NCBI RefSeq assembly: GCF_034259205.1
Contig: NZ_CP139487.1
Location: 2,852,001-2,916,000, forward strand
Direction of reading: 5' to 3'
Source of the DNA: Peredibacter starrii
GTDB lineage: Bacteria > Bdellovibrionota > Bacteriovoracia > Bacteriovoracales > Bacteriovoracaceae
DNA: 64,000 nt
The translations under genes were made by a program, and so were the position numbers. The notes beneath the pieces were generated by a model, which saw only the letters and a program-made list of their open reading frames with translations, was not told the origin of the DNA and made no database searches. Below, one piece after another: positions 1-64,000 of the stretch (its first letter is position 1; each line of letters begins with the position of its first letter).

Positions 1-1384
1 CTTTCCAGGTCACTCCCGGACCCGGATCCAAATCCATCACAATCTGATCGGGTCTCATATAGTTTTCCCAATGACTGTTCCATGCATGAATTTCAAAGGC
101 ATTTAGCTGAACTAATTCTTCCAGACCTCGCTTTGAATCAATGGATAGATAGATGCCCGGGCCCTTCTCTTCTTTAATGGGAAAGGTATTGAAAGCATCC
201 GGAACTTTTCCAGAGATATGTTTTTGGAAAAAGCACTGAGACTCACTTCCATTTGGACAACGAACAAGGGACAAAGGTCTGCCGGCCATATAAGGCAACA
301 TGACTTTTGAAACCGTCCGATAAAAATCAAGCACCTGTTGTTTTGTAATTTTCTCTTTTTTGAATAGGATTTTATCAGGAGAAGAAATCTCCTTTGCTAT
401 TTCTTTCACCACTTCCTGTGCCTCCTTGTCTACTCGCATTCCTTGAAACACGGGTGTGCGAAGAATGCCTTCATCCGTCCAATTCCCGAATGAAACTTCA
501 CAAAGTCTGATCGGTTTCACCCAATGAATATCTTTACCCTTGGGTGAATTTACATCAAACGGCGATTCTTCTTCTTCAATTGAAGAAAGGTCTTTTTTCA
601 TATCTCTTAAAGTCGCTGTATTAAAACCAGTTCCAACTCTTCCGACATAACGAAATTTCTTTTTCTCATACGTACCCAAAAGAAGAGCCCCGATCCCAGT
701 TCTGCCACCTTTGGGTTCGGTCCATCCCCCAATAACAAATTCTTGTCTCAGACTGCATTTGGTTTTCGCCCAAAAATCATTTCTCCCAGAGATATAAGGA
801 CTATCAGCGAGTTTTGAAACGATACCTTCAAGTCCTTCTTCACAGGAGATTTGATAAAAGTCTTCCCCGGCCCCATCAATATGTTCACTTAAATGAATAA
901 GTGGCGGAGCATCCTTAAGCAGTTGCGCCAGCATCTCTTTTCTTTCAAGCAGAGGTAAGTCGCGCAAATCTTTTCCATCTAAAAATAAAAGATCAAAAAC
1001 AAAGTACTGAAGGCTTAGATCATTCTTACTCTTGAGTGAATTTTGAAGTTTTTGAAAGTTACTCTTCCCCTGTTCATCCAAGGCAACAATTTCGCCATCA
1101 AAGATGGCATTCTGTGCAGGAAGTTGTTCAAGTGCATAAAGGATGTGCGGAAAAGTGTTACTCCAGTCGAGACCATTTCTGGTATAGAGGGTGCCTACTC
1201 CGTTCTTCAAATGAGTCTGAATCCGATACCCATCCAGTTTCATCTCATGAACCCAATGGGAGTCGCCGGCCGGAACTTCAGTCACAAGACGCGGAAGTTG
1301 AGGGGCCACAAAACCTGGCCACTTATCAGGGCCTAGCTTGCGGGCTTTTTTTTTGAGACCTTCTTTTTTGCCTTGGGAGCTTCT
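1..1384 (-). CDS. ligD: LigD ligase-polymerase region, partial (runs off left edge)
   Basis: This open frame encodes the ATP-dependent ligase and the start of the primase-polymerase of a bacterial NHEJ LigD, which fills and seals double-strand breaks with Ku. My own translation shows ligase motif I (HEMKLDGYR, adenylated Lys codon at 1238-1240), FDGEIVALDEQG, EGLEGIVSKL, the OB-fold stretch EFVIGGWTEPKGGRTG, then polymerase motifs KILFKKEKITKQQ, MLPYMAGRPLSLVRCP, CFFQKH and the catalytic MDLDPGPGV near the edge. The order PE-LIG-POL matches Pseudomonas-type LigD. The frame opens after a stop at 1385-1387 and has no ATG before motif I, where translation would already be too late. It lies in the -1 frame relative to the upstream phosphoesterase gene, so it is probably reached by frameshifting at the A9 run at 1346-1354, or the break is a mutation or assembly error. 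The 3' end is outside the window. Confidence 0.9.
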
Positions 1385-1875
1385 TCATATTCGTCGTGAT
1401 GTTTTATTAATAGCCAGTTCTTCTTGGTATCGTTTCGATAATGGGTTCGAACTAAAACAAATCCCCCATTGAGTTTATCGCCGTGGAGATGAAATTTTAA
1501 TTGCCCTTTCTCCAGGGCCTCATGGGGATCATCATCGTCACACTCCCAGGTTCCCTTGTCCCAAATGAAGACTTCTCCCGCGCCATATTCCCCTTCTGGA
1601 ATGGTTCCATGAAACTTGGCATACTCCATGGGATGATCTTCGGTTTGAACCGCAAGACGTTTATCTTGTGGATCAAGTGAAGGCCCCTTAGGAACTGCCC
1701 AGCTTTTTAGCACACCATCCATTTCGAGACGAAAATCATAATGAAGTCTTCGAGCATGATGTTCCTGAACCACAAATTTCAACTTCTTCCCCTTGGAAGC
1801 GGCTTTTTTCCCGGCCGGTTCCTTGGTCTTTTTAAAATCTCGTTTGGCATTATATTCTTTCAATGAACTCTTCAT
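1333..1875 (-). CDS. ligD: LigD 3'-phosphoesterase domain protein
   Basis: This 180-residue product matches the LigD phosphoesterase module, which trims 3'-phosphate or ribonucleoside ends before ligation. Visible family motifs are HHARRLHYDFRLE (metal-binding His and Asp), the WAVPKGPS segment, EDHP and FHGTIPEGEYGAG. The N terminus is Lys-rich, and so is the C-terminal tail, as in the linker that normally joins this domain to the ligase. The stop at 1333-1335 falls just after a run of nine A residues, and the ligase domain continues in the -1 frame. The ATG at 1875 lies 2 nt after the Ku stop codon, so ku and this gene are clearly cotranscribed. It may act alone or as the N terminus of a frameshifted full-length LigD. 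Confidence 0.88.
   Translation of the reverse strand: MKSSLKEYNAKRDFKKTKEPAGKKAASKGKKLKFVVQEHHARRLHYDFRLEMDGVLKSWAVPKGPSLDPQDKRLAVQTEDHPMEYAKFHGTIPEGEYGAGEVFIWDKGTWECDDDDPHEALEKGQLKFHLHGDKLNGGFVLVRTHYRNDTKKNWLLIKHHDEYEEAPKAKKKVSKKKPAS
1345..1354 (-). other. Putative -1 frameshift site (A9-G slippery run)
   Basis: In the phosphoesterase frame the codons read TCA AAA AAA AAG CCC, which contains the heptamer A AAA AAG, the same slippery sequence used in E. coli dnaX. A single -1 slip gives AAA AAA GCC CGC, exactly the frame of the ligase domain. The zero-frame stop follows four codons later (CCC GCA AGC TAG). No strong downstream stem-loop is obvious; only short GGCC repeats follow. Transcriptional slippage on A9, a real frameshift mutation or a homopolymer assembly error are the alternatives. 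Confidence 0.5.
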
Positions 1876-1877
1876 AT

Positions 1878-2762
1878 TTAACTCGCTCGTTTACGTGCGG
1901 TTTTCTTGGCGGTCTTTTTCTTTGATGCCGGTGCTGCCCTAGAAGAGGTAGACGACTTTGCCTTCTTCTTTTCTTCCAGCGATTTCTTCAATAGTGGCAT
2001 AAGGTCCACAACCACACCGGTATTTCCTTTCTCTGCCTTTGGAATCTCACCCAGATCAACTTCCTTACCTTCACCGGCCTCAATTTTAAGATTGATGATC
2101 TTCATGATGTCGTCATTGTAGGTGTCTTTATATTGTTCAGGTTTCCATTTACCAGTCATTCCATCAATCAACTCTTGGGCCATCTTAACTTCTTTTGCGG
2201 AAAACTTTGGTCGCTGGATATCACTTAGGTACTCAACCTCATCCACTTCCAGGACTTCATGTGAGAATCTTAGTATTTCCAGGATGAGATAATCACCTCG
2301 GGTCATGATCGCACCAAGATGTTGTTTGGTACGGATGATGACTTTAGCAATGGCAACTTTGCGGGATTTTTTCAGGGCCTCAGCAAGTAAGAAGTATCCC
2401 TTAATTCCGTTTTTCTGAGGAACGAGGTAATAAGGCTTCTCTAGAAACATAGGATCAATCTCTTCCAGATCAACGAAATCTTCGATATCGATCGTTTGAG
2501 TGGCCTTAGGATTAGCACGTTTGAAATCATCTTTATCGATGATAACGAACTGTCCTTTCTCATACTCATATCCCTTCACAATTCTGTTCCAGGGAACTTC
2601 CTTCCCATCCTTACCGCTAACTTTTTTATATTTAATCGGGGATAAATCTTTTCCATCTAACATGGAGAAATGCAGATCATTCCCTTCTTGCGCTTTTTGA
2701 AGAGAAACTGGAATGTTTAGTAGCCCAAAACTAATAGACCCTTTCCATATGCTTCCTGCCAT
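1878..2762 (-). CDS. ku: Ku homodimeric DNA end-binding protein
   Basis: This is a 294-residue bacterial Ku, which rings broken DNA ends and recruits LigD in non-homologous end joining. The opening SIWKGSISFGLLNIPVSL and the core (DKDDFKRANPKATQTIDIEDFVD, YYLVPQKNG in shorter pieces) are typical of the Ku beta-barrel family, and length is normal. The C-terminal tail is Lys/Arg/Ala rich (about residues 265-294), as in Ku proteins whose basic tail contacts DNA. The start is fixed by a strong GGAGGTGA Shine-Dalgarno 5 nt upstream. It is the first gene of a ku-ligD operon and is divergent from the oxidoreductase at 2939. Confidence 0.95.
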   Translation of the reverse strand: MAGSIWKGSISFGLLNIPVSLQKAQEGNDLHFSMLDGKDLSPIKYKKVSGKDGKEVPWNRIVKGYEYEKGQFVIIDKDDFKRANPKATQTIDIEDFVDLEEIDPMFLEKPYYLVPQKNGIKGYFLLAEALKKSRKVAIAKVIIRTKQHLGAIMTRGDYLILEILRFSHEVLEVDEVEYLSDIQRPKFSAKEVKMAQELIDGMTGKWKPEQYKDTYNDDIMKIINLKIEAGEGKEVDLGEIPKAEKGNTGVVVDLMPLLKKSLEEKKKAKSSTSSRAAPASKKKTAKKTARKRAS

Positions 2763-2938
2763 GATTCACCTCCGCGTGAATGATAAATCAATTTTAAGCA
2801 CCCTCGACCCTTCACTCAATTTGCAGAGATTACTTGTCAAACTTCCCCACGATGTGGACAGGTTCCCCAAGCAAAATAGTTTTAATAATTACTTATGAGT
2901 GGCACTCTGATTGCAAAATGAGCGCAGAAGGAGTTCCT

Positions 2939-4072
2939 ATGCTCATTGGCAAAACCAAGAAGAAAAAGATTCGCTACGCAGTAGTGGGACTTGGCTATAT
3001 TGCACAAGTTGCCGTGCTTCCTGCGTTTAGAAACGCTAGAAAGAATTCCAAGTTAGTTGCCCTGGTTTCCGGGGACAAAGAGAAACTTAAGCGTTTGGGC
3101 GAAAAGTATAAGATCGATAAATGCTACCTCTATTCTGAATTTGAAGACTGCCTTCGTTCGGGACTAGTGGACGCAGTCTATATCGCGACTCCCAATTTTT
3201 ATCATCGCAATATCATGGAAACTGCTGCCAAGTATGGCGTTCATGTCCTCTGTGAAAAGCCCATGGCAGTCACTACAGAAGATTGTCTTTCGATGATAAA
3301 TGAGGCGAACAAAAATAATATTCAACTCATGATTGCTTACCGTCTGCATTTTGAGGCGGCCAATCTTGAGGCAATTAAAATTGCTCAATCAAAACGATTA
3401 GGAGATTTAAAGATCTTCAATTCTGTCTTTACCATGCAGGTTAAGGATCACAATAATATCCGTCTCGAAGAAGCTGAGAAAGGTGGCGGCCCTCTCTACG
3501 ACATTGGTATCTATTGTATCAACGCTGCCCGATACCTCTTTAAATCAGAGCCGGTCGAGGTCTTCGCCATGTCGGCCCACAGTAAGGACTCGCGCTTCAA
3601 GAAAGTGGATGAGTTAGTGAGTTGTGTGATGAAGTTTCCGGATGATCGTCTTGCGACTTTCTCAATCAGCTTTGGGGCCTTTGCCAGTGCTGACTATGAT
3701 CTCATTGGAACAAAAGGGCGTCTTCGTTTAGAGAAAGGCTACGAGTACTCGACCTCTATGGCCCTCAAGATTTACGAAGAGAAAAAAATCATCACTAAAA
3801 AATACCCGAAGCGAGATCAGTTTGCACCAGAGCTCATTTACTTCTCTGAATGTATTCAGAAAAAAAGAAGGCCCGAACCTTCCGGTGAAGAAGGCCTGGC
3901 CGATATCAAGATCATCGAAGCACTTCTCCTCTCGATTGATTTGGGATCTCCAATCATGTTGGATGAAATCAACAAGAAGACTCGTCCATCTGAACAACAG
4001 AAAATCACCCGTCCTTCCTTTGCAAAGCCGAGACTCTTTAATGTCGTAGGTCCTGGAGGAGAAAAACATTAA
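2939..4072 (+). CDS. Gfo/Idh/MocA family NAD(P)-dependent oxidoreductase
   Basis: The N terminus carries a Rossmann signature (VVGLGYIAQVAVLPAF) and the family motif CEKPMAVT around residue 105, followed by a C-terminal alpha/beta domain with GGGPLYDIGIYCINAARYLF. Such enzymes oxidise or reduce sugars and related polyols with a nicotinamide cofactor; the substrate here cannot be read from sequence. The best start is the ATG at 2939, preceded by AGAAGGAG at ideal spacing, giving about 377 residues. An upstream in-frame ATG at 2834 lacks such a site. It is the first of three closely spaced plus-strand genes. Confidence 0.85.
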   Translation: MLIGKTKKKKIRYAVVGLGYIAQVAVLPAFRNARKNSKLVALVSGDKEKLKRLGEKYKIDKCYLYSEFEDCLRSGLVDAVYIATPNFYHRNIMETAAKYGVHVLCEKPMAVTTEDCLSMINEANKNNIQLMIAYRLHFEAANLEAIKIAQSKRLGDLKIFNSVFTMQVKDHNNIRLEEAEKGGGPLYDIGIYCINAARYLFKSEPVEVFAMSAHSKDSRFKKVDELVSCVMKFPDDRLATFSISFGAFASADYDLIGTKGRLRLEKGYEYSTSMALKIYEEKKIITKKYPKRDQFAPELIYFSECIQKKRRPEPSGEEGLADIKIIEALLLSIDLGSPIMLDEINKKTRPSEQQKITRPSFAKPRLFNVVGPGGEKH

Positions 4073-4086
4073 ACAAGGAGGTTTAC

Positions 4087-4737
4087 ATGTTTGAAGTTGT
4101 TGAAAAGTTTTTACATCGAAGATTCCTTCCTAAACATACATCTTTAGAGCCCAAGGCCCTTTCTGGTACTCATGTTGCAATTCTCGCCACTGATGGGTTT
4201 GAGCAGTCCGAATTGTTTCTCCCGAAAGAGGCCCTTGAACGTGCCGGTGCAGTTACTCATGTCGTTTCCTTACAAAAAGGAAAGATCAAAGGCTGGAACC
4301 ATACCAACTGGGGTAAAACCATTGATGTGGATATGACTGTACGTGAAGCTTGGTCAATGGAGTTTGATTTTCTTCTTCTTCCAGGTGGAGTCATCAATCC
4401 TGATAAATTACGCGAGAACGCAGAGGCCGTGGCATTCACAATGTCTTTCGTAAATAAACACCGTCCGATTGCGGCCATTTGTCACGGGCCTCAATTATTG
4501 ATCGAGACTGGTGGTCTTAAAGGAAGAACTGTCACTTCCTATCCTTCGATCAAAACAGATATTGAAAATGCGGGGGGACACTGGATTAATGAGAAGGTCG
4601 TCATCGATCACCGATTTATTACAAGTCAGCGTCCATCAGATATTCCGGCCTTCAACGATGCGATGATCAGAGAATTTTCTGAGCATAAGATTCATCATTT
4701 ACTACCAGATACAGAGGGATACGCCTCGACATTATAA
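4087..4737 (+). CDS. DJ-1/PfpI family glutamine amidotransferase-like protein
   Basis: This 216-residue protein has the flavodoxin-like DJ-1/PfpI core: THVAILATDGFEQSE with a conserved Glu near residue 39, LLLPGGV, and the nucleophile elbow AAICHGPQLL with Cys132 and His133. Members are stress-associated proteases, glyoxalases or deglycases. The roughly 30 residues before the core are an unusual N-terminal extension without an obvious signal peptide. The ATG follows AAGGAGG and lies 14 nt after the oxidoreductase stop, so the two are cotranscribed. Confidence 0.85.
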   Translation: MFEVVEKFLHRRFLPKHTSLEPKALSGTHVAILATDGFEQSELFLPKEALERAGAVTHVVSLQKGKIKGWNHTNWGKTIDVDMTVREAWSMEFDFLLLPGGVINPDKLRENAEAVAFTMSFVNKHRPIAAICHGPQLLIETGGLKGRTVTSYPSIKTDIENAGGHWINEKVVIDHRFITSQRPSDIPAFNDAMIREFSEHKIHHLLPDTEGYASTL

Positions 4738-4749
4738 ATAGGAGATCCA

Positions 4750-5187
4750 ATGAAGGGCCTCGCACTTGTTCTAACCGTTATTTCAATTTCGGCCCACGCC
4801 GTTGTGCCTGATACAATTGCCCTCTCCATGGTCCCTAGAGGCAAAGTGGATCTGCAACAAGGTCGGGACTTCACCATCAAGTCTCTTGCCGGAACTAAAA
4901 TCAAAATCGAATTTAGAAGAAATGGGAGTTTTGAAGAGGCATCAGGTGACAATCTCAATAAGGGAGATGAGCTTGAGCCTGGTGAGGGAATGATATCGCT
5001 TAGCTCGGCTGCGCAAAAGCTTCAAGAAAGTGGAGTAAAACCTGAGGGACATTGGTCTTTGGAGAAGGATCCAAAACTAGGATGGATTTACGAAATGAAT
5101 CACCAACACATCATTGACGCCAAAACTGGTAAATCAATTAGTGATACTGATTCTCCGAAGACGGTTCAGCTTGGCGATGCTCCATAG
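4750..5187 (+). CDS. Small secreted protein of unknown function
   Basis: The 145-residue product starts with a typical Sec signal peptide (hydrophobic ALVLTVISISAHA, cleavage likely after residue 17). The mature part, about 128 residues, is mixed charged and has no Cys. I recognise no family. AGGAGATCC precedes the ATG, which is 12 nt after the PfpI-like gene, so it is the last gene of the plus-strand operon. Its last 50 nt overlap, tail to tail, the end of the kinase gene on the minus strand. Confidence 0.7.
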   Translation: MKGLALVLTVISISAHAVVPDTIALSMVPRGKVDLQQGRDFTIKSLAGTKIKIEFRRNGSFEEASGDNLNKGDELEPGEGMISLSSAAQKLQESGVKPEGHWSLEKDPKLGWIYEMNHQHIIDAKTGKSISDTDSPKTVQLGDAP

Positions 5188-7246
5188 CTTCGTTCACATC
5201 TTTTGGTAAAATCACTTTAAAAGTCGTGCCCTCTTCAGGAATCGACTTAACTTCAATTCGGCCCATGTGACCTTCGACAATTTGTTTTACAATGAAAAGT
5301 CCTAGTCCTAAACCACTTACACTTTCATTTGTCGTGGCCCGCTCAAAGCGCTCAAAGATCGTTTTGAGTTTATGCTCAGGAATTCCCTTACCATGATCTT
5401 TAACCGTGATAATGACCTCATCATCCAGCTCTTCCATTTTTAACTCCACCACCCCCGGAGCGTATTTAATGGTATTGGTAAGAAGATTTGTGATCACTTG
5501 CTCGATTCGGATTTTGTCCCAAACCACAGGGATATTTTCACCTAGGTTCATTTCCAATGAACAACCTGAGTTTTGAAGAATTTCTTTATGCCTCTCGTAG
5601 ACCTCTTTAACCACATCCTGCGCGTTCATTTCTTCAAAGTTGAAGGTAAAACGACCCGACTGAATGCGAGAAACATCTAAAAGGATTTGAACCAGGTTAA
5701 TTAAACGATCGACCTGTTTCACAGAAGCGTCTACCGACTTTGTGAAACGATCCATTGGAAATTGACCATCTTTGGCCGCAAGCAGAGTTTTGCGAACCAT
5801 CTGTAGCTGAAGTTTTAGAGAAGTAATCGGAGTATTTAATTCATGAGACGCGATTGAAAGAAACTCATTACGCACTTCAATCGCCTCTTGAGAGATGCGG
5901 TAAAGCTTAGAATTTTCAAAGGCCAGCGAAACACGTTTAGCCAGTTCTTCCGCTGTATCGATAAAATACTGATCATAAATCATACGATTCCCTGAAACCG
6001 CAAAAGTTAATGCGCCCAGGACTTTACCATGAAGTTTAAGAGGCACGACTAAGGCAGCAGTTGCTGCAAGTTCGGTCGAAAGCTGCTTTTGTTCCTCGTC
6101 GATAGAGGTATTTTGAATGAGCTCTTGATCAATGTCATTAAAGACAATGTACTGACCAGTTTTAATGACCTTGGCAGCACCAACTTCACTATCGGCCCGA
6201 CAGAGGTATTTATCGTGAAGTTTAACCGCAATTTGCTGTTTTTGCGGATCCTTATGAGTGATCACGAGATTTTCTAATTGGCCATTTTCGCCCACGATAT
6301 CAAAGGCACACCAATCGGCCAGATACGGTACAGCAAGTTTAGTAATGGATTGAAGTGTTAAACGATAATCAAGAGTCGAAACCAGTAACTCACCGGCGTT
6401 AGCAAGAAACTTCTGCATTTCTTCTTCACGTTTTCGATCTTCAATATCCGTGGCAGTTCCCAACCAGGAACTAATTTCTTTTGGATTAAAATAACGTTCC
6501 GCTTGAATACGAACGAGGTGCCAGCGGAATTCCCCTTTGTGATTAAGGATACGGCATTCTGTGACCAATGCATCAGTTCCATCTCTAAAGAGATTCATGA
6601 GTTCTTGCAAATCATCCGGATGGATAACATCTTTCCAGGCAAGTCCCTCACTCTTTTCAGCACTTAATCCCGTGTATTCGTACCATACCTTATTGAAGTA
6701 TTCGTACTCACCATTAGGAAGTAACCGGAAAACAATTTGTGGAATCGAATCGGCGAGATATTGATAACGGCGAAGATTCTCCATCTCCATGCGATCAATT
6801 TTCTCTGCATGGGCCTTCTGCTCATTTTCATGAAGCTTTTGTGCCTGATCTTTAATGAGCTGATTCTTACGAAAGATATCAACGAAGATCGCAACCTTCG
6901 ATCTTAGAATATATGGATCAAAGGGCTTCAAAAGATAATCAATCGCACCGACACCATAACCTTGGTAAACATATTGCTCATCCTGACTCACGGCCGACAT
7001 AAAGATAATAGGAATATCCTTACTCTTCTCTCGGGTCTTAATGATAGAGGCCGTTTCAAAGCCGTTCATTCCCGGCATTTGAACATCCAGTAGAATGACG
7101 GCAAATTCCATCTGTAGAAGATGTTTTAAGGCATCATTGCCCGAGCTCGAGGTCACCACATTGTAGTTAGGCGAATTCAAAACAGCTTGAACCGCCATAA
7201 CACCTTCGGGCCTATCATCAACGACCAGGATATTTACTTTTTTCAT
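5138..7246 (-). CDS. Response-regulator/PAS/GAF hybrid histidine kinase
   Basis: From the ATG at 7246 the protein is about 702 residues and soluble. Domains in order are receiver ([12 protein letters not shown]; phospho-acceptor Asp about 54 in LLDVQMP; Lys in LLKPFD), a coiled linker, PAS (about 160-275, ending [10 protein letters not shown]), GAF (about 290-445), HisKA with the phosphorylated His about 468 in [13 protein letters not shown], and HATPase with [13 protein letters not shown] receiver at the N terminus suggests it takes phosphate from another kinase. The chosen ATG overlaps the TGA of the giant kinase gene upstream as ATGA, which argues for translational coupling and for phosphotransfer from that kinase. 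An upstream in-frame ATG at 7282 has no good ribosome site. Confidence 0.88.
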
Positions 7247-10200
7247 TGCCCCAAGCTTACTGAAGGATTTTTCTTCATCCATTTATGCATGATGGCCAGG
7301 AGATTATCCGTGTCCACCGGCTTCGTAATATAATCTGTCGCTCCTGCTTCAAGACACTTCTCACGATCTCCCTTCATCGCTTTTGCAGTGAGGGTGATAA
7401 TTGGAAGATCTTTGAACTCCTGCATTGTGCGAATCTCTTGAGTGGCCTCAATTCCACCCATCTCAGGCATCATGATATCCATCAGGATCACATCTACATC
7501 TGGATTCTCTTTTAATTTTTCAATCCCGGCGCGACCATTATCAGCATAAAGAACTTCCATACCGCGTCTCTCTAGAATGACCGTAATGGCAAAGATGTTT
7601 CTCATGTCGTCATCAATCACCAGAACCTTCTTATCATTGAAATCTGCATTTACAGGTAGTACTGGGGCCTCTTCAATGATCTCTACTTTTTCAGGCAAAG
7701 TTTCAATAGGAACACCTTCTTGACCACGGTAATGCACTGGTAGATAGAGTGTGAATGTACTTCCAACTCCGGGTGTACTCTGCACTTCAATGCTACCACC
7801 AAGGAGTCGAGCAATTTGACGGCTGATTGTTAGACCCAAACCAGTCCCACCATACTTACGGTTTGTCGTACCGTCGGCCTGCTGGAAGGCCTCAAAAATC
7901 AGGCTCTGCTTTTCTTTCGGGATACCAATTCCCGTATCAGTTACAGCAAACACCAGTGCCTGCTCACCTTTTACGTTGGCCTGATGAATTTTCAAAGTCA
8001 CCTTACCGTGCTCAGTAAACTTAAAGGCATTAGAAAGAAGATTTTTAAGAATCTGCTGAACTCTCGTTACATCGGTATTCACCACGAGAGTTTTAACTTC
8101 ATCTGTGGCGTCAATCACGAAGCCAATGCCTTTGTGATTTGCAACCGGACGGAAGCTATGCTCGAGGTACTCAGAAATCTCCGGCACTCTCACATCACGA
8201 GGAACGATTGGCATTTTCCCTGCTTCAACTTTCGAAAGATCCAGGATTTCATTAATCAATGCAAGAAGATCACACCCCGAAGAATAGATTGTTTGAGCGA
8301 ACTTCACTTGCTCATCTGTCATATTCGTTTCACGGTTCTCAGATAACATCTTAGATAAAATTAACAAGCTATTCAGCGGAGTTCTAAGCTCGTGGGACAT
8401 ATTGGCCAGGAACTCGGACTTATATTTTGAGATAAGTGAAAGCTGCTCGGCCTTCTCTTCCACTGAGTGAGAGGCAAGCTCCACTTCCTGGTTCTTAATT
8501 TCAAGAAGTTTCGCTTTTTCTTCAAGTTCTTTTGCTTGAGCTTCAAGTTCAGAGTTCGACTTCTTAAGTTCAATAAGAAGTTCTTCTGTTCTCATTGAAG
8601 AAGCGATCATGTTCAATACTACCCCGATACTTGTCACAAGCTGATCAAGGAAGTTGAGGTAGTTATGTGAGAATGAATGGATCGAAGCAAGTTCAATCAC
8701 GGCCTTCACTTCACCCTCGAACAGAATTGGAAGTACAATGATATTTACTGGCTTCGTTTCACCTAAGCTTGATGCCACATAGACATAATCATTTGGTGCT
8801 TTATTTACCAGAATCTTTTTCTTTTCAAATGCACATTGTCCGACCAGGCTTTCGCGTAATTTATAGTGGTTTTGGAAGTTTTTCCTTTCAGTGAAAGCAT
8901 AGCTCGCAATCATTGAAAGAATTGGTTCTGGTTTATTGTCCTGATCCATCAGGAAGAACGTACCTTGTTGGGCATCCACAAGCGGAGTCAACTCAGACAT
9001 AATCAGCTGGGCCACAGAGCTTATTGATCTCTGACCTTGCATCATACTCGCAAATTTAGCGAGGTTTGTTTTTAACCAGTCTTGCTCGTGGTTCTTATCA
9101 GTTGTATCTTTCAAGTTACCAATCATCTGGTTAATATTATCTTTTAGGGCAGCAACCTCACCCTGAGCTTCTACGGTAATTGATCGAGTTAAATCCCCTT
9201 CCGTCACCGCAGTTGATACTTCAGCAATGGCACGGATCTGAGTTGTTAGATTTCCGGCAAGTTGGTTCACGTTGTCAGTCAAATCTTTCCAAGTACCGGC
9301 CGCACCTGGAACTTTCGCTTGTCCACCCAGTTTACCTTCAATACCTACTTCTCTCGCAGTGGTTGTTACCTGATCCGCAAAAGTTCGAAGAGTGTCAGTC
9401 ATGCTGTTAATTGTTTCAGCAAGGGCCGCCACTTCCCCTTTCGCTTCAAGTACGAATTTCTGGTTCAGGTCACCATTTGCGACCGCGGTCACAACTTTTA
9501 CGATACCTCGCACTTGCTTAGTAAGGTTAGATGCCATGAAATTCACGTTATCAGTTAAATCTTTCCAAGTACCGGCCACACCAGGCACACGCGCCTGTGC
9601 TCCAAGTTTACCTTCGATACCTACCTCACGAGCAACCGTCGACACCTGATCCGCAAATGTTCTAAGAGTGTCGGTCATGTTGTTGATCGTCTCCGCAAGG
9701 GCCGCAACTTCACCTTTGGCTTCAAGAACGAATTTCTGGTTCAAGTCACCGTTTGCTACCGCGGTCACAACCTTCACGATACCTCGCACTTGCTTAGTGA
9801 GGTTACCGGCCATGAAGTTCACGTTATCAGTCAGGTCTTTCCAAGTACCAGACACACCTTTTACGTCTGCCTGACCACCTAGTTTTCCTTCGGTACCCAC
9901 TTCTTTCGCCACTCGAGTTACCTCGGCGGCAAATGAGTTCAGCTGATCCACCATGGTATTGATGGTATTTTTAAGTTCGAGGATCTCGCCCTTGGCATCA
10001 ACCGTAATTTTTTGTGATAAGTCACCTTGGGCCACCGCAGTCGTCACCTTGGCGATGTTACGAACTTGCGCAGTCAGGTTACCAGCTAGTGAGTTCACAT
10101 TATCAGTAAGATCTTTCCAAGTACCCGACACGCCTTTCACTTCAGCTTGTCCACCCAGACGACCTTCTGTACCCACTTCTTTCGCCACACGAGTTACCTC

Positions 10201-12711
10201 GCCGGCAAATGTATTGAGCTGATCCACCATGGTGTTGATGGTATTTTTAAGTTCAAGGATCTCGCCTTTAGCATCTACGGTGATTTTTTGTGATAAGTCA
10301 CCTTTCGCTACCGCAGTTGTTACTTTTGCGATGTTACGTACCTGGTTAGTAAGGTTACCCGCCAGAACGTTCACGTTATCAGTCAGATCTTTCCAGGTAC
10401 CAGACACACCTTTTACATCTGCCTGACCACCAAGACGTCCTTCGGTACCCACTTCCTTCGCCACTCGAGTTACCTCGGCAGCAAACGAGTTAAGCTGATC
10501 CACCATTACGTTGATGGTATTTTTCAATTCGTAAATTTCGCCTTTGGCATCTACTGTGATCTTTTGTGATAAGTCACCTTGAGCAACCGCAGTCGTCACC
10601 TTCGCGATGTTACGTACCTGGTTGGTAAGGTTTGATGCAAGTGAGTTCACGTTATCAGTTAGATCTTTCCAAGTACCAGACACGCCTTTTACTTCGGCCT
10701 GACCACCTAACTTACCTTCCGACCCCACTTCTTTCGCCACACGAGTTACCTCGCCGGCGAATGTATTGAGCTGATCCACCATGGTATTGATGGTGTTTTT
10801 AAGTTCTAAGATTTCACCTTTTGCATCTACGGTAATCTTTTGAGACAAGTCACCTTTAGCTACCGCCGTTGTCACCTTCGCAATGTTACGTACCTGATCG
10901 GTAAGGTTTCCAGCTAGACCATTCACATTATCAGTTAGATCTTTCCATGTACCAGACACACCTTTTACATCGGCTTGTCCGCCAAGTTTTCCTTCGGTAC
11001 CCACTTCTTTCGCCACACGAGTCACCTCGGCCGCAAATGAGTTCAGCTGATCCACCATGACGTTAATGGTATTCTTAAGTTCGAAGATTTCACCCTTAGC
11101 ATCTACCGTAATCTTTTGAGACAAGTCACCGTTAGCAACCGCGGTTGTCACTTTCGCGATGTTACGTACTTGGTCAGTTAAGTTACCAGCGAGAACGTTC
11201 ACATTATCAGTCAGGTCTTTCCATGTACCAGAAACACCTTTCACTTCGGCCTGTCCACCCAGTTTTCCTTCTGTCCCCACTTCTTTAGCCACACGAGTTA
11301 CCTCTGCCGCAAATGAGTTCAGCTGATCCACCATGATGTTGATGGTATTTTTTAGTTCTAAGATTTCACCCTTAGCATCTACTGTAATCTTCTGAGAAAG
11401 GTCACCTTTCGCAACCGCCGTTGTTACCTTCGCGATGTTACGTACTTGTGCAGTTAGGTTTCCTGCTAGACCATTCACGTTGTCGGTCAAATCTTTCCAA
11501 GTACCACTCACACCTTTTACATCCGCCTGGCCACCCAGCTTACCTTCACTACCTACTTCTTTCGCCACACGAGTAACCTCGGCAGAGAATGAACGAAGTG
11601 TGTCCACCATGGTGTTGATGGTATTTTTAAGTTCAAGAATCTCACCTCGGGCATCTACGGTAATTTTCTGTGACAAGTCACCGTTTGCAACCGCCGTTGT
11701 TACTTTGGCGATGTTACGTACCTGAGCTGTTAGATTGTTCGCCAGACCATTCACATTATCAGTTAGATCTTTCCATGTACCGGACACACCTTTTACATCT
11801 GCCTGACCACCAAGACGGCCTTCTGTACCCACTTCTTTTGCCACACGAGTAACCTCGGCCGCAAAAGATGAAAGTTGATCCACCATGACGTTGATGGTTG
11901 TTTTTAGTTCATAAATTTCCCCACGGGCATCTACGGTAATTTTCTGAGAAAGATCACCTTTAGCAACGGCAGTTGTCACCTTTGCAATGTTTCGCACCTG
12001 AGCTGTAAGGTTACCGGCGAGAACGTTCACGTTATCTGTCAGATCTTTCCAGGTTCCAGAAACACCTTTTACTTCGGCCTGACCACCCAGCTTCCCTTCA
12101 GTACCCACCTCTTTCGCCACACGAGTAACCTCGCTCGCGAAAGAGTTCAGCTGGTCCACCATGGTATTTACTGTAATACCAATTCGCGCAAATTCACCTT
12201 TTAGTGGCTGACCTTCGATCTCCATCACCATCTTTTGTGAAAGGTCACCCTTTGCCACCGCTGTAATTACTCTCGCGGCTTCAGTTGTTGGCTGAACCAG
12301 ATCGGTAATTAAGGTGTTAACTGAATCAACACTTGTAGACCATGCTCCTTTAATAGAGCCGATGGTCACACGCTCAGTCATCTTTCCTTCTTTACCAACG
12401 ATGCGACCCACGCGAACAAATTCGTTCGCCATATTATAATTAATTTCATTGATATCATTGAGAACATCGGCGATATCGCCTAGAAGAGTATCGTTCTCCA
12501 TCTCCAGACGCATCGAAAACTCTCCGCTGCGAATGGCCTTAACCATAAGAAGGATTTGCTTTAATTGTTCTCTTTCAGATTCGTCCTGATAAGCACGAGA
12601 AGTACGTCGCACGACTTTAGAAGAGAAATCATCATTACGTTTTCTTGAAACGACAGAAGGAGTAACGTTAACTTTCTTGCTTGATTTTGTACTAGAGGTT
12701 TTCGTTCTCAC
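7243..12711 (-). CDS. Giant multi-HAMP hybrid histidine kinase
   Basis: From the GTG at 12711, which follows AGGAGT at good spacing, the protein is about 1822 residues; an upstream in-frame TTG at 12750 has no such site. It has no membrane segment. One divergent N-terminal HAMP is followed by a degenerate unit beginning [11 protein letters not shown] and eleven 92-residue units beginning [11 protein letters not shown], about 13 HAMP units in all. Then come GAF (about 1230-1370), a coiled coil, HisKA with His about 1440 in [12 protein letters not shown], HATPase ([13 protein letters not shown]) and a C-terminal receiver with Asp about 1745 ([11 protein letters not shown]). The architecture matches fungal group III (Nik1-type) osmosensing kinases and related bacterial soluble kinases. 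The gene is followed by a coupled second kinase, so the two likely form one phosphorelay. Confidence 0.93.
9022..12057 (-). repeat. Eleven tandem 276-bp HAMP-coding repeats
   Basis: Each unit encodes 92 residues from [11 protein letters not shown] to about KGVS. Units 1-8 are nearly identical in protein, alternating VLAG, GLAG, SLAG or SLAS variants; units 9 and 10 (FMAG and FMAS types) and 11 diverge. At DNA level the copies differ at many third codon positions although the protein is almost invariant, so selection on protein rather than very recent duplication keeps them alike. Copy number is likely to vary between strains, and assembly collapse is a risk here. Confidence 0.95.
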
Positions 12712-12755
12712 GAATTTTACTCCTAATAATAATTTGAAAAATGATCTCAATTAAT

Positions 12756-12789
12756 TTAAGAACAAATGAGATCTCTTAATTGTTCTTAA
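12756..12789. promoter_or_regulatory. 10-bp inverted repeat between divergent kinase and regulator genes
   Basis: TTAAGAACAA (12756-12765) and TTGTTCTTAA (12780-12789) are perfect inverted copies separated by 14 nt. They lie 45 nt upstream of the GTG of the giant kinase and about 94 nt upstream of the winged-helix gene on the other strand. This fits an operator for either gene or a 5' leader hairpin. No T tract follows, so it is not a terminator. Confidence 0.45.
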
Positions 12790-12882
12790 TTTTGATGACC
12801 GTTTGTATAGATGATTCAAGATTGCGACAAGTAAGAAAAATGACTCGCGAAAAGTTTTTTTGAGAGTGAAAGGAGACTTATT

Positions 12883-13257
12883 TTGCCTACCTCAAGGTTA
12901 CCTTTAGAAATTAAATCGTTCTTAATTGAATACATCGATTCAATTTCTCATCTTGAGGTTCTCTTAATGTTGTTTTCATCACCAGAGAAGAAATGGGACG
13001 CTCAACATGTGAGCAAAGAACTTCGAAGTAATGTGACTGCAGCAACAATTCAATTAGAGGACCTGGAACAAAAAGGACTTATTAAAGTCGATGAGAAGCG
13101 TTTTTTCTTTTATTCACCTAAAGAGCATCACGAATTAATAAAAACACTTTTTATTCTTTATCACGACAAACCAGTGGCGGTCGTTACTTGTATTTACGAC
13201 AAGCCCCAAGACAAATTGAAGAGCTTTGCCAACGCCTTCAAAATCAAAAAGGACTAA
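12883..13257 (+). CDS. Small winged-helix DNA-binding protein
   Basis: A 124-residue protein begins at a TTG preceded by AAAGGAG at about 8 nt. Residues about 20-80 (SHLEVLLMLFSSPEKKWDAQ, then HVSKEL, TIQLEDLEQKGLIKVD, FFFYSP) form a helix-turn-helix plus wing pattern like MarR/IclR-type small regulators; the C-terminal part probably dimerises. It precedes two small membrane proteins, with the next ATG 2 nt after its stop, so it probably controls or senses something for that cluster. The target is unknown. Confidence 0.65.
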   Translation: MPTSRLPLEIKSFLIEYIDSISHLEVLLMLFSSPEKKWDAQHVSKELRSNVTAATIQLEDLEQKGLIKVDEKRFFFYSPKEHHELIKTLFILYHDKPVAVVTCIYDKPQDKLKSFANAFKIKKD

Positions 13258-13258
13258 T

Positions 13259-13516
13259 ATGGCATCGGCGGTTTACATTCTTTGTGCAATTACTAGCTTT
13301 GTTTGTGCGCTTCTTCTTTTCCGGGCCTACAAAGAAAATCGTTTTCGATTGCTCTTTTGGTGTGCGATTGCCTTCACCGGATTTACTCTGAACAACATAC
13401 TTTTATTTCTGGATGAAAAAGTCGTTCATAATATAGATATGTCTACGATCAGAACAATTCCGGGGACGATTGCAATCATACTCATGGTGTATGGTTTAAT
13501 TAAAGAAGAGACTTAG
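13259..13516 (+). CDS. DUF5985-like small membrane protein
   Basis: The start at 13259 gives 85 residues beginning MASAVYILCAITSF. Three hydrophobic segments are visible (about 4-22, 30-50 and 63-80). The pattern with NNILLFLDEKVV between segments 2 and 3 resembles DUF5985 proteins, which usually occur in adjacent pairs, as here. Function is unknown. It sits 2 nt after the winged-helix gene and 9 nt before its partner. Confidence 0.65.
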   Translation: MASAVYILCAITSFVCALLLFRAYKENRFRLLFWCAIAFTGFTLNNILLFLDEKVVHNIDMSTIRTIPGTIAIILMVYGLIKEET

Positions 13517-13524
13517 GAGCCAAT

Positions 13525-13797
13525 ATGCATTTACCACCATATTCATTTTTTTCAGGTGTCATTATGATGGGGACTCTGATGACGGGTCTTTTCTTTTGGA
13601 AGTTTTGGAAAAAGACTTATGACAAACTCTTTCTTTTCTTTTCGTATGCATTCTTCCTTATGTCGTTTGAGAGATTGCTGTTGGGTTACATTGGTGGAGC
13701 AAAAGAAATAAGCCCCCTCATCTACTTAATTCGATTGGGGGCCTACTCATTAATTATTATTGCAATCTATCGTAAGAACCAGGAATCCTCTTCTTAG
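13525..13797 (+). CDS. DUF5985-like small membrane protein, second of pair
   Basis: This 90-residue protein has three predicted membrane helices (about 8-26, 33-52 and 62-82) and the pattern GLFFWKFWKKTYDKLFLFF, SFERLLLGY, YLIRLGAYSLIIIAI, which I associate with DUF5985. A good AGGAG precedes the ATG. Its stop codon overlaps by 4 nt (TTAG) the stop of the convergent L,D-transpeptidase gene. Function is unknown; it is probably made together with the two upstream genes. Confidence 0.65.
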   Translation: MHLPPYSFFSGVIMMGTLMTGLFFWKFWKKTYDKLFLFFSYAFFLMSFERLLLGYIGGAKEISPLIYLIRLGAYSLIIIAIYRKNQESSS

Positions 13798-15197
13798 TAT
13801 TTCTGGAAATACTTTGGCGGATATTTCCCGAAGGTATCGTCAAAGCCCATAAGCTTATAACCGGCCTCAGTATACTGAATGATGCGGTTTGGACGATAGT
13901 CAAAGCGGTAAAGGCCAACTTCTGAATGTGTTCCGTTGCGAGTAAGTTTTTTATTAACGATCTCATACTTAGGAATGTTCTTCAGAGTATCAGTCGCTTT
14001 AGTATAAAACTTTTCAGCGTACTGGTTAGCATTGATAAATCTTGATTTTTGATTTTCCACTAAGTACGGGGCAATCGCCTCATCGATCGTTTTGCCTTTC
14101 GGTACGGCGATAGAACCAGGAATGTTATAGTACTTCACGTCAATGGCCTCAACTACACCATCTTTGTTCCAATCAGTAACGTCAAAGTAATCAAGTACAG
14201 TCACTTTAATCTTGTTCGCGGCCTTTTTAAGATCGGCCGGCATTAGGGCACGAAGCTCCAGAATGTCTGATGAATCCATACGGTGGCAGCCGTGAGACAC
14301 ATAACCACGACGTAAGTACCAAACGTCCATTGGTGAATAGTTTGTGATCGGACCATGGAAGGCCACACCACTCCATTCAATGAGTAGGAACGGGAAACCA
14401 CCAAACTCATCTTTCCATTTATCTGACCACCAACGAGCTTCAATTGATTCAGCTGTTTTAAGATCAGTTGTTTGTTCTTTTGGCTGATCAAATGGACCTT
14501 CAACTGTCGCAGCAATCGGATATACAAAAGTCAGATAGCCAGAATAGCCCGCTCTATCCGAGCTTGCTGTATACAAGTGACCCATGTGCTTTTTGAAAAG
14601 TCTTTGTGAATTTTGCTCAGAAAGAAGCTGTTCAAGTTTAGCATTATCATTAATAACATCTTCAGGTCTTTCATTTGTATCAAATAAGTATTTGAAGTGG
14701 GCCTCAGAGATCAAGTTCTCATACTCATCTTCTTGTTGATTGCTTACATAGTTCTTCTCATTACGCTTATCGAGGTAAATGCCTTCCTGGCCATCCAGGA
14801 TGTGTGAAGAATATTGTTCAGCGATCTTGGCCCAAGCTCGGGTATTAAGAGGCTTGTCTTCGGCCAGTTTGCTAATTTTAACCAGTGGGTGAAATGAGAA
14901 GGCCGGATCAGTAGAAGCATCATTAATCGCCTTCCAGCGCATGAATAATTGGTTAGCGTAAGTATTAATACGACCTTGATTTACATGGGCCGTTACACGG
15001 GCAGTGAGAAGAATTTTAGAAATAGTGATCTCTAACTCATTTCCTTCAAACTTAGGTACGTCACCTAGATAAAGAAACCGGCCAGTCGTAGTGTTTTTCA
15101 TTTTAGGGGTATCTGTACGCTCGTGCGGAATTGGTCCTCTTCTTGACCAAACAGCGTTAGCAGACAAAAGAAGTGCAATCATCAGCAAATGTTTCAT
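13794..15197 (-). CDS. L,D-transpeptidase (YkuD-type) family protein, exported
   Basis: About 467 residues from the ATG at 15197, which follows GGGGTAG; earlier in-frame starts lack a signal-compatible N terminus. A Sec signal peptide (MKHLLMIALLLSANAVWS) leads a long periplasmic protein. The catalytic region carries FHGPITNYSPMD, then GYVSHGCHRMDSSD, matching the His-x-Ser-His-Gly-Cys motif of L,D-transpeptidases, where Cys attacks the peptidoglycan stem peptide. A long N-terminal region of about 200 residues is unassigned. It likely remodels or crosslinks peptidoglycan. The next residue after the catalytic Cys is His rather than the usual Ile/Val. Confidence 0.82.
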   Translation of the reverse strand: MKHLLMIALLLSANAVWSRRGPIPHERTDTPKMKNTTTGRFLYLGDVPKFEGNELEITISKILLTARVTAHVNQGRINTYANQLFMRWKAINDASTDPAFSFHPLVKISKLAEDKPLNTRAWAKIAEQYSSHILDGQEGIYLDKRNEKNYVSNQQEDEYENLISEAHFKYLFDTNERPEDVINDNAKLEQLLSEQNSQRLFKKHMGHLYTASSDRAGYSGYLTFVYPIAATVEGPFDQPKEQTTDLKTAESIEARWWSDKWKDEFGGFPFLLIEWSGVAFHGPITNYSPMDVWYLRRGYVSHGCHRMDSSDILELRALMPADLKKAANKIKVTVLDYFDVTDWNKDGVVEAIDVKYYNIPGSIAVPKGKTIDEAIAPYLVENQKSRFINANQYAEKFYTKATDTLKNIPKYEIVNKKLTRNGTHSEVGLYRFDYRPNRIIQYTEAGYKLMGFDDTFGKYPPKYFQKY

Positions 15198-15269
15198 ATT
15201 TACTACCCCAATGTTTGAGCGGTTAAATTCAATATTGATGCCAAACCAGCTCAAAATTAGAGGGGGAAG

Positions 15270-15292
15270 AGGTGTCTAAACTTTAGACACCT
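15270..15292. promoter_or_regulatory. Perfect 23-nt palindrome, operator-like
   Basis: AGGTGTCTAAA (15270-15280), a central C, and TTTAGACACCT (15282-15292) form a perfect palindrome. It sits between the divergent L,D-transpeptidase (start 15197) and the FMN-binding protein (start 15391). It is too symmetric to be chance, and no T tract follows, so an operator for a dimeric regulator is the best reading. Which flanking gene it controls is not clear. Confidence 0.6.
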
Positions 15293-15390
15293 GACTGAAG
15301 GAATTACTTTTCCCCCTCTCATGCGGGCCAGAATTCATTCTGAAGCAAAGAGAGTAGAATAAATGGAAGAAAATTAACCAAGGAGTGGTT

Positions 15391-15903
15391 ATGAGTAATA
15401 TGGAAATGGATTTGGAGCGGCTGGCAGGTCTTATCAGCGACATCCAGTTCACTATGCTGACAACAGTTAGTGATGACGGCTCAATTCATAGTCGTCCGAT
15501 GGCAACCCAAAAATTAGACGAAAAAAACTTTGATGGTACGCTCTGGTTTTTCTCAAAGAAAACATCCCATAAAAATCACTGTATCGAGAAAGATCAGCAT
15601 GTGAACCTCGCCTACGCCAATCCTAGTAAGCAGCGCTATGTTTCTGTTTCAGGCAGAGCGAATATCGTCGAGGATCGAAGTAAGATGCAAGAACTCTGGA
15701 CTCCAACTCTAAAGGCGTGGTTTCCGGAAGGTCTTATGGACCCCGAAATCTCTCTGATCAGTGTGAAGATTGAGAGCGCAGAAATATGGGACTCACCATC
15801 CAGTAAAATGGTTCAAATGGTAGGTATGGTGAAATCAGCAGTGACAGGAAAACCTCTTTCTCAAAATGCGACTAAAAGTCAGCATATTGAGATCAGACAC
15901 TAA
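15391..15903 (+). CDS. Pyridoxamine-phosphate-oxidase-like FMN-binding stress protein
   Basis: This 170-residue protein resembles the general stress protein 26 / PPOX-like split-barrel family: FTMLTTVSDDGSIHSRPMATQ, LWFFSKKTSHKNHCI, VNLAYANPSKQRYVSVSG. Such proteins bind flavin and are linked to oxidative stress, but the substrate is usually unknown. The ATG at 15391 follows AAGGAG at ideal spacing; a GTG 6 nt earlier overlaps that site and is unlikely. It is followed 12 nt later by a small stress-type gene. Confidence 0.8.
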   Translation: MSNMEMDLERLAGLISDIQFTMLTTVSDDGSIHSRPMATQKLDEKNFDGTLWFFSKKTSHKNHCIEKDQHVNLAYANPSKQRYVSVSGRANIVEDRSKMQELWTPTLKAWFPEGLMDPEISLISVKIESAEIWDSPSSKMVQMVGMVKSAVTGKPLSQNATKSQHIEIRH

Positions 15904-15915
15904 AGTGAGGTGGTT

Positions 15916-16128
15916 ATGAGTTTTATACAAGAAATGATTGTGAAGTTTCGAGACATGATTAAGCCCAACGAAAAGGGCACTTATCATCCTGAGGCGACTC
16001 GCAAAGAAGATACTTCTCAGCTAATGTCCGATGATGAAAAACTGGATGAGGCCATCGAAGAAAGCTTCCCAGCGAGTGATCCTCCTGGGCATATTTCTAA
16101 GTCTGCCGAGGATCTTCGTCAGTATTAA
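15916..16128 (+). CDS. Small acidic protein with DEAIEESFPASDPPG motif
   Basis: A 70-residue acidic protein starting MSFIQEMIVKF. The C-terminal half contains LDEAIEESFPASDPPGH, a motif common to short uncharacterised proteins in proteobacterial stress operons. There is no signal peptide. It is preceded by a GAGGTGG ribosome site, follows the FMN-binding protein by 12 nt and ends before a strong terminator, so the two form a bicistronic unit. Function is unknown. Confidence 0.7.
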   Translation: MSFIQEMIVKFRDMIKPNEKGTYHPEATRKEDTSQLMSDDEKLDEAIEESFPASDPPGHISKSAEDLRQY

Positions 16129-16164
16129 ATTTACCCTTCTTTTCCAACTATTGGATACCTTGTG

Positions 16165-16190
16165 GCCCCCTCTTGTAGGGGGCTTTTTTT
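16165..16190 (+). terminator. Rho-independent terminator
   Basis: GCCCCC (16165-16170), a 7-nt loop, GGGGGC (16178-16183) and seven T residues. It ends the FMN-protein/small acidic protein operon. Confidence 0.9.
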
Positions 16191-16293
16191 CTCAGATTCC
16201 CCTCTTGACGACCTGTGCGAAATTGCATGAAATAGCGGCCAATTCTACATGAATGAGCCCCGGCCTCTTAGCCGGAAATATTAGAGAGTCAAT

Positions 16294-17274
16294 ATGACAA
16301 CTAAAGGACCTGTTTCTCAATTTATGGATCACCACTACCGTCACTTCAACGCTGCTGCGATGATGGACGCTACTAAAGCTTATGAAGCTCACATCGCTTC
16401 TGGTGGTAAAATGATGGTAACACTTGCAGGAGCTATGTCGACTGCTGAGCTTGGCCTTTCACTTGCTGAAATGATCCGTAACGGAAAAGTACATGCGATC
16501 TCATGTACAGGTGCAAACCTTGAAGAAGATATTTATAACCTTGTCGCTCACGAGCACTATGAGCGCATCCCTGACTGGCGTGCCCTTACAAAAGAAGCTG
16601 AGCAAGATCTTTACGACCGTCACCTTAACCGCGTAACTGATACTTGTATTCCAGAAGAAGCTGCTATGAGAAAAATCTGGGCAGTTATGGCCAACGAATG
16701 GGCAGAAGCAGAAGCGAAAGGCGAACGTTGTTTCCCTCACGAATTCTTCTACCGTGCTCTTCTAAAAGGTAAATTCAAGAACGATTACCAAATCGATCCG
16801 AAAAACTCTTGGATGCTGGCCGCTGCTGAAAAGAACATCCCAATGGTAGTTCCTGGTTGGGAAGATTCAACTCTTGGTAACATGTATGCTTCATTCTGCA
16901 TGCGTGGCGAAGTGAAGAACGTTCACACAGTAAGAACTGGTATCGAATACATGACTTCTCTAGCTGAGTGGTACATGAAAACGGCCGAAACAAGCTCAAT
17001 CGGTTTCTTCCAAATCGGTGGCGGTATCGCTGGTGACTTCCCGATTTGTGTTGTTCCAATGATCCGTCAGGACCTTGAGAAAGATGATATCCGTCTTTGG
17101 GGTTACTTCTGTCAGATTTCTGATTCAACAACTTCATATGGTTCGTACTCAGGTGCGGTACCAAACGAGAAGATCACTTGGGGGAAACTTTCAAAAGAAA
17201 CTCCAAGCTTCATCGTAGAGTCGGATGCGACTATTGTTGCTCCTCTAATGTTCGCCCACATCCTAGGCTGGTAA
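16294..17274 (+). CDS. Deoxyhypusine-synthase-like protein
   Basis: This 326-residue protein matches the deoxyhypusine synthase superfamily: LAGAMSTAELGLSLAEMIR, SCTGANLEEDIYN, NRVTDTCIPEEA, GGGIAGDFPICVVPMI, and ITWGKLS near residue 300, which aligns with the WGK motif holding the catalytic Lys. The eukaryotic and archaeal enzyme transfers aminobutyl from spermidine to eIF5A, which bacteria lack; bacterial homologues are reported to act in polyamine metabolism, for example homospermidine formation. A GAGAGTC ribosome site precedes the ATG. A hairpin CCGGC/GCCGG at 16260-16275 and an 11-codon ORF (16249-16284) lie just upstream and may affect translation. A terminator follows. Confidence 0.85.
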   Translation: MTTKGPVSQFMDHHYRHFNAAAMMDATKAYEAHIASGGKMMVTLAGAMSTAELGLSLAEMIRNGKVHAISCTGANLEEDIYNLVAHEHYERIPDWRALTKEAEQDLYDRHLNRVTDTCIPEEAAMRKIWAVMANEWAEAEAKGERCFPHEFFYRALLKGKFKNDYQIDPKNSWMLAAAEKNIPMVVPGWEDSTLGNMYASFCMRGEVKNVHTVRTGIEYMTSLAEWYMKTAETSSIGFFQIGGGIAGDFPICVVPMIRQDLEKDDIRLWGYFCQISDSTTSYGSYSGAVPNEKITWGKLSKETPSFIVESDATIVAPLMFAHILGW

Positions 17275-17288
17275 ATTTCTAAACAAAC

Positions 17289-17315
17289 ACGGGACCTTCA
17301 TTGGTCCCGTGTTTT
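17289..17315 (+). terminator. Rho-independent terminator
   Basis: ACGGGACC (17289-17296) and GGTCCCGT (17303-17310) form an 8-bp stem with a 6-nt loop followed by GTTTTCT. It ends the deoxyhypusine-synthase-like gene. Confidence 0.8.
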
Positions 17316-17400
17316 CTGATTGGAATTTTGACTAACTGAATCCAATAATTTAGCCCTTAATCGCTTGCTCATCTCCTCTCAAGTCCTGTACCTTAGGAAG

Positions 17401-18636
17401 ATGACTAAATACACAGACGCTTTTATCAAAGAAATGCCAAAGTCCGATTTGCATTTGCACTTGGACGGATCACTGAGAATTCCTTCTCTGATCGAAATGG
17501 CGAAAAAACTAAAAATTAACCTTCCCTCTTTCACTGAAGCTGGTCTTCGCGAGTTGGTGTTCAAAGACACTTACGAAAGTCTTCCAGATTACCTTCACGG
17601 TTTTCAGTACACTTGTTCGGCCCTAAGAGATCTCGAGAACATCGAGCAGGCCTCTTACGAACTTGCGGTCGATAACCAAAATGAAGGTGTGGTTTATATC
17701 GAACCACGTTTTGCTCCTCAGCTTTTAGTGGACGTTGAAAATGGTCTGACCATGGAGACGGTTCTTGAGGCCACGTATAAGGGTCTAGAACGCGCTAAAA
17801 AGGAATACAACAATCGTCCTGAAGTGAAGAACGGCTCTAAGCCAGAATTCCATTACGGGATCATTAGCTGTGCCATGAGAAAGTTCGGCCCTAAAGGCTA
17901 CTCTCCCTTCTACACTCGATTCTTCAAATCGATGGAGTACTCGAGAGAGATGGAAGTTCTTCAGGCCGGTGCTCTTCAGATGGTGAAGGCCGCTGTTAAA
18001 ATCCGCGATGAGAAAGGTATTCCTATCGTTGGTATCGATCTAGCGGGCCAGGAATCTGGTTACCCACCAGGGAAATTCAAGACAGTTTACGATTACGCTC
18101 ATAAGAACTTCATGCACAAGACTGTTCACGCAGGTGAAGCTTACGGTGCAGAAAGTATTTTCCAAGCGATTACTGAGTGTCACGCTGACCGTATCGGTCA
18201 CGGTTACTACTTGTTCGACGAAAATAAGATTGTTGATCCAGCTGTAACGGACAAGAAGAAGTATCTGAATGACCTCATTACTTTCGTTGCTGATAAACGC
18301 ACAACGATTGAAGTGTGTCTGACATCAAACCTTCAAACAAACCCTGAAATCAAGTCGATCAAAGATCACTACTTCAAGGAAATGCTGAAGAACCGTATGT
18401 CGGTAACAATTTGTACTGATAACCGTCTTGTTTCGAATACGACAGTATCTCGCGAGTTCAAACTTGCTCTGGATAACTTTGAAATTCAGCCGAAGCACTT
18501 AAAAGATATCGTTGCTTACGGGTTTAAGAAGAGCTTCTACCCTGGCCAGTACATTGAAAAACGTAACTGGGCGAAGAAAGTGGTTCAGCACTTTGACGAA
18601 GTGGCGAAGAAACACGGAATTATTGATCACGTTTAA
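17401..18636 (+). CDS. Adenosine deaminase family protein
   Basis: A 411-residue amidohydrolase of the adenosine/AMP deaminase family, which hydrolyses an aminopurine using one zinc. Visible metal and catalytic motifs are SDLHLHLDGSLR (HxH) near residue 15, TVHAGEAYG (His and Glu), DRIGHGYYLF and TICTDN, the last replacing the usual TDDP, so substrate may differ from adenosine. It is longer than the usual 330-350 residues, with extra sequence between about residues 130 and 200. The ATG at 17401 has TTAGGAAG just upstream; the in-frame start at 17365 is weaker. It overlaps the ORF6N gene tail to tail by 17 nt. Confidence 0.85.
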   Translation: MTKYTDAFIKEMPKSDLHLHLDGSLRIPSLIEMAKKLKINLPSFTEAGLRELVFKDTYESLPDYLHGFQYTCSALRDLENIEQASYELAVDNQNEGVVYIEPRFAPQLLVDVENGLTMETVLEATYKGLERAKKEYNNRPEVKNGSKPEFHYGIISCAMRKFGPKGYSPFYTRFFKSMEYSREMEVLQAGALQMVKAAVKIRDEKGIPIVGIDLAGQESGYPPGKFKTVYDYAHKNFMHKTVHAGEAYGAESIFQAITECHADRIGHGYYLFDENKIVDPAVTDKKKYLNDLITFVADKRTTIEVCLTSNLQTNPEIKSIKDHYFKEMLKNRMSVTICTDNRLVSNTTVSREFKLALDNFEIQPKHLKDIVAYGFKKSFYPGQYIEKRNWAKKVVQHFDEVAKKHGIIDHV

Positions 18637-19135
18637 GACCTATTTTCTTTCGATGAGGTGGTAACTTTGGTGTTACTGCCTCCTCGTAAGAATCCATCCT
18701 TTCAAAAACAATTTTAAAAAGTTTATTGGTCTTTCTTTCGAGTTCGTCGACCTTATTTGAGGCAGAGCTTTCCATACTCAGGAAGCTTCTGAGTTTGATA
18801 AAAGTGCGGATGATGGAGATGTTGACCTGAATGGCGCGCTCACTATTAAGCACCGTTGAAAGCATGGCCACGCCACTTTCTGTGAACAACATTGGCATTG
18901 TTCTTCTTTTGGTATTCCAACCACTTAGCGGATTTGCGGCCGCAAATTGCGACCGCAAATCGTCTAACTCACTTAAATCACATTCGAACATGAAATCGGA
19001 TGGGAACCTAGAGAGATTACGCCTTACCTGCTCACTAAGTCGCTTGTTGGTTACTCCATAAAGCTCAGCCAGATCCGAATCCAACATCACTCTCTGCCCA
19101 CGAATTGTATAAATGAATTTTTCGATTTGTTTCAT
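18620..19135 (-). CDS. ORF6N domain protein, copy 2
   Basis: A 171-residue protein with the ORF6N domain (IYTIRGQRVMLDSDLAELYG, FPSDFMFE, DDLRSQF, LFTESGVAMLSTVL), a DNA-binding-associated module of phages and bacterial accessory genes. A C-terminal helical region (about 115-171) contains a repeated basic/acidic pattern. It starts 3 nt after its paralogue ends and is nearly identical to it at both termini. It contains an imperfect palindrome at 18925-18967. No other phage gene is nearby. Function is unknown. Confidence 0.8.
   Translation of the reverse strand: MKQIEKFIYTIRGQRVMLDSDLAELYGVTNKRLSEQVRRNLSRFPSDFMFECDLSELDDLRSQFAAANPLSGWNTKRRTMPMLFTESGVAMLSTVLNSERAIQVNISIIRTFIKLRSFLSMESSASNKVDELERKTNKLFKIVFERMDSYEEAVTPKLPPHRKKIGLKRDQ
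18925..18967. repeat. Imperfect palindrome inside ORF6N copy 2
   Basis: A 43-nt inverted repeat centred on 18946 pairs GATTTGCGGCCGCAA with TTGCGACCGCAAATC (one mismatch) and, after two mismatches, TTAG with CTAA. It occupies the same codons as the perfect palindrome in the neighbouring paralogue. Confidence 0.8.
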
Positions 19136-19138
19136 ACC

Positions 19139-19645
19139 CTATTTAAGACCTATCTTCTTTCGATGAGGTTGTAACTTTGGTGTTACCGCCTCTTCATAAG
19201 AGTCCATCCTTTCAAAAACAATTTTAAAGAGCTTATTCGTTTTCTTCTCAAGCTCATCGACTTTATGAGAAGTTGACCTATCCATGCTCACGAAGCTTCT
19301 GAGCTTGATGAAGGTGCGAATGATGGAGATGTTGACCTGAATTGCTTGTGTCGAATTCAGAACACTAGAGAGCATTGCAACGCCTGGTTCTGTGAATAGA
19401 AATGGCATCGTTCTTCTTTTGACATTCCAAGAGGTTGAAGGATTTGCGGTCACAAATTGTGACCGCAAATCCTTCAACTCTCCAGAATCACACTCAAATA
19501 AGAAGTCTTCTGGAAAACGTTCCAAATTCCTTCGAACTGACTGAAGTAAAACTTTTAATTCCACTCCATAAAGCTCCGCCAGATCTGAATCCAACATCAC
19601 TCTCTGACCACGAATTGTATAAATGAATTTTTCGATTTGTTTCAT
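19139..19645 (-). CDS. ORF6N domain protein, copy 1
   Basis: A 168-residue ORF6N protein, paralogous to the next gene. The first 27 residues and the last 40 are almost the same in both copies, while residues about 28-75 differ (for example VELKVLLQSVRRNLERFPEDF against VTNKRLSEQVRRNLSRFPSDF in part), the likely specificity region. The peptide DLRSQFVTANPST, where many ORF6N proteins read LRSQFVTS followed by GGRR, is encoded by a perfect 45-nt palindrome. This suggests the sequence was reshaped by inverted duplication. Confidence 0.8.
   Translation of the reverse strand: MKQIEKFIYTIRGQRVMLDSDLAELYGVELKVLLQSVRRNLERFPEDFLFECDSGELKDLRSQFVTANPSTSWNVKRRTMPFLFTEPGVAMLSSVLNSTQAIQVNISIIRTFIKLRSFVSMDRSTSHKVDELEKKTNKLFKIVFERMDSYEEAVTPKLQPHRKKIGLK
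19434..19478. repeat. Perfect 45-nt palindrome inside ORF6N copy 1
   Basis: The left arm 19434-19455 (GTTGAAGGATTTGCGG then TCACAA) is exactly complementary to the right arm 19457-19478 around a single A at 19456. Because it is palindromic, both strands encode the same peptide core, LKDLRSQ followed by TANPST. It could extrude as a 22-bp hairpin. Confidence 0.95.
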
Positions 19646-19671
19646 GCTCTGGATATAGAGACTTTTAAGAA

Positions 19672-19705
19672 TTCCTTCCAGTCATCTCATGAAGACCGGA
19701 AGGAA
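19672..19705 (-). other. Intergenic hairpin between flavin oxidase and ORF6N genes
   Basis: TTCCTTCC (19672-19679) pairs with GGAAGGAA (19698-19705), with three more inner pairs across one mismatch. On the minus strand the following sequence is TTCTTAAAAG, a poor T tract, so it may be a weak terminator or processing signal rather than a full stop. Confidence 0.4.
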
Positions 19706-19720
19706 ATAAGCAGAATTGAA

Positions 19721-21367
19721 TTACATAATTCTTCTAAGCACACCAAGAGTCGATCCAAAGCTCGTTTCAAAACAAGGGTTACCCCAGTTGTCCTGGTTCG
19801 AGAAATGGATACAGTTATCAATCGATCTATGGGCCGTCTCAAACATTCCATTGCGAACACCATTAATGTGAGCAACTGGAAGAGCATGACCGTAACGAAC
19901 AAGACGCATTCCTGCGACGTCATTCCAAGTTAGACCCATGCCCGGAAGCATTGGGGCAATTCTCGTTTTCACGCGCTCAAGGTACTTGTTGTAAAGATCA
20001 GGGTTAAAGAGAAACTGCTGGGCCATTTCGTAAGGAAGTGGCATATAGAGAGTGAGTACACTCTTATCTGTCATATCTTTTACGGCCCAATCAGAAAATA
20101 CAACATCTGCGAACACGCGCTTCATGCTGTCTTGATACTCACTTGTTGGAACTTGTCCATTCATCGTGAAAATATCGTAACCAATTGAAGGGATTTTCTT
20201 CTTAAGGAAGATGTTCCCTACAAGATAAGCGCGATAGTGCATGCTATTCATCGCCTTCTCTTGCATTGGATCCATGCCATTTACAATTTTCTTCGAAACC
20301 ATCTTAGGTGCAGTCACGATACATTGTTTTGCACTCACAGTTTGAAGCTGATTCATTCCGTTTTTAAAACACACAACCGCTTTTCCACCCTCTGAACGAA
20401 CATCAACGGCGAAAGCATGATTAAGGAAAGTTACATTGTTTCTCTTTGTTAAATTCTGGAAAACCGCATCTGCGATGATTCCGTTTCCGCCTGGAAGAAC
20501 AAGTGTTCCAGCAAGGTCACAAGAAAGGAAGTTCAGACCTTGAGCTGCCGAGATTTCTTCTGGTGAGGCACCAAAAGAAGACCAGCAGTACATGCTGATA
20601 TATTCCATAATATGTGGGTGAACATTTCCAAGCTCAGCTTCAATCCATTTTGTGAATGGAATTCCATCTAGAGCATTGAAACGATTTCTTCCTGCCGCAG
20701 ATGGATCCCAGATTGGAAGTTCCGGATAATTGTTCTCATAAACATCCATGAACTTCTTATGAGCAAAACGGAACTCGTCTGCACGAGCAGGATCAGTCGC
20801 CCCGTCCCAAAAACCGTTAATAAAGCGACCATTCATATTGACCGCTTCGGCTTCGTGTTCAACTTTTCTAAAAAGATTTTTAATTTTTAGTGAGTTTAGA
20901 AATGTATCGATCTCATCACCTTGCTCAGGCATTGTGATGTAAGCAGCACCTTGAGAAACATAATTATTTCTTCCGAAGAGCTGAGTTTTTGCATTTCCAC
21001 CGAAGCGAGTGTGTCCATCGATGATAAGGATCTTCTTACCCGCTAAATAGTAAGCTGCTGCTAAACCGGAAATACCGCCACCAATGATCACCACATCAAA
21101 CTGTGCGCTCACTGCCGGGATACCACCTTTCTTTGAGATATAAGAGTCTTTCGCCCAAAAAACTTCGTGGGCCTCATCAAATAAATCACCTTCAATTTCT
21201 GTACTGCCTGCGAAGTTTGGAACTCTTTGTAGAGGGGCCAGATCCTGAAGAGTCGCATCCATTCCGAATGTACCCATGAGAGACTTTTCACCAGCACGTG
21301 CCCAAGGCGGAAGCATCATGAGTGAGGTTGCAGCAAGAGAGCTCAGGAAGAATTCGCGGCGATTCAT
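19721..21367 (-). CDS. Tat-exported FAD-dependent amine oxidase-like protein
   Basis: A 548-residue flavoprotein. The N terminus MNRREFFLSSLAATS is a twin-arginine signal, consistent with folding around FAD before export. Residues about 90-125 hold the dinucleotide fold VVIIGGGISGLAAAYYLAG and a second patch LIIDGHTRFGGNAKT. The middle and C-terminal region (LPGGNGIIADAVF, ending in a pattern like GVRNGMFETAHR) fits the flavin amine oxidase / NAD(P)-binding-like family. The substrate, perhaps an amine, is unknown. It probably precedes the ORF6N pair without tight coupling. Confidence 0.82.
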   Translation of the reverse strand: MNRREFFLSSLAATSLMMLPPWARAGEKSLMGTFGMDATLQDLAPLQRVPNFAGSTEIEGDLFDEAHEVFWAKDSYISKKGGIPAVSAQFDVVIIGGGISGLAAAYYLAGKKILIIDGHTRFGGNAKTQLFGRNNYVSQGAAYITMPEQGDEIDTFLNSLKIKNLFRKVEHEAEAVNMNGRFINGFWDGATDPARADEFRFAHKKFMDVYENNYPELPIWDPSAAGRNRFNALDGIPFTKWIEAELGNVHPHIMEYISMYCWSSFGASPEEISAAQGLNFLSCDLAGTLVLPGGNGIIADAVFQNLTKRNNVTFLNHAFAVDVRSEGGKAVVCFKNGMNQLQTVSAKQCIVTAPKMVSKKIVNGMDPMQEKAMNSMHYRAYLVGNIFLKKKIPSIGYDIFTMNGQVPTSEYQDSMKRVFADVVFSDWAVKDMTDKSVLTLYMPLPYEMAQQFLFNPDLYNKYLERVKTRIAPMLPGMGLTWNDVAGMRLVRYGHALPVAHINGVRNGMFETAHRSIDNCIHFSNQDNWGNPCFETSFGSTLGVLRRIM

Positions 21368-21460
21368 TATTATTCACTTTTGAAGAAGGGTTTGGCGGTT
21401 TGATATACCATACACCTTAGGCCGGTCAATGATATTCTCGCTTTAACGCTCTGCAAGTGC

Positions 21461-21489
21461 TTGACAGATTTGTAGCAATCGCAGAAACT
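21461..21489 (+). promoter_or_regulatory. Candidate sigma70 promoter of tRNA-Cys
   Basis: TTGACA at 21461-21466 is a perfect -35; 17 nt later stands GAAACT, a weak -10. Expected transcription would begin about 20 nt before the mature tRNA 5' end. Confidence 0.45.
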
Positions 21490-21517
21490 CTCTTCCACCT
21501 ACTTCAATTTCGACTTT

Positions 21518-21595
21518 GGAGACGTGCCCGAGTGGCCCAAGGGAGCAGTTTGCAAAACTGTAAAGCCGGCGGTTCAAATCCGCCCGTCTCCTCCA
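21518..21595 (+). tRNA. tRNA-Cys (anticodon GCA)
   Basis: The acceptor arms GGAGACG (21518-21524) and CGTCTCC (21585-21591) pair fully. The anticodon loop reads TTGCAAA with GCA, a short variable loop follows, and the T arm GGCGG-TTCAAAT-CCGCC is canonical. A discriminator T and genomically encoded CCA end at 21595. The short variable loop excludes tRNA-Ser despite the GTGCCCGAGTGG D arm. A terminator follows directly. Confidence 0.92.
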
Positions 21596-21602
21596 AATAA
21601 TT

Positions 21603-21632
21603 AAACCCGGCCTTGCGCTGGGTTTTTTATTT
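21603..21632 (+). terminator. Rho-independent terminator after tRNA-Cys
   Basis: AAACCCGGC (21603-21611) pairs with GCTGGGTTT (21617-21625) with one G-T pair, followed by TTTTTTATTTT. It ends the tRNA transcript. Confidence 0.85.
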
Positions 21633-21750
21633 TAAACGGGTGTCTTTACCAGGCCACTTTCGTAAACACTATTAACACTTACCTTATCCACACTCATTGA
21701 GCATCACCATTCATAGGCCTATAACCGCTCCATACTTATAAGGAGTATTT

Positions 21751-22365
21751 ATGAAAAAGTTGTTCGCGGTTTTATTGATCTCTTCAATTCCAACACTTGC
21801 GCAAGCGGCCTCTGCCACTTTAAACGCAACTAAGAAGATTGAACTGAAATTCGAAAACCAATCTGGTGTTTACTTCTCAAAAATTAAACTGACACCTAAG
21901 TTCTATTGTTCAACACTAAAACCTCAAGGCTTCGGCGACGCAATTACAGTTGTAAATGAAGCAAATACTTTGTTCCAAGTTTCTTCGGATGATGCAGCAT
22001 CAGCAACTATCCAGCACATGAACTCAATCACGATTGAAGCTCCAAAAAAAGATCGATTCACAAACAGACAGTCATGTTCAGTAGTTGTTTATTTAACTAT
22101 TGAGAGAGGATATGCCTCTGAAGCTAATTTCGGAAATATTGCAGATGTATCTAGCACACGTAAGAATGCTGACCTCACAAAAGAATTCGAAAATTCACTT
22201 GGTGGGGAATACGTTTTGAAGCTAATGAATGATGGAACGGCATGGGATTATGAGACGAATGGTAGAATGAATGTTTGCTCGCTCGTATTGTTTAAGAAAA
22301 TGAAAGGTGAACTTAAAGAAGTTTCTAAATCTTACGACTTCAGAGTTGATCGTTGTAAAATTTAA
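21751..22365 (+). CDS. Secreted protein of unknown function
   Basis: A 204-residue protein with a clear Sec signal peptide (MKKLFAVLLISSIPTLAQA). The mature part has four cysteines (in FYCSTL, RQSCSV, NVCSLV and DRCKI), suggesting two disulphides in the periplasm or outside. No family is recognised. TAAGGAG stands just before the ATG. It lies alone between the tRNA terminator and a convergent kinase gene. Confidence 0.75.
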   Translation: MKKLFAVLLISSIPTLAQAASATLNATKKIELKFENQSGVYFSKIKLTPKFYCSTLKPQGFGDAITVVNEANTLFQVSSDDAASATIQHMNSITIEAPKKDRFTNRQSCSVVVYLTIERGYASEANFGNIADVSSTRKNADLTKEFENSLGGEYVLKLMNDGTAWDYETNGRMNVCSLVLFKKMKGELKEVSKSYDFRVDRCKI

Positions 22366-22376
22366 TTTCTCTATAT

Positions 22377-22398
22377 GGTGCAGGTTCAGGCCTGCACC
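22377..22398. other. GC-rich hairpin between convergent genes
   Basis: GGTGCAGG (22377-22384) pairs with CCTGCACC (22391-22398) around a 6-nt loop, 11 nt after the secreted-protein stop. It has no T tract on either strand, so it may protect transcript ends rather than terminate by itself. Confidence 0.45.
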
Positions 22399-22415
22399 TG
22401 TCCCTCAGTGCTTAT

Positions 22416-24410
22416 TCAAAAAGGCGTTGCCTCCGGCCGAGCATCAAGGGGAAGCTCCACAATGAAAGTTGTCCCGCTCTGCGGATCACTTTCAACTTTT
22501 ATCAGTCCATGATGTGCTTCTACCAGACCTTTTACTAGACTCAAGCCAATGCCCCAACCACGCTGCTCACCTTTCTTTGCTTCTTCTGCCCTTTTAAACT
22601 GCTCAAACAGCCCACTTTGAACTTCAGGAGGAATATAAGAGCCTTTATTGTGAACACTTAGAATAACTCTATCGTGGGCCTCCGTCAGATTGATCGTGAT
22701 AGGAGAACCCGAAGATCCGTACTTGATAGCATTGTTAATAAGGTTTTCAGTGATCCTTCTCATGGCGCCTGGGTCCCAAAAACCATCGAACGATCCTTGC
22801 TTGTTATAAATGAAGCGATCTCCATGCAAGGTTGAAAGTTCCTCAAGGGCATTCGACACAATACGATCCAAATTACTAGATGAAATTTTTACTGGAAGTT
22901 TCTCACCAGCTTTTACCAAATTTGCGTCTAATAAATCTCTGATCATGCTATCAGCGCGATCTATGTTGTCAGTGACTCTTATCGCGAACTTTTGAAAGTC
23001 AGGATCCTGAGAGAGTTTTCTAGCGAGTAACTGTGCGGCCATTCTGGCAGCAGTCAGTGGTGTTCTTAAATCATGAGTAAGGGCCGAAACGAATCGCTCC
23101 CTCAAGTCTCGCTCAATTTCCAAGCTCCTCACTATTTGTTTTTGTTCATGAATGTTTGTATTTGTTCCATACCATTTAATGATTATTCCTTTGTTGTCTT
23201 TTACAGGTACTGCCCTTGAAAGGAACCATTGGTATTCATTCGTTGCAGCTTTTTTAATTCTGAATTCTAATTCATAAACGATCCCGCTTTTAAGGGCCTT
23301 GTCCCATTCACTGAATAAGCTCTCCTTATCCTCAGGATGAATGACCTGGTTCCATAAATCATTTCCAGCACTGCCAGGTGGAAGTCCAGTGAAGTCATAC
23401 CAACGCTGATTGTAATAATCCACATACCCATCAGGATTGGCGGTCCATACAATCTGCGGCATGGAATCTGCCAATTCTCGAAACCTTTTTTCGCTTTCTA
23501 TAAGTTTTTCTCTCGCCACCACCTGCTCGGTCATATCCATACCAATATTGATGAAGCTATCCACTTTCCCTTGAGAATCAAAATGAGGAATAAATTCATT
23601 GATAAAATAAAAAAATCGGCCTTGTTTGTTTTTGAAGAACGTTTCCTGAATAACATTTTCTCCCTTGAAGACACGTTCAACAAAAGGACGAAAATCCGCA
23701 TATTTTTCATCGCCTATAACTTCACGTAGCGTTTTTCCAATAAAGTCTTTCGCAGGCATTCCCCACCAGTCTTGGGTGGCCTTATTTACAAAAATAAAAC
23801 GTTCACTTGAATCGTATTGATTCAAGTGAATTGGAATAGAGTCTGCGATAAATTCTAATTGTTCAGAAGTTCGAGTAAGCTCCTCAGTCCTTTCTTCCAC
23901 CCGATTTTCAAGAGTGTCTTTCTCCTCCTGAAGTCGTATATTTGCGTCTTTGATCTCGGCCGCTTGAGTGGCGATCTTAAATTCAAGACCGCGCATATGT
24001 TCTACATTTCCTAATAAATCCGTTACATCTTCGGCTTTATGGATAATGTGGGTCACTTCTCCATTCTTTACAATGGGCGAATTAACCGTGCTCCAGTAGC
24101 GCTTCTCAAATTTATTTAAGTCTGGATTCCAAACTTCATAAACAACGACTCCAAGGGAATCAGCCTTTAGAGTTTTGAGCATCTTTTGCAAAGAATGTTT
24201 AAGAATTTTGGCCCCATGAGCTCCAGTTGCTGCATTATCAGGAAATGCATCGAATAAATATTTACCAAGAAGTTGTTGGTTTGTTGTTCGGGTGAGCTGG
24301 AGATACAAATCACTGGCAAAAATAATCGTGAAGTTTGCTTTGAGCACAAGGAAGGGAACGGGCATAGCATGAAACACGGTACTGAATTCAAGTTCCTGCA
24401 AAGTTTTCAT
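22416..24410 (-). CDS. Soluble histidine kinase with three PAS domains
   Basis: A 664-residue cytoplasmic sensor kinase. PAS 1 (about 10-130) is followed by a coiled coil (about 140-185), PAS 2 (about 185-300, ending NIGMDMTEQV), PAS 3 (about 310-425, with MPQIVWTANPDGYVDYYNQRW and a GTNTNIHEQK end), HisKA with His446 in SALTHDLRTPLTA, and HATPase with GWGIGLSLVKGLVE. There is no receiver and no membrane helix, so input is cytoplasmic and its response regulator is encoded elsewhere. The closest relatives in the window are the kinases at 5138 and 41973, with which it shares the MPQIV-type PAS. Confidence 0.9.
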   Translation of the reverse strand: MKTLQELEFSTVFHAMPVPFLVLKANFTIIFASDLYLQLTRTTNQQLLGKYLFDAFPDNAATGAHGAKILKHSLQKMLKTLKADSLGVVVYEVWNPDLNKFEKRYWSTVNSPIVKNGEVTHIIHKAEDVTDLLGNVEHMRGLEFKIATQAAEIKDANIRLQEEKDTLENRVEERTEELTRTSEQLEFIADSIPIHLNQYDSSERFIFVNKATQDWWGMPAKDFIGKTLREVIGDEKYADFRPFVERVFKGENVIQETFFKNKQGRFFYFINEFIPHFDSQGKVDSFINIGMDMTEQVVAREKLIESEKRFRELADSMPQIVWTANPDGYVDYYNQRWYDFTGLPPGSAGNDLWNQVIHPEDKESLFSEWDKALKSGIVYELEFRIKKAATNEYQWFLSRAVPVKDNKGIIIKWYGTNTNIHEQKQIVRSLEIERDLRERFVSALTHDLRTPLTAARMAAQLLARKLSQDPDFQKFAIRVTDNIDRADSMIRDLLDANLVKAGEKLPVKISSSNLDRIVSNALEELSTLHGDRFIYNKQGSFDGFWDPGAMRRITENLINNAIKYGSSGSPITINLTEAHDRVILSVHNKGSYIPPEVQSGLFEQFKRAEEAKKGEQRGWGIGLSLVKGLVEAHHGLIKVESDPQSGTTFIVELPLDARPEATPF

Positions 24411-24576
24411 CGGCTCACCTATTAAAATTCTACCAATGTAAATTGGAACAGAGGGCGATCAGAAGGTAAATGCACAGATCTTAAGACCTATGCCCAATTT
24501 CGCCGCATACTCCCTTTTCATAACTCTCTGCTCTTAATGAACATTCCCTTCGGCATTTTGACTAAGGGGGAATAGA

Positions 24577-25350
24577 GTGAAACTGTTTTTTACTTTTTTG
24601 ATGCTATCTGCATTTGCTGCAAATGCGGCAGACACCAAAGACATGAATACTGCCAACAATCCTCTCACTCCAATGCTGGGATTGAATTTTCAAGACTATT
24701 ACTCCTCTTCCCTCTTCGGTTCTGATAAAACTTCAAACACATTCTTAACTCGTGGAACACTACCGCAAAAAATCGGAGGCCTTCCTCAGATCACTCGTCT
24801 GACCATTCCCTATCAAAATGTACCTCGCGTTGGAGATGAAGGTGTGAATGGATTCGGAGACATTAACATCTTTGACATCTTTCTCATGAAACCAAAAAAT
24901 GGTGTGGAATTTGGTATTGGCCCATACTTTGTTTTTCCGACTGCAACAGAAGATGAAACGGGTGCTGGTAAATGGCAGGCCGGTGCTTCAGCTGTCGCGA
25001 TTAAGCCAGGTGACTGGGGAATGATGGGTGCACTTCTTACTTATCAACATTCATTTGCGGGCCCAAGTGAAAGACCAACTCAGAATCTCGCAACTCTCCA
25101 ACCCTTCCTAATCTACAATTTACCCAAAAGTTTCTATGTCCGTTCATCGGCCATCATGAACTTTAACTGGCAGAATGGTCACTATTACATTCCGATTGGT
25201 GCAGGGGCCGGCAAAGTCTGGAAACTCAAAAGCGGTACGATCATGAATCTTTTTGTAGAACCGCAGTGGACAATCGCGCACGAAGGTGATGGACAACCAA
25301 ATTTTCAAACGTTTATGGGTCTTAATTTACAATTCCCTCTGGGTCATTAA
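24577..25350 (+). CDS. Putative outer-membrane beta-barrel protein
   Basis: A 257-residue protein starting at GTG behind AAGGGGG. It has a signal peptide (KLFFTFLMLSAFAANA) and alternating aromatic strands (FGDINIFDIFLM, VEFGIGPYFVFPT, LFVEPQWTIAHEG) ending in the aromatic/hydrophobic strand TFMGLNLQFPLGH. This suits a barrel similar to MetA-like or neuromedin-U-type transporters. A role in uptake or envelope structure is inference. The gene for a ceramidase-like membrane protein starts 17 nt later, so both may be cotranscribed. Confidence 0.65.
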   Translation: MKLFFTFLMLSAFAANAADTKDMNTANNPLTPMLGLNFQDYYSSSLFGSDKTSNTFLTRGTLPQKIGGLPQITRLTIPYQNVPRVGDEGVNGFGDINIFDIFLMKPKNGVEFGIGPYFVFPTATEDETGAGKWQAGASAVAIKPGDWGMMGALLTYQHSFAGPSERPTQNLATLQPFLIYNLPKSFYVRSSAIMNFNWQNGHYYIPIGAGAGKVWKLKSGTIMNLFVEPQWTIAHEGDGQPNFQTFMGLNLQFPLGH

Positions 25351-25367
25351 TCGAGTAATCTTAATCC

Positions 25368-26123
25368 ATGGCAAAACCATGGATTAAGTACGCTCTCCTC
25401 ATTGGAACAGCTTTCGCAACATTCGTTTTCTTTTTCACCAAGCCTGCAATGCCGCAGGAACTCTCCTATCATCTCTTTGTGGATCAAAGAATGTTTTGGA
25501 ACATTCCCAATACGTTGGATGTGCTTTCGAATCTTGCTTTCTTGATCGTTGGGATTTTAGGTCTAAGAGAATCATGCAAGATCAACTCTCCAGTTAAAAA
25601 TTCCTGGATCGCCTTCTTTGTAAGTATTCTTTTAGTCGCACCTGGTTCGGCTTTTTATCACTGGGCCCCAAATAACTACACTCTGATTTGGGACCGCTTG
25701 CCCATGAGCACAGGGTTCATGGCCCTTTACGTAATCATGCTTGCCGAACACATCTCATTTAAGTTCACAAAGCTTCTTCCCTGGGCCCTTCTCATGGGTC
25801 TTGTGAGTGTTCTCGTGTGGGTCGCAACAGATGACTTAAGGTTTTATTTCTGGGTTCAATTTAGTTCATTCCTAACTGTGCCTATAATTCTTCTCGCCTT
25901 CACGTCTCGTTACACTCATAAAGGCTGGTTTGGAGTGACCCTTCTTTTCTACGGTCTCGCGAAATGGACTGAGGTAAAAGACAAAGAGGTTTTCATCTGG
26001 ACCCATGAACTGATGAGTGGACACACCCTGAAACATATCCTTGCGGCCATCGGTCTCATGGGTGTGTGGTGGATGCTTAAAGTGAGATCAGAAGCAGCGA
26101 GCGTTCGAACTCATTCCGTTTAA
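25368..26123 (+). CDS. CREST-superfamily (alkaline-ceramidase-like) membrane hydrolase
   Basis: A 251-residue integral membrane protein with about seven hydrophobic segments. The signature residues of the CREST superfamily are visible: Ser and His in PGSAFYHWAPNN, Asp in IWDRLPMS about 13 residues later, and a C-terminal HELMSGHTLKH with two His four residues apart plus a third. These bind a metal in alkaline ceramidases and related lipid amidases. Lipid amide hydrolysis is therefore likely, but the substrate is unknown. Its last 36 nt overlap the convergent YiiX-like gene. Confidence 0.72.
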   Translation: MAKPWIKYALLIGTAFATFVFFFTKPAMPQELSYHLFVDQRMFWNIPNTLDVLSNLAFLIVGILGLRESCKINSPVKNSWIAFFVSILLVAPGSAFYHWAPNNYTLIWDRLPMSTGFMALYVIMLAEHISFKFTKLLPWALLMGLVSVLVWVATDDLRFYFWVQFSSFLTVPIILLAFTSRYTHKGWFGVTLLFYGLAKWTEVKDKEVFIWTHELMSGHTLKHILAAIGLMGVWWMLKVRSEAASVRTHSV

Positions 26124-27593
26124 AAGTTTCGCGAGTTCTGCTTCACGATTCTGGGTAACTTCTAACCCGTCGTGAAACATGACAACCGGATTAAAGCATC
26201 CATTCGTCCCTTTTACTGCAACGTGATCAGGACTAATGGTATAGCGGCCCGCACTTCTTTCTGTTGGCCATTCCTGTTGATCATAAACCATATAGATGAG
26301 TTCTGAACAAACGATTGACGACTCAGTTTCAACATCAAACCCAAAGTCATATGGTTTCCCGTATTGCTCGAGGGCCTTAAGAATCATCTCTCCATGATTC
26401 CCTACCTGATTTGAGCGGAGAACCAGGAAATCATCAATATCCATGAAATGCTCGAGAGTGTTCATTGTTACACCCGGTTCCCGAAGGGCCTCAAGGACAA
26501 GCTTTCCTTGAGAGATTTTTTCAAGATGAGGAAACATCGCCGGATGATCAAGTAGAGCAATTTCTTTTCCCTGATAACTCACGCGATAGTTAACTAATTC
26601 ATCTGGGGAGCCAAGCCAAATAGCCGCATGCCCATAATGACCAGGAATAAATTTATCCGTTAATCGGAAAGGTGTTTTCTCCAGAAGAACATCAAGTGGG
26701 CGAAGCTTTGATTTTATCTTCTTCATCCAAGTGGCATCCGAAGCATACTTTAATAGTTTTCCCGAGCGAGACTGAACCTGACCTACTGTATTTCCGAAAA
26801 TCTGACTCAGCTTAAAAGCGATCTTCTCAAAAGTATTCCCGAGTTGAGTTTGGGACATCATGGCCCCAAGAACCAGCACACTCTTCATACGATAAAGAAA
26901 ATCCTTGTCCTTGATTTTCCCGGCGGTAAATGAACCAGCGATGTATGTATCAAAGTAATCCGGCGAATAACTTGCGAATTTATTCAGAATAATCAGATGA
27001 TTTTGAGTATTGGCCCAAAGATTTTGTTTCATTCCATTTGAAAAGAGGTCTTTTAAAATAGATGAATCAGGTCCCATGTCATTTTCAAGAATAGATCTGA
27101 TCTTCGTTGCCCTACTCATCACTCCCGAAAGCTTGAAGAGGCTGTCGTACATAAACAAACTTGTAGCGGCATTTATACGAACATCATTTAAGAAGGCCTG
27201 AGACGTTCTTTCCACAGGATTAAGAGTTACCCTAATATACTTTTTGAGTCCTTTCCCTTTCTCTACAATTGAAAAAGGTCCCGTTGCAACTTCTACCGGT
27301 AAACCACGAAGATGATCAGTGGCGGGGATAATGTCTCCAAATGTGTCCTTATTCCAACCGTCGAGACGTCTGAACATATCTTTCAACGTATGAATGTCTT
27401 TTAATGAAAGTGGTTTATTACAATCAGAACGAATTCCGAATTCACAGGGTCTTGATTCAAGGAATTCAACAATGGACTCAGTGATCTCAAGTCCTTCATC
27501 CATCAATCCACCTGCATGAGTGGAATAATCATTCTGAGCAAAGGCAGATAAAGATAGAACTACCCCTAAAACTAGCGATCCTCGCTTTAACAT
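26088..27593 (-). CDS. Exported YiiX/YaeF-like permuted papain-fold hydrolase
   Basis: About 501 residues from the ATG at 27593; AAGGA sits 9 nt upstream of this ATG, better than for the ATG at 27602. A signal peptide (LKRGSLVLGVVLSLSAFAQ) is followed by a long unassigned helical region (about 20-310). The C-terminal part has the circularly permuted NlpC/P60-like pattern: HYGHAAIWLGSP with catalytic His, and SSIVCSELIYMVY with the catalytic Cys about residue 435. Family members are amidases or acyl hydrolases acting on envelope or lipid-linked substrates. The periplasmic location fits peptidoglycan or lipoprotein turnover, which remains inference. Confidence 0.72.
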   Translation of the reverse strand: MLKRGSLVLGVVLSLSAFAQNDYSTHAGGLMDEGLEITESIVEFLESRPCEFGIRSDCNKPLSLKDIHTLKDMFRRLDGWNKDTFGDIIPATDHLRGLPVEVATGPFSIVEKGKGLKKYIRVTLNPVERTSQAFLNDVRINAATSLFMYDSLFKLSGVMSRATKIRSILENDMGPDSSILKDLFSNGMKQNLWANTQNHLIILNKFASYSPDYFDTYIAGSFTAGKIKDKDFLYRMKSVLVLGAMMSQTQLGNTFEKIAFKLSQIFGNTVGQVQSRSGKLLKYASDATWMKKIKSKLRPLDVLLEKTPFRLTDKFIPGHYGHAAIWLGSPDELVNYRVSYQGKEIALLDHPAMFPHLEKISQGKLVLEALREPGVTMNTLEHFMDIDDFLVLRSNQVGNHGEMILKALEQYGKPYDFGFDVETESSIVCSELIYMVYDQQEWPTERSAGRYTISPDHVAVKGTNGCFNPVVMFHDGLEVTQNREAELAKLLNGMSSNARCF

Positions 27594-27702
27594 CAAAATC
27601 ATCCTTGATTTGAGTTGATGCTTAGATCATTTCAGGGGCACAAGACCGCCGTCAACGGGATTTGCTAATTGCAATATCTTGTTAGACGACGGTTTTCATA
27701 AA

Positions 27703-27882
27703 CTATCTATTCCCGATTTCTTTTTTAACAGCTGAAACCATCGGACCAACTTTTTTCACAATCTTCTCGAGATGTTCCCGACTAACCCCGAGTTCCTTGG
27801 TCCAATAACTTACTTCATAATCTTCACTTAGATTAATTCTTTGCGAGTCCTGAGGGCGTCTTTGGCTTTTATCGTCAGACAT
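27703..27882 (-). CDS. DUF3606 family small protein
   Basis: A 59-residue protein starting MSDDKSQRRPQDSQRINLSE, with EVSYWTKELGVSREHLEKIV next, a clear match to DUF3606 short proteins. The region after the YW forms a helix-turn-helix-like pair of helices. A GGAGGACATT ribosome site precedes the ATG, which overlaps the S9 peptidase stop by 8 nt, making it the last gene of that operon. Function is unknown; the family is common in stress-related operons. Confidence 0.85.
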   Translation of the reverse strand: MSDDKSQRRPQDSQRINLSEDYEVSYWTKELGVSREHLEKIVKKVGPMVSAVKKEIGNR

Positions 27883-29863
27883 AATGTCCTCCTTTGTTTA
27901 CCCATTTGTCACACCAATCAGCAATTCTTTGATGATAATCAACTCTATGTGAAAGCTTTCCCGCCTCGGCCAAATCGTGGTGCTCTTCAGGATATAAGAT
28001 CAGTTCAGCAGGGCAGTTTTTTGCAATCGAAGAAAAGAATTCTTCTGATTGTCCAACCGGACATCGTTGATCTTCTTCACCTTGAAGAATAAGTGTCGGC
28101 GTTTTTACATTTGCCGCATAGGTGATAGGAGAATGCTCTCGAAAAATTTCACGATAGTGGTTTATATCCGCGTCCATGTCGAATTCATCAACATAAAATC
28201 CACTATCAGAAGTTCCGTAATGAGACTCAAGGTTAACTACCGGCGCAGAAACAATTGCGGCCTTGAAGTCATCCGAATGTCCAATTGCCCAGGCAGACAT
28301 GAAGCCACCATAAGATTTTCCGGCGATTGCCAATCGATCATCAATAATATTTTCATCTTGAAGAATCTTGATCGCCTCCATGTATTGAGAAAAGTCTTTC
28401 TCTCCCCATCGCCCTCTTAATTCTTCAGCAAAACCCAGTCCGTGACTTCCGGATCCCTCAGGGTTTAGCGCCAGGACGGCCCACCCTCTTGAGGCCAATA
28501 GATACCAGTAAACATGATAAGAAAAACCAAACTCAACCATACTATGAGGCCCACCATGGGCATCAATCAACAATGGAAGTTTCCCGTTTGCTTCCTGAGG
28601 AGTCATCAACCATCCCTCAACTTTCTTCCCTTTACCAACCTCAAATATCTTTTTTTCAACATTTGGTACTGATTTCTTTTTCCACCAATCGGCATTCAAT
28701 TCAGTTAGCCTTTTTTCGCTAGAACCATCTAATGGAGAAATATAAATGTCTCCAGGTTCATCGATTGAAGTCGATAAATAAGCAAGTATTTCAGAGTTAC
28801 CGCGAAGAAGAGAAATTTGTCTTTCCCCAGAAATTATAACTTCAATATCACAATTATCGATATCAACTTTGGCCACCTCGCTGAGACCATTTCTTGCTAA
28901 CGTGAAGTAAAAGGCCTTAGAGTCATTTAACCAAAAAACTGGAGATGAACTTGCCAATGGAAACGTTGAGACCTCCGCCTCTCCATCGCCAATTTTAAGA
29001 ATCTCTTTGTTCTTTGCATTTACTAACCATGGCCACATGATGGATCTACCAGGTTCAGTAGAACCAACGACAACAAGCCATTTACTGTCAGGCGACCAGT
29101 TCGGAGTCATTGCTGAAGGTATGTCATAGGTCATTTGCTCTTGGGCATTCGTATCTAGATTGATGGACCATAGGTCAGATTTAAATGAATCATCACCAGT
29201 TCGAGAACGACAAAAACAGAGACTCTTCCCATCAGGTGACACGGCCAAGCTTGTGACATCAAATTCTCCATTTGTTAATTGAGTGGCAGATCCTGTTTCC
29301 ACATCAATTTTAAATAGATGTGTATGCTTCTGCAGGAGAAATCCTCCGTTATCAGATTTATAACGTTGAATATTAATCACCTTAGGGCGATTACGCCATT
29401 CTGCAGGACTTATATCTTCAGGACGCTCCTCCAACTCCACAATCGAAGTGGCATAGATGACATCTCCTTCAGGTCCCCACTCAAATGCGGTGATGTTTCC
29501 CTTTAGATGAGTCAGTTGATGGGCCTCACCGCTATTTTTATTCATTAAAAAAATTTGTTGTTTCTTATCTTCTCTTCTGGAAAGAAAGGCAAACTTACTT
29601 CCTCCTGGAGACCAGCGAACGTGTCTATCAGAAGACGATCCAAATGTTAATTGCTGAGGGCCGTTGCGATGAGGAGAGACTATCCAAATTTTGGAAATGG
29701 AATCATCCATTTCCTTATCGGGTGTCTTCACTTCAAATAGAACCTCATCTGAGATTGGGCTAACTTGAAGATCATAGATCAATTTGTATTTATAAATATC
29801 TTCTGCTTCAAAAGGGACCTGCCGAAGCAGATCCCTTGATTGCAAATTATTGACGTTGATCAC
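27875..29863 (-). CDS. S9 family serine peptidase (prolyl oligopeptidase / acylaminoacyl type)
   Basis: A cytoplasmic enzyme of about 662 residues. The N-terminal two-thirds is a TolB-like beta-propeller (repeated patterns such as VSPDGKSLCFCRS and WSPDSKWLVVVG); the C-terminal alpha/beta-hydrolase domain has nucleophile AGKSYGGFMSAW, catalytic Asp in GEEDQRCP and His in EEHHDLAE. The frame extends into the miniprotein gene upstream. The most plausible start is the GTG at 29863, which has AGGAAC 5 nt before it and gives the usual family length; a TTG at 29845 lacks a site. No signal peptide is present. It overlaps both neighbours, indicating an operon. Confidence 0.85.
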   Translation of the reverse strand: MINVNNLQSRDLLRQVPFEAEDIYKYKLIYDLQVSPISDEVLFEVKTPDKEMDDSISKIWIVSPHRNGPQQLTFGSSSDRHVRWSPGGSKFAFLSRREDKKQQIFLMNKNSGEAHQLTHLKGNITAFEWGPEGDVIYATSIVELEERPEDISPAEWRNRPKVINIQRYKSDNGGFLLQKHTHLFKIDVETGSATQLTNGEFDVTSLAVSPDGKSLCFCRSRTGDDSFKSDLWSINLDTNAQEQMTYDIPSAMTPNWSPDSKWLVVVGSTEPGRSIMWPWLVNAKNKEILKIGDGEAEVSTFPLASSSPVFWLNDSKAFYFTLARNGLSEVAKVDIDNCDIEVIISGERQISLLRGNSEILAYLSTSIDEPGDIYISPLDGSSEKRLTELNADWWKKKSVPNVEKKIFEVGKGKKVEGWLMTPQEANGKLPLLIDAHGGPHSMVEFGFSYHVYWYLLASRGWAVLALNPEGSGSHGLGFAEELRGRWGEKDFSQYMEAIKILQDENIIDDRLAIAGKSYGGFMSAWAIGHSDDFKAAIVSAPVVNLESHYGTSDSGFYVDEFDMDADINHYREIFREHSPITYAANVKTPTLILQGEEDQRCPVGQSEEFFSSIAKNCPAELILYPEEHHDLAEAGKLSHRVDYHQRIADWCDKWVNKGGHYV

Positions 29864-30002
29864 GACGTTCCTCGCGTTTCTCATCACGGTTCTCGTCACG
29901 ACGCTCTTCGCGTCTTTCATCGCGTTTCTCTTCCCGGTTCTCATTCCGGTTAGCGTTTTGTTGTTCACGTCTCTCGTTTTCGCCTTGTTGTGTCTGATTC
30001 AT
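29847..30002 (-). CDS. Arg/Glu/Asp-rich 51-residue miniprotein
   Basis: The ATG at 30002 follows AAAGGAGATCTAT. The product begins MNQTQQGENERREQQNANRN and continues as repeats of charged words such as EERRDENRDEKR up to a terminal RDQRQ. More than half of its residues are Arg, Glu, Asp or Lys, with no hydrophobic core, so it is disordered or a single charged helix. Its 3' end overlaps the start of the S9 peptidase. It may be real, or its translation may serve to couple the peptidase. No family is recognised. Confidence 0.6.
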   Translation of the reverse strand: MNQTQQGENERREQQNANRNENREEKRDERREERRDENRDEKREERRDQRQ

Positions 30003-30048
30003 ATAGATCTCCTTTGTGAGATTTATGCCTTGGCAAAATTGCCAAGAA

Positions 30049-30798
30049 TTACGTCAGAAGCATTTCAGAGATGGCCTCATCACTTTGACTCATTCCACGA
30101 AGCCAGTTCGTAACGTTTTCCAAGTGCTCGCGCTCTTCTTCAAGCGCCTCTTCGAAAGACGACGCAATCTGCTCGAGATTATTATTGCGAGCAAGTTCAA
30201 TCAAAAGTTCCCAACAAGCGTTATCCACCAGTTCGGCCATATGAATAACTTCTAGAGATTGCATGAACGTCGTTCTTGGATCCGCGATAACCTGCACCCA
30301 ACCACATGAAGCGACACCGGTCACGTCTGCCGAAGGTGTTACTGCGGTAGGATCTCCACCTAATTCCAGGATTACATCCGAAACTAGAGTAAAGTGATTT
30401 AACTCCGCCTCGTAAAAGTGCTCTAATTGCTCAAGAGGCGGAAGTATCTCTTTATTTGGACTGCCGTGGTATTTACTCAGAAGGGCCTCATACAGACGAA
30501 CACCACTTCTCTCAAAGGCCAGTCGTTCGCCAAGCTTATCCATGAGCAGAGTTTTACTCGGGCTCATCTTAGATTTAGCATTTGAAAAGAGACCTTTGGT
30601 TTTGCCAGGCTTCGGCATTGAACCAATCGGTTCCGCTTCACGCATATAACGAATTCGATTCTCCCCTAGTTCAGAACTAAAACCGGCCGACGGAGATGTT
30701 AGAGTTTCTGCACCTTCTTTAGTTTCAAGAGAGTCGACCAAAGAAGACATCATTCCAGTGCGATTGATACCTTGATTTGAATTGATTAAATCCTTCAT
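30049..30798 (-). CDS. Ferritin-like domain protein
   Basis: A 249-residue protein. The first 80 residues are low-order and probably disordered. From about residue 85 a four-helix ferritin-like pattern appears: LGERLAFERSGVRLYEALL, LEHFYEAELNHFTLVSDVI, LEVIHMAELVDNACWELLI and FEEALEEEREHLENV, with Glu and His spaced as di-iron ligands. Such proteins store iron or quench peroxide. GAGGTGACCC precedes the ATG, 10 nt after the larger ferritin-like gene. Confidence 0.72.
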   Translation of the reverse strand: MKDLINSNQGINRTGMMSSLVDSLETKEGAETLTSPSAGFSSELGENRIRYMREAEPIGSMPKPGKTKGLFSNAKSKMSPSKTLLMDKLGERLAFERSGVRLYEALLSKYHGSPNKEILPPLEQLEHFYEAELNHFTLVSDVILELGGDPTAVTPSADVTGVASCGWVQVIADPRTTFMQSLEVIHMAELVDNACWELLIELARNNNLEQIASSFEEALEEEREHLENVTNWLRGMSQSDEAISEMLLT

Positions 30799-30808
30799 GG
30801 GTCACCTC

Positions 30809-31987
30809 TTATTGTTTCATGTTGAAGTTTTCTAAATTCGCAAGCTCAGTACCTGGCTTCCAGACGTAACCCGAAGTCACGATCTCAGTCGGACAGCCCT
30901 CGGAGTTCATATAGTCTCGGTACTGAATGGTGGCACGACTTTCTTCGTTAAGGCCCACAAATTCATCACCCTTAACTCGCAGATTCACTTCTTCACGAAG
31001 AACTTCACGAACGAATTCTCTCTGACTCTTATATTCAATAGGAGATGGTAATTTCTGATCAAGAATCTCTGCAGGATCTCTTCTTTCTGTCTTCTTAAAG
31101 AGTTCCATCACTGCATGAAGCTGACCCAGTTCATACTCAAGGAATCTTTCCCAGATGGCCTTAATGCGAGGATTAGTTTCAAAGGTCATACAGCTATAAT
31201 AGTTATAGACCTCATTCGCTTCATGCATCATCCACTTTTCAAGCCAGGACTCGTTCGGATCAATGATTGATTCATATTGGGTCACGTGCTGCTCTTCAAT
31301 CGAAGCGATCTCCGCATACAATTGTCTTGCAGTTGGATCCGAGAACATCGGCCCAATTGTCATATAGTAATCATGAGTTTGATTTTCACCGGCCATAATA
31401 GTGAGAGCATGAAACTTTGAAAGCATCTCTGCCTTCTCTCTATCATAGGCCTCTCTGAGTTCATCACTCGGGTCTCGATGCTCAAACATGGTTGGTCGGC
31501 CAGGAACAATGTCTGTATAGCCCTGAAGAATACTATTGGCGTCTTTTCCTTCCAATCGATCCATCAAAGCAGAATAACGATACATATGATCGAAATCTTC
31601 CAACAAACCATATCGATACACTTGAGCGAGATAGGGATCGGGCTCTTTTTGCGCAACAGCGGCCGTGACTTCAATTGCCACTTGCTCAAACCCAATCGTG
31701 GTCTCCAATGGGGAATGATCTGCCCCAAGAAGCCAATTGACTAAAGTTTGTTGATGTTGTTCTACACGCCGAATTTTTGCCAATGGCAATTGTAGATCTT
31801 TATTCATTCGGGAGCAGGCGTGACTAAATCTATTTGCTTCAGACTCAATGCCATTCATGAGTATTATTCGTACTCTAGTGAACGCATCATCATTTAATTT
31901 GCTGATTGGTTTCTGGACTAAATCTTTCCAAGTGAAGCGCTGTTTATCGAGTGAAACACCTTTGTCTCTAAATAAATCAATACTCAT
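30809..31987 (-). CDS. Large helical ferritin-like (di-iron) protein
   Basis: A 392-residue, almost wholly helical protein. Candidate di-iron ligand clusters are ESEANRFSHACS, RRVEQHQQTLVNW, EDFDHMYRY, IASIEEQHVTQYES and EYELGQLHAVMEL, all of the ExxH or EExH type. The repeats suggest two ferritin-like bundles. I know of similar uncharacterised proteins in myxobacteria and bdellovibrios, always near another ferritin-like gene. It is the first gene of a five-gene operon, with AAGGGGGAACT before the ATG, and an inverted repeat overlaps that site. Confidence 0.65.
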   Translation of the reverse strand: MSIDLFRDKGVSLDKQRFTWKDLVQKPISKLNDDAFTRVRIILMNGIESEANRFSHACSRMNKDLQLPLAKIRRVEQHQQTLVNWLLGADHSPLETTIGFEQVAIEVTAAVAQKEPDPYLAQVYRYGLLEDFDHMYRYSALMDRLEGKDANSILQGYTDIVPGRPTMFEHRDPSDELREAYDREKAEMLSKFHALTIMAGENQTHDYYMTIGPMFSDPTARQLYAEIASIEEQHVTQYESIIDPNESWLEKWMMHEANEVYNYYSCMTFETNPRIKAIWERFLEYELGQLHAVMELFKKTERRDPAEILDQKLPSPIEYKSQREFVREVLREEVNLRVKGDEFVGLNEESRATIQYRDYMNSEGCPTEIVTSGYVWKPGTELANLENFNMKQ

Positions 31988-31995
31988 AGTTCCCC

Positions 31996-32015
31996 CTTAA
32001 GTGAGATGACTTAAG
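31996..32015. promoter_or_regulatory. Inverted repeat over the ribosome site of the ferritin-like operon
   Basis: CTTAAGT (31996-32002) and ACTTAAG (32009-32015) are perfect inverted copies 6 nt apart. They end 9 nt upstream of the ATG, and the arm nearer the gene borders the AAGGGGG ribosome site. It could be an operator or a hairpin limiting translation. Confidence 0.45.
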
Positions 32016-32048
32016 AAGAACTGCAAAGATGAAACCTAAATATAAAAA

Positions 32049-33017
32049 CTAAATTTTAAAATCTGCAAAAATCCCTAAACTTCCCACTGTAGTATTAAAC
32101 TCAGATCGGTAGCTGAAGTTTTGATACTTGACTCCAAATGCCTGAGCGTCTGAATTTCGCCAGGTAAGAGAAAGCGAGCTTCTGGAGCCGTTCAAACTTC
32201 TGACCTTAGAACTGTCTTCCGAAGTCACGTTACCGTCCATAATAAAGCTGTAACCAATACCAGCTTCAAGTGGAACTTTTTTAAAGGGCAATATCTGAGT
32301 GAATTCAGCTCCTGACCACCATCCAGCAAAACGACTGATGGCCACATATTCAGAGGGATCGTTGGAATAAAAAGTCTTATCTTTACTGTAGTCGTATAAA
32401 TTATCCACTTTACGAGAAAGAAAGACCGCAAATCGATTATTTAAACTGGTTCGATTGAACATGCCCTTAATTCCCACATCGTAGTTGAAACGGCTTTCGT
32501 TTCCATCAATGGTTTTATCTTGGCCAGTTTGTTGCTTAACTTTTACATTGGCAAAATCAACATTGGTGAGCTGAGAAAAAAGATTTAGTCCAAAGAATGA
32601 ATTCTGTGGAATTTCATAATTTATTCCGACCCCATAAGAACGGTTGCTGGTTTGAATTTCAGCATCATTGTTAAGACCAGTTTTGACCGAATCAAGAGTA
32701 AGCAAAGCACCAACCGACAAGGTGTTCTCCACTACTCTTTTATCTTCTACCTTGAGCTTTTTTAGATTGCTTGTGACAGTGTTAGTAGTCCCACGATAAA
32801 GAGTGAGGTTAAGAATTGTACCGGCAGAAATTCGATCCATTCTTCTTAACTGAGGATTTAAGCGAAGGATCTCTTCTCTTTCTTCTGGTGTCGCTTTGAT
32901 TTCATCAAACACGGATGTAAGAGTCGTATCTGTCTTAGCAACATAGACACGAGAATAAATGTCCATAGCCGAAGCTGTTGACGCCACAAGTAACATTATA
33001 ATTATTTTTTTATACAT
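32049..33017 (-). CDS. Secreted LysM-like / outer-membrane barrel protein
   Basis: From the ATG at 33017 the protein has about 322 residues with a signal peptide (MYKKIIIMLLVASTASA). Residues about 20-75 resemble a degenerate LysM module (RVYVAKTDTTLTSVF, ILRLNPQLRRMDRISAGTIL), which binds peptidoglycan. From about residue 95 to the end, amphipathic strands (YGVGINYEIPQ, RFNYDVGIKGMF, VGSLGIFADFKI) suggest a beta-barrel. A peptidoglycan-anchored outer-membrane protein is the inferred picture. No close family is recognised. Confidence 0.62.
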   Translation of the reverse strand: MYKKIIIMLLVASTASAMDIYSRVYVAKTDTTLTSVFDEIKATPEEREEILRLNPQLRRMDRISAGTILNLTLYRGTTNTVTSNLKKLKVEDKRVVENTLSVGALLTLDSVKTGLNNDAEIQTSNRSYGVGINYEIPQNSFFGLNLFSQLTNVDFANVKVKQQTGQDKTIDGNESRFNYDVGIKGMFNRTSLNNRFAVFLSRKVDNLYDYSKDKTFYSNDPSEYVAISRFAGWWSGAEFTQILPFKKVPLEAGIGYSFIMDGNVTSEDSSKVRSLNGSRSSLSLTWRNSDAQAFGVKYQNFSYRSEFNTTVGSLGIFADFKI

Positions 33018-33084
33018 GAATAAAATCTTAACAGCTGCCAAAATCCTGTAAACTTAATTGATAACATTTCTGTAGCTGAAAATG

Positions 33085-34467
33085 CTACATGATAGGGGCA
33101 AATGCATTGAGTACTCTTGTACGAAACTTCTTATAGAAACTTTGAAGTTTATAATCTTCCAGCGCCATTTCAATTGAATCATTGAAGTCTTGCTTTAACA
33201 TCGCTTCTAGCTCAAGAAGAAATTTCTTATCATTGGTGATGATCCCATTTTCAAAATTAATGAACATACTTCTGAAATCTAGATTTGAAGATCCCACAAT
33301 GCCCAGCTTATCATCGATCAGCATGACCTTCTGATGCATCATTCCCTTTTGATAGCGATAGACCTTAATCCCATATTTTAGTAAACGTTCATAATACATT
33401 TCGGCCGCACCTGAAACATAATCATTATCACTCTTCAAAGGTGCGATGACTCTCACATCCAAATGCTTGATCGCCGCTATCGATAGAGCATCCATGATTT
33501 GTTGGGGAGGAACGACATAAGGATTAGCGATCCAAATTCGTTCCTTTGCAGAATTAATCATCTCCACATGTTGAAGTAGATTCATCGCCTCAGGGCCAAT
33601 AGGATTAGAATTGTGAATGATAAGTGAAGTGTTCCCTGTTGGTTCGGCCACTTCCCAACGGACATCTAATTTATCTTTTTTAGACCAGTTCCAGTCTTTA
33701 GCAAATTCAGTTTGCCCAAGCATAACTGCGGGACCAGTCACCCGCACATTGGTGTCTCGCCAATAGCCGATTTCCGGCAGGGCCCCAACATAATCAAGAC
33801 CAATGTTCACTCCTCCCCAGTAACCGACCTTTCCATCCACGATAAGAAGTTTCCGGTGGTTTCTGAAGTTCAGATAAAACTTGCTTCTCTTACCTGGACT
33901 ATGACTTCCAAACTTCACTCCCGCTTTTTCTAATTCTTTTAAAACAGAAGGTTTCATGAATATGGCGTGATTATCGTAAAGAAGATAAACCTTCACACCT
34001 TCCCGTGCCTTTTTGGAAAGGGCCTCTGCGAATTTCTTTCCGACTGCATCGGTCCGGAAGATATACATCTGGAGAAGGACGTATTCTTTGGCTTCGTCGA
34101 TACTTTGAAGCATGCTATGAAAAGTGGTCTTTCCATCTATCAAAAGCTTGATGTCATTACCGGCCATATAGGGATGCTCACTCAGAGTGAGAAAATCCAC
34201 TTTGTTTTCAAAATGCTTAACAAGGTCGTGACTGTTGATGGGATATTCTTTTAATACATCAAATTCAAGATATCCGGATGGTCGACGCTTTCCAAAGAGC
34301 AGGAACACGGGAAGCGCGATGAGAGGAAACGTTACTAGTCCAATTGCCCAGGCCACCATTCCTTGGGGAGTCCTCGACTGAAATAAAGCATAGAAAGCGG
34401 CAATAACGCCCAGGATGTGAAAGATAACGATGATGACAACTGTACTTTCTTCCAGTCGAATGACCAT
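33085..34467 (-). CDS. cls: Cardiolipin synthase (phospholipase D family)
   Basis: A 460-residue protein with two N-terminal membrane helices (about 8-28 and 35-58) and two PLD catalytic motifs: NHRKLLIVDGKVGYWGG about residue 205 and MHQKVMLIDDKLGIVGSSNLDFRS about residue 385. Length and order match bacterial cardiolipin synthases, which condense phosphatidylglycerol molecules at the inner membrane. The DUF1275 gene ends 8 nt upstream, so they are cotranscribed. Confidence 0.93.
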   Translation of the reverse strand: MVIRLEESTVVIIVIFHILGVIAAFYALFQSRTPQGMVAWAIGLVTFPLIALPVFLLFGKRRPSGYLEFDVLKEYPINSHDLVKHFENKVDFLTLSEHPYMAGNDIKLLIDGKTTFHSMLQSIDEAKEYVLLQMYIFRTDAVGKKFAEALSKKAREGVKVYLLYDNHAIFMKPSVLKELEKAGVKFGSHSPGKRSKFYLNFRNHRKLLIVDGKVGYWGGVNIGLDYVGALPEIGYWRDTNVRVTGPAVMLGQTEFAKDWNWSKKDKLDVRWEVAEPTGNTSLIIHNSNPIGPEAMNLLQHVEMINSAKERIWIANPYVVPPQQIMDALSIAAIKHLDVRVIAPLKSDNDYVSGAAEMYYERLLKYGIKVYRYQKGMMHQKVMLIDDKLGIVGSSNLDFRSMFINFENGIITNDKKFLLELEAMLKQDFNDSIEMALEDYKLQSFYKKFRTRVLNAFAPIM

Positions 34468-34475
34468 TAACCTAC

Positions 34476-35093
34476 CTAGTCTTTAATCATAATTGATGAG
34501 ACGAGTAAGAGCACTCCTGGAAGAATAACACTGACGATACCAAATTGAATTCCACATAAGGCCGCTGCAACACAGCCCACAAAGAATGAGACAACCATCT
34601 CAATAGTCGAAAAATAAATAGGACTTTTTACCTTAGAAATCAAATCAAGAAAGAACTGAGTCACGTTTCCTGTCATGACAGTTGAAGTCGGAGTATTTTT
34701 CAAAAAAATTTTATGGGCCGCATTTTGCATCCCCATGGCGAAGACCAGTCCCATGACACAAGCATAGAAGCTTGTTCCATCTTTGAAGAAAATCAGACCT
34801 ACTCCACTTAGGATCACTAGGCCTGAGATCATAAAAAAGAAGCCACGTTTTTTACAAAGCTTTCCATTGAAATATCCCACCATCAAAACACCTGCGACAA
34901 AAAATGGAAAAGTCACAAGCTTAGAGAGGCCCGCGTGATGTCCGGATGCAAGAGTGGCAGCGAAGACCACAAAGTTACCTGTCACATGAGCGGAGAAAAT
35001 TCCAGCAGCACCAATAAAGGTAGCGGTATCAATGAAACCGGCAGAGAAAGCTAGTATCCATAAAAAGAATCTCTGATCTAGAACGCCCAACAT
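34476..35093 (-). CDS. DUF1275 (YoaK) family membrane protein
   Basis: About 205 residues from the ATG at 35093, preceded by GGGGTG; an in-frame TTG at 35111 is less likely. Six hydrophobic segments and the motif GFIDTATFIGAAGIFSAHVTGN place it in DUF1275, integral membrane proteins of unknown function. The ATG lies 15 nt inside the end of the amidohydrolase gene, a typical coupled arrangement. Confidence 0.85.
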   Translation of the reverse strand: MLGVLDQRFFLWILAFSAGFIDTATFIGAAGIFSAHVTGNFVVFAATLASGHHAGLSKLVTFPFFVAGVLMVGYFNGKLCKKRGFFFMISGLVILSGVGLIFFKDGTSFYACVMGLVFAMGMQNAAHKIFLKNTPTSTVMTGNVTQFFLDLISKVKSPIYFSTIEMVVSFFVGCVAAALCGIQFGIVSVILPGVLLLVSSIMIKD

Positions 35094-36901
35094 GAACACC
35101 CCAATCCCCAATCAAAGACAGCTTCTTCAATCGAGTTTCTTCTAAGTTTCGGCATCTCGTGCTGGGGACAGCAGCTTTTTACTTCAGTGGGATGGACCAT
35201 GAAGCGTTTTGCCTGGTATCCACCGAAGGTACGAACTGGTGACCAGTCTGGCATGGCCGGAGGAAGGACGGGAGCGAGAGTTTTAAAGTCATCATCCCCA
35301 TGGACGATCTTTCCATTCACCACAGTCATAAGAGACGTGATGTTTTTAATTTCTTCTGCATCGATTTTAAAAAAGTCATCGGATAAGACAGTTAAATCGG
35401 CGAACATTCCTTCTTTGATCATCCCCTTCTTGCCTTCTTCATTTGAGAACCATGTATTAGACAATGTCCAAACTTTCAAGGCCTCTTCTCTTTCAAGAAG
35501 TCTCTCTTCTGGATACATCACCATTCCACCCAGAGTTTTCCCGGTCGTTAACCAGTATAGACTCACCCAAGGATTGTAACTGGCGACTCTGGTCGCATCA
35601 GTTCCACCTCCTACAGGTAGACCAGTTTTCAACATGTCTTTTACAGGTGGAGTATTTCTCACGACATCTCTTCCATAGCGCTCTACAAAGTATTCACCCT
35701 GATAGGCCATGCGGTGTTGAATGGCGATACCACCACCCAATGCCTTCACTCGATCGATATTTTTCTGATTGATCGTTTCAGCATGATCAAAGAACCAATG
35801 AATACCATTGAAGGCCGTATCTTTATTCACTTTCTCAAAAACGTTGAGGGCCCGCTCAATCGTTTCGTTGTAAGTTGCGTGCATTCTAAAAGGCCAGCGT
35901 TTCTCAATCAGCAGTCTCACCACCTTCTCTAGATCTTCTTCCATATTGGCAGCAAGATCAGGACGAGGTTCGCGGAAGTCTTCAAAATCTGCTGCTGAGA
36001 ATACGAGCATCTCGCCAGCGCCATTGTGATGGTACATATCAGTCCCTTCACCAGGTTTAAGCATCTCAGACCAACGTTTAAAATCTGCTAGTTCTTCTTT
36101 AGGTTTTTGAGTAAACAGATTGTAAGCAATCCGAAGAGTAAGCTTGTCCTCTTTTGCGAGCTTATCAATGACCTCATAGTCTTCTGGGTAATTTTGAAAG
36201 CCACCGCCCGCATCGATCACACTCGTGACACCAAGACGATTTAGCTCGCGCATGAAGTGTTGAGTTGAATTGATCTGATACTCAAGAGGGAGCTTTGGGC
36301 CTTTTGCTAATGTCGCATACAGGATCAAGGCATTAGGCTTTGCCAGTAGCATTCCGGTTGGATTGCCTTTCGAGTCCTTTTCAATCATTCCACCCGGAGG
36401 ATTAGGCGTGTCTTTATCAAAACCACAAACTTTCAATGCGGCACGATTAAGTAAAGCGCGGTCATATAAATGAAGAATAAAGACGGGAGTATCTGGCGAA
36501 GCTTCATTGATCTCTTCCAAGGTCGGAAGACGCTTTTCTCTGAACTGATGAGCGGTAAAGCCACCAACCACTCTAACCCACTGTGGAGCTGGAGTAACGC
36601 GTGCTTGTTCTTTAAGCATTCGGAGGGCATCGGCCAGAGACTCTAAGCCGTCCCAACGAAGTTCCATATTATAATTCAGTCCACCACGGATGACGTGAAT
36701 GTGAGAATCAATAAGTCCAGGAACCACACGCTTCTTATGAAGATCAATTTTTTGTGTTGATGCTTCGGCAAGCTCCATGACTTCTTTGTCACTGCCGACT
36801 TTAATGATCTTTCCACCGAGTGTTGCAACTGCAGTTGCTTCACGCTTAGAAGGATCCATTGTTGTTACTAATCCATTATAAAAAATTTTATCTGCTTTCA
36901 T
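35078..36901 (-). CDS. Amidohydrolase family protein (YtcJ-like)
   Basis: From the ATG at 36901 (GGAGAAACTCG upstream) the protein has about 607 residues. Residues 45-60 contain VPGLIDSHIHVIRGG, the metal-binding HxH of the amidohydrolase-3 group; further His appear in FRMHATYNE and FFDHAETI, and the catalytic Asp in VGGGTDATRVAS. The YtcJ-like group hydrolyses N-acyl or formamide bonds; the substrate is unknown. A Cys-rich tail (KSCCPQHE, GLGCSCWAF) is unusual. The regulator gene ends 41 nt upstream in the same direction. Confidence 0.85.
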   Translation of the reverse strand: MKADKIFYNGLVTTMDPSKREATAVATLGGKIIKVGSDKEVMELAEASTQKIDLHKKRVVPGLIDSHIHVIRGGLNYNMELRWDGLESLADALRMLKEQARVTPAPQWVRVVGGFTAHQFREKRLPTLEEINEASPDTPVFILHLYDRALLNRAALKVCGFDKDTPNPPGGMIEKDSKGNPTGMLLAKPNALILYATLAKGPKLPLEYQINSTQHFMRELNRLGVTSVIDAGGGFQNYPEDYEVIDKLAKEDKLTLRIAYNLFTQKPKEELADFKRWSEMLKPGEGTDMYHHNGAGEMLVFSAADFEDFREPRPDLAANMEEDLEKVVRLLIEKRWPFRMHATYNETIERALNVFEKVNKDTAFNGIHWFFDHAETINQKNIDRVKALGGGIAIQHRMAYQGEYFVERYGRDVVRNTPPVKDMLKTGLPVGGGTDATRVASYNPWVSLYWLTTGKTLGGMVMYPEERLLEREEALKVWTLSNTWFSNEEGKKGMIKEGMFADLTVLSDDFFKIDAEEIKNITSLMTVVNGKIVHGDDDFKTLAPVLPPAMPDWSPVRTFGGYQAKRFMVHPTEVKSCCPQHEMPKLRRNSIEEAVFDWGLGCSCWAF

Positions 36902-36941
36902 TCGAGTTTCTCCAGGGAGATTATCATACCCGGAAATGAAG

Positions 36942-37670
36942 TTATTCGTCGACAAAACTTCCTTCTGCCAGAGCAGAGATATAACGAATTTGTTTTAACT
37001 TTTGAGTAGGATTATTAAGCTCTAAAATTGTTCGACGAGCATATTTTTCTTCAAGCTGAGCGACTTCCCTTCTGAATTCATCTTCTGATTGTGGCGTCAA
37101 TTGAAAGAACTGCAGCATAAGAGCAGAACCTTTCTTATTCATAAGATTGTCTTTAAAAAGTTTTGTGACCCAGTCTCGAAGGAGTTCAGTCATAAACGTG
37201 CCTTCAAACTTCCACCGAATGGGTCTCATCTTCGGAACTCTTAGAGAATCTTCAGCACCAAATTGTACTAACCCCAATCGATCTAAGCGTAGTAGAATTT
37301 TATTAATATCGTCCTTATCCATCTCAAGTTTTTGCATAACTTCATCAACAGACTTTCTCTCGTAAACTAACAACCAATAAACCACGAAAGACTTCTTATC
37401 TTTTAAAAAGTGTTGTTGCTGGGCCTCATGAAAAGTAAATGTCTGAACGTTTTGTTCTTCTGCATTCTTAATCACCCCAAAAACCGAAAGACCCATGGCC
37501 TGACAGATCATATTAATGCGATTGAAAGACCCATCATCCGCATTGAACCACTTTTTGAGGGTCGATTCCGGCAGATCCATTTGCCGGGCAAGCTCGGCAT
37601 AAGAGGTATTTTGTCTTCTCAGAGCTTTTTTAAGCTCTGCCATCACTAATTCATAGCTAACGTTGGCCAT
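36942..37670 (-). CDS. XRE-type transcriptional regulator with C-terminal winged domain
   Basis: A 242-residue protein. Residues about 8-65 form a lambda-repressor-like helix-turn-helix (SYAELARQMDLPESTLKKWF). Residues 90-150 look like a winged helix (VVYWLLVYERKSVDEVMQKL, INKILLRLDRLGLVQF). It precedes the amidohydrolase in one transcript and is divergent from the desaturase gene 89 nt away, so either may be its target. In the shared gap, TACCA (37698-37702) and TGGTA around 37728 are short inverted words that could be its site. Confidence 0.78.
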   Translation of the reverse strand: MANVSYELVMAELKKALRRQNTSYAELARQMDLPESTLKKWFNADDGSFNRINMICQAMGLSVFGVIKNAEEQNVQTFTFHEAQQQHFLKDKKSFVVYWLLVYERKSVDEVMQKLEMDKDDINKILLRLDRLGLVQFGAEDSLRVPKMRPIRWKFEGTFMTELLRDWVTKLFKDNLMNKKGSALMLQFFQLTPQSEDEFRREVAQLEEKYARRTILELNNPTQKLKQIRYISALAEGSFVDE

Positions 37671-37759
37671 TTTGGGTCCTTTTGTAATAAATAGTACCAG
37701 AATTTGGATCTTTTATAAACGGTATTGGTATATTTTTACGCATGGTGCAGGATTTCGGT

Positions 37760-38632
37760 ATGACTAGCTCACAAACCTACTTAAAGATCAAAAAGGACCC
37801 CATGTATCTCCTTAGGGTCTATCTCATTGAGATGGTGGTTTTTGCGTTACTCATCTCGATACTCTACTTTGTTCGCGACTTAAATTCAGTAAACCTATCC
37901 CTGGGTTTAGCGGTGTTGCCAGTGGCCCTCGTATTCGGATGTATGGTGGCCTCGTTTATTCACAACGCCTCACATGGGAACGTAAGTAATAAATTTATAA
38001 ACCGAGCTGTGGGAGAATTTTGTGGAACGTGGGTTCTTTATGGATTTACAAATTTTATTCTCGTTCACCTCCTCCACCATCAGTACTCTGATGATGAACT
38101 TGATCCAGTGAATCCTAAGGGAATGAGCTTCCTTAAATTCCTATCAGCACCTATGCGCTATATGATCGTGGTGGCAAAGAAGTATCTTTTTATTCAGCAT
38201 GGCCAGACGAAGAATTATATTTTCATCATGAATACTCAGACGGTAGTATTTCATCTGAATCTCGTGCTGAAGCTGACGTTTTGGTACCTATTATTTGGAA
38301 AAACATTGTTCTTGTTCTTCTACGTTCCGGCCTTCTTAAGTAACGTAGCGATTCTTGCTCACATTAATTATGTTTGTCACCGTGACCTGGAAGACGGGAC
38401 GGTTGAGATGGTGAACTTAAATCACAACCTCTACTACAAGGTCGCTAATTACATTACGTTCGGGGGTTACTTTCATAAGAGCCATCACATGAGGCTTAAC
38501 GTTTTTAACCCAATGAAACTCGCCCAGGAGACCCTTCCAACTCATAAGGCTGCCGCTTATAATGGTAACTTTATCGCTCGATATTTTGATCTTCACAACA
38601 TTTGGGGTGAAGGACAAAAAAACAAAGTGTAA
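37760..38632 (+). CDS. Membrane fatty acid desaturase family protein
   Basis: About 290 residues from the ATG at 37760 (AGGA 7 nt upstream); an ATG at 37742 is also possible. Four membrane helices and the three His boxes of the membrane desaturase/hydroxylase superfamily are present: HNASHG, HLLHHQ and HKSHHM. These hold the di-iron centre that desaturates or hydroxylates acyl chains or carotenoids. A P450 gene follows after 9 nt, implying joint oxidation of a lipid or terpenoid substrate, as inference. Confidence 0.82.
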   Translation: MTSSQTYLKIKKDPMYLLRVYLIEMVVFALLISILYFVRDLNSVNLSLGLAVLPVALVFGCMVASFIHNASHGNVSNKFINRAVGEFCGTWVLYGFTNFILVHLLHHQYSDDELDPVNPKGMSFLKFLSAPMRYMIVVAKKYLFIQHGQTKNYIFIMNTQTVVFHLNLVLKLTFWYLLFGKTLFLFFYVPAFLSNVAILAHINYVCHRDLEDGTVEMVNLNHNLYYKVANYITFGGYFHKSHHMRLNVFNPMKLAQETLPTHKAAAYNGNFIARYFDLHNIWGEGQKNKV

Positions 38633-38641
38633 CATTAATTC

Positions 38642-40000
38642 ATGGCCAATAAGAACAGACGATCCGCCTTCACCAAGGCCCTATCATTTGTTGATCTCTC
38701 AAAAATTCCCGGACCTCGAGGAATTGATTATTTCCATTACGTTCAATTCTTTCAGCGAGACATTCTCGGAGCATTCACAAAGGTAAATCGTGATTATGGA
38801 GACATCGGCAGTTTCCCGTGGCCCATGAATTCCATCATTATCTATTCTCCGGAATTTGCTCGCAGAGTATTAGTGGAAAATCATAAGAGTTATATCAAGG
38901 GCGAACAGATTGAAGAACTTCGGGCCGTAGTTGGAAATGGTCTTGCCACTAACAATGATTACGAATCTTGGCTAAGAATTAGAACAATCATTGCTAAAGA
39001 ATTTAATGCCAAGGCGATTCAAAGCTTCAATAAAAACTTTGAGAGGCTTTGTCTTGAGCATATTTCAGGATGGAGCGGCAAAAGTGAGATGGATGTCTGT
39101 GAAGAGATGAAGTTTCTCACCTTCAAAATCGCTTGCGATACTTTACTCGGGGTCAGTCTTAGTAAAGAAGACGCCCATAAAGTAAATGAGGCAGTTCACT
39201 TCACGTCACTTGTCACCTACGAGAGGATCTTTCAATTCTTCCCAGTTCCTTATTGGGTACCTACTAAGAAGAATGAAGCATTTCATCGTCATTATAAAAA
39301 TTTAAGCACCATCGTGAATAAATTGATTCTTCAAGAAAAAGGACGACAAAACTCTCATCCTTCAAGCGTTCTTGAAAGACTGGTTCACGCCGTTGATCCA
39401 GAAACCAAAGACCGCTTAAGTGATGATGAGCTTCACGATGAGATTTTAACCATGCTGCTTGCAGGACACGAGACCTCGGCCCACTCGCTTACCTGGACAA
39501 TTGGTCTTTTGGCCAAGCATCAAGAAATTCAGGAGAAATTGCACAAACTAATTTCCGAGAACTCACTCGAGAATATTCCTTACCTTCAATGGATCATCAT
39601 GGAATCCATGCGTCTTTATCCGTCATTTCCGGTACTATCCAGAAAGACCGCCGAGACTGATACACTTGGCCCTTATACCATCCCTAAAAATACAAATGTG
39701 GTAATTCCGATTTATGTGATCCAAAGAAACCAAGAGAACTTTGCAGATGCCCTAACATTTAATCCCGAACGATTTGCTTCTGCGGAAACTCAAAAGTCAT
39801 TTGCCTATCTGCCATTCTCAAAAGGTCCTCGAAAATGTATCGCTGAGGCATTTGCCATGAGCGAGATGGCGATCATTCTCTATCAATTAATTAAACATTT
39901 TTCTTTCGAACTCATTCATACTGACCTTCCTCAAGAGGTGGCCTCTGTCAGCTTAAAACCGGTTGGCGGTATGAATGTTCGTGCGATAAAGCGCAAATAA
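38642..40000 (+). CDS. Cytochrome P450
   Basis: A 452-residue soluble P450. The I-helix oxygen-binding motif AGHETSAHS, the K-helix ExxR in IMESMRLYP, and the haem-Cys loop PFSKGPRKCIAE (FxxGxRxC, Cys about 397) are intact. It would oxidise a lipophilic substrate with external ferredoxin or flavodoxin; no redox partner is encoded nearby. The tight spacing to the desaturase and the following membrane-protein gene makes a three-gene operon, unusual in this compact region. Confidence 0.93.
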   Translation: MANKNRRSAFTKALSFVDLSKIPGPRGIDYFHYVQFFQRDILGAFTKVNRDYGDIGSFPWPMNSIIIYSPEFARRVLVENHKSYIKGEQIEELRAVVGNGLATNNDYESWLRIRTIIAKEFNAKAIQSFNKNFERLCLEHISGWSGKSEMDVCEEMKFLTFKIACDTLLGVSLSKEDAHKVNEAVHFTSLVTYERIFQFFPVPYWVPTKKNEAFHRHYKNLSTIVNKLILQEKGRQNSHPSSVLERLVHAVDPETKDRLSDDELHDEILTMLLAGHETSAHSLTWTIGLLAKHQEIQEKLHKLISENSLENIPYLQWIIMESMRLYPSFPVLSRKTAETDTLGPYTIPKNTNVVIPIYVIQRNQENFADALTFNPERFASAETQKSFAYLPFSKGPRKCIAEAFAMSEMAIILYQLIKHFSFELIHTDLPQEVASVSLKPVGGMNVRAIKRK

Positions 40001-40015
40001 GCATAAAATAGCTCC

Positions 40016-41998
40016 ATGCTAAAGTTCATTCGTCAGATAAAAAGTGCCCTTTCAAGTGATCTCACTCCTTCAGATCTAGCGACTCATTTATCTGAGTTGG
40101 ATCCCAAATATACTTTCAAAGAAAGAATGGTCGCCCTTGGCCTTATTATGGACTGGATACGCTTACCGGTTAAGTCTCCTCCACCAGAAGGAGTTCCAAG
40201 CTATGTCCACTCGCGGGATCTAAGATTTAAATTCTTGTTCCAGTTTCTTGAGCGTCATCCTGAAGAGGCCCAGCATCTGGCAAGTACTCTCCAGGAGCTT
40301 ATGGTTCCAGGGGGAGCTGTTGGACTATATTGTTTAATTGGAATTTCAGAGAAACCTGGATTCTTTGTAGAGCTAACCAATCGTATGGTTCAAAATTCTC
40401 TACCAGATACTTTTACTGAAAAAGACATTTCGGAAACTTTCAAGAATCTATTTGCTGCGGAAGAAGACGCCATCTGGATAGAAACTTCCTTTAAAAATAT
40501 CCTACCTGCTTTTGAAGAGTTTGCTCATAAAAACTCAATTAGCTTCGATGCAGTTAAAAACGATCGTATCGAGGCCATGATTATTCTTGGTGCAAAGATT
40601 GCGTCACTTGGTACCGACCAAGACATTCGTCGAAGACTCGACAAGAAGCGTTTCACAGATTCAAGCTTTCTCCGTCTGAACCGCGCGATTAACCGTGAAC
40701 AAAGAGATGATGAGCTCATTTTGAGGGAAGTATCTGCTTCCCGCCTGGATCTCCAAACTATTCGCAATAATATCGAAGCGACCGGAGTTTCGGTGGACCT
40801 CATCTTTAAGCTCGAGAAGATCAGCTCGATCCTCGATCGTATTGAGATGCTCATCTATCTTGAAAGAGAAGCGGGCCCAGTCATGACGGGGCAGTTTATC
40901 GGTCGTCTGGTCCGTGATGAACTAAAAAGTCGCAGTGTGAATGACTATATCCGTGAGAACCTTCATCTCTTAACCAGAAAAATTGTTGAGCGGGCCGGAG
41001 AAAAAGGGGATCACTATATCGCGACCACAAAGGATGAGAAGCGGACCCTGTTTATCGCCGCTGCCTTGGCTGGTATTCTCACAACTTTCACGGCCGTAGT
41101 GAAATTTTATATCGGGGCCTTCCACTTACCTTTATTCTTCGAAGGTTTCTTTTTCTTTGTTAACTATGCTTTCGGTTTCCTGGCCATGCAGAAATGGCAT
41201 CTGGCCCTTTCAAGTAAACAGCCGGCCTATCTCGCTTCTGCCCTTTCAAGAAAGTTTGAATCTTTCATGAAAACAAAAGAATTAGATGAAGTGACCTCTG
41301 AAGTAAAAAAGATTGTTAACTCCCAATTACTGACGACTTTCGGAAACCTATTACTGGTTATTCCTGTTACCATTGCGGTTGATTGGGCATGGGTCTATCT
41401 CTTTGGTCATCATATTATGACTGCAGACTATGCGGCCTCTACGATTGATAAGCATAATATCTTTACCAGTCTCACTATCCCATTTGCTATTCTTACAGGC
41501 GTCTGTTTATGGCTCTCAAGTGTGGTAGCAGGATGGGTTGAGAACTGGCTTGTTTTTAGAGAAATACCAGAGGCGATCAGAAATAATACTCTTCTTAAGA
41601 ATGCTTTCGGAAAAGTACATGTAAATTCCATGGCCGATCAATTCGCCGCTACCATGGGCGGGATTGCGGGTAATACGTCGATTGCATTTTTATTGGCGAC
41701 GCCAATCATTATCGGTAAGTTTTCTGGTCTGCCCCTTGATATTCGCCACGTGACTCTTGCGACCGGTACCATCACACTCGCTCTTAATAGTATGGAATGG
41801 GATTTTCTGAGAGACTGGCCGACCATGCTGAATATGGTTTTAAGTGTCCTTACAATTGGCTTCTTCAATTTTACAGTGAGTTTTTATTGCTCGATCCGAA
41901 TGGCGGCAATGGCGAGAAATGTTGATTCTCGTTATCTTAAAATCATTTTTAAGTATTCATTCAGGAAGCGCACTAGACCATTGGCAGGACAACAGTAA
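40016..41998 (+). CDS. Gcr-type 'site-specific recombinase' family membrane protein
   Basis: A 660-residue protein. The N-terminal half is helical and soluble. The C-terminal half has several membrane helices and family patterns LAGILTTFTAVVKFYIGAF, LFFEGFFFFVNYAFGFLAM and SSKQPAYLASALSRK, which match the Pfam SpecificRecomb (Gcr) family. Despite the name there is no tyrosine- or serine-recombinase catalytic motif, so a recombinase role is doubtful; a membrane role is more likely. It follows the P450 gene by 15 nt and overlaps the convergent kinase gene by 26 nt. Confidence 0.78.
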   Translation: MLKFIRQIKSALSSDLTPSDLATHLSELDPKYTFKERMVALGLIMDWIRLPVKSPPPEGVPSYVHSRDLRFKFLFQFLERHPEEAQHLASTLQELMVPGGAVGLYCLIGISEKPGFFVELTNRMVQNSLPDTFTEKDISETFKNLFAAEEDAIWIETSFKNILPAFEEFAHKNSISFDAVKNDRIEAMIILGAKIASLGTDQDIRRRLDKKRFTDSSFLRLNRAINREQRDDELILREVSASRLDLQTIRNNIEATGVSVDLIFKLEKISSILDRIEMLIYLEREAGPVMTGQFIGRLVRDELKSRSVNDYIRENLHLLTRKIVERAGEKGDHYIATTKDEKRTLFIAAALAGILTTFTAVVKFYIGAFHLPLFFEGFFFFVNYAFGFLAMQKWHLALSSKQPAYLASALSRKFESFMKTKELDEVTSEVKKIVNSQLLTTFGNLLLVIPVTIAVDWAWVYLFGHHIMTADYAASTIDKHNIFTSLTIPFAILTGVCLWLSSVVAGWVENWLVFREIPEAIRNNTLLKNAFGKVHVNSMADQFAATMGGIAGNTSIAFLLATPIIIGKFSGLPLDIRHVTLATGTITLALNSMEWDFLRDWPTMLNMVLSVLTIGFFNFTVSFYCSIRMAAMARNVDSRYLKIIFKYSFRKRTRPLAGQQ

Positions 41999-43919
41999 AG
42001 GTTGTGCCCTTCCCAATTTCACTGCTCACGTTGATTGATCCATTGTGGGCTATGACAATTTGTCGTGTGATATAAAGGCCAAGTCCTAGACCACTCACCT
42101 CGTGATAAGCGATTGCCCGTTCAAATTGTTCGAAAATTCTTTCAACATCTTTAGGTGCAATACCGCGACCTTGATCTGTCACCATAAGCTTCACACGATT
42201 ATCCTCTTCAATCAGACGAACGCTAATGGGTTTATTGTTTCCGTACTTCATGGCATTGGTCAGAAGGTTAGTAAAAACCTGCTCTAAACGGAAGCGATCC
42301 CAGTTTCCAACCAACTCAGAAGGAGCATCTAATGACACTTCCGAGCCGGTCTCTTGGATCTGAGGTGTGAAACGATTCAGGACCTCATTTAACATCAAGG
42401 TCATGTTGAATTTTGAAGGCTGAAGATTGAATTTCCCTGTTCTTAAACGGGAAACATCCAACATGTCATCAACAAGTCTTACCAGGTGATTCAGCTGCAT
42501 TTCATCATCCATAGTCATGCTATGAATTTTTTCAGGCGTAAATCGGGCGATCTCACCTTTGTCGATGTAGCGCTTACGTAACTGGAACTGAAGCTTCAGT
42601 GATGTCAGCGGAGTTTTTAATTCATGAGAAGCAACTGATAAGAATTCATCACGGATATTTACCGCTTTTTGAAGTTCTTCACGAGCAAACTTCAAATCAT
42701 GAATGTCCGTGGCCGTACCAAACCACTGAACAACTTTGCCGTCTATGTCTAAAAGCGGCACACATCTTTCAAGATACCAACGGTAATTCCCTTTTCTATC
42801 TCTTAAGCGGTATTCACCGGTATATGTACGGTGTTCACTCAGGGCCTCACGACAGTTATGCATCACGAGAGGTTTATCATCAGGGTGAATATAATCTGTA
42901 AACTTCACCGTTTTGGGATCTTGCGGAGTCATTCCAATAAAGGTCCACCAACGAGCATTGTAGAACTGGCATTCGCCATTAGCATCCAGAACGAAAACGA
43001 TTTGAGGCATCGAATTCGCAAGTCTTTTCATCTTCGTTTCACTTTCTTCAGCATGTATACGTTCATGAATTTGATAACGAAGATTAACAATCATCTCGTT
43101 GATTGAGTTTGCAAGCTGCCCCAATTCGTCTTTTGAATTGACCTCAACATACTCACTGAAGTTCCCTTTCCCCACCTCGGTCGTCACAAAGTTAAACTGC
43201 TTAAGAGCGCGAGTAAGACTGCTACTGAATGAGAAGGTCAGAAGAACAACTGAACCTTGAATCAAAATGACAGATGTGACCAGAAGCCACAGTATGACAT
43301 TTTCTAACCAACGAGAGGCGGCACCTATTTTTTTGGAGAATTCAGTCTCGACGGCGGTAAAATTATCATTTAAATCAGAAATTCTCTCCAGAATGACATT
43401 AAATTCTTTCGGTGAATACTCTCCACTCTGGCGATACTTATTATAGATCTCTTTACCAAGTGACTCCATCTCATCAATGTAAACATCACCCTTTCTCCAT
43501 GCCTTCACCGCCTGAACGAGATGCTGTTCCTGATGAAAACGTCGGTAGAACTTGATCACTTCAGGAATGTCATCTGGGTGAACCTTACCTCGAATAAGTC
43601 CGTCGGCCGCGATCTTAGGATTCATGTGTCTCTTCTCCATTTCAAGACGAGCACGCTGATCTCCAAGTGGGACATCAATTCTTTCAAGATAGATGCGATA
43701 GAATTTTACATCTTTGGTGATGAGATAATTTTGAAGTGCAGAGAGAGAATCCTTCTGACCTTTTGACCAGTCACTTTCGCCCGCAACGAATGCACGTACT
43801 GCACTCATTGTTTTTAAGGCGAAGACCAGCATGATCACCACAACGGCAATCATCAACCCCATGAAGCCAATGACTCCAAAAAGTTTTTTAGATACTGAGA
43901 GATTTTTCCACCATTTCAT
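41973..43919 (-). CDS. Membrane-bound sensor histidine kinase (CHASE3-like, HAMP, PAS)
   Basis: A 648-residue protein. TM1 (about 13-36) and TM2 (about 207-230) flank a helical periplasmic sensor of about 170 residues like CHASE3 domains. Then follow HAMP (about 232-285), PAS (about 297-410, MPQIVFVLDANGECQFYNARW, GTATDIHD), HisKA with His432 in SVASHELKTPLTS and HATPase with GLGLGLYITRQI. It resembles the kinase at 5138 in its catalytic part. No receiver domain is present. A TTATCGGT (43930-43937) just upstream resembles an inverted sigma28 -10 but sits too near the ATG. Confidence 0.9.
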   Translation of the reverse strand: MKWWKNLSVSKKLFGVIGFMGLMIAVVVIMLVFALKTMSAVRAFVAGESDWSKGQKDSLSALQNYLITKDVKFYRIYLERIDVPLGDQRARLEMEKRHMNPKIAADGLIRGKVHPDDIPEVIKFYRRFHQEQHLVQAVKAWRKGDVYIDEMESLGKEIYNKYRQSGEYSPKEFNVILERISDLNDNFTAVETEFSKKIGAASRWLENVILWLLVTSVILIQGSVVLLTFSFSSSLTRALKQFNFVTTEVGKGNFSEYVEVNSKDELGQLANSINEMIVNLRYQIHERIHAEESETKMKRLANSMPQIVFVLDANGECQFYNARWWTFIGMTPQDPKTVKFTDYIHPDDKPLVMHNCREALSEHRTYTGEYRLRDRKGNYRWYLERCVPLLDIDGKVVQWFGTATDIHDLKFAREELQKAVNIRDEFLSVASHELKTPLTSLKLQFQLRKRYIDKGEIARFTPEKIHSMTMDDEMQLNHLVRLVDDMLDVSRLRTGKFNLQPSKFNMTLMLNEVLNRFTPQIQETGSEVSLDAPSELVGNWDRFRLEQVFTNLLTNAMKYGNNKPISVRLIEEDNRVKLMVTDQGRGIAPKDVERIFEQFERAIAYHEVSGLGLGLYITRQIVIAHNGSINVSSEIGKGTTFTVVLPMV

Positions 43920-44071
43920 TTGTATAAGCTTATCGGTTTCAGAGGGAATTACATGAAAATCTACGCTGTGAACATAGATTTCATATAGCCTTAAGAATAA
44001 GAAATCTTAAGGATGTTTTTTTTTCATTCTTCTTAGAGGAAACGATGAAGTTTTAGTCTTGAGGTATATTG

Positions 44072-44725
44072 CTAATGGCAGTCAGTTTGCCTCTCACTTC
44101 TGAGTTCCATGTAGATCTCATAGTAGCGGTAAGAAGCGGGTTCATTTGCACCCGCTTTATGGTCCGGTTTCAGAGTGAGACAACCTGTTTTTAGAAGAAG
44201 ATTCCAGAGGCCCGGCGTTTGATCCAGCTTTGCTCGGAGCGCTCTTTTAATAAGGTCATAGTGATAAGCAGAACCTTCAGCATGATCAACGTAATCGAAG
44301 AAGTGTTCTCCCCAATTAACAAATTTTAGATTGAATTGAGAATAGATCTTGTTTGCAAGATTTCCAGCGTTCTTGGCATCAGTTCCGATCATGTTCTCCA
44401 CTTCCGCACGAGTGAAGGCCCATTGTTTGATCTGAAAACGAGAATCATTAGAGATGGCCGGATCAGGATATTTAATCGACTGCCACAGTCCTTCGACTGA
44501 AGCGAATCGTTTGCCATCAAGAATGAATGGAGTTGCACCAAAATTTGAAAAAATGCCTAATTCGGTTCTTTTAGAAAGAATGACTTCACCGGATTTAGCG
44601 TCTTGCGGGAGAATTTCCCAACTAGCAGCTTCGGAGCGAGGAACTTCAACCCACCATTCACGAGGATAGGTCTCGGCCAGAGTGATGAAAGGGACTAAAA
44701 GAACGAGAATTAGAAGTGCTTTCAT
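44072..44725 (-). CDS. Exported NADAR (YbiA/DUF1768-like) domain protein
   Basis: A 217-residue protein with a clear Sec signal peptide (MKALLILVLLVPFITLA). The mature part reads ELGIFSNFGATPFILDGKRF, then ASVEGLWQSIKYPD, the hallmark of the NADAR/YbiA superfamily, N-glycosidases acting on riboflavin intermediates or ADP-ribosylated substrates. The family is normally cytoplasmic, so export is unusual. The C-terminal part (HYDLIKRALRAKLDQTPGLW) also fits the fold. The catalytic status of the signature residues would need alignment. Confidence 0.78.
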   Translation of the reverse strand: MKALLILVLLVPFITLAETYPREWWVEVPRSEAASWEILPQDAKSGEVILSKRTELGIFSNFGATPFILDGKRFASVEGLWQSIKYPDPAISNDSRFQIKQWAFTRAEVENMIGTDAKNAGNLANKIYSQFNLKFVNWGEHFFDYVDHAEGSAYHYDLIKRALRAKLDQTPGLWNLLLKTGCLTLKPDHKAGANEPASYRYYEIYMELRSERQTDCH

Positions 44726-44750
44726 GCTTTGAAACTAGCATTGTGAGCAC

Positions 44751-44779
44751 AAATAAGAAACCCCGCCGAAGCGGGGTTT
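44751..44779 (-). terminator. Rho-independent terminator after HU/IHF gene
   Basis: AAACCCCGC (44758-44766) and GCGGGGTTT (44771-44779) form a 9-bp stem with a 4-nt loop; on the minus strand TTTCTTATTT follows. It separates the HU/IHF gene from the NADAR gene. Confidence 0.85.
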
Positions 44780-44788
44780 TATGAGCGA

Positions 44789-45094
44789 TTAAGCTTCGCG
44801 AATGACGTACTTATCTTTACCTTCATCCACCATCTCTTTAAGTTCTTTACCAACTTTAAAGAATGGAACTTTCTTTGGACTTACCTTCACAACTTTACCA
44901 GTCTTCGGGTTACGACCTTCATAAGCTTTATAATTACGATTTGCGAATGAACCGAAACCTCTGATTTCAATTCGTTCATCGTCGAATAGTGCCTGAATCA
45001 TGCTATCAAAACAGATGTTCACGATCTTCTCTGCTTGATGATGAGGAAGGTTTGCTTGTTTTTCAATCACGGCAATCAAATCAGCTTTAGTCAT
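44789..45094 (-). CDS. HU/IHF family nucleoid protein
   Basis: A 101-residue histone-like protein: MTKADLIAVIEKQANL, RIEIRGFGSFANR, YEGRNPKTGKVVKV and KVPFFKVGKELKE are the family signatures of HU and IHF-beta. It bends DNA as a dimer. It has its own terminator, and a sigma28-like promoter lies about 47 nt upstream, suggesting cell-cycle-dependent expression. The C-terminal extension after KELKE is slightly longer than in E. coli HU. Confidence 0.95.
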   Translation of the reverse strand: MTKADLIAVIEKQANLPHHQAEKIVNICFDSMIQALFDDERIEIRGFGSFANRNYKAYEGRNPKTGKVVKVSPKKVPFFKVGKELKEMVDEGKDKYVIREA

Positions 45095-45141
45095 TGTCCA
45101 CTCCTGTTACGGGACTATCATATTTGTATGATTTTGAGAGC

Positions 45142-45168
45142 TTATCGGTCACCCGAAAAATTAATTTA
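45142..45168 (-). promoter_or_regulatory. Sigma28(FliA)-like promoter for HU/IHF gene
   Basis: On the minus strand TAAATTAA (45168-45161), exactly 11 nt, then ACCGATAA (45149-45142). This fits the sigma28 consensus TAAAGTTT-N11-GCCGATAA in the -10 (7 of 8) and spacing; the -35 is partial. The ATG is 47 nt downstream. Confidence 0.55.
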
Positions 45169-45237
45169 GTATCTGCCTCAAGGTATGGGCGATTTTTTTC
45201 TAAATAAGAATCCCTCATCTTCCCTAAGTATAAGAAA

Positions 45238-45258
45238 TTATTGCACAGTGTGCAATAA
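45238..45258. promoter_or_regulatory. Perfect 21-nt palindrome between HU/IHF and lipoprotein genes
   Basis: TTATTGCACA, a central G, and TGTGCAATAA form a perfect palindrome centred on 45248. It lies between two divergent sigma28-like promoters and is operator-like. No T tract follows on either strand. Confidence 0.6.
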
Positions 45259-45293
45259 ACTCAAGTGGAATTTCGGTTAAGCGTAGAATTGTT

Positions 45294-45320
45294 TAAGGAA
45301 ACCCAAAATAGACTCGATAA
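45294..45320 (+). promoter_or_regulatory. Sigma28(FliA)-like promoter for lipoprotein at 45341
   Basis: TAAGGAAA (45294-45301), 11 nt, then CTCGATAA (45313-45320), 20 nt before the ATG. It shares the -35 word TAAGGAA and the N11 spacing with the promoter at 54734. Confidence 0.55.
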
Positions 45321-45340
45321 GTCGTTGAGGAATAAGGAAT

Positions 45341-46912
45341 ATGGACTCGCGATTTAATAAATTTTTACAAATTCTGACCCTGCTTGCGCTAAGCGCAATC
45401 ATGGTGGCCTGTCAGGACACTATTCCTAAGCGTTCCCTTATTACCCCAGGTTCTTCAACTGACAAGCCTACCTGTACGGACGTTCCTGAGGAAGTGACCG
45501 AAGATCTTCCTAAGTGTGATGACGATACTCCTACTCGTCCAACGGGTGCCATTTACTTCAAATCTGATTTTTGTGCCTGTAAAGATTCAAAACCTGTGAG
45601 TTACGGTAACTGCTCTTCTTTCTGTGCCGGTAAAAATACTAGCGGTGCAGAGACCTTCTTTGCGAACTTCACAGTCACTGAAGACATTTCATTAAGTGGA
45701 CTAGGTAACGTATACGCCTGGTGTACGACTCCATTCTCAACTGATACAGCAAACCCAGAATGTAAATTAGAAGCAAAAGATGATCAGGGTAACATTACCT
45801 ATGTTGCCGTTGATAATATTCTCAACTCGAACTCAATTAAGGCCAATATTCAAGATGACCTTGCTTACGACAAGACCTACGTTCTGACTCTGGTAGAGAT
45901 GACTTCTAAAGCAAGATCAAACTCCATTCAGATGGTGAAGTTCTCAACTGATGTGAGCTCACCGACTCTTGGTCCTTTAAAAAATGCTCCGATTTCTCAG
46001 TACACTTGTATGGTGCGTGAGTTCTCTACCGACGATTCGACTGGTGATATCTATTATGATCAGGCCTATCGTATGCATTTCTACTTCATTCCTCGGATGC
46101 CGCCGACACCAATTCCGGCCGGTAACTCGAACCTGATCTGTCACGATATCTTCAATCCTCTTTATGGAGCGGTTGATAGTGAACTATATCCTCGTTTTGA
46201 AACGATCCCAGGTGTGTTTAACCTTTGGGACACAACTGATCCACGTTTCTACGATAACAACGGTTCTGGTGGTATCGACGTAAACGAACTCATCATTCAG
46301 AAGACGAGAAACTTCGGCGGTACTGTTCCTACTGGAACTAACTTCTTCGCCACTTTCTCTTGGCCGGGTTCACCGACTCTTTCTGAAGACGCTGGTAATA
46401 CAACGAATACGACTCAGCCTCTGGGTTACTATATGGCCCCTTGGATTGATCAATCGACGTACAAGTCATATTGCTTGAACTCTACTCACTACAATAGCTC
46501 AAACCCGCTCTTCAAAGCGATGAGAGACATTATTGAAGTGGATACTGAAGGTCTTTATATTGGTGAAAAAGCGGCCGAAACTGTGACTGACAGTAACGGT
46601 AATACGACCACTGGTTTCAAAGACTACATCCTTATCCGTGAAACTGATCTGAAAGCAGTATGGTTCTATTTAAAGAGTAACGTTCCAACAGCTCCAACTG
46701 ATGATAACGTTGCCAACAATGCCGTTTATTTCTATTACCCACTTAATAAGGCCTCGCCTTTCGTGAAGACCTCTACTCAGAGAATCTTCCGAGTTCGTGG
46801 TGCGAATGAATTGGGGAACAGTAACGTTTCTTCGGGTGGTTCTACTTCGACTGGTAGTACGACTTCTTATCCGCCACACGACCGTAAAATCGGATGTGTT
46901 CCTAAGTTCTAG
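45341..46912 (+). CDS. Large secreted lipoprotein of unknown function
   Basis: A 523-residue protein with lipobox SAIMVAC (Cys24), so lipid-anchored in the envelope. Many Cys pairs near the N terminus (CTDVPEE, CDDDTP, FCACKD, CSSFCAG) suggest disulphides. Middle parts (ITYVAVDNILNSN, YDKTYVLTLVEMT) resemble Big-type Ig-like repeats. The last 50 residues are Ser/Gly/Thr-rich. No enzyme motif is seen. It is preceded by a sigma28-like promoter and overlaps the convergent membrane-protein gene by 4 nt, the stops sharing CTAG. Confidence 0.72.
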   Translation: MDSRFNKFLQILTLLALSAIMVACQDTIPKRSLITPGSSTDKPTCTDVPEEVTEDLPKCDDDTPTRPTGAIYFKSDFCACKDSKPVSYGNCSSFCAGKNTSGAETFFANFTVTEDISLSGLGNVYAWCTTPFSTDTANPECKLEAKDDQGNITYVAVDNILNSNSIKANIQDDLAYDKTYVLTLVEMTSKARSNSIQMVKFSTDVSSPTLGPLKNAPISQYTCMVREFSTDDSTGDIYYDQAYRMHFYFIPRMPPTPIPAGNSNLICHDIFNPLYGAVDSELYPRFETIPGVFNLWDTTDPRFYDNNGSGGIDVNELIIQKTRNFGGTVPTGTNFFATFSWPGSPTLSEDAGNTTNTTQPLGYYMAPWIDQSTYKSYCLNSTHYNSSNPLFKAMRDIIEVDTEGLYIGEKAAETVTDSNGNTTTGFKDYILIRETDLKAVWFYLKSNVPTAPTDDNVANNAVYFYYPLNKASPFVKTSTQRIFRVRGANELGNSNVSSGGSTSTGSTTSYPPHDRKIGCVPKF

Positions 46913-47565
46913 ATATAGTTCCCTACCACTCTTAAAAGCGGATCGAGTTCCTCTTTGAAGGTCTGGTAAAAAACTGTGACACAAATGCAGACGATCACAA
47001 TATTGATCGCAATTGCGGCCAGGATCTCCTTCCAACCAACCCATTCCACCGGAACGAAAAAGCGTTTAAAGAGATATCCCATAATCACAATACCGATCCA
47101 AAGGTAGAAGTAATACTTGAGATCGTCCTTACGCAGGAAGATCCCCATCAGGGCCGGCAAAGCATCCTTATCCATTAGGACATCGGCCAGGAAGTCTAAA
47201 ACTTTCGGACTCTCTAACAGGAACGGCCCCAGGGCATTGTCCTTGGCCTTATCGAGGATCAGTTCCTTCACCCTCTCCCTCGGCATCTGACGAATTGGTG
47301 AGTCCACCAGAATTTTGCGAACGATCTTCACCACTTTCTCGTCTAGTAACGAAGCAGCAGTAATGTTCTCGTGGCCCAATTTCTTGAGCTCTTCAATGGC
47401 ATTATAAGTATTGTTTTGGAGATTTTGTCGGGTCTCCTCGAGCTTGACCGCCATTTCTGTTTGTTTACGGCGTTGGGCCTCAAGATCCCGGAGGTGCTTA
47501 TCTTCATCTTCCTGGCCGAGGCCAGGAAGTGAAAATAAGAAGAAAATTAAGAGGAGAAATTTCAC
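46909..47565 (-). CDS. Membrane protein of unknown function downstream of secF
   Basis: A 218-residue protein starting at a GTG that overlaps the secF TGA as GTGA, so it is translationally coupled to the Sec genes. It has a signal peptide (MKFLLLIFFLFSLPGLG), a periplasmic coiled coil rich in Glu/Arg (about 20-60), a helical domain, and two membrane helices near the C terminus (about 150-165 and 180-200). The arrangement suggests a Sec-associated or envelope-assembly factor, but no family is recognised. Confidence 0.65.
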   Translation of the reverse strand: MKFLLLIFFLFSLPGLGQEDEDKHLRDLEAQRRKQTEMAVKLEETRQNLQNNTYNAIEELKKLGHENITAASLLDEKVVKIVRKILVDSPIRQMPRERVKELILDKAKDNALGPFLLESPKVLDFLADVLMDKDALPALMGIFLRKDDLKYYFYLWIGIVIMGYLFKRFFVPVEWVGWKEILAAIAINIVIVCICVTVFYQTFKEELDPLLRVVGNYI

Positions 47566-48464
47566 GCCGCTTTTTTAGCAACTAACTTTTCGTAGATAAC
47601 AGTCATCGGAATAGCGATGAAGATTGTCGAGTAAACACCAAGGATTACCCCAATAGTCATGGCGAAGAAGAAGTCGTGAATTACTGAACCGCCAAGGAAC
47701 AACATAACAAGTGATACACCAAGAACCGTCATAGACGTGATGATGGTACGAGACATTGTTTCATTAAGAGCGCGGTTAACTGTTTCAGCTGTAGAAAGCC
47801 CTGGATGAGAAACTTCAATCTCACGAACACGGTCATAAATTACAACGGTATCGTTTACTGAGTAACCAATAATCGCCAGAAGTGCGGCCACGATTTGAAG
47901 CGAGAACTCTTTTTGAGTCAGGATGAAAGCACCAATGATGATGGTTACGTCGTGAATAAGGGCCGCAATCGCACCAGGAGCAAACTTGTAATCGAAACGA
48001 AGAGCTAGGTAGATCATGATCGCGAGGATCGCCCAGGCAAGAGCTTTGAACGCTGACGTTCTAAGTTCAGCACCTGCTTTTGGACCTACGATATCGTTTT
48101 TAAGGATTTCGTAAGAATTTTCACCGTACTTCTCATTAAGAACTGTACTTACTTGAGTTGAGACAGCATTCAGGTCGCCCTTATCTGTTTCGAGCTTAAG
48201 GAGGAATTCATTTTGGCTTTCGTCACCGATACTTTGAAGTTGAGAAAGGGCAACTTTCTTTTCATTCATAAGATCACGAAGCTCAGAAAGAGCAACTTTC
48301 TCTTTGAACTTCACTTGAACCTCTACCCCACCGCGGAAATCTACGCCGTAGTTAATTCCTTTAGTGAAGTACATAACAACTGTACCAATAATTAATAAGA
48401 GAGAGCAAAAGGCAGCGGCCTTAAACATCCCTACGTAATCGACATATTTTTTTGGAGTACTCAT
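47562..48464 (-). CDS. secF: Protein translocase subunit SecF
   Basis: A 300-residue membrane protein with six predicted helices. The first periplasmic loop carries GINYGVDFRGGVEVQV, and the C-terminal block has GYSVNDTVVIYDRVRE and NRALNETMSRTIITS, all typical of SecF. With SecD it uses the proton-motive force to pull preproteins out of SecYEG. It begins 16 nt after secD and is coupled to the following membrane-protein gene. Confidence 0.96.
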   Translation of the reverse strand: MSTPKKYVDYVGMFKAAAFCSLLLIIGTVVMYFTKGINYGVDFRGGVEVQVKFKEKVALSELRDLMNEKKVALSQLQSIGDESQNEFLLKLETDKGDLNAVSTQVSTVLNEKYGENSYEILKNDIVGPKAGAELRTSAFKALAWAILAIMIYLALRFDYKFAPGAIAALIHDVTIIIGAFILTQKEFSLQIVAALLAIIGYSVNDTVVIYDRVREIEVSHPGLSTAETVNRALNETMSRTIITSMTVLGVSLVMLFLGGSVIHDFFFAMTIGVILGVYSTIFIAIPMTVIYEKLVAKKAA

Positions 48465-48480
48465 TTGATTAATCCTTCAA

Positions 48481-50187
48481 TTAAATGCTTAGTTTTTTAC
48501 GTTCGCCGTTTCCTACGTACATCTCGAACAGCACCTTACTTACGAAGTAAGAAGTGTAAACTGTTGTACAGATACCGATAAGAAGAGTCACAGCGAAACC
48601 ACGAACTGGACCAGTACCGAAGTTCAGAAGACAGATACCAGCTAGTGCAGTTGTGATGTTAGCATCAGCAATCGCCCAGAAGGCCTTCTCGAAACCTACG
48701 CGAACCGCCTCAAATGGAGTTAAACCAATGGCAAGCTCCTCACGGATACGCTCGTAAATAAGAATGTTACCATCCACCGCCATACCTACAGTAAGGGCGA
48801 TACCAGCAATACCTGGAAGAGATAGAGTTGCACCTACACCGATCAGGATCGCAATCGTGAATAGAACGTTAAGTACGATTGTAACAGTCGCGATAAGACC
48901 AGAAAGTTTGTAGTAGAAACACATGAAAGCAAGAACCAGTAATGAACCGATGGCAGCAGCGACTTGAGCTTTATCAATCGCATCAGCACCTAGTGAAGGA
49001 CCAACGACACGTTGCTCTTCAAACACAAGTTCAACAGGAAGAGCACCAGCACGAAGAACCAGAGCAAGGTCACGAGCTTCAGTCATTGTAGCGTTATAGT
49101 CACCAGCACCCAGAGTAATCTGAGCAGAACCACCAGCGATACGGCCTTGTACAACCGGAGCTGAGTAAACGTTACCATCTAGTACGATCGCAAGACGCTT
49201 ACCAATGTTAGCACCTGTGATGTTTTCGAAAATTTTGGCACCATTTGGTTTAAACTCTAGTCCAACGTATGGACGGTTTTGCTGTTGATCAATACGAACC
49301 ACAGCTTCTTGAAGTTCTTCACCAGTTAAGCTTGCAGTTGATTCAACAAGGTATGGCTCAAGGTTAGTGATATCGTTAGTTACTTTGTTAACTGTTTTTG
49401 CGAAAGCGATTTCGTTACCAGCAGGAAGGTCAGCTCTCAACGTATCGTTGATTTGACGAACGTAATCAGAGAAACGCTCCCCTTTCTTATATTCGATACC
49501 GGCCTTCTTAACTTTCTCAAGCCATTCATTAAGTGCAGTTGGAGCAATGTTGTCGTTAACGAATTTGAACTCAAGCTTTGCTGTTTTACCAATTAGGTCT
49601 TTAGCGCGGTTGATGTCTTTAACGCCTGGAAGTTGAACCACGATACGATCAGAACCTTGAGAAACGATTTCTGGCTCTGTTACACCGAATTCATCAATAC
49701 GGTTACGGATAACTTCGATTGATTTAGAAAGAGCTGTATCTTCGATTTCCTTAGTGAACTCACGGCCAAGACCATAAGTCAGAGTCGTGCCTTCTTCAGC
49801 AGTCAAACGAAGTGGATAAGCATAAAACTCTTTTAGTTTTGCGCGAGCAGCTTCAAGATCGCTTTCTTTTGCGATTACGATTGAGTGCTTTGGATCTTTT
49901 GCATCCGAAGTATTAAGGGTTCCAAGCGTCGCTTCGATACCAATGTCTTTCAACGTTGCGATCGTTTTACGAGCGTAACCTGTTACTTCGTCACGGTAGA
50001 CTTTGTTAAAGTCGATACCAAGAACCATGTATAGTCCGCCTTGAAGATCCAATCCTAGGTTGATCTTACTTTTTACCGGAAACGAACTATCGTCTTTAAG
50101 GTTTAGGAACGTAGGAGTTACTGCCATTAAGGCACCAATCACTAACGCCGCTAAAAAACTAAATCTGAACCACCATCCCTTGGCCAT
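48481..50187 (-). CDS. secD: Protein translocase subunit SecD
   Basis: A 568-residue protein from the ATG at 50187 (GGAG 5 nt upstream; a GTG 6 nt earlier overlaps that site). TM1 is followed by a large periplasmic region with KINLGLDLQGGLYMVLG, and the C-terminal five helices carry GMAVDGNILIYERIREE. It is the partner of SecF in the same operon; length matches the family. A hairpin in the tatA-secD gap may tune its level relative to tatA. Confidence 0.96.
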   Translation of the reverse strand: MAKGWWFRFSFLAALVIGALMAVTPTFLNLKDDSSFPVKSKINLGLDLQGGLYMVLGIDFNKVYRDEVTGYARKTIATLKDIGIEATLGTLNTSDAKDPKHSIVIAKESDLEAARAKLKEFYAYPLRLTAEEGTTLTYGLGREFTKEIEDTALSKSIEVIRNRIDEFGVTEPEIVSQGSDRIVVQLPGVKDINRAKDLIGKTAKLEFKFVNDNIAPTALNEWLEKVKKAGIEYKKGERFSDYVRQINDTLRADLPAGNEIAFAKTVNKVTNDITNLEPYLVESTASLTGEELQEAVVRIDQQQNRPYVGLEFKPNGAKIFENITGANIGKRLAIVLDGNVYSAPVVQGRIAGGSAQITLGAGDYNATMTEARDLALVLRAGALPVELVFEEQRVVGPSLGADAIDKAQVAAAIGSLLVLAFMCFYYKLSGLIATVTIVLNVLFTIAILIGVGATLSLPGIAGIALTVGMAVDGNILIYERIREELAIGLTPFEAVRVGFEKAFWAIADANITTALAGICLLNFGTGPVRGFAVTLLIGICTTVYTSYFVSKVLFEMYVGNGERKKLSI

Positions 50188-50271
50188 GTACACTCCGTGT
50201 CTATTAAGGGTTTCTTAGATAAAATATGATGTGAAAATTCTAAACAATTTAGGGAATTAGAGCAATGAATA

Positions 50272-50290
50272 GAAGGGCTTTTCGCCCTTC
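50272..50290 (-). other. Hairpin in the tatA-secD intergenic region
   Basis: GAAGGGC (50272-50278) and GCCCTTC (50284-50290) form a 7-bp stem with a 5-nt loop right after the tatA stop. On the minus strand the tail is TATTCATTGC, too poor in T for strong termination, so partial termination or mRNA processing is more likely. Confidence 0.5.
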
Positions 50291-50295
50291 TATTT

Positions 50296-50553
50296 TTAAG
50301 AATGAGGAGTTTCTTTCTTTTCTTCGGTCGGGGCTTCTACTTTCTCAGTGGGGTGCTGAGTAGCGTCAGCGACCTTCTTGTGAGTAGAATCTGAGTCATC
50401 TTGCAATTGGTCACTGAAACCTTTCGCTGCATTTTGAAATTCACGGATTCCTTTTCCAAGACCTTTTGCAAGCTCAGGAAGTTTTTTTGGTCCGATGAAA
50501 ATCAGGGCAATTAAAAAGATGAGGACTAATTCGCCAAATCCTAAACCGAACAT
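50296..50553 (-). CDS. tatA: Sec-independent (Tat) translocase subunit TatA
   Basis: An 85-residue protein starting MFGLGFGELVLIFLIALIF, then GPKKLPELAKGLGKGIREF: a single membrane helix, hinge and amphipathic helix as in TatA/E. The FG at the end of the helix of canonical TatA reads IGPKK here, which also occurs. The C-terminal tail is charged and disordered. It forms the pore of the Tat pathway, used in this window by the flavin oxidase at 19721. It lies 3 nt after yajC. Confidence 0.9.
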   Translation of the reverse strand: MFGLGFGELVLIFLIALIFIGPKKLPELAKGLGKGIREFQNAAKGFSDQLQDDSDSTHKKVADATQHPTEKVEAPTEEKKETPHS

Positions 50554-50556
50554 AAA

Positions 50557-50892
50557 TTACTTCTTAGCTTCTGTTAGAAGAGATGCAGCAGAACCACCAA
50601 CATGAGATTTAAGAACCTTCATTTTAGCGCCGCCATCTAGCTCAAGAGTTACAACTTTCTCAGTGATACCTGTTACTTTTCCAAGGATACCTGATTTTGT
50701 ATAAACTTCATCACCGTGAGCGAGTTTGTTGATGAAATTTTGCTCTTCTTGCATACGTTTCTTCTGAGGACGGATCATCAGGAAGTACATAACTAAGAAA
50801 ATTAGTACGAATGGAATGAATGAAATGAACGGTGACTGTTGAGGAGCTGCTGCTGTTTGAGCGTGAGCAGATGAAATCAATAAATCAAACAT
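50557..50892 (-). CDS. yajC: Preprotein translocase subunit YajC
   Basis: A 111-residue protein: an Ala/Gln-rich N terminus, one membrane helix (FIPFVLIFLVMYFLMI), and the conserved RPQKKRMQEEQNFINKL followed by a small beta domain (GDEVYTKSGILGKVTGI). It is the classic YajC of the SecDF complex and sits between tgt and tatA, 12 nt after tgt. Confidence 0.95.
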   Translation of the reverse strand: MFDLLISSAHAQTAAAPQQSPFISFIPFVLIFLVMYFLMIRPQKKRMQEEQNFINKLAHGDEVYTKSGILGKVTGITEKVVTLELDGGAKMKVLKSHVGGSAASLLTEAKK

Positions 50893-50904
50893 GGTAATCC
50901 TTTT

Positions 50905-52017
50905 TTATTCCCAACGATTCGTTGTGTAGTTGTTATAAAATGTCTTGTAATAATCGTCAAATTCTCCTCTAAAAATCGCCTCTCTGGCGCCCTTCACCAT
51001 CTGAAGGTAGAAGTGAATATTATGATAACTAATGAGCTGGCCCGCGAGATATTCTCCAACATTAAACAGATGGCGGATGTATGTTCTCGAGTAGCGCGTG
51101 CACACCTGGCACGAACATTCCGGATCTGGTGGAAGTTGATCTTCTAAAAATCTAGCTTTCTTAATGTTGAGTGGTCCATGAGTCGTGAGGAACTGACCGT
51201 TACGGGCATTTCTCGTAGGAAGCACGCAGTCAAACATATCAAGACCGGCCTTAATTCCGTTTAACACGTCGAGAGGTTTTCCTACTCCCATGAGGTAGCG
51301 TGGCTTTTCTTTCGGCATGGCAGGAACGAATTTTTTGCAGAACTCGACCATCTCTTCGTTTTTTTCACCAACTGAAAGACCACCAAGAGCGTAGCCATCA
51401 AAGTTAAGCTCTTTTAATCCTTCCATGCTCTCCATGCGAAGATCATAATGAAGACCACCCTGGATAATTCCAAACAGGTGCTGATGTTCTTTGAGCTCTA
51501 CAGTTTTGCAGCGTTTTGCCCAACGATGAGTGAGTTCCATCGATGTGCGAAGAGTTTCTTTTGTGGCCGGAAGTTTCGGACACTCATCAAATGCCATCAC
51601 GATATCAGAGCCAAGGGCACGCTGAATCTGCATGGATTTTTCTGGAGTAATGAGGTGTCTCATCCCATCAATGTGAGATTGAAACGTCACACCTTCTTCA
51701 GTGAGCTTGTTAATGTCTGAAAGTGAGAAAACCTGATATCCACCAGAGTCTGTGAGAATGGGACGATCCCAACTCATAAACTTGTGAAGGCCTCCCATTT
51801 TTTCCACGAGCTCGTGCCCTGGGCGAAGGAACAAGTGATACGTGTTACCTAAGATGATCTGAGCATTCATACGCTCAAGATCTTCCTGCCACAGAGTTTT
51901 AACAGACGCGCGAGTTCCCACCGGCATGAAAATCGGAGTTTCAATTACACCATGGGAAGTATAAATGCGGCCGGCCCGGGCTTCGCCGGATGTGGCCTCT
52001 AACTGGAAAAAAGACAT
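50905..52017 (-). CDS. tgt: Queuine tRNA-ribosyltransferase
   Basis: A 370-residue enzyme that swaps guanine 34 of tRNA-Asp, -Asn, -His and -Tyr for preQ1. Signatures are MPVGTRASVKTLW, LTDSGGYQVFSLS (catalytic Asp nearby), GGLSVGEKNEEM and the zinc site CSCQVCTRYSRTYIRHL. Length is standard. The next step of queuosine synthesis, QueA, is encoded immediately upstream. Confidence 0.96.
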   Translation of the reverse strand: MSFFQLEATSGEARAGRIYTSHGVIETPIFMPVGTRASVKTLWQEDLERMNAQIILGNTYHLFLRPGHELVEKMGGLHKFMSWDRPILTDSGGYQVFSLSDINKLTEEGVTFQSHIDGMRHLITPEKSMQIQRALGSDIVMAFDECPKLPATKETLRTSMELTHRWAKRCKTVELKEHQHLFGIIQGGLHYDLRMESMEGLKELNFDGYALGGLSVGEKNEEMVEFCKKFVPAMPKEKPRYLMGVGKPLDVLNGIKAGLDMFDCVLPTRNARNGQFLTTHGPLNIKKARFLEDQLPPDPECSCQVCTRYSRTYIRHLFNVGEYLAGQLISYHNIHFYLQMVKGAREAIFRGEFDDYYKTFYNNYTTNRWE

Positions 52018-52080
52018 GATCTGTAAATACTCGAAATTTCTAAGATCGTCTAATAGATTCTAGGCGCGGAACCTCTTAAA

Positions 52081-53127
52081 TTATCTACCTTTTCTGAGAA
52101 TGAGCATGCCATCTCCGTAAGAGAAAAAGCGGTACTTCTTCTCAATGGCGATCTTGTAAATCTCTAAGGCTTTTTCTCGACCGATTAAAGCACTCACAAG
52201 CATCAAAAGAGATGATTCGGGTAAATGGAAATTAGTCACCATGGCATCAATCGAATGAACTTCTTTTCCAGGGTGAAGGAAGATGGAAGTGGAATTCAAA
52301 CTGCCTGGATTATCAAATTGCACGTTGCCATTTTTCCATGAACTCTCAAGAGTCCTGAGTGTGGTGGTTCCAACCGCAATTCTGAATTTGGCCTTTTGAA
52401 TGGTCGCTAGGTTCTCTTTATCGATCGTGAAGAACTCTTCGTGCATCTTGTGATCGAGAATATTGTCGGCCTTCACAGGAGCAAATGTTCCTGCTCCCAC
52501 GTGAAGAGTCACAGTGGCAATTTCGTGGCCTTCATTTTTAATTTTTTGAAGTAGTTCTTCCGAGAAATGCAGGCCCGCAGTAGGAGCTGCTACTGAACCA
52601 GTTTCAGCTGCGTACACGGTTTGATAAGTGCGTTTATCTTCTTCGTCTGACTCTCCACCGCGAATATAAGGAGGAATAGGAATTTTCCCAATTTCCTCGA
52701 GAGTCTTAATAAGGGCCTCATGAGGAAGATTAAACTTCACGCCGAAAGTTCCTCCGCGAAGTTCAACGATATGAGCTTTCAAGTTTCCGAAGATGAACTC
52801 ATCCCCTACTTTTCTTTTACCGGCAGCACGAATCATGGCCGGATAAACGTCATTGTCATGAAGAAGTGAGAGGATAAAAACCTCGGCCTCGCCACCACTA
52901 GGTTTGTTCCCAATCAGACGACAGGGAAAGACCTTTGAGCGGTTAAAAACCAGGGTCGAATGAGGTGGCAGGAATTTAGTGATTTCAGAGTAAGTTGAGT
53001 GAATGATTTCGCCCGTTTCCTCTTTGTAGACCAGGAGCTTTGAAGAGTGGCGGTCAGGCACCGGACGGTCGGCAATCAGTTCTTTAGGTAGCTCAAAATG
53101 GTAGCTCGAGAGCTCAAAATCAGTCAT
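52081..53127 (-). CDS. queA: S-adenosylmethionine:tRNA ribosyltransferase-isomerase QueA
   Basis: About 348 residues from the ATG at 53127; the in-frame GTG at 53139 is possible but lacks a better site. Family motifs are YHFELPKELIADRPVPDR, VFNRSKVFPCRLIGNK, APTAGLHFSEELL, TLHVGAGTFAPVK and TNFHLPESSLLMLV. It adds the cyclopentenediol precursor to preQ1-tRNA. It starts the queA-tgt-yajC-tatA-secD-secF run, separated from tgt by 63 nt. Confidence 0.95.
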   Translation of the reverse strand: MTDFELSSYHFELPKELIADRPVPDRHSSKLLVYKEETGEIIHSTYSEITKFLPPHSTLVFNRSKVFPCRLIGNKPSGGEAEVFILSLLHDNDVYPAMIRAAGKRKVGDEFIFGNLKAHIVELRGGTFGVKFNLPHEALIKTLEEIGKIPIPPYIRGGESDEEDKRTYQTVYAAETGSVAAPTAGLHFSEELLQKIKNEGHEIATVTLHVGAGTFAPVKADNILDHKMHEEFFTIDKENLATIQKAKFRIAVGTTTLRTLESSWKNGNVQFDNPGSLNSTSIFLHPGKEVHSIDAMVTNFHLPESSLLMLVSALIGREKALEIYKIAIEKKYRFFSYGDGMLILRKGR

Positions 53128-53188
53128 TTTTTCATTCACTCTTGGAAAAAGGGGTCACTCTTTGTAGGATGATTATAGGAGAATTCTT

Positions 53189-53464
53189 ATGATGAGAAAA
53201 ATTCTAATTTTGACCCTTGCTGCTCTATCTTTTGGAGCTTTCGCTCAGACCGCTGAAGAAGAGGCCATTATTCTCAATCAAGAACTCCAATTCCTCGAAG
53301 ATTCTGTTAACAATACCCAAGCTGTATCAATTAATACTCTGGACGTCGATGCCAATAGAAACCGCGCCATCAATGACGAAGGTCTTGAGCGCACTTATTT
53401 TGGTGAAACAGAAGAAGACGTAGTGAGTACGAGAACAGCAAGTCCTAAGCGCCGAAGCAACTAG
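53189..53464 (+). CDS. Small secreted protein
   Basis: A 91-residue protein with a Sec signal peptide (MRKILILTLAALSFGAFA). The mature part is acidic (AEEEAIILNQELQFLED) and ends with a basic PKRRSN. AGGAG lies 7 nt before the ATG. It is divergent from queA and ends over the convergent 79-residue gene with a shared CTAG. No family is recognised. Confidence 0.65.
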   Translation: MMRKILILTLAALSFGAFAQTAEEEAIILNQELQFLEDSVNNTQAVSINTLDVDANRNRAINDEGLERTYFGETEEDVVSTRTASPKRRSN

Positions 53465-53700
53465 GCCATTCCGAATCTTCTCGCCAGCGAAAGCACAGCT
53501 TCAGTCACTTCATCAATATACTGCTTAACTGCCTTGTACATTGCGAAGGTCTTCACCTGCTCTAAAAGCATTTGAAAAATATTATTCAGGATTTTGATCA
53601 CGGGCTCGAGATTGAATTTCTTAATCACTAGATCGATCACAGAACTCGCCTCCTGAACTTCCTTACCTTTAACTACATAAAGTGGATTTTTGTTTTTCAT
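53461..53700 (-). CDS. Small helical protein coupled to ParA-like ATPase
   Basis: A 79-residue protein, helical throughout, starting MKNKNPLYVVKGKEV and ending LARRFGMA. Its ATG overlaps the ParA-like stop as TAATG, so it is coupled to that gene. It has no Cys, no ParB motif and no obvious helix-turn-helix. A ParA-partner role is inference from position only. Confidence 0.6.
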   Translation of the reverse strand: MKNKNPLYVVKGKEVQEASSVIDLVIKKFNLEPVIKILNNIFQMLLEQVKTFAMYKAVKQYIDEVTEAVLSLARRFGMA

Positions 53701-54551
53701 TAGTTAAGCTCCTTGCTTACGGCCTCAGTCATAGAGACGAATTGTCGTTGCAGGTCTTTAAAGTCATTTGATTTGAAATGAAACACTGACTTTCTTTGAG
53801 CTAATGATTTACCGAATTGAACTTTGTTCGTGAAAGCTTCGTGCATTGTCGCTTCCCCAAGTGTTTCTCTGATGTGCTCGAGATCAGTTGATGCCTGTTT
53901 TCTACGAGTATCAAAGAGATTCGGAATATAGCCCAAGTTCTTAGGAGTCGAAGTAATTTCCATTTCAGCGATATCCGCCACTACTTGTTGAATGTTTTTT
54001 AGACCTTGTTCAGAAAAACGATCTGGAACGAAAGGATAAAGAACACCATCAGTAGCACACAGGATATTCACCACCAACAGACCCAGAGTCGGTGGACCGT
54101 CGATGATAATAACATCGTATTGAGAGCGAAGTTCAAATTTCTCGATGAATTTTTTAAGAATCAACTGTCTAGGCGCATTGATGCCGGCCACAGTCAGTTC
54201 AAACCCAGAGAGTTCCTGGCCAGACGGAATAAGATCGATATTTTCATTAGTCTTAATAATGACGTCATTTAGAAATGTCGACGTGTGGAGAGCTTTGAGC
54301 TCTTTCACTGAATTAATCAGAAGATGATGGATGTTCTTGCGGTCATCTGAAGTTGGAATATCAAATAGCGAACTGAAGTTCGCCTGAGGATCCATATCAA
54401 TACACAGGACCTTCTTTCCTTGATGGGCAAAAGCATGGGCCAGGTTAAAGGCCATGGTTGTTTTCCCTACTCCACCTTTCTGGTTCATCAGGGCGATGAT
54501 ACGTGCCTGGTTTGCAGTGGGGGCTGGATTTGCCTTAAAAAAAGAAAACAT
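53700..54551 (-). CDS. ParA/Soj-type chromosome-partitioning-like ATPase
   Basis: About 283 residues from the ATG at 54551, which follows GAAGGAGACC. It has a deviant Walker A (LMNQKGGVGKTTMAFNLA), Walker A' region (CIDMDPQANFSS) and Walker B (YDVIIIDGPPTLG). It lacks a neighbouring parB; the next gene is a 79-residue helical protein. Orphan ParA proteins position other cargo such as chemoreceptors, carboxysomes or plasmids, so chromosome segregation cannot be assumed. It is divergent from the giant lipoprotein gene. Confidence 0.85.
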   Translation of the reverse strand: MFSFFKANPAPTANQARIIALMNQKGGVGKTTMAFNLAHAFAHQGKKVLCIDMDPQANFSSLFDIPTSDDRKNIHHLLINSVKELKALHTSTFLNDVIIKTNENIDLIPSGQELSGFELTVAGINAPRQLILKKFIEKFELRSQYDVIIIDGPPTLGLLVVNILCATDGVLYPFVPDRFSEQGLKNIQQVVADIAEMEITSTPKNLGYIPNLFDTRRKQASTDLEHIRETLGEATMHEAFTNKVQFGKSLAQRKSVFHFKSNDFKDLQRQFVSMTEAVSKELN

Positions 54552-54733
54552 CCGGGTCTCCTTCAAAAATGCCAACAATTCTGGTCAAAATTCCAAATTC
54601 TCTAAAATTTTGCCCCTCGAGTGGTCCTTTGTAAACCCTCGAATTCTTAAGAGTCCATGGTGACTATCCGACTACTTCAATATGTTAAATGGGACAATAG
54701 TCTCACGAATAATTGTTTAAACGTTTCCAAGTC

Positions 54734-54760
54734 TAAGGAATTTATGAAAAGTCCCGATAA
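54734..54760 (+). promoter_or_regulatory. Sigma28(FliA)-like promoter for giant lipoprotein
   Basis: TAAGGAAT (54734-54741), 11 nt, then CCCGATAA (54753-54760), 7 of 8 matches to the sigma28 -10 GCCGATAA. The ATG is 30 nt downstream with AAGGAAA before it. Confidence 0.6.
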
Positions 54761-54790
54761 AGCTCAGGACGGATCGAAAAGGAAAAGACC

Positions 54791-57700
54791 ATGGTTGGTT
54801 TAAAAACTTTCTGGATACTCATTAGTGCCCTCTTTTTATTCAGTGCTTGCGTGCCTTCCACGAAGCAAACTGAGTGTGGAGCTAATGAAGCTTTTAACTC
54901 TGCACTGAGAACATGTGTACCTGTAGTGCAAGGCCCAGATGCATTCATTCTCATCAATACTTATTCTCCACTTTATACTGTAAGTGCGTTTAAGAACGAT
55001 TACGATCCTATTGAATTTAAAATTACAGTTTCGAATCCATATGGGCAGGCCTATACGATTGAATGGGAAAGAGTGTTTAACGGTCTTCCTATTGCTGTTG
55101 GGACGAACTCTGATACTTACTTACAGTACCCGGCCCTACTAGCTACTCAAGTTGGTACTCACGCAATTACTGCAAAAATTAAAAACTCGAAAGGGACTAT
55201 TGTTGATACTCATAGTTTCCAATTGAAGATCAATGATGATCCGAAACCGACGATCAATACAATTACATTGAATCCAAGTGCATACGTGTTGGATCTATTA
55301 CCAACAGATTCTCCGCAGACTTTTGCATTCACTGTTAAGAATAACAATGCTGATAGCTCTCTTCTTAATGCTTCTAAAATTTCTTGGACTGTGACGAAGA
55401 ACGGTGCTGCTTATTATTCTGAAACGGATGCATTTTCTAACTTTACTCCATCAGGTACGAACAACGCTTACCTGGGAGCTTCTCCGGTTCCTTATTTTGA
55501 TCCGGCTGTTCACGGTGTAGGTAACTACGTTATTCGTGCGGTTGTTGAGAATACAGCTCCAGGCGAAGTGACAGACTCGTTTCAGTGGAACGTGAATGTT
55601 AAACAACCTGATCTAGCGAAAGTTACAACGATTGCTCAACCGGCTCCGGGTGTGACTATTACTGCCCATGATGGTGTGTCTTATAACCAGTACCCTACTT
55701 ATAGCTGGATTCATACTGGTACAACTAAACCTAACTTCTGTGTAACTATTGATGACAGAGATGGAACATATTCTGGTGATGGTAAATCAATCCAGGTTCG
55801 CTTTTATTTGAATTCTCTTGGTGGTGACATCTGTACCAAGAAGACTTTGGACACTCCAGGTTCACAAACTATCTGTTTGATTGATGCGAATAATTGTGAT
55901 CCGGATGGTGCGAATGTGCCGTTTGATCCAACTATATTAAAATTTGCAAATGCTAGTTCGGTGTCATCTCAACTTCATAAAGTTACAGCTCGTCTTTTTG
56001 ACGAAGCGACATCACTAGAATTCCAACGTTCCAACGTAGTGCCTTCAAATGGCTCATACCCTATTGAGTGGATGGTGAATAACCTTCCAGTTAACACTGC
56101 ACCAGCAATGTCTTTCGGTGCGACTCAACCAACAGGTTGCTCTTCTGCCGGGGCTTATACAAGAACAGGTTGTCAGGTTTCTCAAGGAACCAATTTCACA
56201 GTTAGTTTTGTTGTAAAAGATGACTTTTATTCTGGTATTGCAAACGCAGTTGAATTCCTTTGGGACGTAAGACTAAAGTACAACGGAACCGATATATCAA
56301 GTCCTCCAACAAATACTACCTGTACGAAGGCCCTTGGTACAGCAATCACTGTACCAGCTGGTTCAGGTCCTGCAACTGCAGTGACAGGTGGTGGCCAACA
56401 GTGGACATGTACTCTTGCTGTTCCTCACTTCATCTCAACCGGGCCACTTAACCCTTCTTCTGGAAGCTATTCAGTAGTTGCTAGCATGCAAGACTCCGGA
56501 TCTCCTGTTGGTGGAGCTCCACAAGTTTCACAGAGCTTAACTTGGAATCTAACTGTTACCGAGACTAACCCGTCAACAATTAATCTAAATCCTCAAACTG
56601 CTCTACTCGCAGACTCACATATTGCTTTAGGTGGAGTTGTTCTTGACCCATCGACTTCGGCCAGCTATGCGACCGAGCGAGATACTGTAACTTTCAGACT
56701 TAACGTGACTGATGGAGAGGTAGATGATTTCAAATACAAAATTTCACTTTGTACATTAAATACTCCTGCCCCATGTACGGCGACCGCACCTATTACTTCG
56801 CCGAGCTATATTAACTTTGTAAGGGCCCTACAAGCGATTCCATCTACGAACCCTGTTCTAGTTTCCGGATTACTGTATACATTACCGGAAGACCTATTAC
56901 TTCAGGTTTCTCCTCAACTTGATGTTGATCTTGTAACAGGTGCTAGAGTGTATTTTAAAGTCGATGTAACAGATGTTCCAAGTGTTCCTCTGACTGCGAC
57001 GACCTCGGACTCTGAAATTTTTAGCATCTATGTAAGAAATTATAACCCCGCTCCTGTAATCAATACTGCGACAGCTGTTCCAGCAGTGGGCTCGACTTCT
57101 GTAGTGTATTCAGGGATGCCTTTTACAATCTCTCCCGGTGTAGTATCAGATGCCTCTGGCCCAGCAGTCGAAAAAGTTATTCAGTACCAATGGTATGCAA
57201 AGATTGGTGTAGGTGCCTGGACGGCCATCCCAGGAGCGACAGCTGAAGTACTACGCTACACTCCAGGTAACATCACATCAAATATCGATCTAAAACTTTG
57301 TGTTGGTGATAGACCTGCTGCGAATCCGGTGACCTCTACAGGCAGTTGTTCTGGTAGCTGGACTATCTCACCAAGAAAGTATCTAGAAAATTTATCAGCG
57401 TCTGGCATCGCAGTTGGGGCCCAAGTCGTTAACGAACAAGCCGTATGGTTCGACAATACAAATACTGTTCCTAACACGCAGGTTATTTACACTGCTTATA
57501 CAGATAGCCAATTTTATGTATATGTTGAGAAAACAATAAAAAATGCGTCCGGTAACATTATTCTGAGCACCCAGACTACTCGATTTTATGCACTCGATAA
57601 TGCGGTACCTGGTGTATCAACTTTATCTAATCTTTCTATTTCAGGATCGGCAGACAGTGTATATGTGGCTTATCTAGCCAGTGTTTCGTCTTCCCCAGGT

Positions 57701-59161
57701 GTTCTTGTCCCTAGAGTTCGTCGAATCAACAAAGACTATGATAGCCCTGGAATAAGAAATAAAACGGGTCTAAGCCACCCCGCTCCTTTTGGGTTTAACT
57801 ATAGTCAGTATACGTTACAAAGTGGAACAACTAATCCGTGTCCAACAACTTTACCTACAATTATTTGTACATATACTCCTAGTACAGGCCAAGGCGTTCC
57901 TTCGAAAATTACCTTCTCAGGCGTTATGACAGATGGCATGGAAATTAATATTAACAATTACATTTTCACTGCTAGAGGGACTGCACCATTAGCTGAAAAT
58001 GAAGTTTGCGACAACACAATTTGTAGTGACGTAAACATGATGGCAACTAGCCTTGTTAATAAAATTAATGCAAACACTAATACTGCTCTCCATGGAATTA
58101 CAGCGCACGTAGGGACTTCTCCCGGCCCAGGCCAAGCCGTTGTAGAACTTTATAACTCTGGGAGAGACGATTATCTAGACTTTACTGGCTTCCCTTCTAC
58201 CGCAAACGGGTTAGGAAAAATTTTCGTGAAAGATGCTCATTGGTACCTACCTGTTATCGATGTAACAGATGATAATAATGTGACCTTGATTATTGGTAAT
58301 TCTGACGAGCATATGCGCTTAAATGCTACAAGCTTCCAGACACTCACAGATATGGGGCGAACCGCATTTTTCGATAGTGAAGTTAGCTCTAATGGAGAAC
58401 TAGTTTTCGCTCAAATTTCAGCAGACTTATCAGATGCCGGAACTCTTTACCTATATCGATATGTAGATATGGGAATAACTTGGGGCTTATTTGATGCTGC
58501 AGGATCGGCTTCGCCTTCTGACCAAGCTGCTGTACAAATTTTTAGCGCCTATACTTTTGAAAGTGTAAGTCTTGCCACAAACAAAACTGGTAACTCTTAT
58601 TTTTACGTATTAGCAAAAGAAAAAACAATCAATGGCGGAGAATACCATATTGGCCGATACAACATTGATCTAGACACTGCTGTCACACCAAGTGAGAACT
58701 TCCTCGCTTCTAACTTATTAGCTACTGACTCTACATCTGTCGTTATGCCAGATGCTAAGGTTAAAGTAGCGGAGATTTTCTCTGTCGCAGGGTATGCCGA
58801 GGCGAGAATTCTATTTAATTCTGTAGGGTCGGGAGCTGTAAACTACCCTCGCATCGCAAGATGGAGAGCAGATGACACTATCTCATGCGGAACCTGTGAA
58901 TCGTTAACTGGAAATATTGAAACTCTGAGTACATCAAAAATTGGATTCTCTCAGGTTGCAAACGATCTCACATATGGTGTTGCCGGTGCAGTGGCGAACG
59001 AAAATATTCGTGACATCGTGTTCACTTCATTTAGCTCAGATATCTCGAACACTGATCTTTTTAGACCTCAACTGGGTATTATTAACGCAGAATCTGTTGC
59101 GATCCAGTCAACTACTGTCGATGCAACCGGCATGTGGCGCCCTCCTTTCGTATTAGATTAG
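54791..59161 (+). CDS. Giant secreted lipoprotein with Ig-like repeats
   Basis: A 1456-residue protein. The signal peptide ends in lipobox FLFSAC with Cys20, so it is lipid-anchored. Residues about 50-900 contain serial beta-rich modules with patterns such as YTIEWERVFNG, ISWTVTKNG, FTVSFVVKDD and IQYQWYAKIG, each of Ig-like or cadherin-like size, rich in Thr, Ser and Asn. From about 900 to the end the texture changes to one with propeller-like strands (VYVAYLAS, LVFAQISADLS, SYFYVLAKE). It is probably a surface adhesin or prey/substrate-contact protein, by inference. A barrel protein gene follows after 34 nt. Confidence 0.75.
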   Translation: MVGLKTFWILISALFLFSACVPSTKQTECGANEAFNSALRTCVPVVQGPDAFILINTYSPLYTVSAFKNDYDPIEFKITVSNPYGQAYTIEWERVFNGLPIAVGTNSDTYLQYPALLATQVGTHAITAKIKNSKGTIVDTHSFQLKINDDPKPTINTITLNPSAYVLDLLPTDSPQTFAFTVKNNNADSSLLNASKISWTVTKNGAAYYSETDAFSNFTPSGTNNAYLGASPVPYFDPAVHGVGNYVIRAVVENTAPGEVTDSFQWNVNVKQPDLAKVTTIAQPAPGVTITAHDGVSYNQYPTYSWIHTGTTKPNFCVTIDDRDGTYSGDGKSIQVRFYLNSLGGDICTKKTLDTPGSQTICLIDANNCDPDGANVPFDPTILKFANASSVSSQLHKVTARLFDEATSLEFQRSNVVPSNGSYPIEWMVNNLPVNTAPAMSFGATQPTGCSSAGAYTRTGCQVSQGTNFTVSFVVKDDFYSGIANAVEFLWDVRLKYNGTDISSPPTNTTCTKALGTAITVPAGSGPATAVTGGGQQWTCTLAVPHFISTGPLNPSSGSYSVVASMQDSGSPVGGAPQVSQSLTWNLTVTETNPSTINLNPQTALLADSHIALGGVVLDPSTSASYATERDTVTFRLNVTDGEVDDFKYKISLCTLNTPAPCTATAPITSPSYINFVRALQAIPSTNPVLVSGLLYTLPEDLLLQVSPQLDVDLVTGARVYFKVDVTDVPSVPLTATTSDSEIFSIYVRNYNPAPVINTATAVPAVGSTSVVYSGMPFTISPGVVSDASGPAVEKVIQYQWYAKIGVGAWTAIPGATAEVLRYTPGNITSNIDLKLCVGDRPAANPVTSTGSCSGSWTISPRKYLENLSASGIAVGAQVVNEQAVWFDNTNTVPNTQVIYTAYTDSQFYVYVEKTIKNASGNIILSTQTTRFYALDNAVPGVSTLSNLSISGSADSVYVAYLASVSSSPGVLVPRVRRINKDYDSPGIRNKTGLSHPAPFGFNYSQYTLQSGTTNPCPTTLPTIICTYTPSTGQGVPSKITFSGVMTDGMEININNYIFTARGTAPLAENEVCDNTICSDVNMMATSLVNKINANTNTALHGITAHVGTSPGPGQAVVELYNSGRDDYLDFTGFPSTANGLGKIFVKDAHWYLPVIDVTDDNNVTLIIGNSDEHMRLNATSFQTLTDMGRTAFFDSEVSSNGELVFAQISADLSDAGTLYLYRYVDMGITWGLFDAAGSASPSDQAAVQIFSAYTFESVSLATNKTGNSYFYVLAKEKTINGGEYHIGRYNIDLDTAVTPSENFLASNLLATDSTSVVMPDAKVKVAEIFSVAGYAEARILFNSVGSGAVNYPRIARWRADDTISCGTCESLTGNIETLSTSKIGFSQVANDLTYGVAGAVANENIRDIVFTSFSSDISNTDLFRPQLGIINAESVAIQSTTVDATGMWRPPFVLD

Positions 59162-59195
59162 TAGGAAATTTTAATAAGTTTGGTATGATGAAGTT

Positions 59196-60089
59196 ATGCA
59201 ACTTCGTCATACCATTTTTCTTTGCCTTCTCTTTTTGAGCGTCTCGGCCCACGCCTTTGAACTCATCATGATCCAGGCCGTCTCAGACACTAGAAAAACG
59301 TTCATTACCCGCAATGGTAAGCGCCAGGGCGTGCAACCAGGTATGACAGGTACATTTACCGCAGAGGACGTTTCGATCCTTGCTAAGGCCATTAACGTCA
59401 GCGGTAACTTCACTCAATGGCAAATTGTAAATGCAGATGCCATGCTCCCTTTCGAAAAGGGCACCATCGTTACTTACTACCCTGCTACCGAATACATCTG
59501 GGCCCTCTCGCCAGAAACTGAAAGAAAGAAGTACATCAAAACCATGATCCCGGTTGCCCGTCGTTCATGGGTCTTCAAGGGTGGTCTTACCCGCGGACTT
59601 TCTGAATCAGTTTCAGATGCTCCGGCCAATACTTCTAAACGTGGTGGCTTCACGGGCGAGATTTACTTTGAAAAAGATATTCCAAATGGCGGAGGCCTTG
59701 CCTTTGACATTGGTGTTCGTTATGAGCGCGAAGTTATTAACTACTCTGGCGCTTCTTTAGTTACCAAAAGAAGTCTTCTAATCGGTGACGTGCTCTACTA
59801 CTTCGATTCTTTTCGAGACTTCCTATCTGGCGGTAAATTCTTTTTAGGTGCCGGACTTGGTTACGGGATGTCGAACACATCAACTGTAGGTCTTGAGCAA
59901 TCAGGCCCAGTTTCTCTTCTACCAACTGTTAAGGCCGGTGTGACACTTCCCTTCAATGAAACGTGGGAGTTCTTAACCGATGCTGCTTTTGAGAGTTTAA
60001 ATACTCGTGAAGAACAGGAAGATGGAAGAGTCCAAACCACAACTCAAACGAACTTTAAGTTTGGTTTTGGTCTTCGTAGATTCTTTTAG
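59196..60089 (+). CDS. Putative outer-membrane beta-barrel protein
   Basis: A 297-residue protein with a signal peptide (FLCLLFLSVSAHA). Residues about 20-110 look like a small globular domain (VSDTRKTFITRNGKRQGVQPG). From about 125 onward, alternating strands (WVFKGGLTRGLSE, GLAFDIGVRYERE, GKFFLGAGLGYGM) end in FKFGFGLRRFF, with a terminal Phe typical of outer-membrane barrels. It is the second gene after the giant lipoprotein and may anchor or export it, which is inference. Confidence 0.68.
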   Translation: MQLRHTIFLCLLFLSVSAHAFELIMIQAVSDTRKTFITRNGKRQGVQPGMTGTFTAEDVSILAKAINVSGNFTQWQIVNADAMLPFEKGTIVTYYPATEYIWALSPETERKKYIKTMIPVARRSWVFKGGLTRGLSESVSDAPANTSKRGGFTGEIYFEKDIPNGGGLAFDIGVRYEREVINYSGASLVTKRSLLIGDVLYYFDSFRDFLSGGKFFLGAGLGYGMSNTSTVGLEQSGPVSLLPTVKAGVTLPFNETWEFLTDAAFESLNTREEQEDGRVQTTTQTNFKFGFGLRRFF

Positions 60090-60155
60090 TTTCATCCCTA
60101 ACCTACTGTCATCGTTCAAATAAATGGAATATATTTTATATGTATTGTGTTATTT

Positions 60156-60279
60156 CACTCTAAGACATAGAGTGTTCCTGTTACTGCTTGTTTCTTACTG
60201 TTAAGACCTCAACTTCTCATCATTAAAAATCAATCAATACATTTAACTTTATTTCCCAACACTCTAATTAGTGGGGAAA
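60156..60279 (+). promoter_or_regulatory. Structured 5' leader of the RRM gene
   Basis: Two hairpins are visible: CACTCTA (60156-60162) with TAGAGTG (60168-60174), and TTTCCC (60252-60257) plus CACT pairing with AGTG plus GGGAAA (60274-60279), which ends just before the GGAG ribosome site. A long leader of this kind suggests temperature or autoregulatory control as in cold-shock and RRM genes. The TATATT run around 60130 could be a -10. This is inference. Confidence 0.4.
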
Positions 60280-60295
60280 ATTCTATGGAGACTCT

Positions 60296-60571
60296 ATGAA
60301 CACAAAAATTTACGTTGGAAACCTAAGCTTCAACATCACTAACGATGCTCTAGCTGATAAATTCGCAGCTTTCGGCAAAGTAACTTCAGCTAAAATCATC
60401 GTTGACCGCGACACAAACCGCAGCAAAGGTTTTGGTTTTGTTGAAATGTCTACAGGTGCAGAAGCTCAAGATGCTATCGCATCTCTAAACGGTTCTGACT
60501 TCGGTGGACGTAACATGAACGTTACTGAAGCGAAGCCGATGGAACCACGTACGAACAACCGTCGTTTCTAA
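60296..60571 (+). CDS. RRM-domain RNA-binding protein
   Basis: A 91-residue protein that is a single RNA recognition motif: RNP2 KIYVGNLSFN at residues 4-13 and RNP1 KGFGFVEM at about 44-51, with a short basic tail (PRTNNRRF). Such bacterial proteins resemble cyanobacterial cold-induced Rbp proteins and bind single-stranded RNA. The ribosome site GGAG lies 7 nt before the ATG, just after a hairpin. A strong terminator follows. Confidence 0.95.
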   Translation: MNTKIYVGNLSFNITNDALADKFAAFGKVTSAKIIVDRDTNRSKGFGFVEMSTGAEAQDAIASLNGSDFGGRNMNVTEAKPMEPRTNNRRF

Positions 60572-60584
60572 TTTTTGACCAAAA

Positions 60585-60615
60585 AAAAGGACCCTTTCGG
60601 GTCCTTTTCTTTTTC
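60585..60615. terminator. Bidirectional Rho-independent terminator
   Basis: AAAAGGACCC (60585-60594), loop TTTC, and GGGTCCTTTT (60599-60608), followed by CTTTTT on plus and preceded by A8 for the minus strand. It serves both the RRM gene and the convergent oxygenase gene. Confidence 0.9.
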
Positions 60616-60619
60616 TGCC

Positions 60620-61576
60620 TTATTTATTCTTATTAAGACCGATATCTTTAATTCTTTGCATAAGCCAGTCATGAGCATTGATCGGCTCATACTTCTCACC
60701 AGCACCACGACATGAAGGAATGCAAGTAAGCATAGTATCTGGATTTGGATGCGTGAAGAACGGCATTGAGTAGCGGTTCGACGTAGCATCATCAGGGTTA
60801 ACCACTCGGTGAGTAGTTGCTGGGATAACTTCGTTTGTAATACGAGAAAGCATATCACCTGAATCGATTACAAGTTGTCTGTCGTTACAAGAAACCGGTA
60901 ACCATTTTCCGTCACGGTCAAGAAGCTCAAGACCAGCAGAAGTAGCACCAACCATACAAGTAATGAGGTTAATGTCCTCGTGAGCAGCAGCGCGAACAGC
61001 GTTCTTAGGAGCAGCTGGCCCTAGAGGTGGATAGTGAATCGCGCGGATGATTGAGTTACCATCAGAAAGCATATCGCGGAAATAATTCTGAGGAACATCA
61101 AGTGCCATTCCTAGAGAATCAAGAATCAATGTCGAAGTAGTGTCCATACCATCGTAAAGCTTAAGCATTACGTCTTTGAACTCAGCAACTTCAGTTGGCC
61201 AAAGGTTATCTGGAAGGTGTTTCTTGAAGCGAGCTGGATCTTTGATCGTTTCGCGACCAACGTGCCAGAACTCTTTTAGATCCGGGTACTGAGAGTTTTT
61301 AGCGTGCTCAACACCGAACGCAGTATAACCGCGCTGACCGCCGCCCTCTTTGCAGATATATTGTCTTTTTGTTGCTTCTGGAAGTTGGAAGAACTCATGA
61401 ACCAGGTCATAAGCCTTGCTGGTAAGTTTATAATCAACCGGGTGATCAACGAGAACAATGAAACCGTAGTCTTTAAGACCTCTGAATAGCTCGTTCGTGA
61501 ACTTCACTTTATCGTTTGTCGTTCCGTTAACGAAACTCATTAAACTAAGCTCTGGTACTTTACGAATGGCGTCCAT
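60620..61576 (-). CDS. 2-oxoglutarate/Fe(II)-dependent oxygenase, isopenicillin N synthase family
   Basis: A 318-residue protein of the IPNS-like dioxygenase family. The N-terminal part (LKDYGFIVLVDHPVD) matches the DIOX_N pattern. The iron ligands are HxD in AAHEDINLI and His in ATTHRVVNP, and the co-substrate Arg in NRYSMPFF. Such enzymes oxidise small molecules, amino acids or hormones; the substrate here is unknown. A very strong AGGAGGACGTC precedes the ATG. It is monocistronic. Confidence 0.88.
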   Translation of the reverse strand: MDAIRKVPELSLMSFVNGTTNDKVKFTNELFRGLKDYGFIVLVDHPVDYKLTSKAYDLVHEFFQLPEATKRQYICKEGGGQRGYTAFGVEHAKNSQYPDLKEFWHVGRETIKDPARFKKHLPDNLWPTEVAEFKDVMLKLYDGMDTTSTLILDSLGMALDVPQNYFRDMLSDGNSIIRAIHYPPLGPAAPKNAVRAAAHEDINLITCMVGATSAGLELLDRDGKWLPVSCNDRQLVIDSGDMLSRITNEVIPATTHRVVNPDDATSNRYSMPFFTHPNPDTMLTCIPSCRGAGEKYEPINAHDWLMQRIKDIGLNKNK

Positions 61577-61720
61577 GACGTCCTCCTGTTTTCTTAATTA
61601 CTATCTAAATAATCCTGAATGGCGGGGGATGTCTAAGCAAAAAATTAGATCGTTCCTAGCGAGAAAATACCGTAGAAATTTTACAGGAATGCATTAGTAA
61701 TTCTTATAGGTTTTGAGAGG

Positions 61721-61745
61721 AAAAAGGGGAGAATTTCTTCTCCCC
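61721..61745 (-). terminator. Terminator of the small-peptide transcript
   Basis: GGGGAGAA (61726-61733) and TTCTCCCC (61738-61745) form an 8-bp stem with a 4-nt loop; on the minus strand five T residues follow (61725-61721). It begins 9 nt after the stop of the 29-residue ORF, which supports a dedicated short transcript. Confidence 0.85.
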
Positions 61746-61753
61746 TCCCAATC

Positions 61754-61843
61754 CTAGAACCACTCCATTAATAACCTTAAAATTGTTGTTAGCAATTTCA
61801 AAATCTGGATAATAAGTTCTAGCATTTTCAACGCTTTGAGCAT
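61754..61843 (-). CDS. 29-residue amphipathic peptide, TisB-like candidate toxin
   Basis: The ORF begins at ATG 61843 with a perfect AGGAGG (61854-61849) 5 nt upstream and ends at TAG 61754, followed by a terminator. The peptide opens MLKALKMLELI and ends LLMEWF. Its polar residues lie at 6/13/20/27 (K, Q, T, E) and 9/16/23 (E, K, R), a heptad stripe on an otherwise hydrophobic helix. E. coli TisB, also 29 residues, has the same design and a similar ILKL stretch. Insertion into the inner membrane is the expected action. An opposing small RNA on the plus strand can pair with codons 2-7. A frame-shifted 54-codon alternative (61704-61868) lacks a ribosome site. Confidence 0.65.
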   Translation of the reverse strand: MLKALKMLELIIQILKLLTTILRLLMEWF

Positions 61844-61893
61844 CCCTGCCTCCTAAGGTCGCCTTCATTGGCCATAGGTGCTCTTAGCTTTGA

Positions 61894-61917
61894 TCATTTA
61901 TAAAATCGTGTTAGCAT
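61894..61917 (-). CDS. 7-residue leader ORF upstream of the small peptide
   Basis: ATG at 61917 with an ideal AGGAGGG (61930-61924) 6 nt upstream encodes MLTRFYK and a stop. It overlaps by 1 nt another ATG-led 10-codon frame. Such leader ORFs occur in tisAB-like mRNAs, where they affect ribosome loading. Whether it is translated is unknown. Confidence 0.35.
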   Translation of the reverse strand: MLTRFYK

Positions 61918-62004
61918 CAATTACCCTCCTAAATCCCGGTTTGTTAGGCCGTTTAGGAATTTTCAATGCTTTGAAACCCCTCTATCACGAGGGGTTTTTT
62001 ATTT
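61913..62004 (+). ncRNA. Putative antitoxin small RNA opposite the peptide leader
   Basis: A strong plus-oriented terminator at 61974-62004 has no plus-strand gene before it, so it should end a short RNA. The 5' end is uncertain; TAAAAT at 61901-61906 is a possible -10, without a good -35. Just before the terminator stem, ATTTTCAATGCTTTGA (61960-61975) can pair with the peptide mRNA over 16 nt (15 Watson-Crick pairs and one G-U) at codons 2-7, and the RNA is also antisense to the leader with its AGGAGGG. Geometry resembles IstR-1, OhsC or OrzO antitoxins. Confidence 0.42.
61974..62004 (+). terminator. Terminator of the putative small RNA
   Basis: AAACCCCTC (61974-61982) and GAGGGGTTT (61989-61997), 6-nt loop, then TTTATTT. 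The T tract is good on plus and poor on minus (TTTC), although it might also stop read-through from the gene at 62062. Confidence 0.8.
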
Positions 62005-62061
62005 GGAAGAGTTGCTTGATTTCATGGGATATTTTTTCGGATTTGAAGCTGAGTCTAGTAA

Positions 62062-62763
62062 CTAAATCCCGAGTGCAAGACCGGTTTTATTACCCTGGAT
62101 TTGGGCCGGACGAGCGTTAACTAACCCCTCCAGAAAAGTCAGGGCAGCGCGAGCATCTACAGGGGCCTGGTATTTGCCGGAAACTTCCAGGATACAAACA
62201 TCACGGAAGGTCCAAACTTCGACCGAGGGCTTCTTAATAAGTGGACTTTTTTGGGCCTGGGCAGGGGTCAGCTTAAGCTTCCAAGAAATGGAACTGACGT
62301 CAACACGACGAAGGTTTGAAAGATCAGGTAAATCAACTCCCACCATGCGAGCAAGATCAGCATGCTCAGGTCGAAAATCATCTCCCGGGGCCTTAAACGA
62401 ACAAGAGTTCGAGTAACTTAAACCGTAGTTTACATCTTCCTCGCACTTAAACTCTCCATTCGTAGAGGCAGAAAGCTTGCGATAGATCGTCTCATCGATA
62501 GGTAGACTTCTTTGAGTGCGGAACTTAAGAGTCAGTTCATCCCCTTTTTGGGAACGGATAAAACGAAGAATAAGACCCAGGTCATTTAGGCCTTTTAGTC
62601 CTTTCTCAAAGAAAGAAATCATCTCTCTTTCTTCTTTCTCTCGAGGGATACTTTCAAGCACGTCACAAGAGTAGAGAATTTTCGCCTCTCCCCCTGAAAT
62701 GTAAGAGACCTGTGCAAGCACAGGTCCCGTGATGAAAATAGCTAAGAGTAAAAGTTTTTTCAT
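62062..62763 (-). CDS. Secreted protein of unknown function
   Basis: A 233-residue protein with a signal peptide (MKKLLLLAIFITGPVLA). The mature part has four Cys (LYSCDVL, FKCEED, SNSCSF, DVCILE), suggesting disulphides. The C terminus reads GNKTGLALGI. No family is recognised. It starts 3 nt after the gene at 62767 ends, so the two are cotranscribed and may form a secreted pair. Confidence 0.7.
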   Translation of the reverse strand: MKKLLLLAIFITGPVLAQVSYISGGEAKILYSCDVLESIPREKEEREMISFFEKGLKGLNDLGLILRFIRSQKGDELTLKFRTQRSLPIDETIYRKLSASTNGEFKCEEDVNYGLSYSNSCSFKAPGDDFRPEHADLARMVGVDLPDLSNLRRVDVSSISWKLKLTPAQAQKSPLIKKPSVEVWTFRDVCILEVSGKYQAPVDARAALTFLEGLVNARPAQIQGNKTGLALGI

Positions 62764-62766
62764 TAA

Positions 62767-63159
62767 TTAGTTAAGCACACACTTAATTTTCTTGTCTCCG
62801 CGAGCGAAGTAAAAAGGTTTGCCAGGAACTACTGGCATAGCTGCTGAACCTTCTAAAGCGCGGCCAAGATTTGAGCGTTGTACATTATAAACGTTTGCAA
62901 CGTAATCATCGTCTGTCACATTTACACGGAAAACCAAGTCATCCTGCTCGATCCATAGGTTCATAGAGCAGTAATATGGCTCAATTGAAGGCTCATCAGA
63001 GTTAAAACCGTCCCAAGCCGCAGATTCAGTTTTAACGACACGGTAGTTCTGAATAAGTTCACAAGTTAGAACTTCATCAGAACACTTACGAACAGCTTGA
63101 GCAAAAGTTAATTGAGAGAATGCTAAAAGAACGAAAGCGAAAACGATTGAAGATTTCAT
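62767..63159 (-). CDS. Small secreted cysteine-containing protein
   Basis: About 130 residues from the ATG at 63159 (AAAGG upstream); an in-frame start at 63201 would add a non-signal extension. Signal peptide MKSSIVFAFVLLAFSQLTFA; the mature part has four Cys (RKCSDE, LTCELI, YYCSMN, KKIKCVLN) and ends with KCVLN. No family is recognised. It is first in the two-gene unit with 62062. Confidence 0.7.
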   Translation of the reverse strand: MKSSIVFAFVLLAFSQLTFAQAVRKCSDEVLTCELIQNYRVVKTESAAWDGFNSDEPSIEPYYCSMNLWIEQDDLVFRVNVTDDDYVANVYNVQRSNLGRALEGSAAMPVVPGKPFYFARGDKKIKCVLN

Positions 63160-63273
63160 CGAAACATCCTTTGGGTTTTGTTGGTAAGTGACTTCTACCA
63201 AAAGATGAAGAGAAACGATTGTTATGGTTAGGTTAGCTGGAAAAAAATACAGTGATAAAAATAATTTAATTTC

Positions 63274-63298
63274 AAATAAAAAGGCCCCGCGAGGGGCC
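63274..63298 (-). terminator. Rho-independent terminator
   Basis: GGCCCC (63283-63288) and GGGGCC (63293-63298) form the stem around GCGA; on minus TTTTTATTT follows. It ends the gene at 63309 and insulates the next operon. Confidence 0.9.
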
Positions 63299-63308
63299 CT
63301 GAATACAA

Positions 63309-64000
63309 CTACTTAATGAGGTAAGACCAGTCTTGTTTGTGCTCATCCGTCACACAAGCAATCTCTTCTTCTCTTAATTCCGAAGGACATACCGTAACAG
63401 CGATATCTTTTAAATGTGGCTCAAGACTTGCGAGATTAATGTCCTTGGCCTCAACTGTCTTCGACTCCTGGAAAACCTGCCCTTTAGCGTCCTTACATTC
63501 ATTGTTATAAAACAACGGAGACTTATTAAAATCTACTTTTACTTCACAGGTAATTGAATCGCCTTCAATTTCCGTTTTATAGCCTAGAAGATAAGTTGAT
63601 GAACCGGTCTTCTTAATGCTTGAAAGATTCTTTTTCAATTGATTCGACATCACATCGGCATTTGTTTCAAGCGATTCAGCATTAAGTTCCCACCCTTCAG
63701 CGTGGCTTGAAAGAACAAAATACGAAGAAGTTCTCTGCTTTAAAACCATTTCCACAACAGCATCTGTTTCTTTGCCATCAACACCATAATAAGTTGTTTC
63801 TTTGGTGATTGCCTTACCTACTGGAACTGTTTTCCAGCCATGAAGCCTCTTCATGGTTTTGATCATTTCTTGAAAGTCGGCTTCCTTCACTGAGGCCGGA
63901 GAACGCATTTCACTCTTGGCCATTTTGATTGAGTCCATCCAGGTCAGATGCGGCATGTGAGGAGTTTTTGTAGGTGCTGGTTTATGCGAGCTACAAGATA
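63309..64000 (-). CDS. Lipoprotein of unknown function, partial (runs off right edge)
   Basis: The frame is open to the window edge; codons at the edge read Ser-Cys-Ser-Ser-His-Lys-Pro, a lipobox end, so the mature lipoprotein begins about 63990 and the signal peptide lies outside. The downstream ATG at 63956 is therefore probably not the start. The mature part, about 228 residues, contains ITCEVKVDF, NECKDAKG, VTVCPSE and IACVTDE, four Cys that may form disulphides. No family is recognised. Confidence 0.7.
   Translation of the reverse strand, partial: SCSSHKPAPTKTPHMPHLTWMDSIKMAKSEMRSPASVKEADFQEMIKTMKRLHGWKTVPVGKAITKETTYYGVDGKETDAVVEMVLKQRTSSYFVLSSHAEGWELNAESLETNADVMSNQLKKNLSSIKKTGSSTYLLGYKTEIEGDSITCEVKVDFNKSPLFYNNECKDAKGQVFQESKTVEAKDINLASLEPHLKDIAVTVCPSELREEEIACVTDEHKQDWSYLIK

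Follow-up and report, generated by a model that had tools for sequence, protein, structure and literature searches.

The type I toxin-antitoxin systems TisB/IstR-1, ShoB/OhsC and ZorO/OrzO comprise a short hydrophobic peptide (29 residues in TisB and Zor) and a divergently encoded small RNA, with limited complementarity of about 18 nt and, in Zor, tandem copies (PMC3919570, PMC8309996). The antitoxins of the divergent E. coli systems pair in a long 5′ UTR and overlap neither the start site nor the coding sequence (PMC4147584); in zorO, the pairing site lies 73-91 nt upstream (PMC3919570). The 285-base cassette described here occupies positions 61721-62005 of the 64-kb window, the whole stretch of DNA analysed, and resembles these systems in peptide length, divergent small RNA, limited complementarity and the occurrence of closely spaced copies. 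Even though an initial annotation ascribed to it the same geometry as TisB, ShoB and Zor, the likeness holds for the divergent layout only. Its predicted antitoxin pairs not with the 5′ UTR but with codons 1-9, with codons 18-20 (in family 1) and with the stretch behind the stop codon.

According to a 2025 study, reports of type I systems before its own cyanobacterial case had been confined to Proteobacteria, Firmicutes and Tenericutes (PMC12390103). The open literature searched contains no report of a type I system from the group of Bdellovibrio relatives. A claim to the first system in the phylum is nevertheless hedged, because older taxonomy places Bdellovibrio relatives within the Proteobacteria. 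The letter-for-letter co-change of peptide gene and small RNA in dozens of copies points to the cassette being, very probably, a type I toxin-antitoxin module of a new family.

Distribution and dispersal of the cassette

The cassette was found in the single-contig, 4.15-Mb genome of a relative of predatory bacteria. Searches of 129 genomes of the family by blastn gave, in several of them, matches bounded by the cassette borders (query 162-444, corresponding to window 61721-62003), and separate matches confined to the flanking dioxygenase region. The terminator-to-terminator unit recurs at unrelated, mostly intergenic sites across the Bacteriovoracaceae (Bdellovibrionota), and a profile built from 21 copies matches copies or fragments in 26 of the 129 genomes. 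The first alignment held these 21 copies, and the set comprises 35 intact copies from about eight genera once divergent relatives are added. All 35 keep the 22-29-residue hydrophobic ORF, the Shine-Dalgarno sequence, the divergent small-RNA promoter and the small-RNA terminator. Grouped by peptide start, 25 are ML peptides (mostly MLK) and the other 10 begin with MED, MEE, MDE or MDD. The named carriers are Bacteriovoracaceae MAGs, among them Bacteriovorax sp. and a MAG that bears the label Bacteriovorax stolpii.

Some genomes have several copies (G012, G007), with a few hundred bases between neighbouring ones. The proteins flanking different copies are, with the exception of a few pairs, unrelated. 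The genes on either side of the window copy are about 140-160 bp apart in G098, G086, G093, G082 and G103, with no module between them, while G098 and G081 have it at another place. The module-bounded matches, the unrelated flanks and the module-free sites in relatives indicate, on the sequence evidence, that the module is an acquired unit that disperses.

Plasmids gave no module matches, an exact-pattern search of viral contigs returned no module, and a phage collection gave short scattered matches only, none of them spanning it. In the window, Rfam detected a single tRNA and nothing else. A phylum-wide profile search found strong matches only within the family; matches outside it, at ~1e-3, were fragments only, and no convincing antisense element was seen at those of their loci that were scanned. 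One copy (L033:6499-8089) is split in its 5′ UTR by an insertion of ~1.3 kb with both halves retained; this insertion is bounded by terminal inverted repeats of 22 nt each (CAGGGGAAACGCATCTTAATTT) and has duplicated 9 bp of its target (ACCTTAGGA). Elsewhere in the window, positions 9266-12165 hold a 276-bp repeat in about 10 tandem copies; the region is apparently coding and looks like a candidate multi-HAMP protein on the minus strand.

Peptide, small RNA and their contacts

The initial annotation described a 29-codon frame on the minus strand with AGGAGG 5 nt from its ATG, a terminator behind its stop codon and a strong terminator on the plus strand, and all of these were found where it had placed them (Table 1). 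Related genomes keep the frame, the Shine-Dalgarno sequence, the terminators and, as pairing, the 16-nt match that it had reported.

Table 1. Features of the cassette, in window coordinates
Feature	Position	Strand	Remark
Toxin-like ORF MLKALKMLELIIQILKLLTTILRLLMEWF, 29 aa, ATG start	61754-61843	-	Intact 22-29-codon frame in 35 copies
Shine-Dalgarno AGGAGG, 5 nt from ATG	61849-61854	-	Conserved
Leader hairpin GCC-AATGAA-GGC, upstream of Shine-Dalgarno	61861-61872	-	Stem co-variation
Toxin mRNA terminator	61728-61745	-	Conserved in alignment
Small-RNA promoter -35, TTGATC, 16-bp spacer	61890-61895	+	
Small-RNA extended -10, TGTTAGCAT	61909-61917	+	TGnTAnnnT at the corresponding place in 35/35 copies
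Predicted antitoxin small RNA, ~80 nt	61923-62004	+	Fold z-score -3.9 (window); predicted ends
Small-RNA terminator	61973-61998, then T-run	+	96.8% of cells paired in family-1 alignment
Antisense element 1, unpaired linker before terminator	61960-61975	+	
Target site 1, codons 2-7	61824-61839	-	
Antisense element 2, apical loop UUGUUAG	61941-61947	+	
Target site 2, 7-nt apical loop CUAACAA of mRNA hairpin, codons 18-20	61786-61792	-	
Antisense element 3, 5′ strand of small-RNA hairpin	61924-61932	+	
Target site 3, directly after stop codon, extends into toxin terminator stem	61743-61751	-	

The ATG frame, of 27-29 codons, is intact in 21/21 of the first aligned copies. Among the 25 family-1 copies, codons 2-8 have a pN/pS of 0.31 and codons 9-26 one of 0.46; by these values the peptide is constrained as a protein, to a moderate degree. 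Amphipathicity is significant for the window peptide (P 0.014), not for every family member, and neither this peptide nor the family members scanned reach the cut-off of any Pfam, NCBIfam or PADLOC family. The peptide is probably a membrane-active toxin. The leader hairpin of its mRNA has 96.2% of cells paired and 30 cells with both sides changed (0/500 shuffles), and its hexaloop A[AC]UGAN (A[AC]TGAN in DNA) is nearly fixed. A conserved sigma70-like promoter for the toxin was not found, the mean best score being 8.34 against 8.46 in shuffles.

The small-RNA gene has, in most of the 35 copies, a TTGA-type -35 spaced 16 bp from the extended -10. The predicted fold of its RNA consists of a 5′ hairpin, an unpaired linker and the terminator. 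With the divergent small RNAs, which align poorly, RNAalifold for that reason recovered the terminator in part only.

Three antisense elements of the small RNA match three sites in the toxin mRNA. The 16-nt match at site 1 comprises 15 identical letters and one G-U-compatible change, co-varies across copies and, in its conserved form, spans codons 1-9. Its score is 32.9. For the 61 small ATG ORFs of the 64-kb window that have a Shine-Dalgarno sequence and were tested, the 95th percentile is 19.0, and this ORF is the only one of the 61 with a start-region match of at least 24 at the right upstream distance. The site-1 duplex has a mean of -22.7 kcal/mol for cognate and -13.2 for non-cognate partners in 21 copies. 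Duplex folding was limited to set elements, as unrestricted folding is misleading because the terminators pair with one another.

Permutation of cognate pairing in 35 copies gives z values of 18.8, 5.7 and 15.7 for sites 1, 2 and 3, a measure that ignores relatedness, whereas the tree and the mispaired-site controls take it into account. Related copies have both elements in common, and changes were therefore mapped on a tree made from the remainder of the module. Co-changes on the same branch and at the same site number 43 for site 1, compared with a mean of 10 and a largest value of 17 for mispaired sites. Site 2 has 9 co-changes compared with 0.33 for mispaired sites, and 9/9 of the small-RNA changes coincide with a change in the mRNA. 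The variants CUAGCAA, CUAGUAA, CUAGCCA, CUUGUAA and CUCGUAA each occur on both sides within one copy. The 7-nt loop at site 2 co-varies alone, its flanks not matching, and the mRNA stem around it co-varies as well; in family 1 this site is probably a kissing loop within the coding sequence. The alignment used to test sites 2 and 3 was also the one on which they had first been noticed, and the ten divergent copies come nearest to an independent test. In these copies peptide and RNA sequence are quite different and the same contacts are kept, with a z of 6.0 for site 3.

A third peptide family of 24-27 residues (MEDFIRVLTLV...LQL type) has the same leader hairpin, Shine-Dalgarno sequence and terminator, often in tandem. 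It occurs at L181 (1106, 4221, 4581, 4943), L182, L183, L184, L187, L188, L193, L205 and L206, and no adjacent antisense element was found at these loci. The leader in L205 can pair with its own start region. At L181:3919-3946, beside a hairpin, 28 nt nearly match the start region of four toxins in tandem, possibly as one antitoxin RNA common to the array.

Proposed mechanism, alternatives and origin

We infer the following course of transcription, contact, RNase III cleavage and toxicity. A small RNA of ~80 nt would be made from the plus strand via the conserved extended -10 promoter and would bind the divergently encoded mRNA of the 22-29-residue hydrophobic peptide. In family 1, the first contact would probably be a kissing complex, in which the 7-nt loop of the small RNA meets the mRNA loop, likewise of 7 nt, at codons 18-20. 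From there, pairing would extend, on one side between the linker and codons 1-8 beside the start codon, and on the other between the 5′ part of the small RNA and the post-stop stretch. With the start site blocked and the coding region closed into a duplex, translation would stop, and the duplex may be cleaved by RNase III. Once the small RNA is exhausted, the peptide would be made and would probably damage the membrane. Points that weigh against this reading are that neither a conserved toxin promoter nor a peptide family at its cut-off was found, that only some members are significantly amphipathic, that the third peptide family shares the leader hairpin but has no antisense element beside it, and that remnant L102 has a frame but no recognisable small RNA.

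The copies that have decayed bear on the nature of the peptide. Remnants fused at site 1 (the second copy of L096; L100, L042, L043) or at site 3 (L103, L037 1242-1314) have lost the small RNA together with the toxin start or body. L050, L101 and L102 have lost the Shine-Dalgarno sequence or the frame; in L102 the frame is intact, with no recognisable small RNA and no Shine-Dalgarno sequence. In families 1 and 2 no intact start with frame was found without a small RNA, among remnants that are few, and small-RNA genes persist without a toxin in L038 and L047. The small RNA could silence by pairing a peptide that is a regulatory small membrane protein and not a toxin, and the moderate protein constraint (pN/pS 0.31-0.46) would suit such a peptide. 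We regard this as unlikely, because the patchy distribution, the dispersed and clustered copies and the 22-29-residue hydrophobic peptide fit an addiction-type toxin better, and because the start site or frame is gone whenever the antitoxin is gone whereas antitoxin genes without a toxin exist.

The remnant fusions at sites 1 and 3 also show that the repeats do recombine, which would be in line with gene conversion between direct repeats, and not RNA pairing, keeping the element pairs alike. However, where letters differ between the two elements, G-U-compatible differences outnumber A-C ones by 58 to 18 overall (29:14, 3:2 and 26:2 at sites 1, 2 and 3), an excess to be expected if a plus-strand RNA pairs with a minus-strand mRNA, but not under gene conversion. 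Moreover, the lone 7-nt loop co-varies between non-matching flanks, and a plus-strand promoter and terminator are conserved around the elements, all of which makes gene conversion a very improbable explanation. That the cassette is a functionless dispersed intergenic repeat (REP or MITE-like), or merely the terminator of the gene at 62062 as the initial annotation had also considered, is scarcely credible: it is multi-copy and intergenic with a hairpin at each end, but it has a frame under purifying selection, a Shine-Dalgarno sequence, a promoter and co-variation, the module itself showed neither a terminal repeat nor a target duplication, the minus strand has only three T after 61973-62004, and the module is absent beside orthologues of the 62062 gene in related genomes.

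In the toxin-antitoxin module the three contacts are collinear, which suggests, without proving it, that the small-RNA gene is a shortened, backwards-read copy of the toxin gene. We tentatively propose that the antitoxin gene was born from a tandem copy of the toxin gene that was shortened and read from the opposite strand, and that later repeated duplication gave diverging, partly self-specific toxin-antitoxin pairs in these relatives of predatory bacteria. An antitoxin of that origin may be a miniature collinear antisense RNA contacting the start, middle and end of its mRNA, a view held with similar reserve. The module offers RNA contacts supported by co-variation, including a probable kissing loop inside a coding sequence. 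Its paralogues in one genome lend themselves directly to testing how the specificity of antitoxins diverges and whether an antitoxin can arise from its own toxin gene, and pairing co-variation can detect type I systems whose peptides have little sequence in common.

Relation to known type I systems

The module has two hallmarks of the type I kind: a gene for a small hydrophobic peptide that has a translation start and is conserved at the protein level, and a separate complementary small-RNA gene with a promoter in 35/35 copies and with pairing that co-variation indicates to be under selection. The kind is also marked by toxicity of the expressed peptide, relieved by an RNA that blocks translation or stability of the mRNA, and such behaviour is predicted for the module. 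The initial proposal of a type I system with a 29-codon frame and a divergent small RNA pairing at codons 2-7 is supported by conservation and co-variation. Its description of the peptide as TisB-like stands as a resemblance only. Membership of the TisB family (Pfam PF13939, NCBIfam TIGR04459) is not supported: of the members scanned individually, those that match the Pfam profile reach 11.5-15.4 bits against a cut-off of 25, and the window peptide has no match to either profile. A standby site in the 5′ UTR away from the start codon, as in TisB/IstR, was not found, the strong conserved site being site 1. The LexA box has the motif TTACN3GTAA; no such site with at most one mismatch lies within 61721-62005, although this general motif may not be the LexA box of the genus.

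The par locus of pAD1 (Fst, Enterococcus) is similar in that complementarity stems from short direct repeats with opposite directions of transcription, pairing starts between loops with a U-turn motif and the start site is covered (PMC7472228); here, the YUNR motif is present in 23 of the 25 family-1 loops. In contrast, the par genes are convergent and their common bidirectional terminator supplies the kissing loop, whereas the genes of the module are divergent with one terminator each, and its putative kissing loops belong to an internal hairpin of the small RNA and to a hairpin of the coding sequence. The PXXXG motif of par/Fst is absent from the module peptides. Ibs/Sib of E. coli likewise forms repeated short chromosomal modules, and Sib, when it pairs, covers the start site and the coding sequence (PMC4147584). 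However, Sib overlaps ibs on the same DNA, while the RNA of the module is encoded beside the toxin and has shortened, non-overlapping antisense pieces. Judged by its predicted features, the module combines a TisB/IstR-type layout with par/Fst-type pairing and, by the tests made, is a member of neither.
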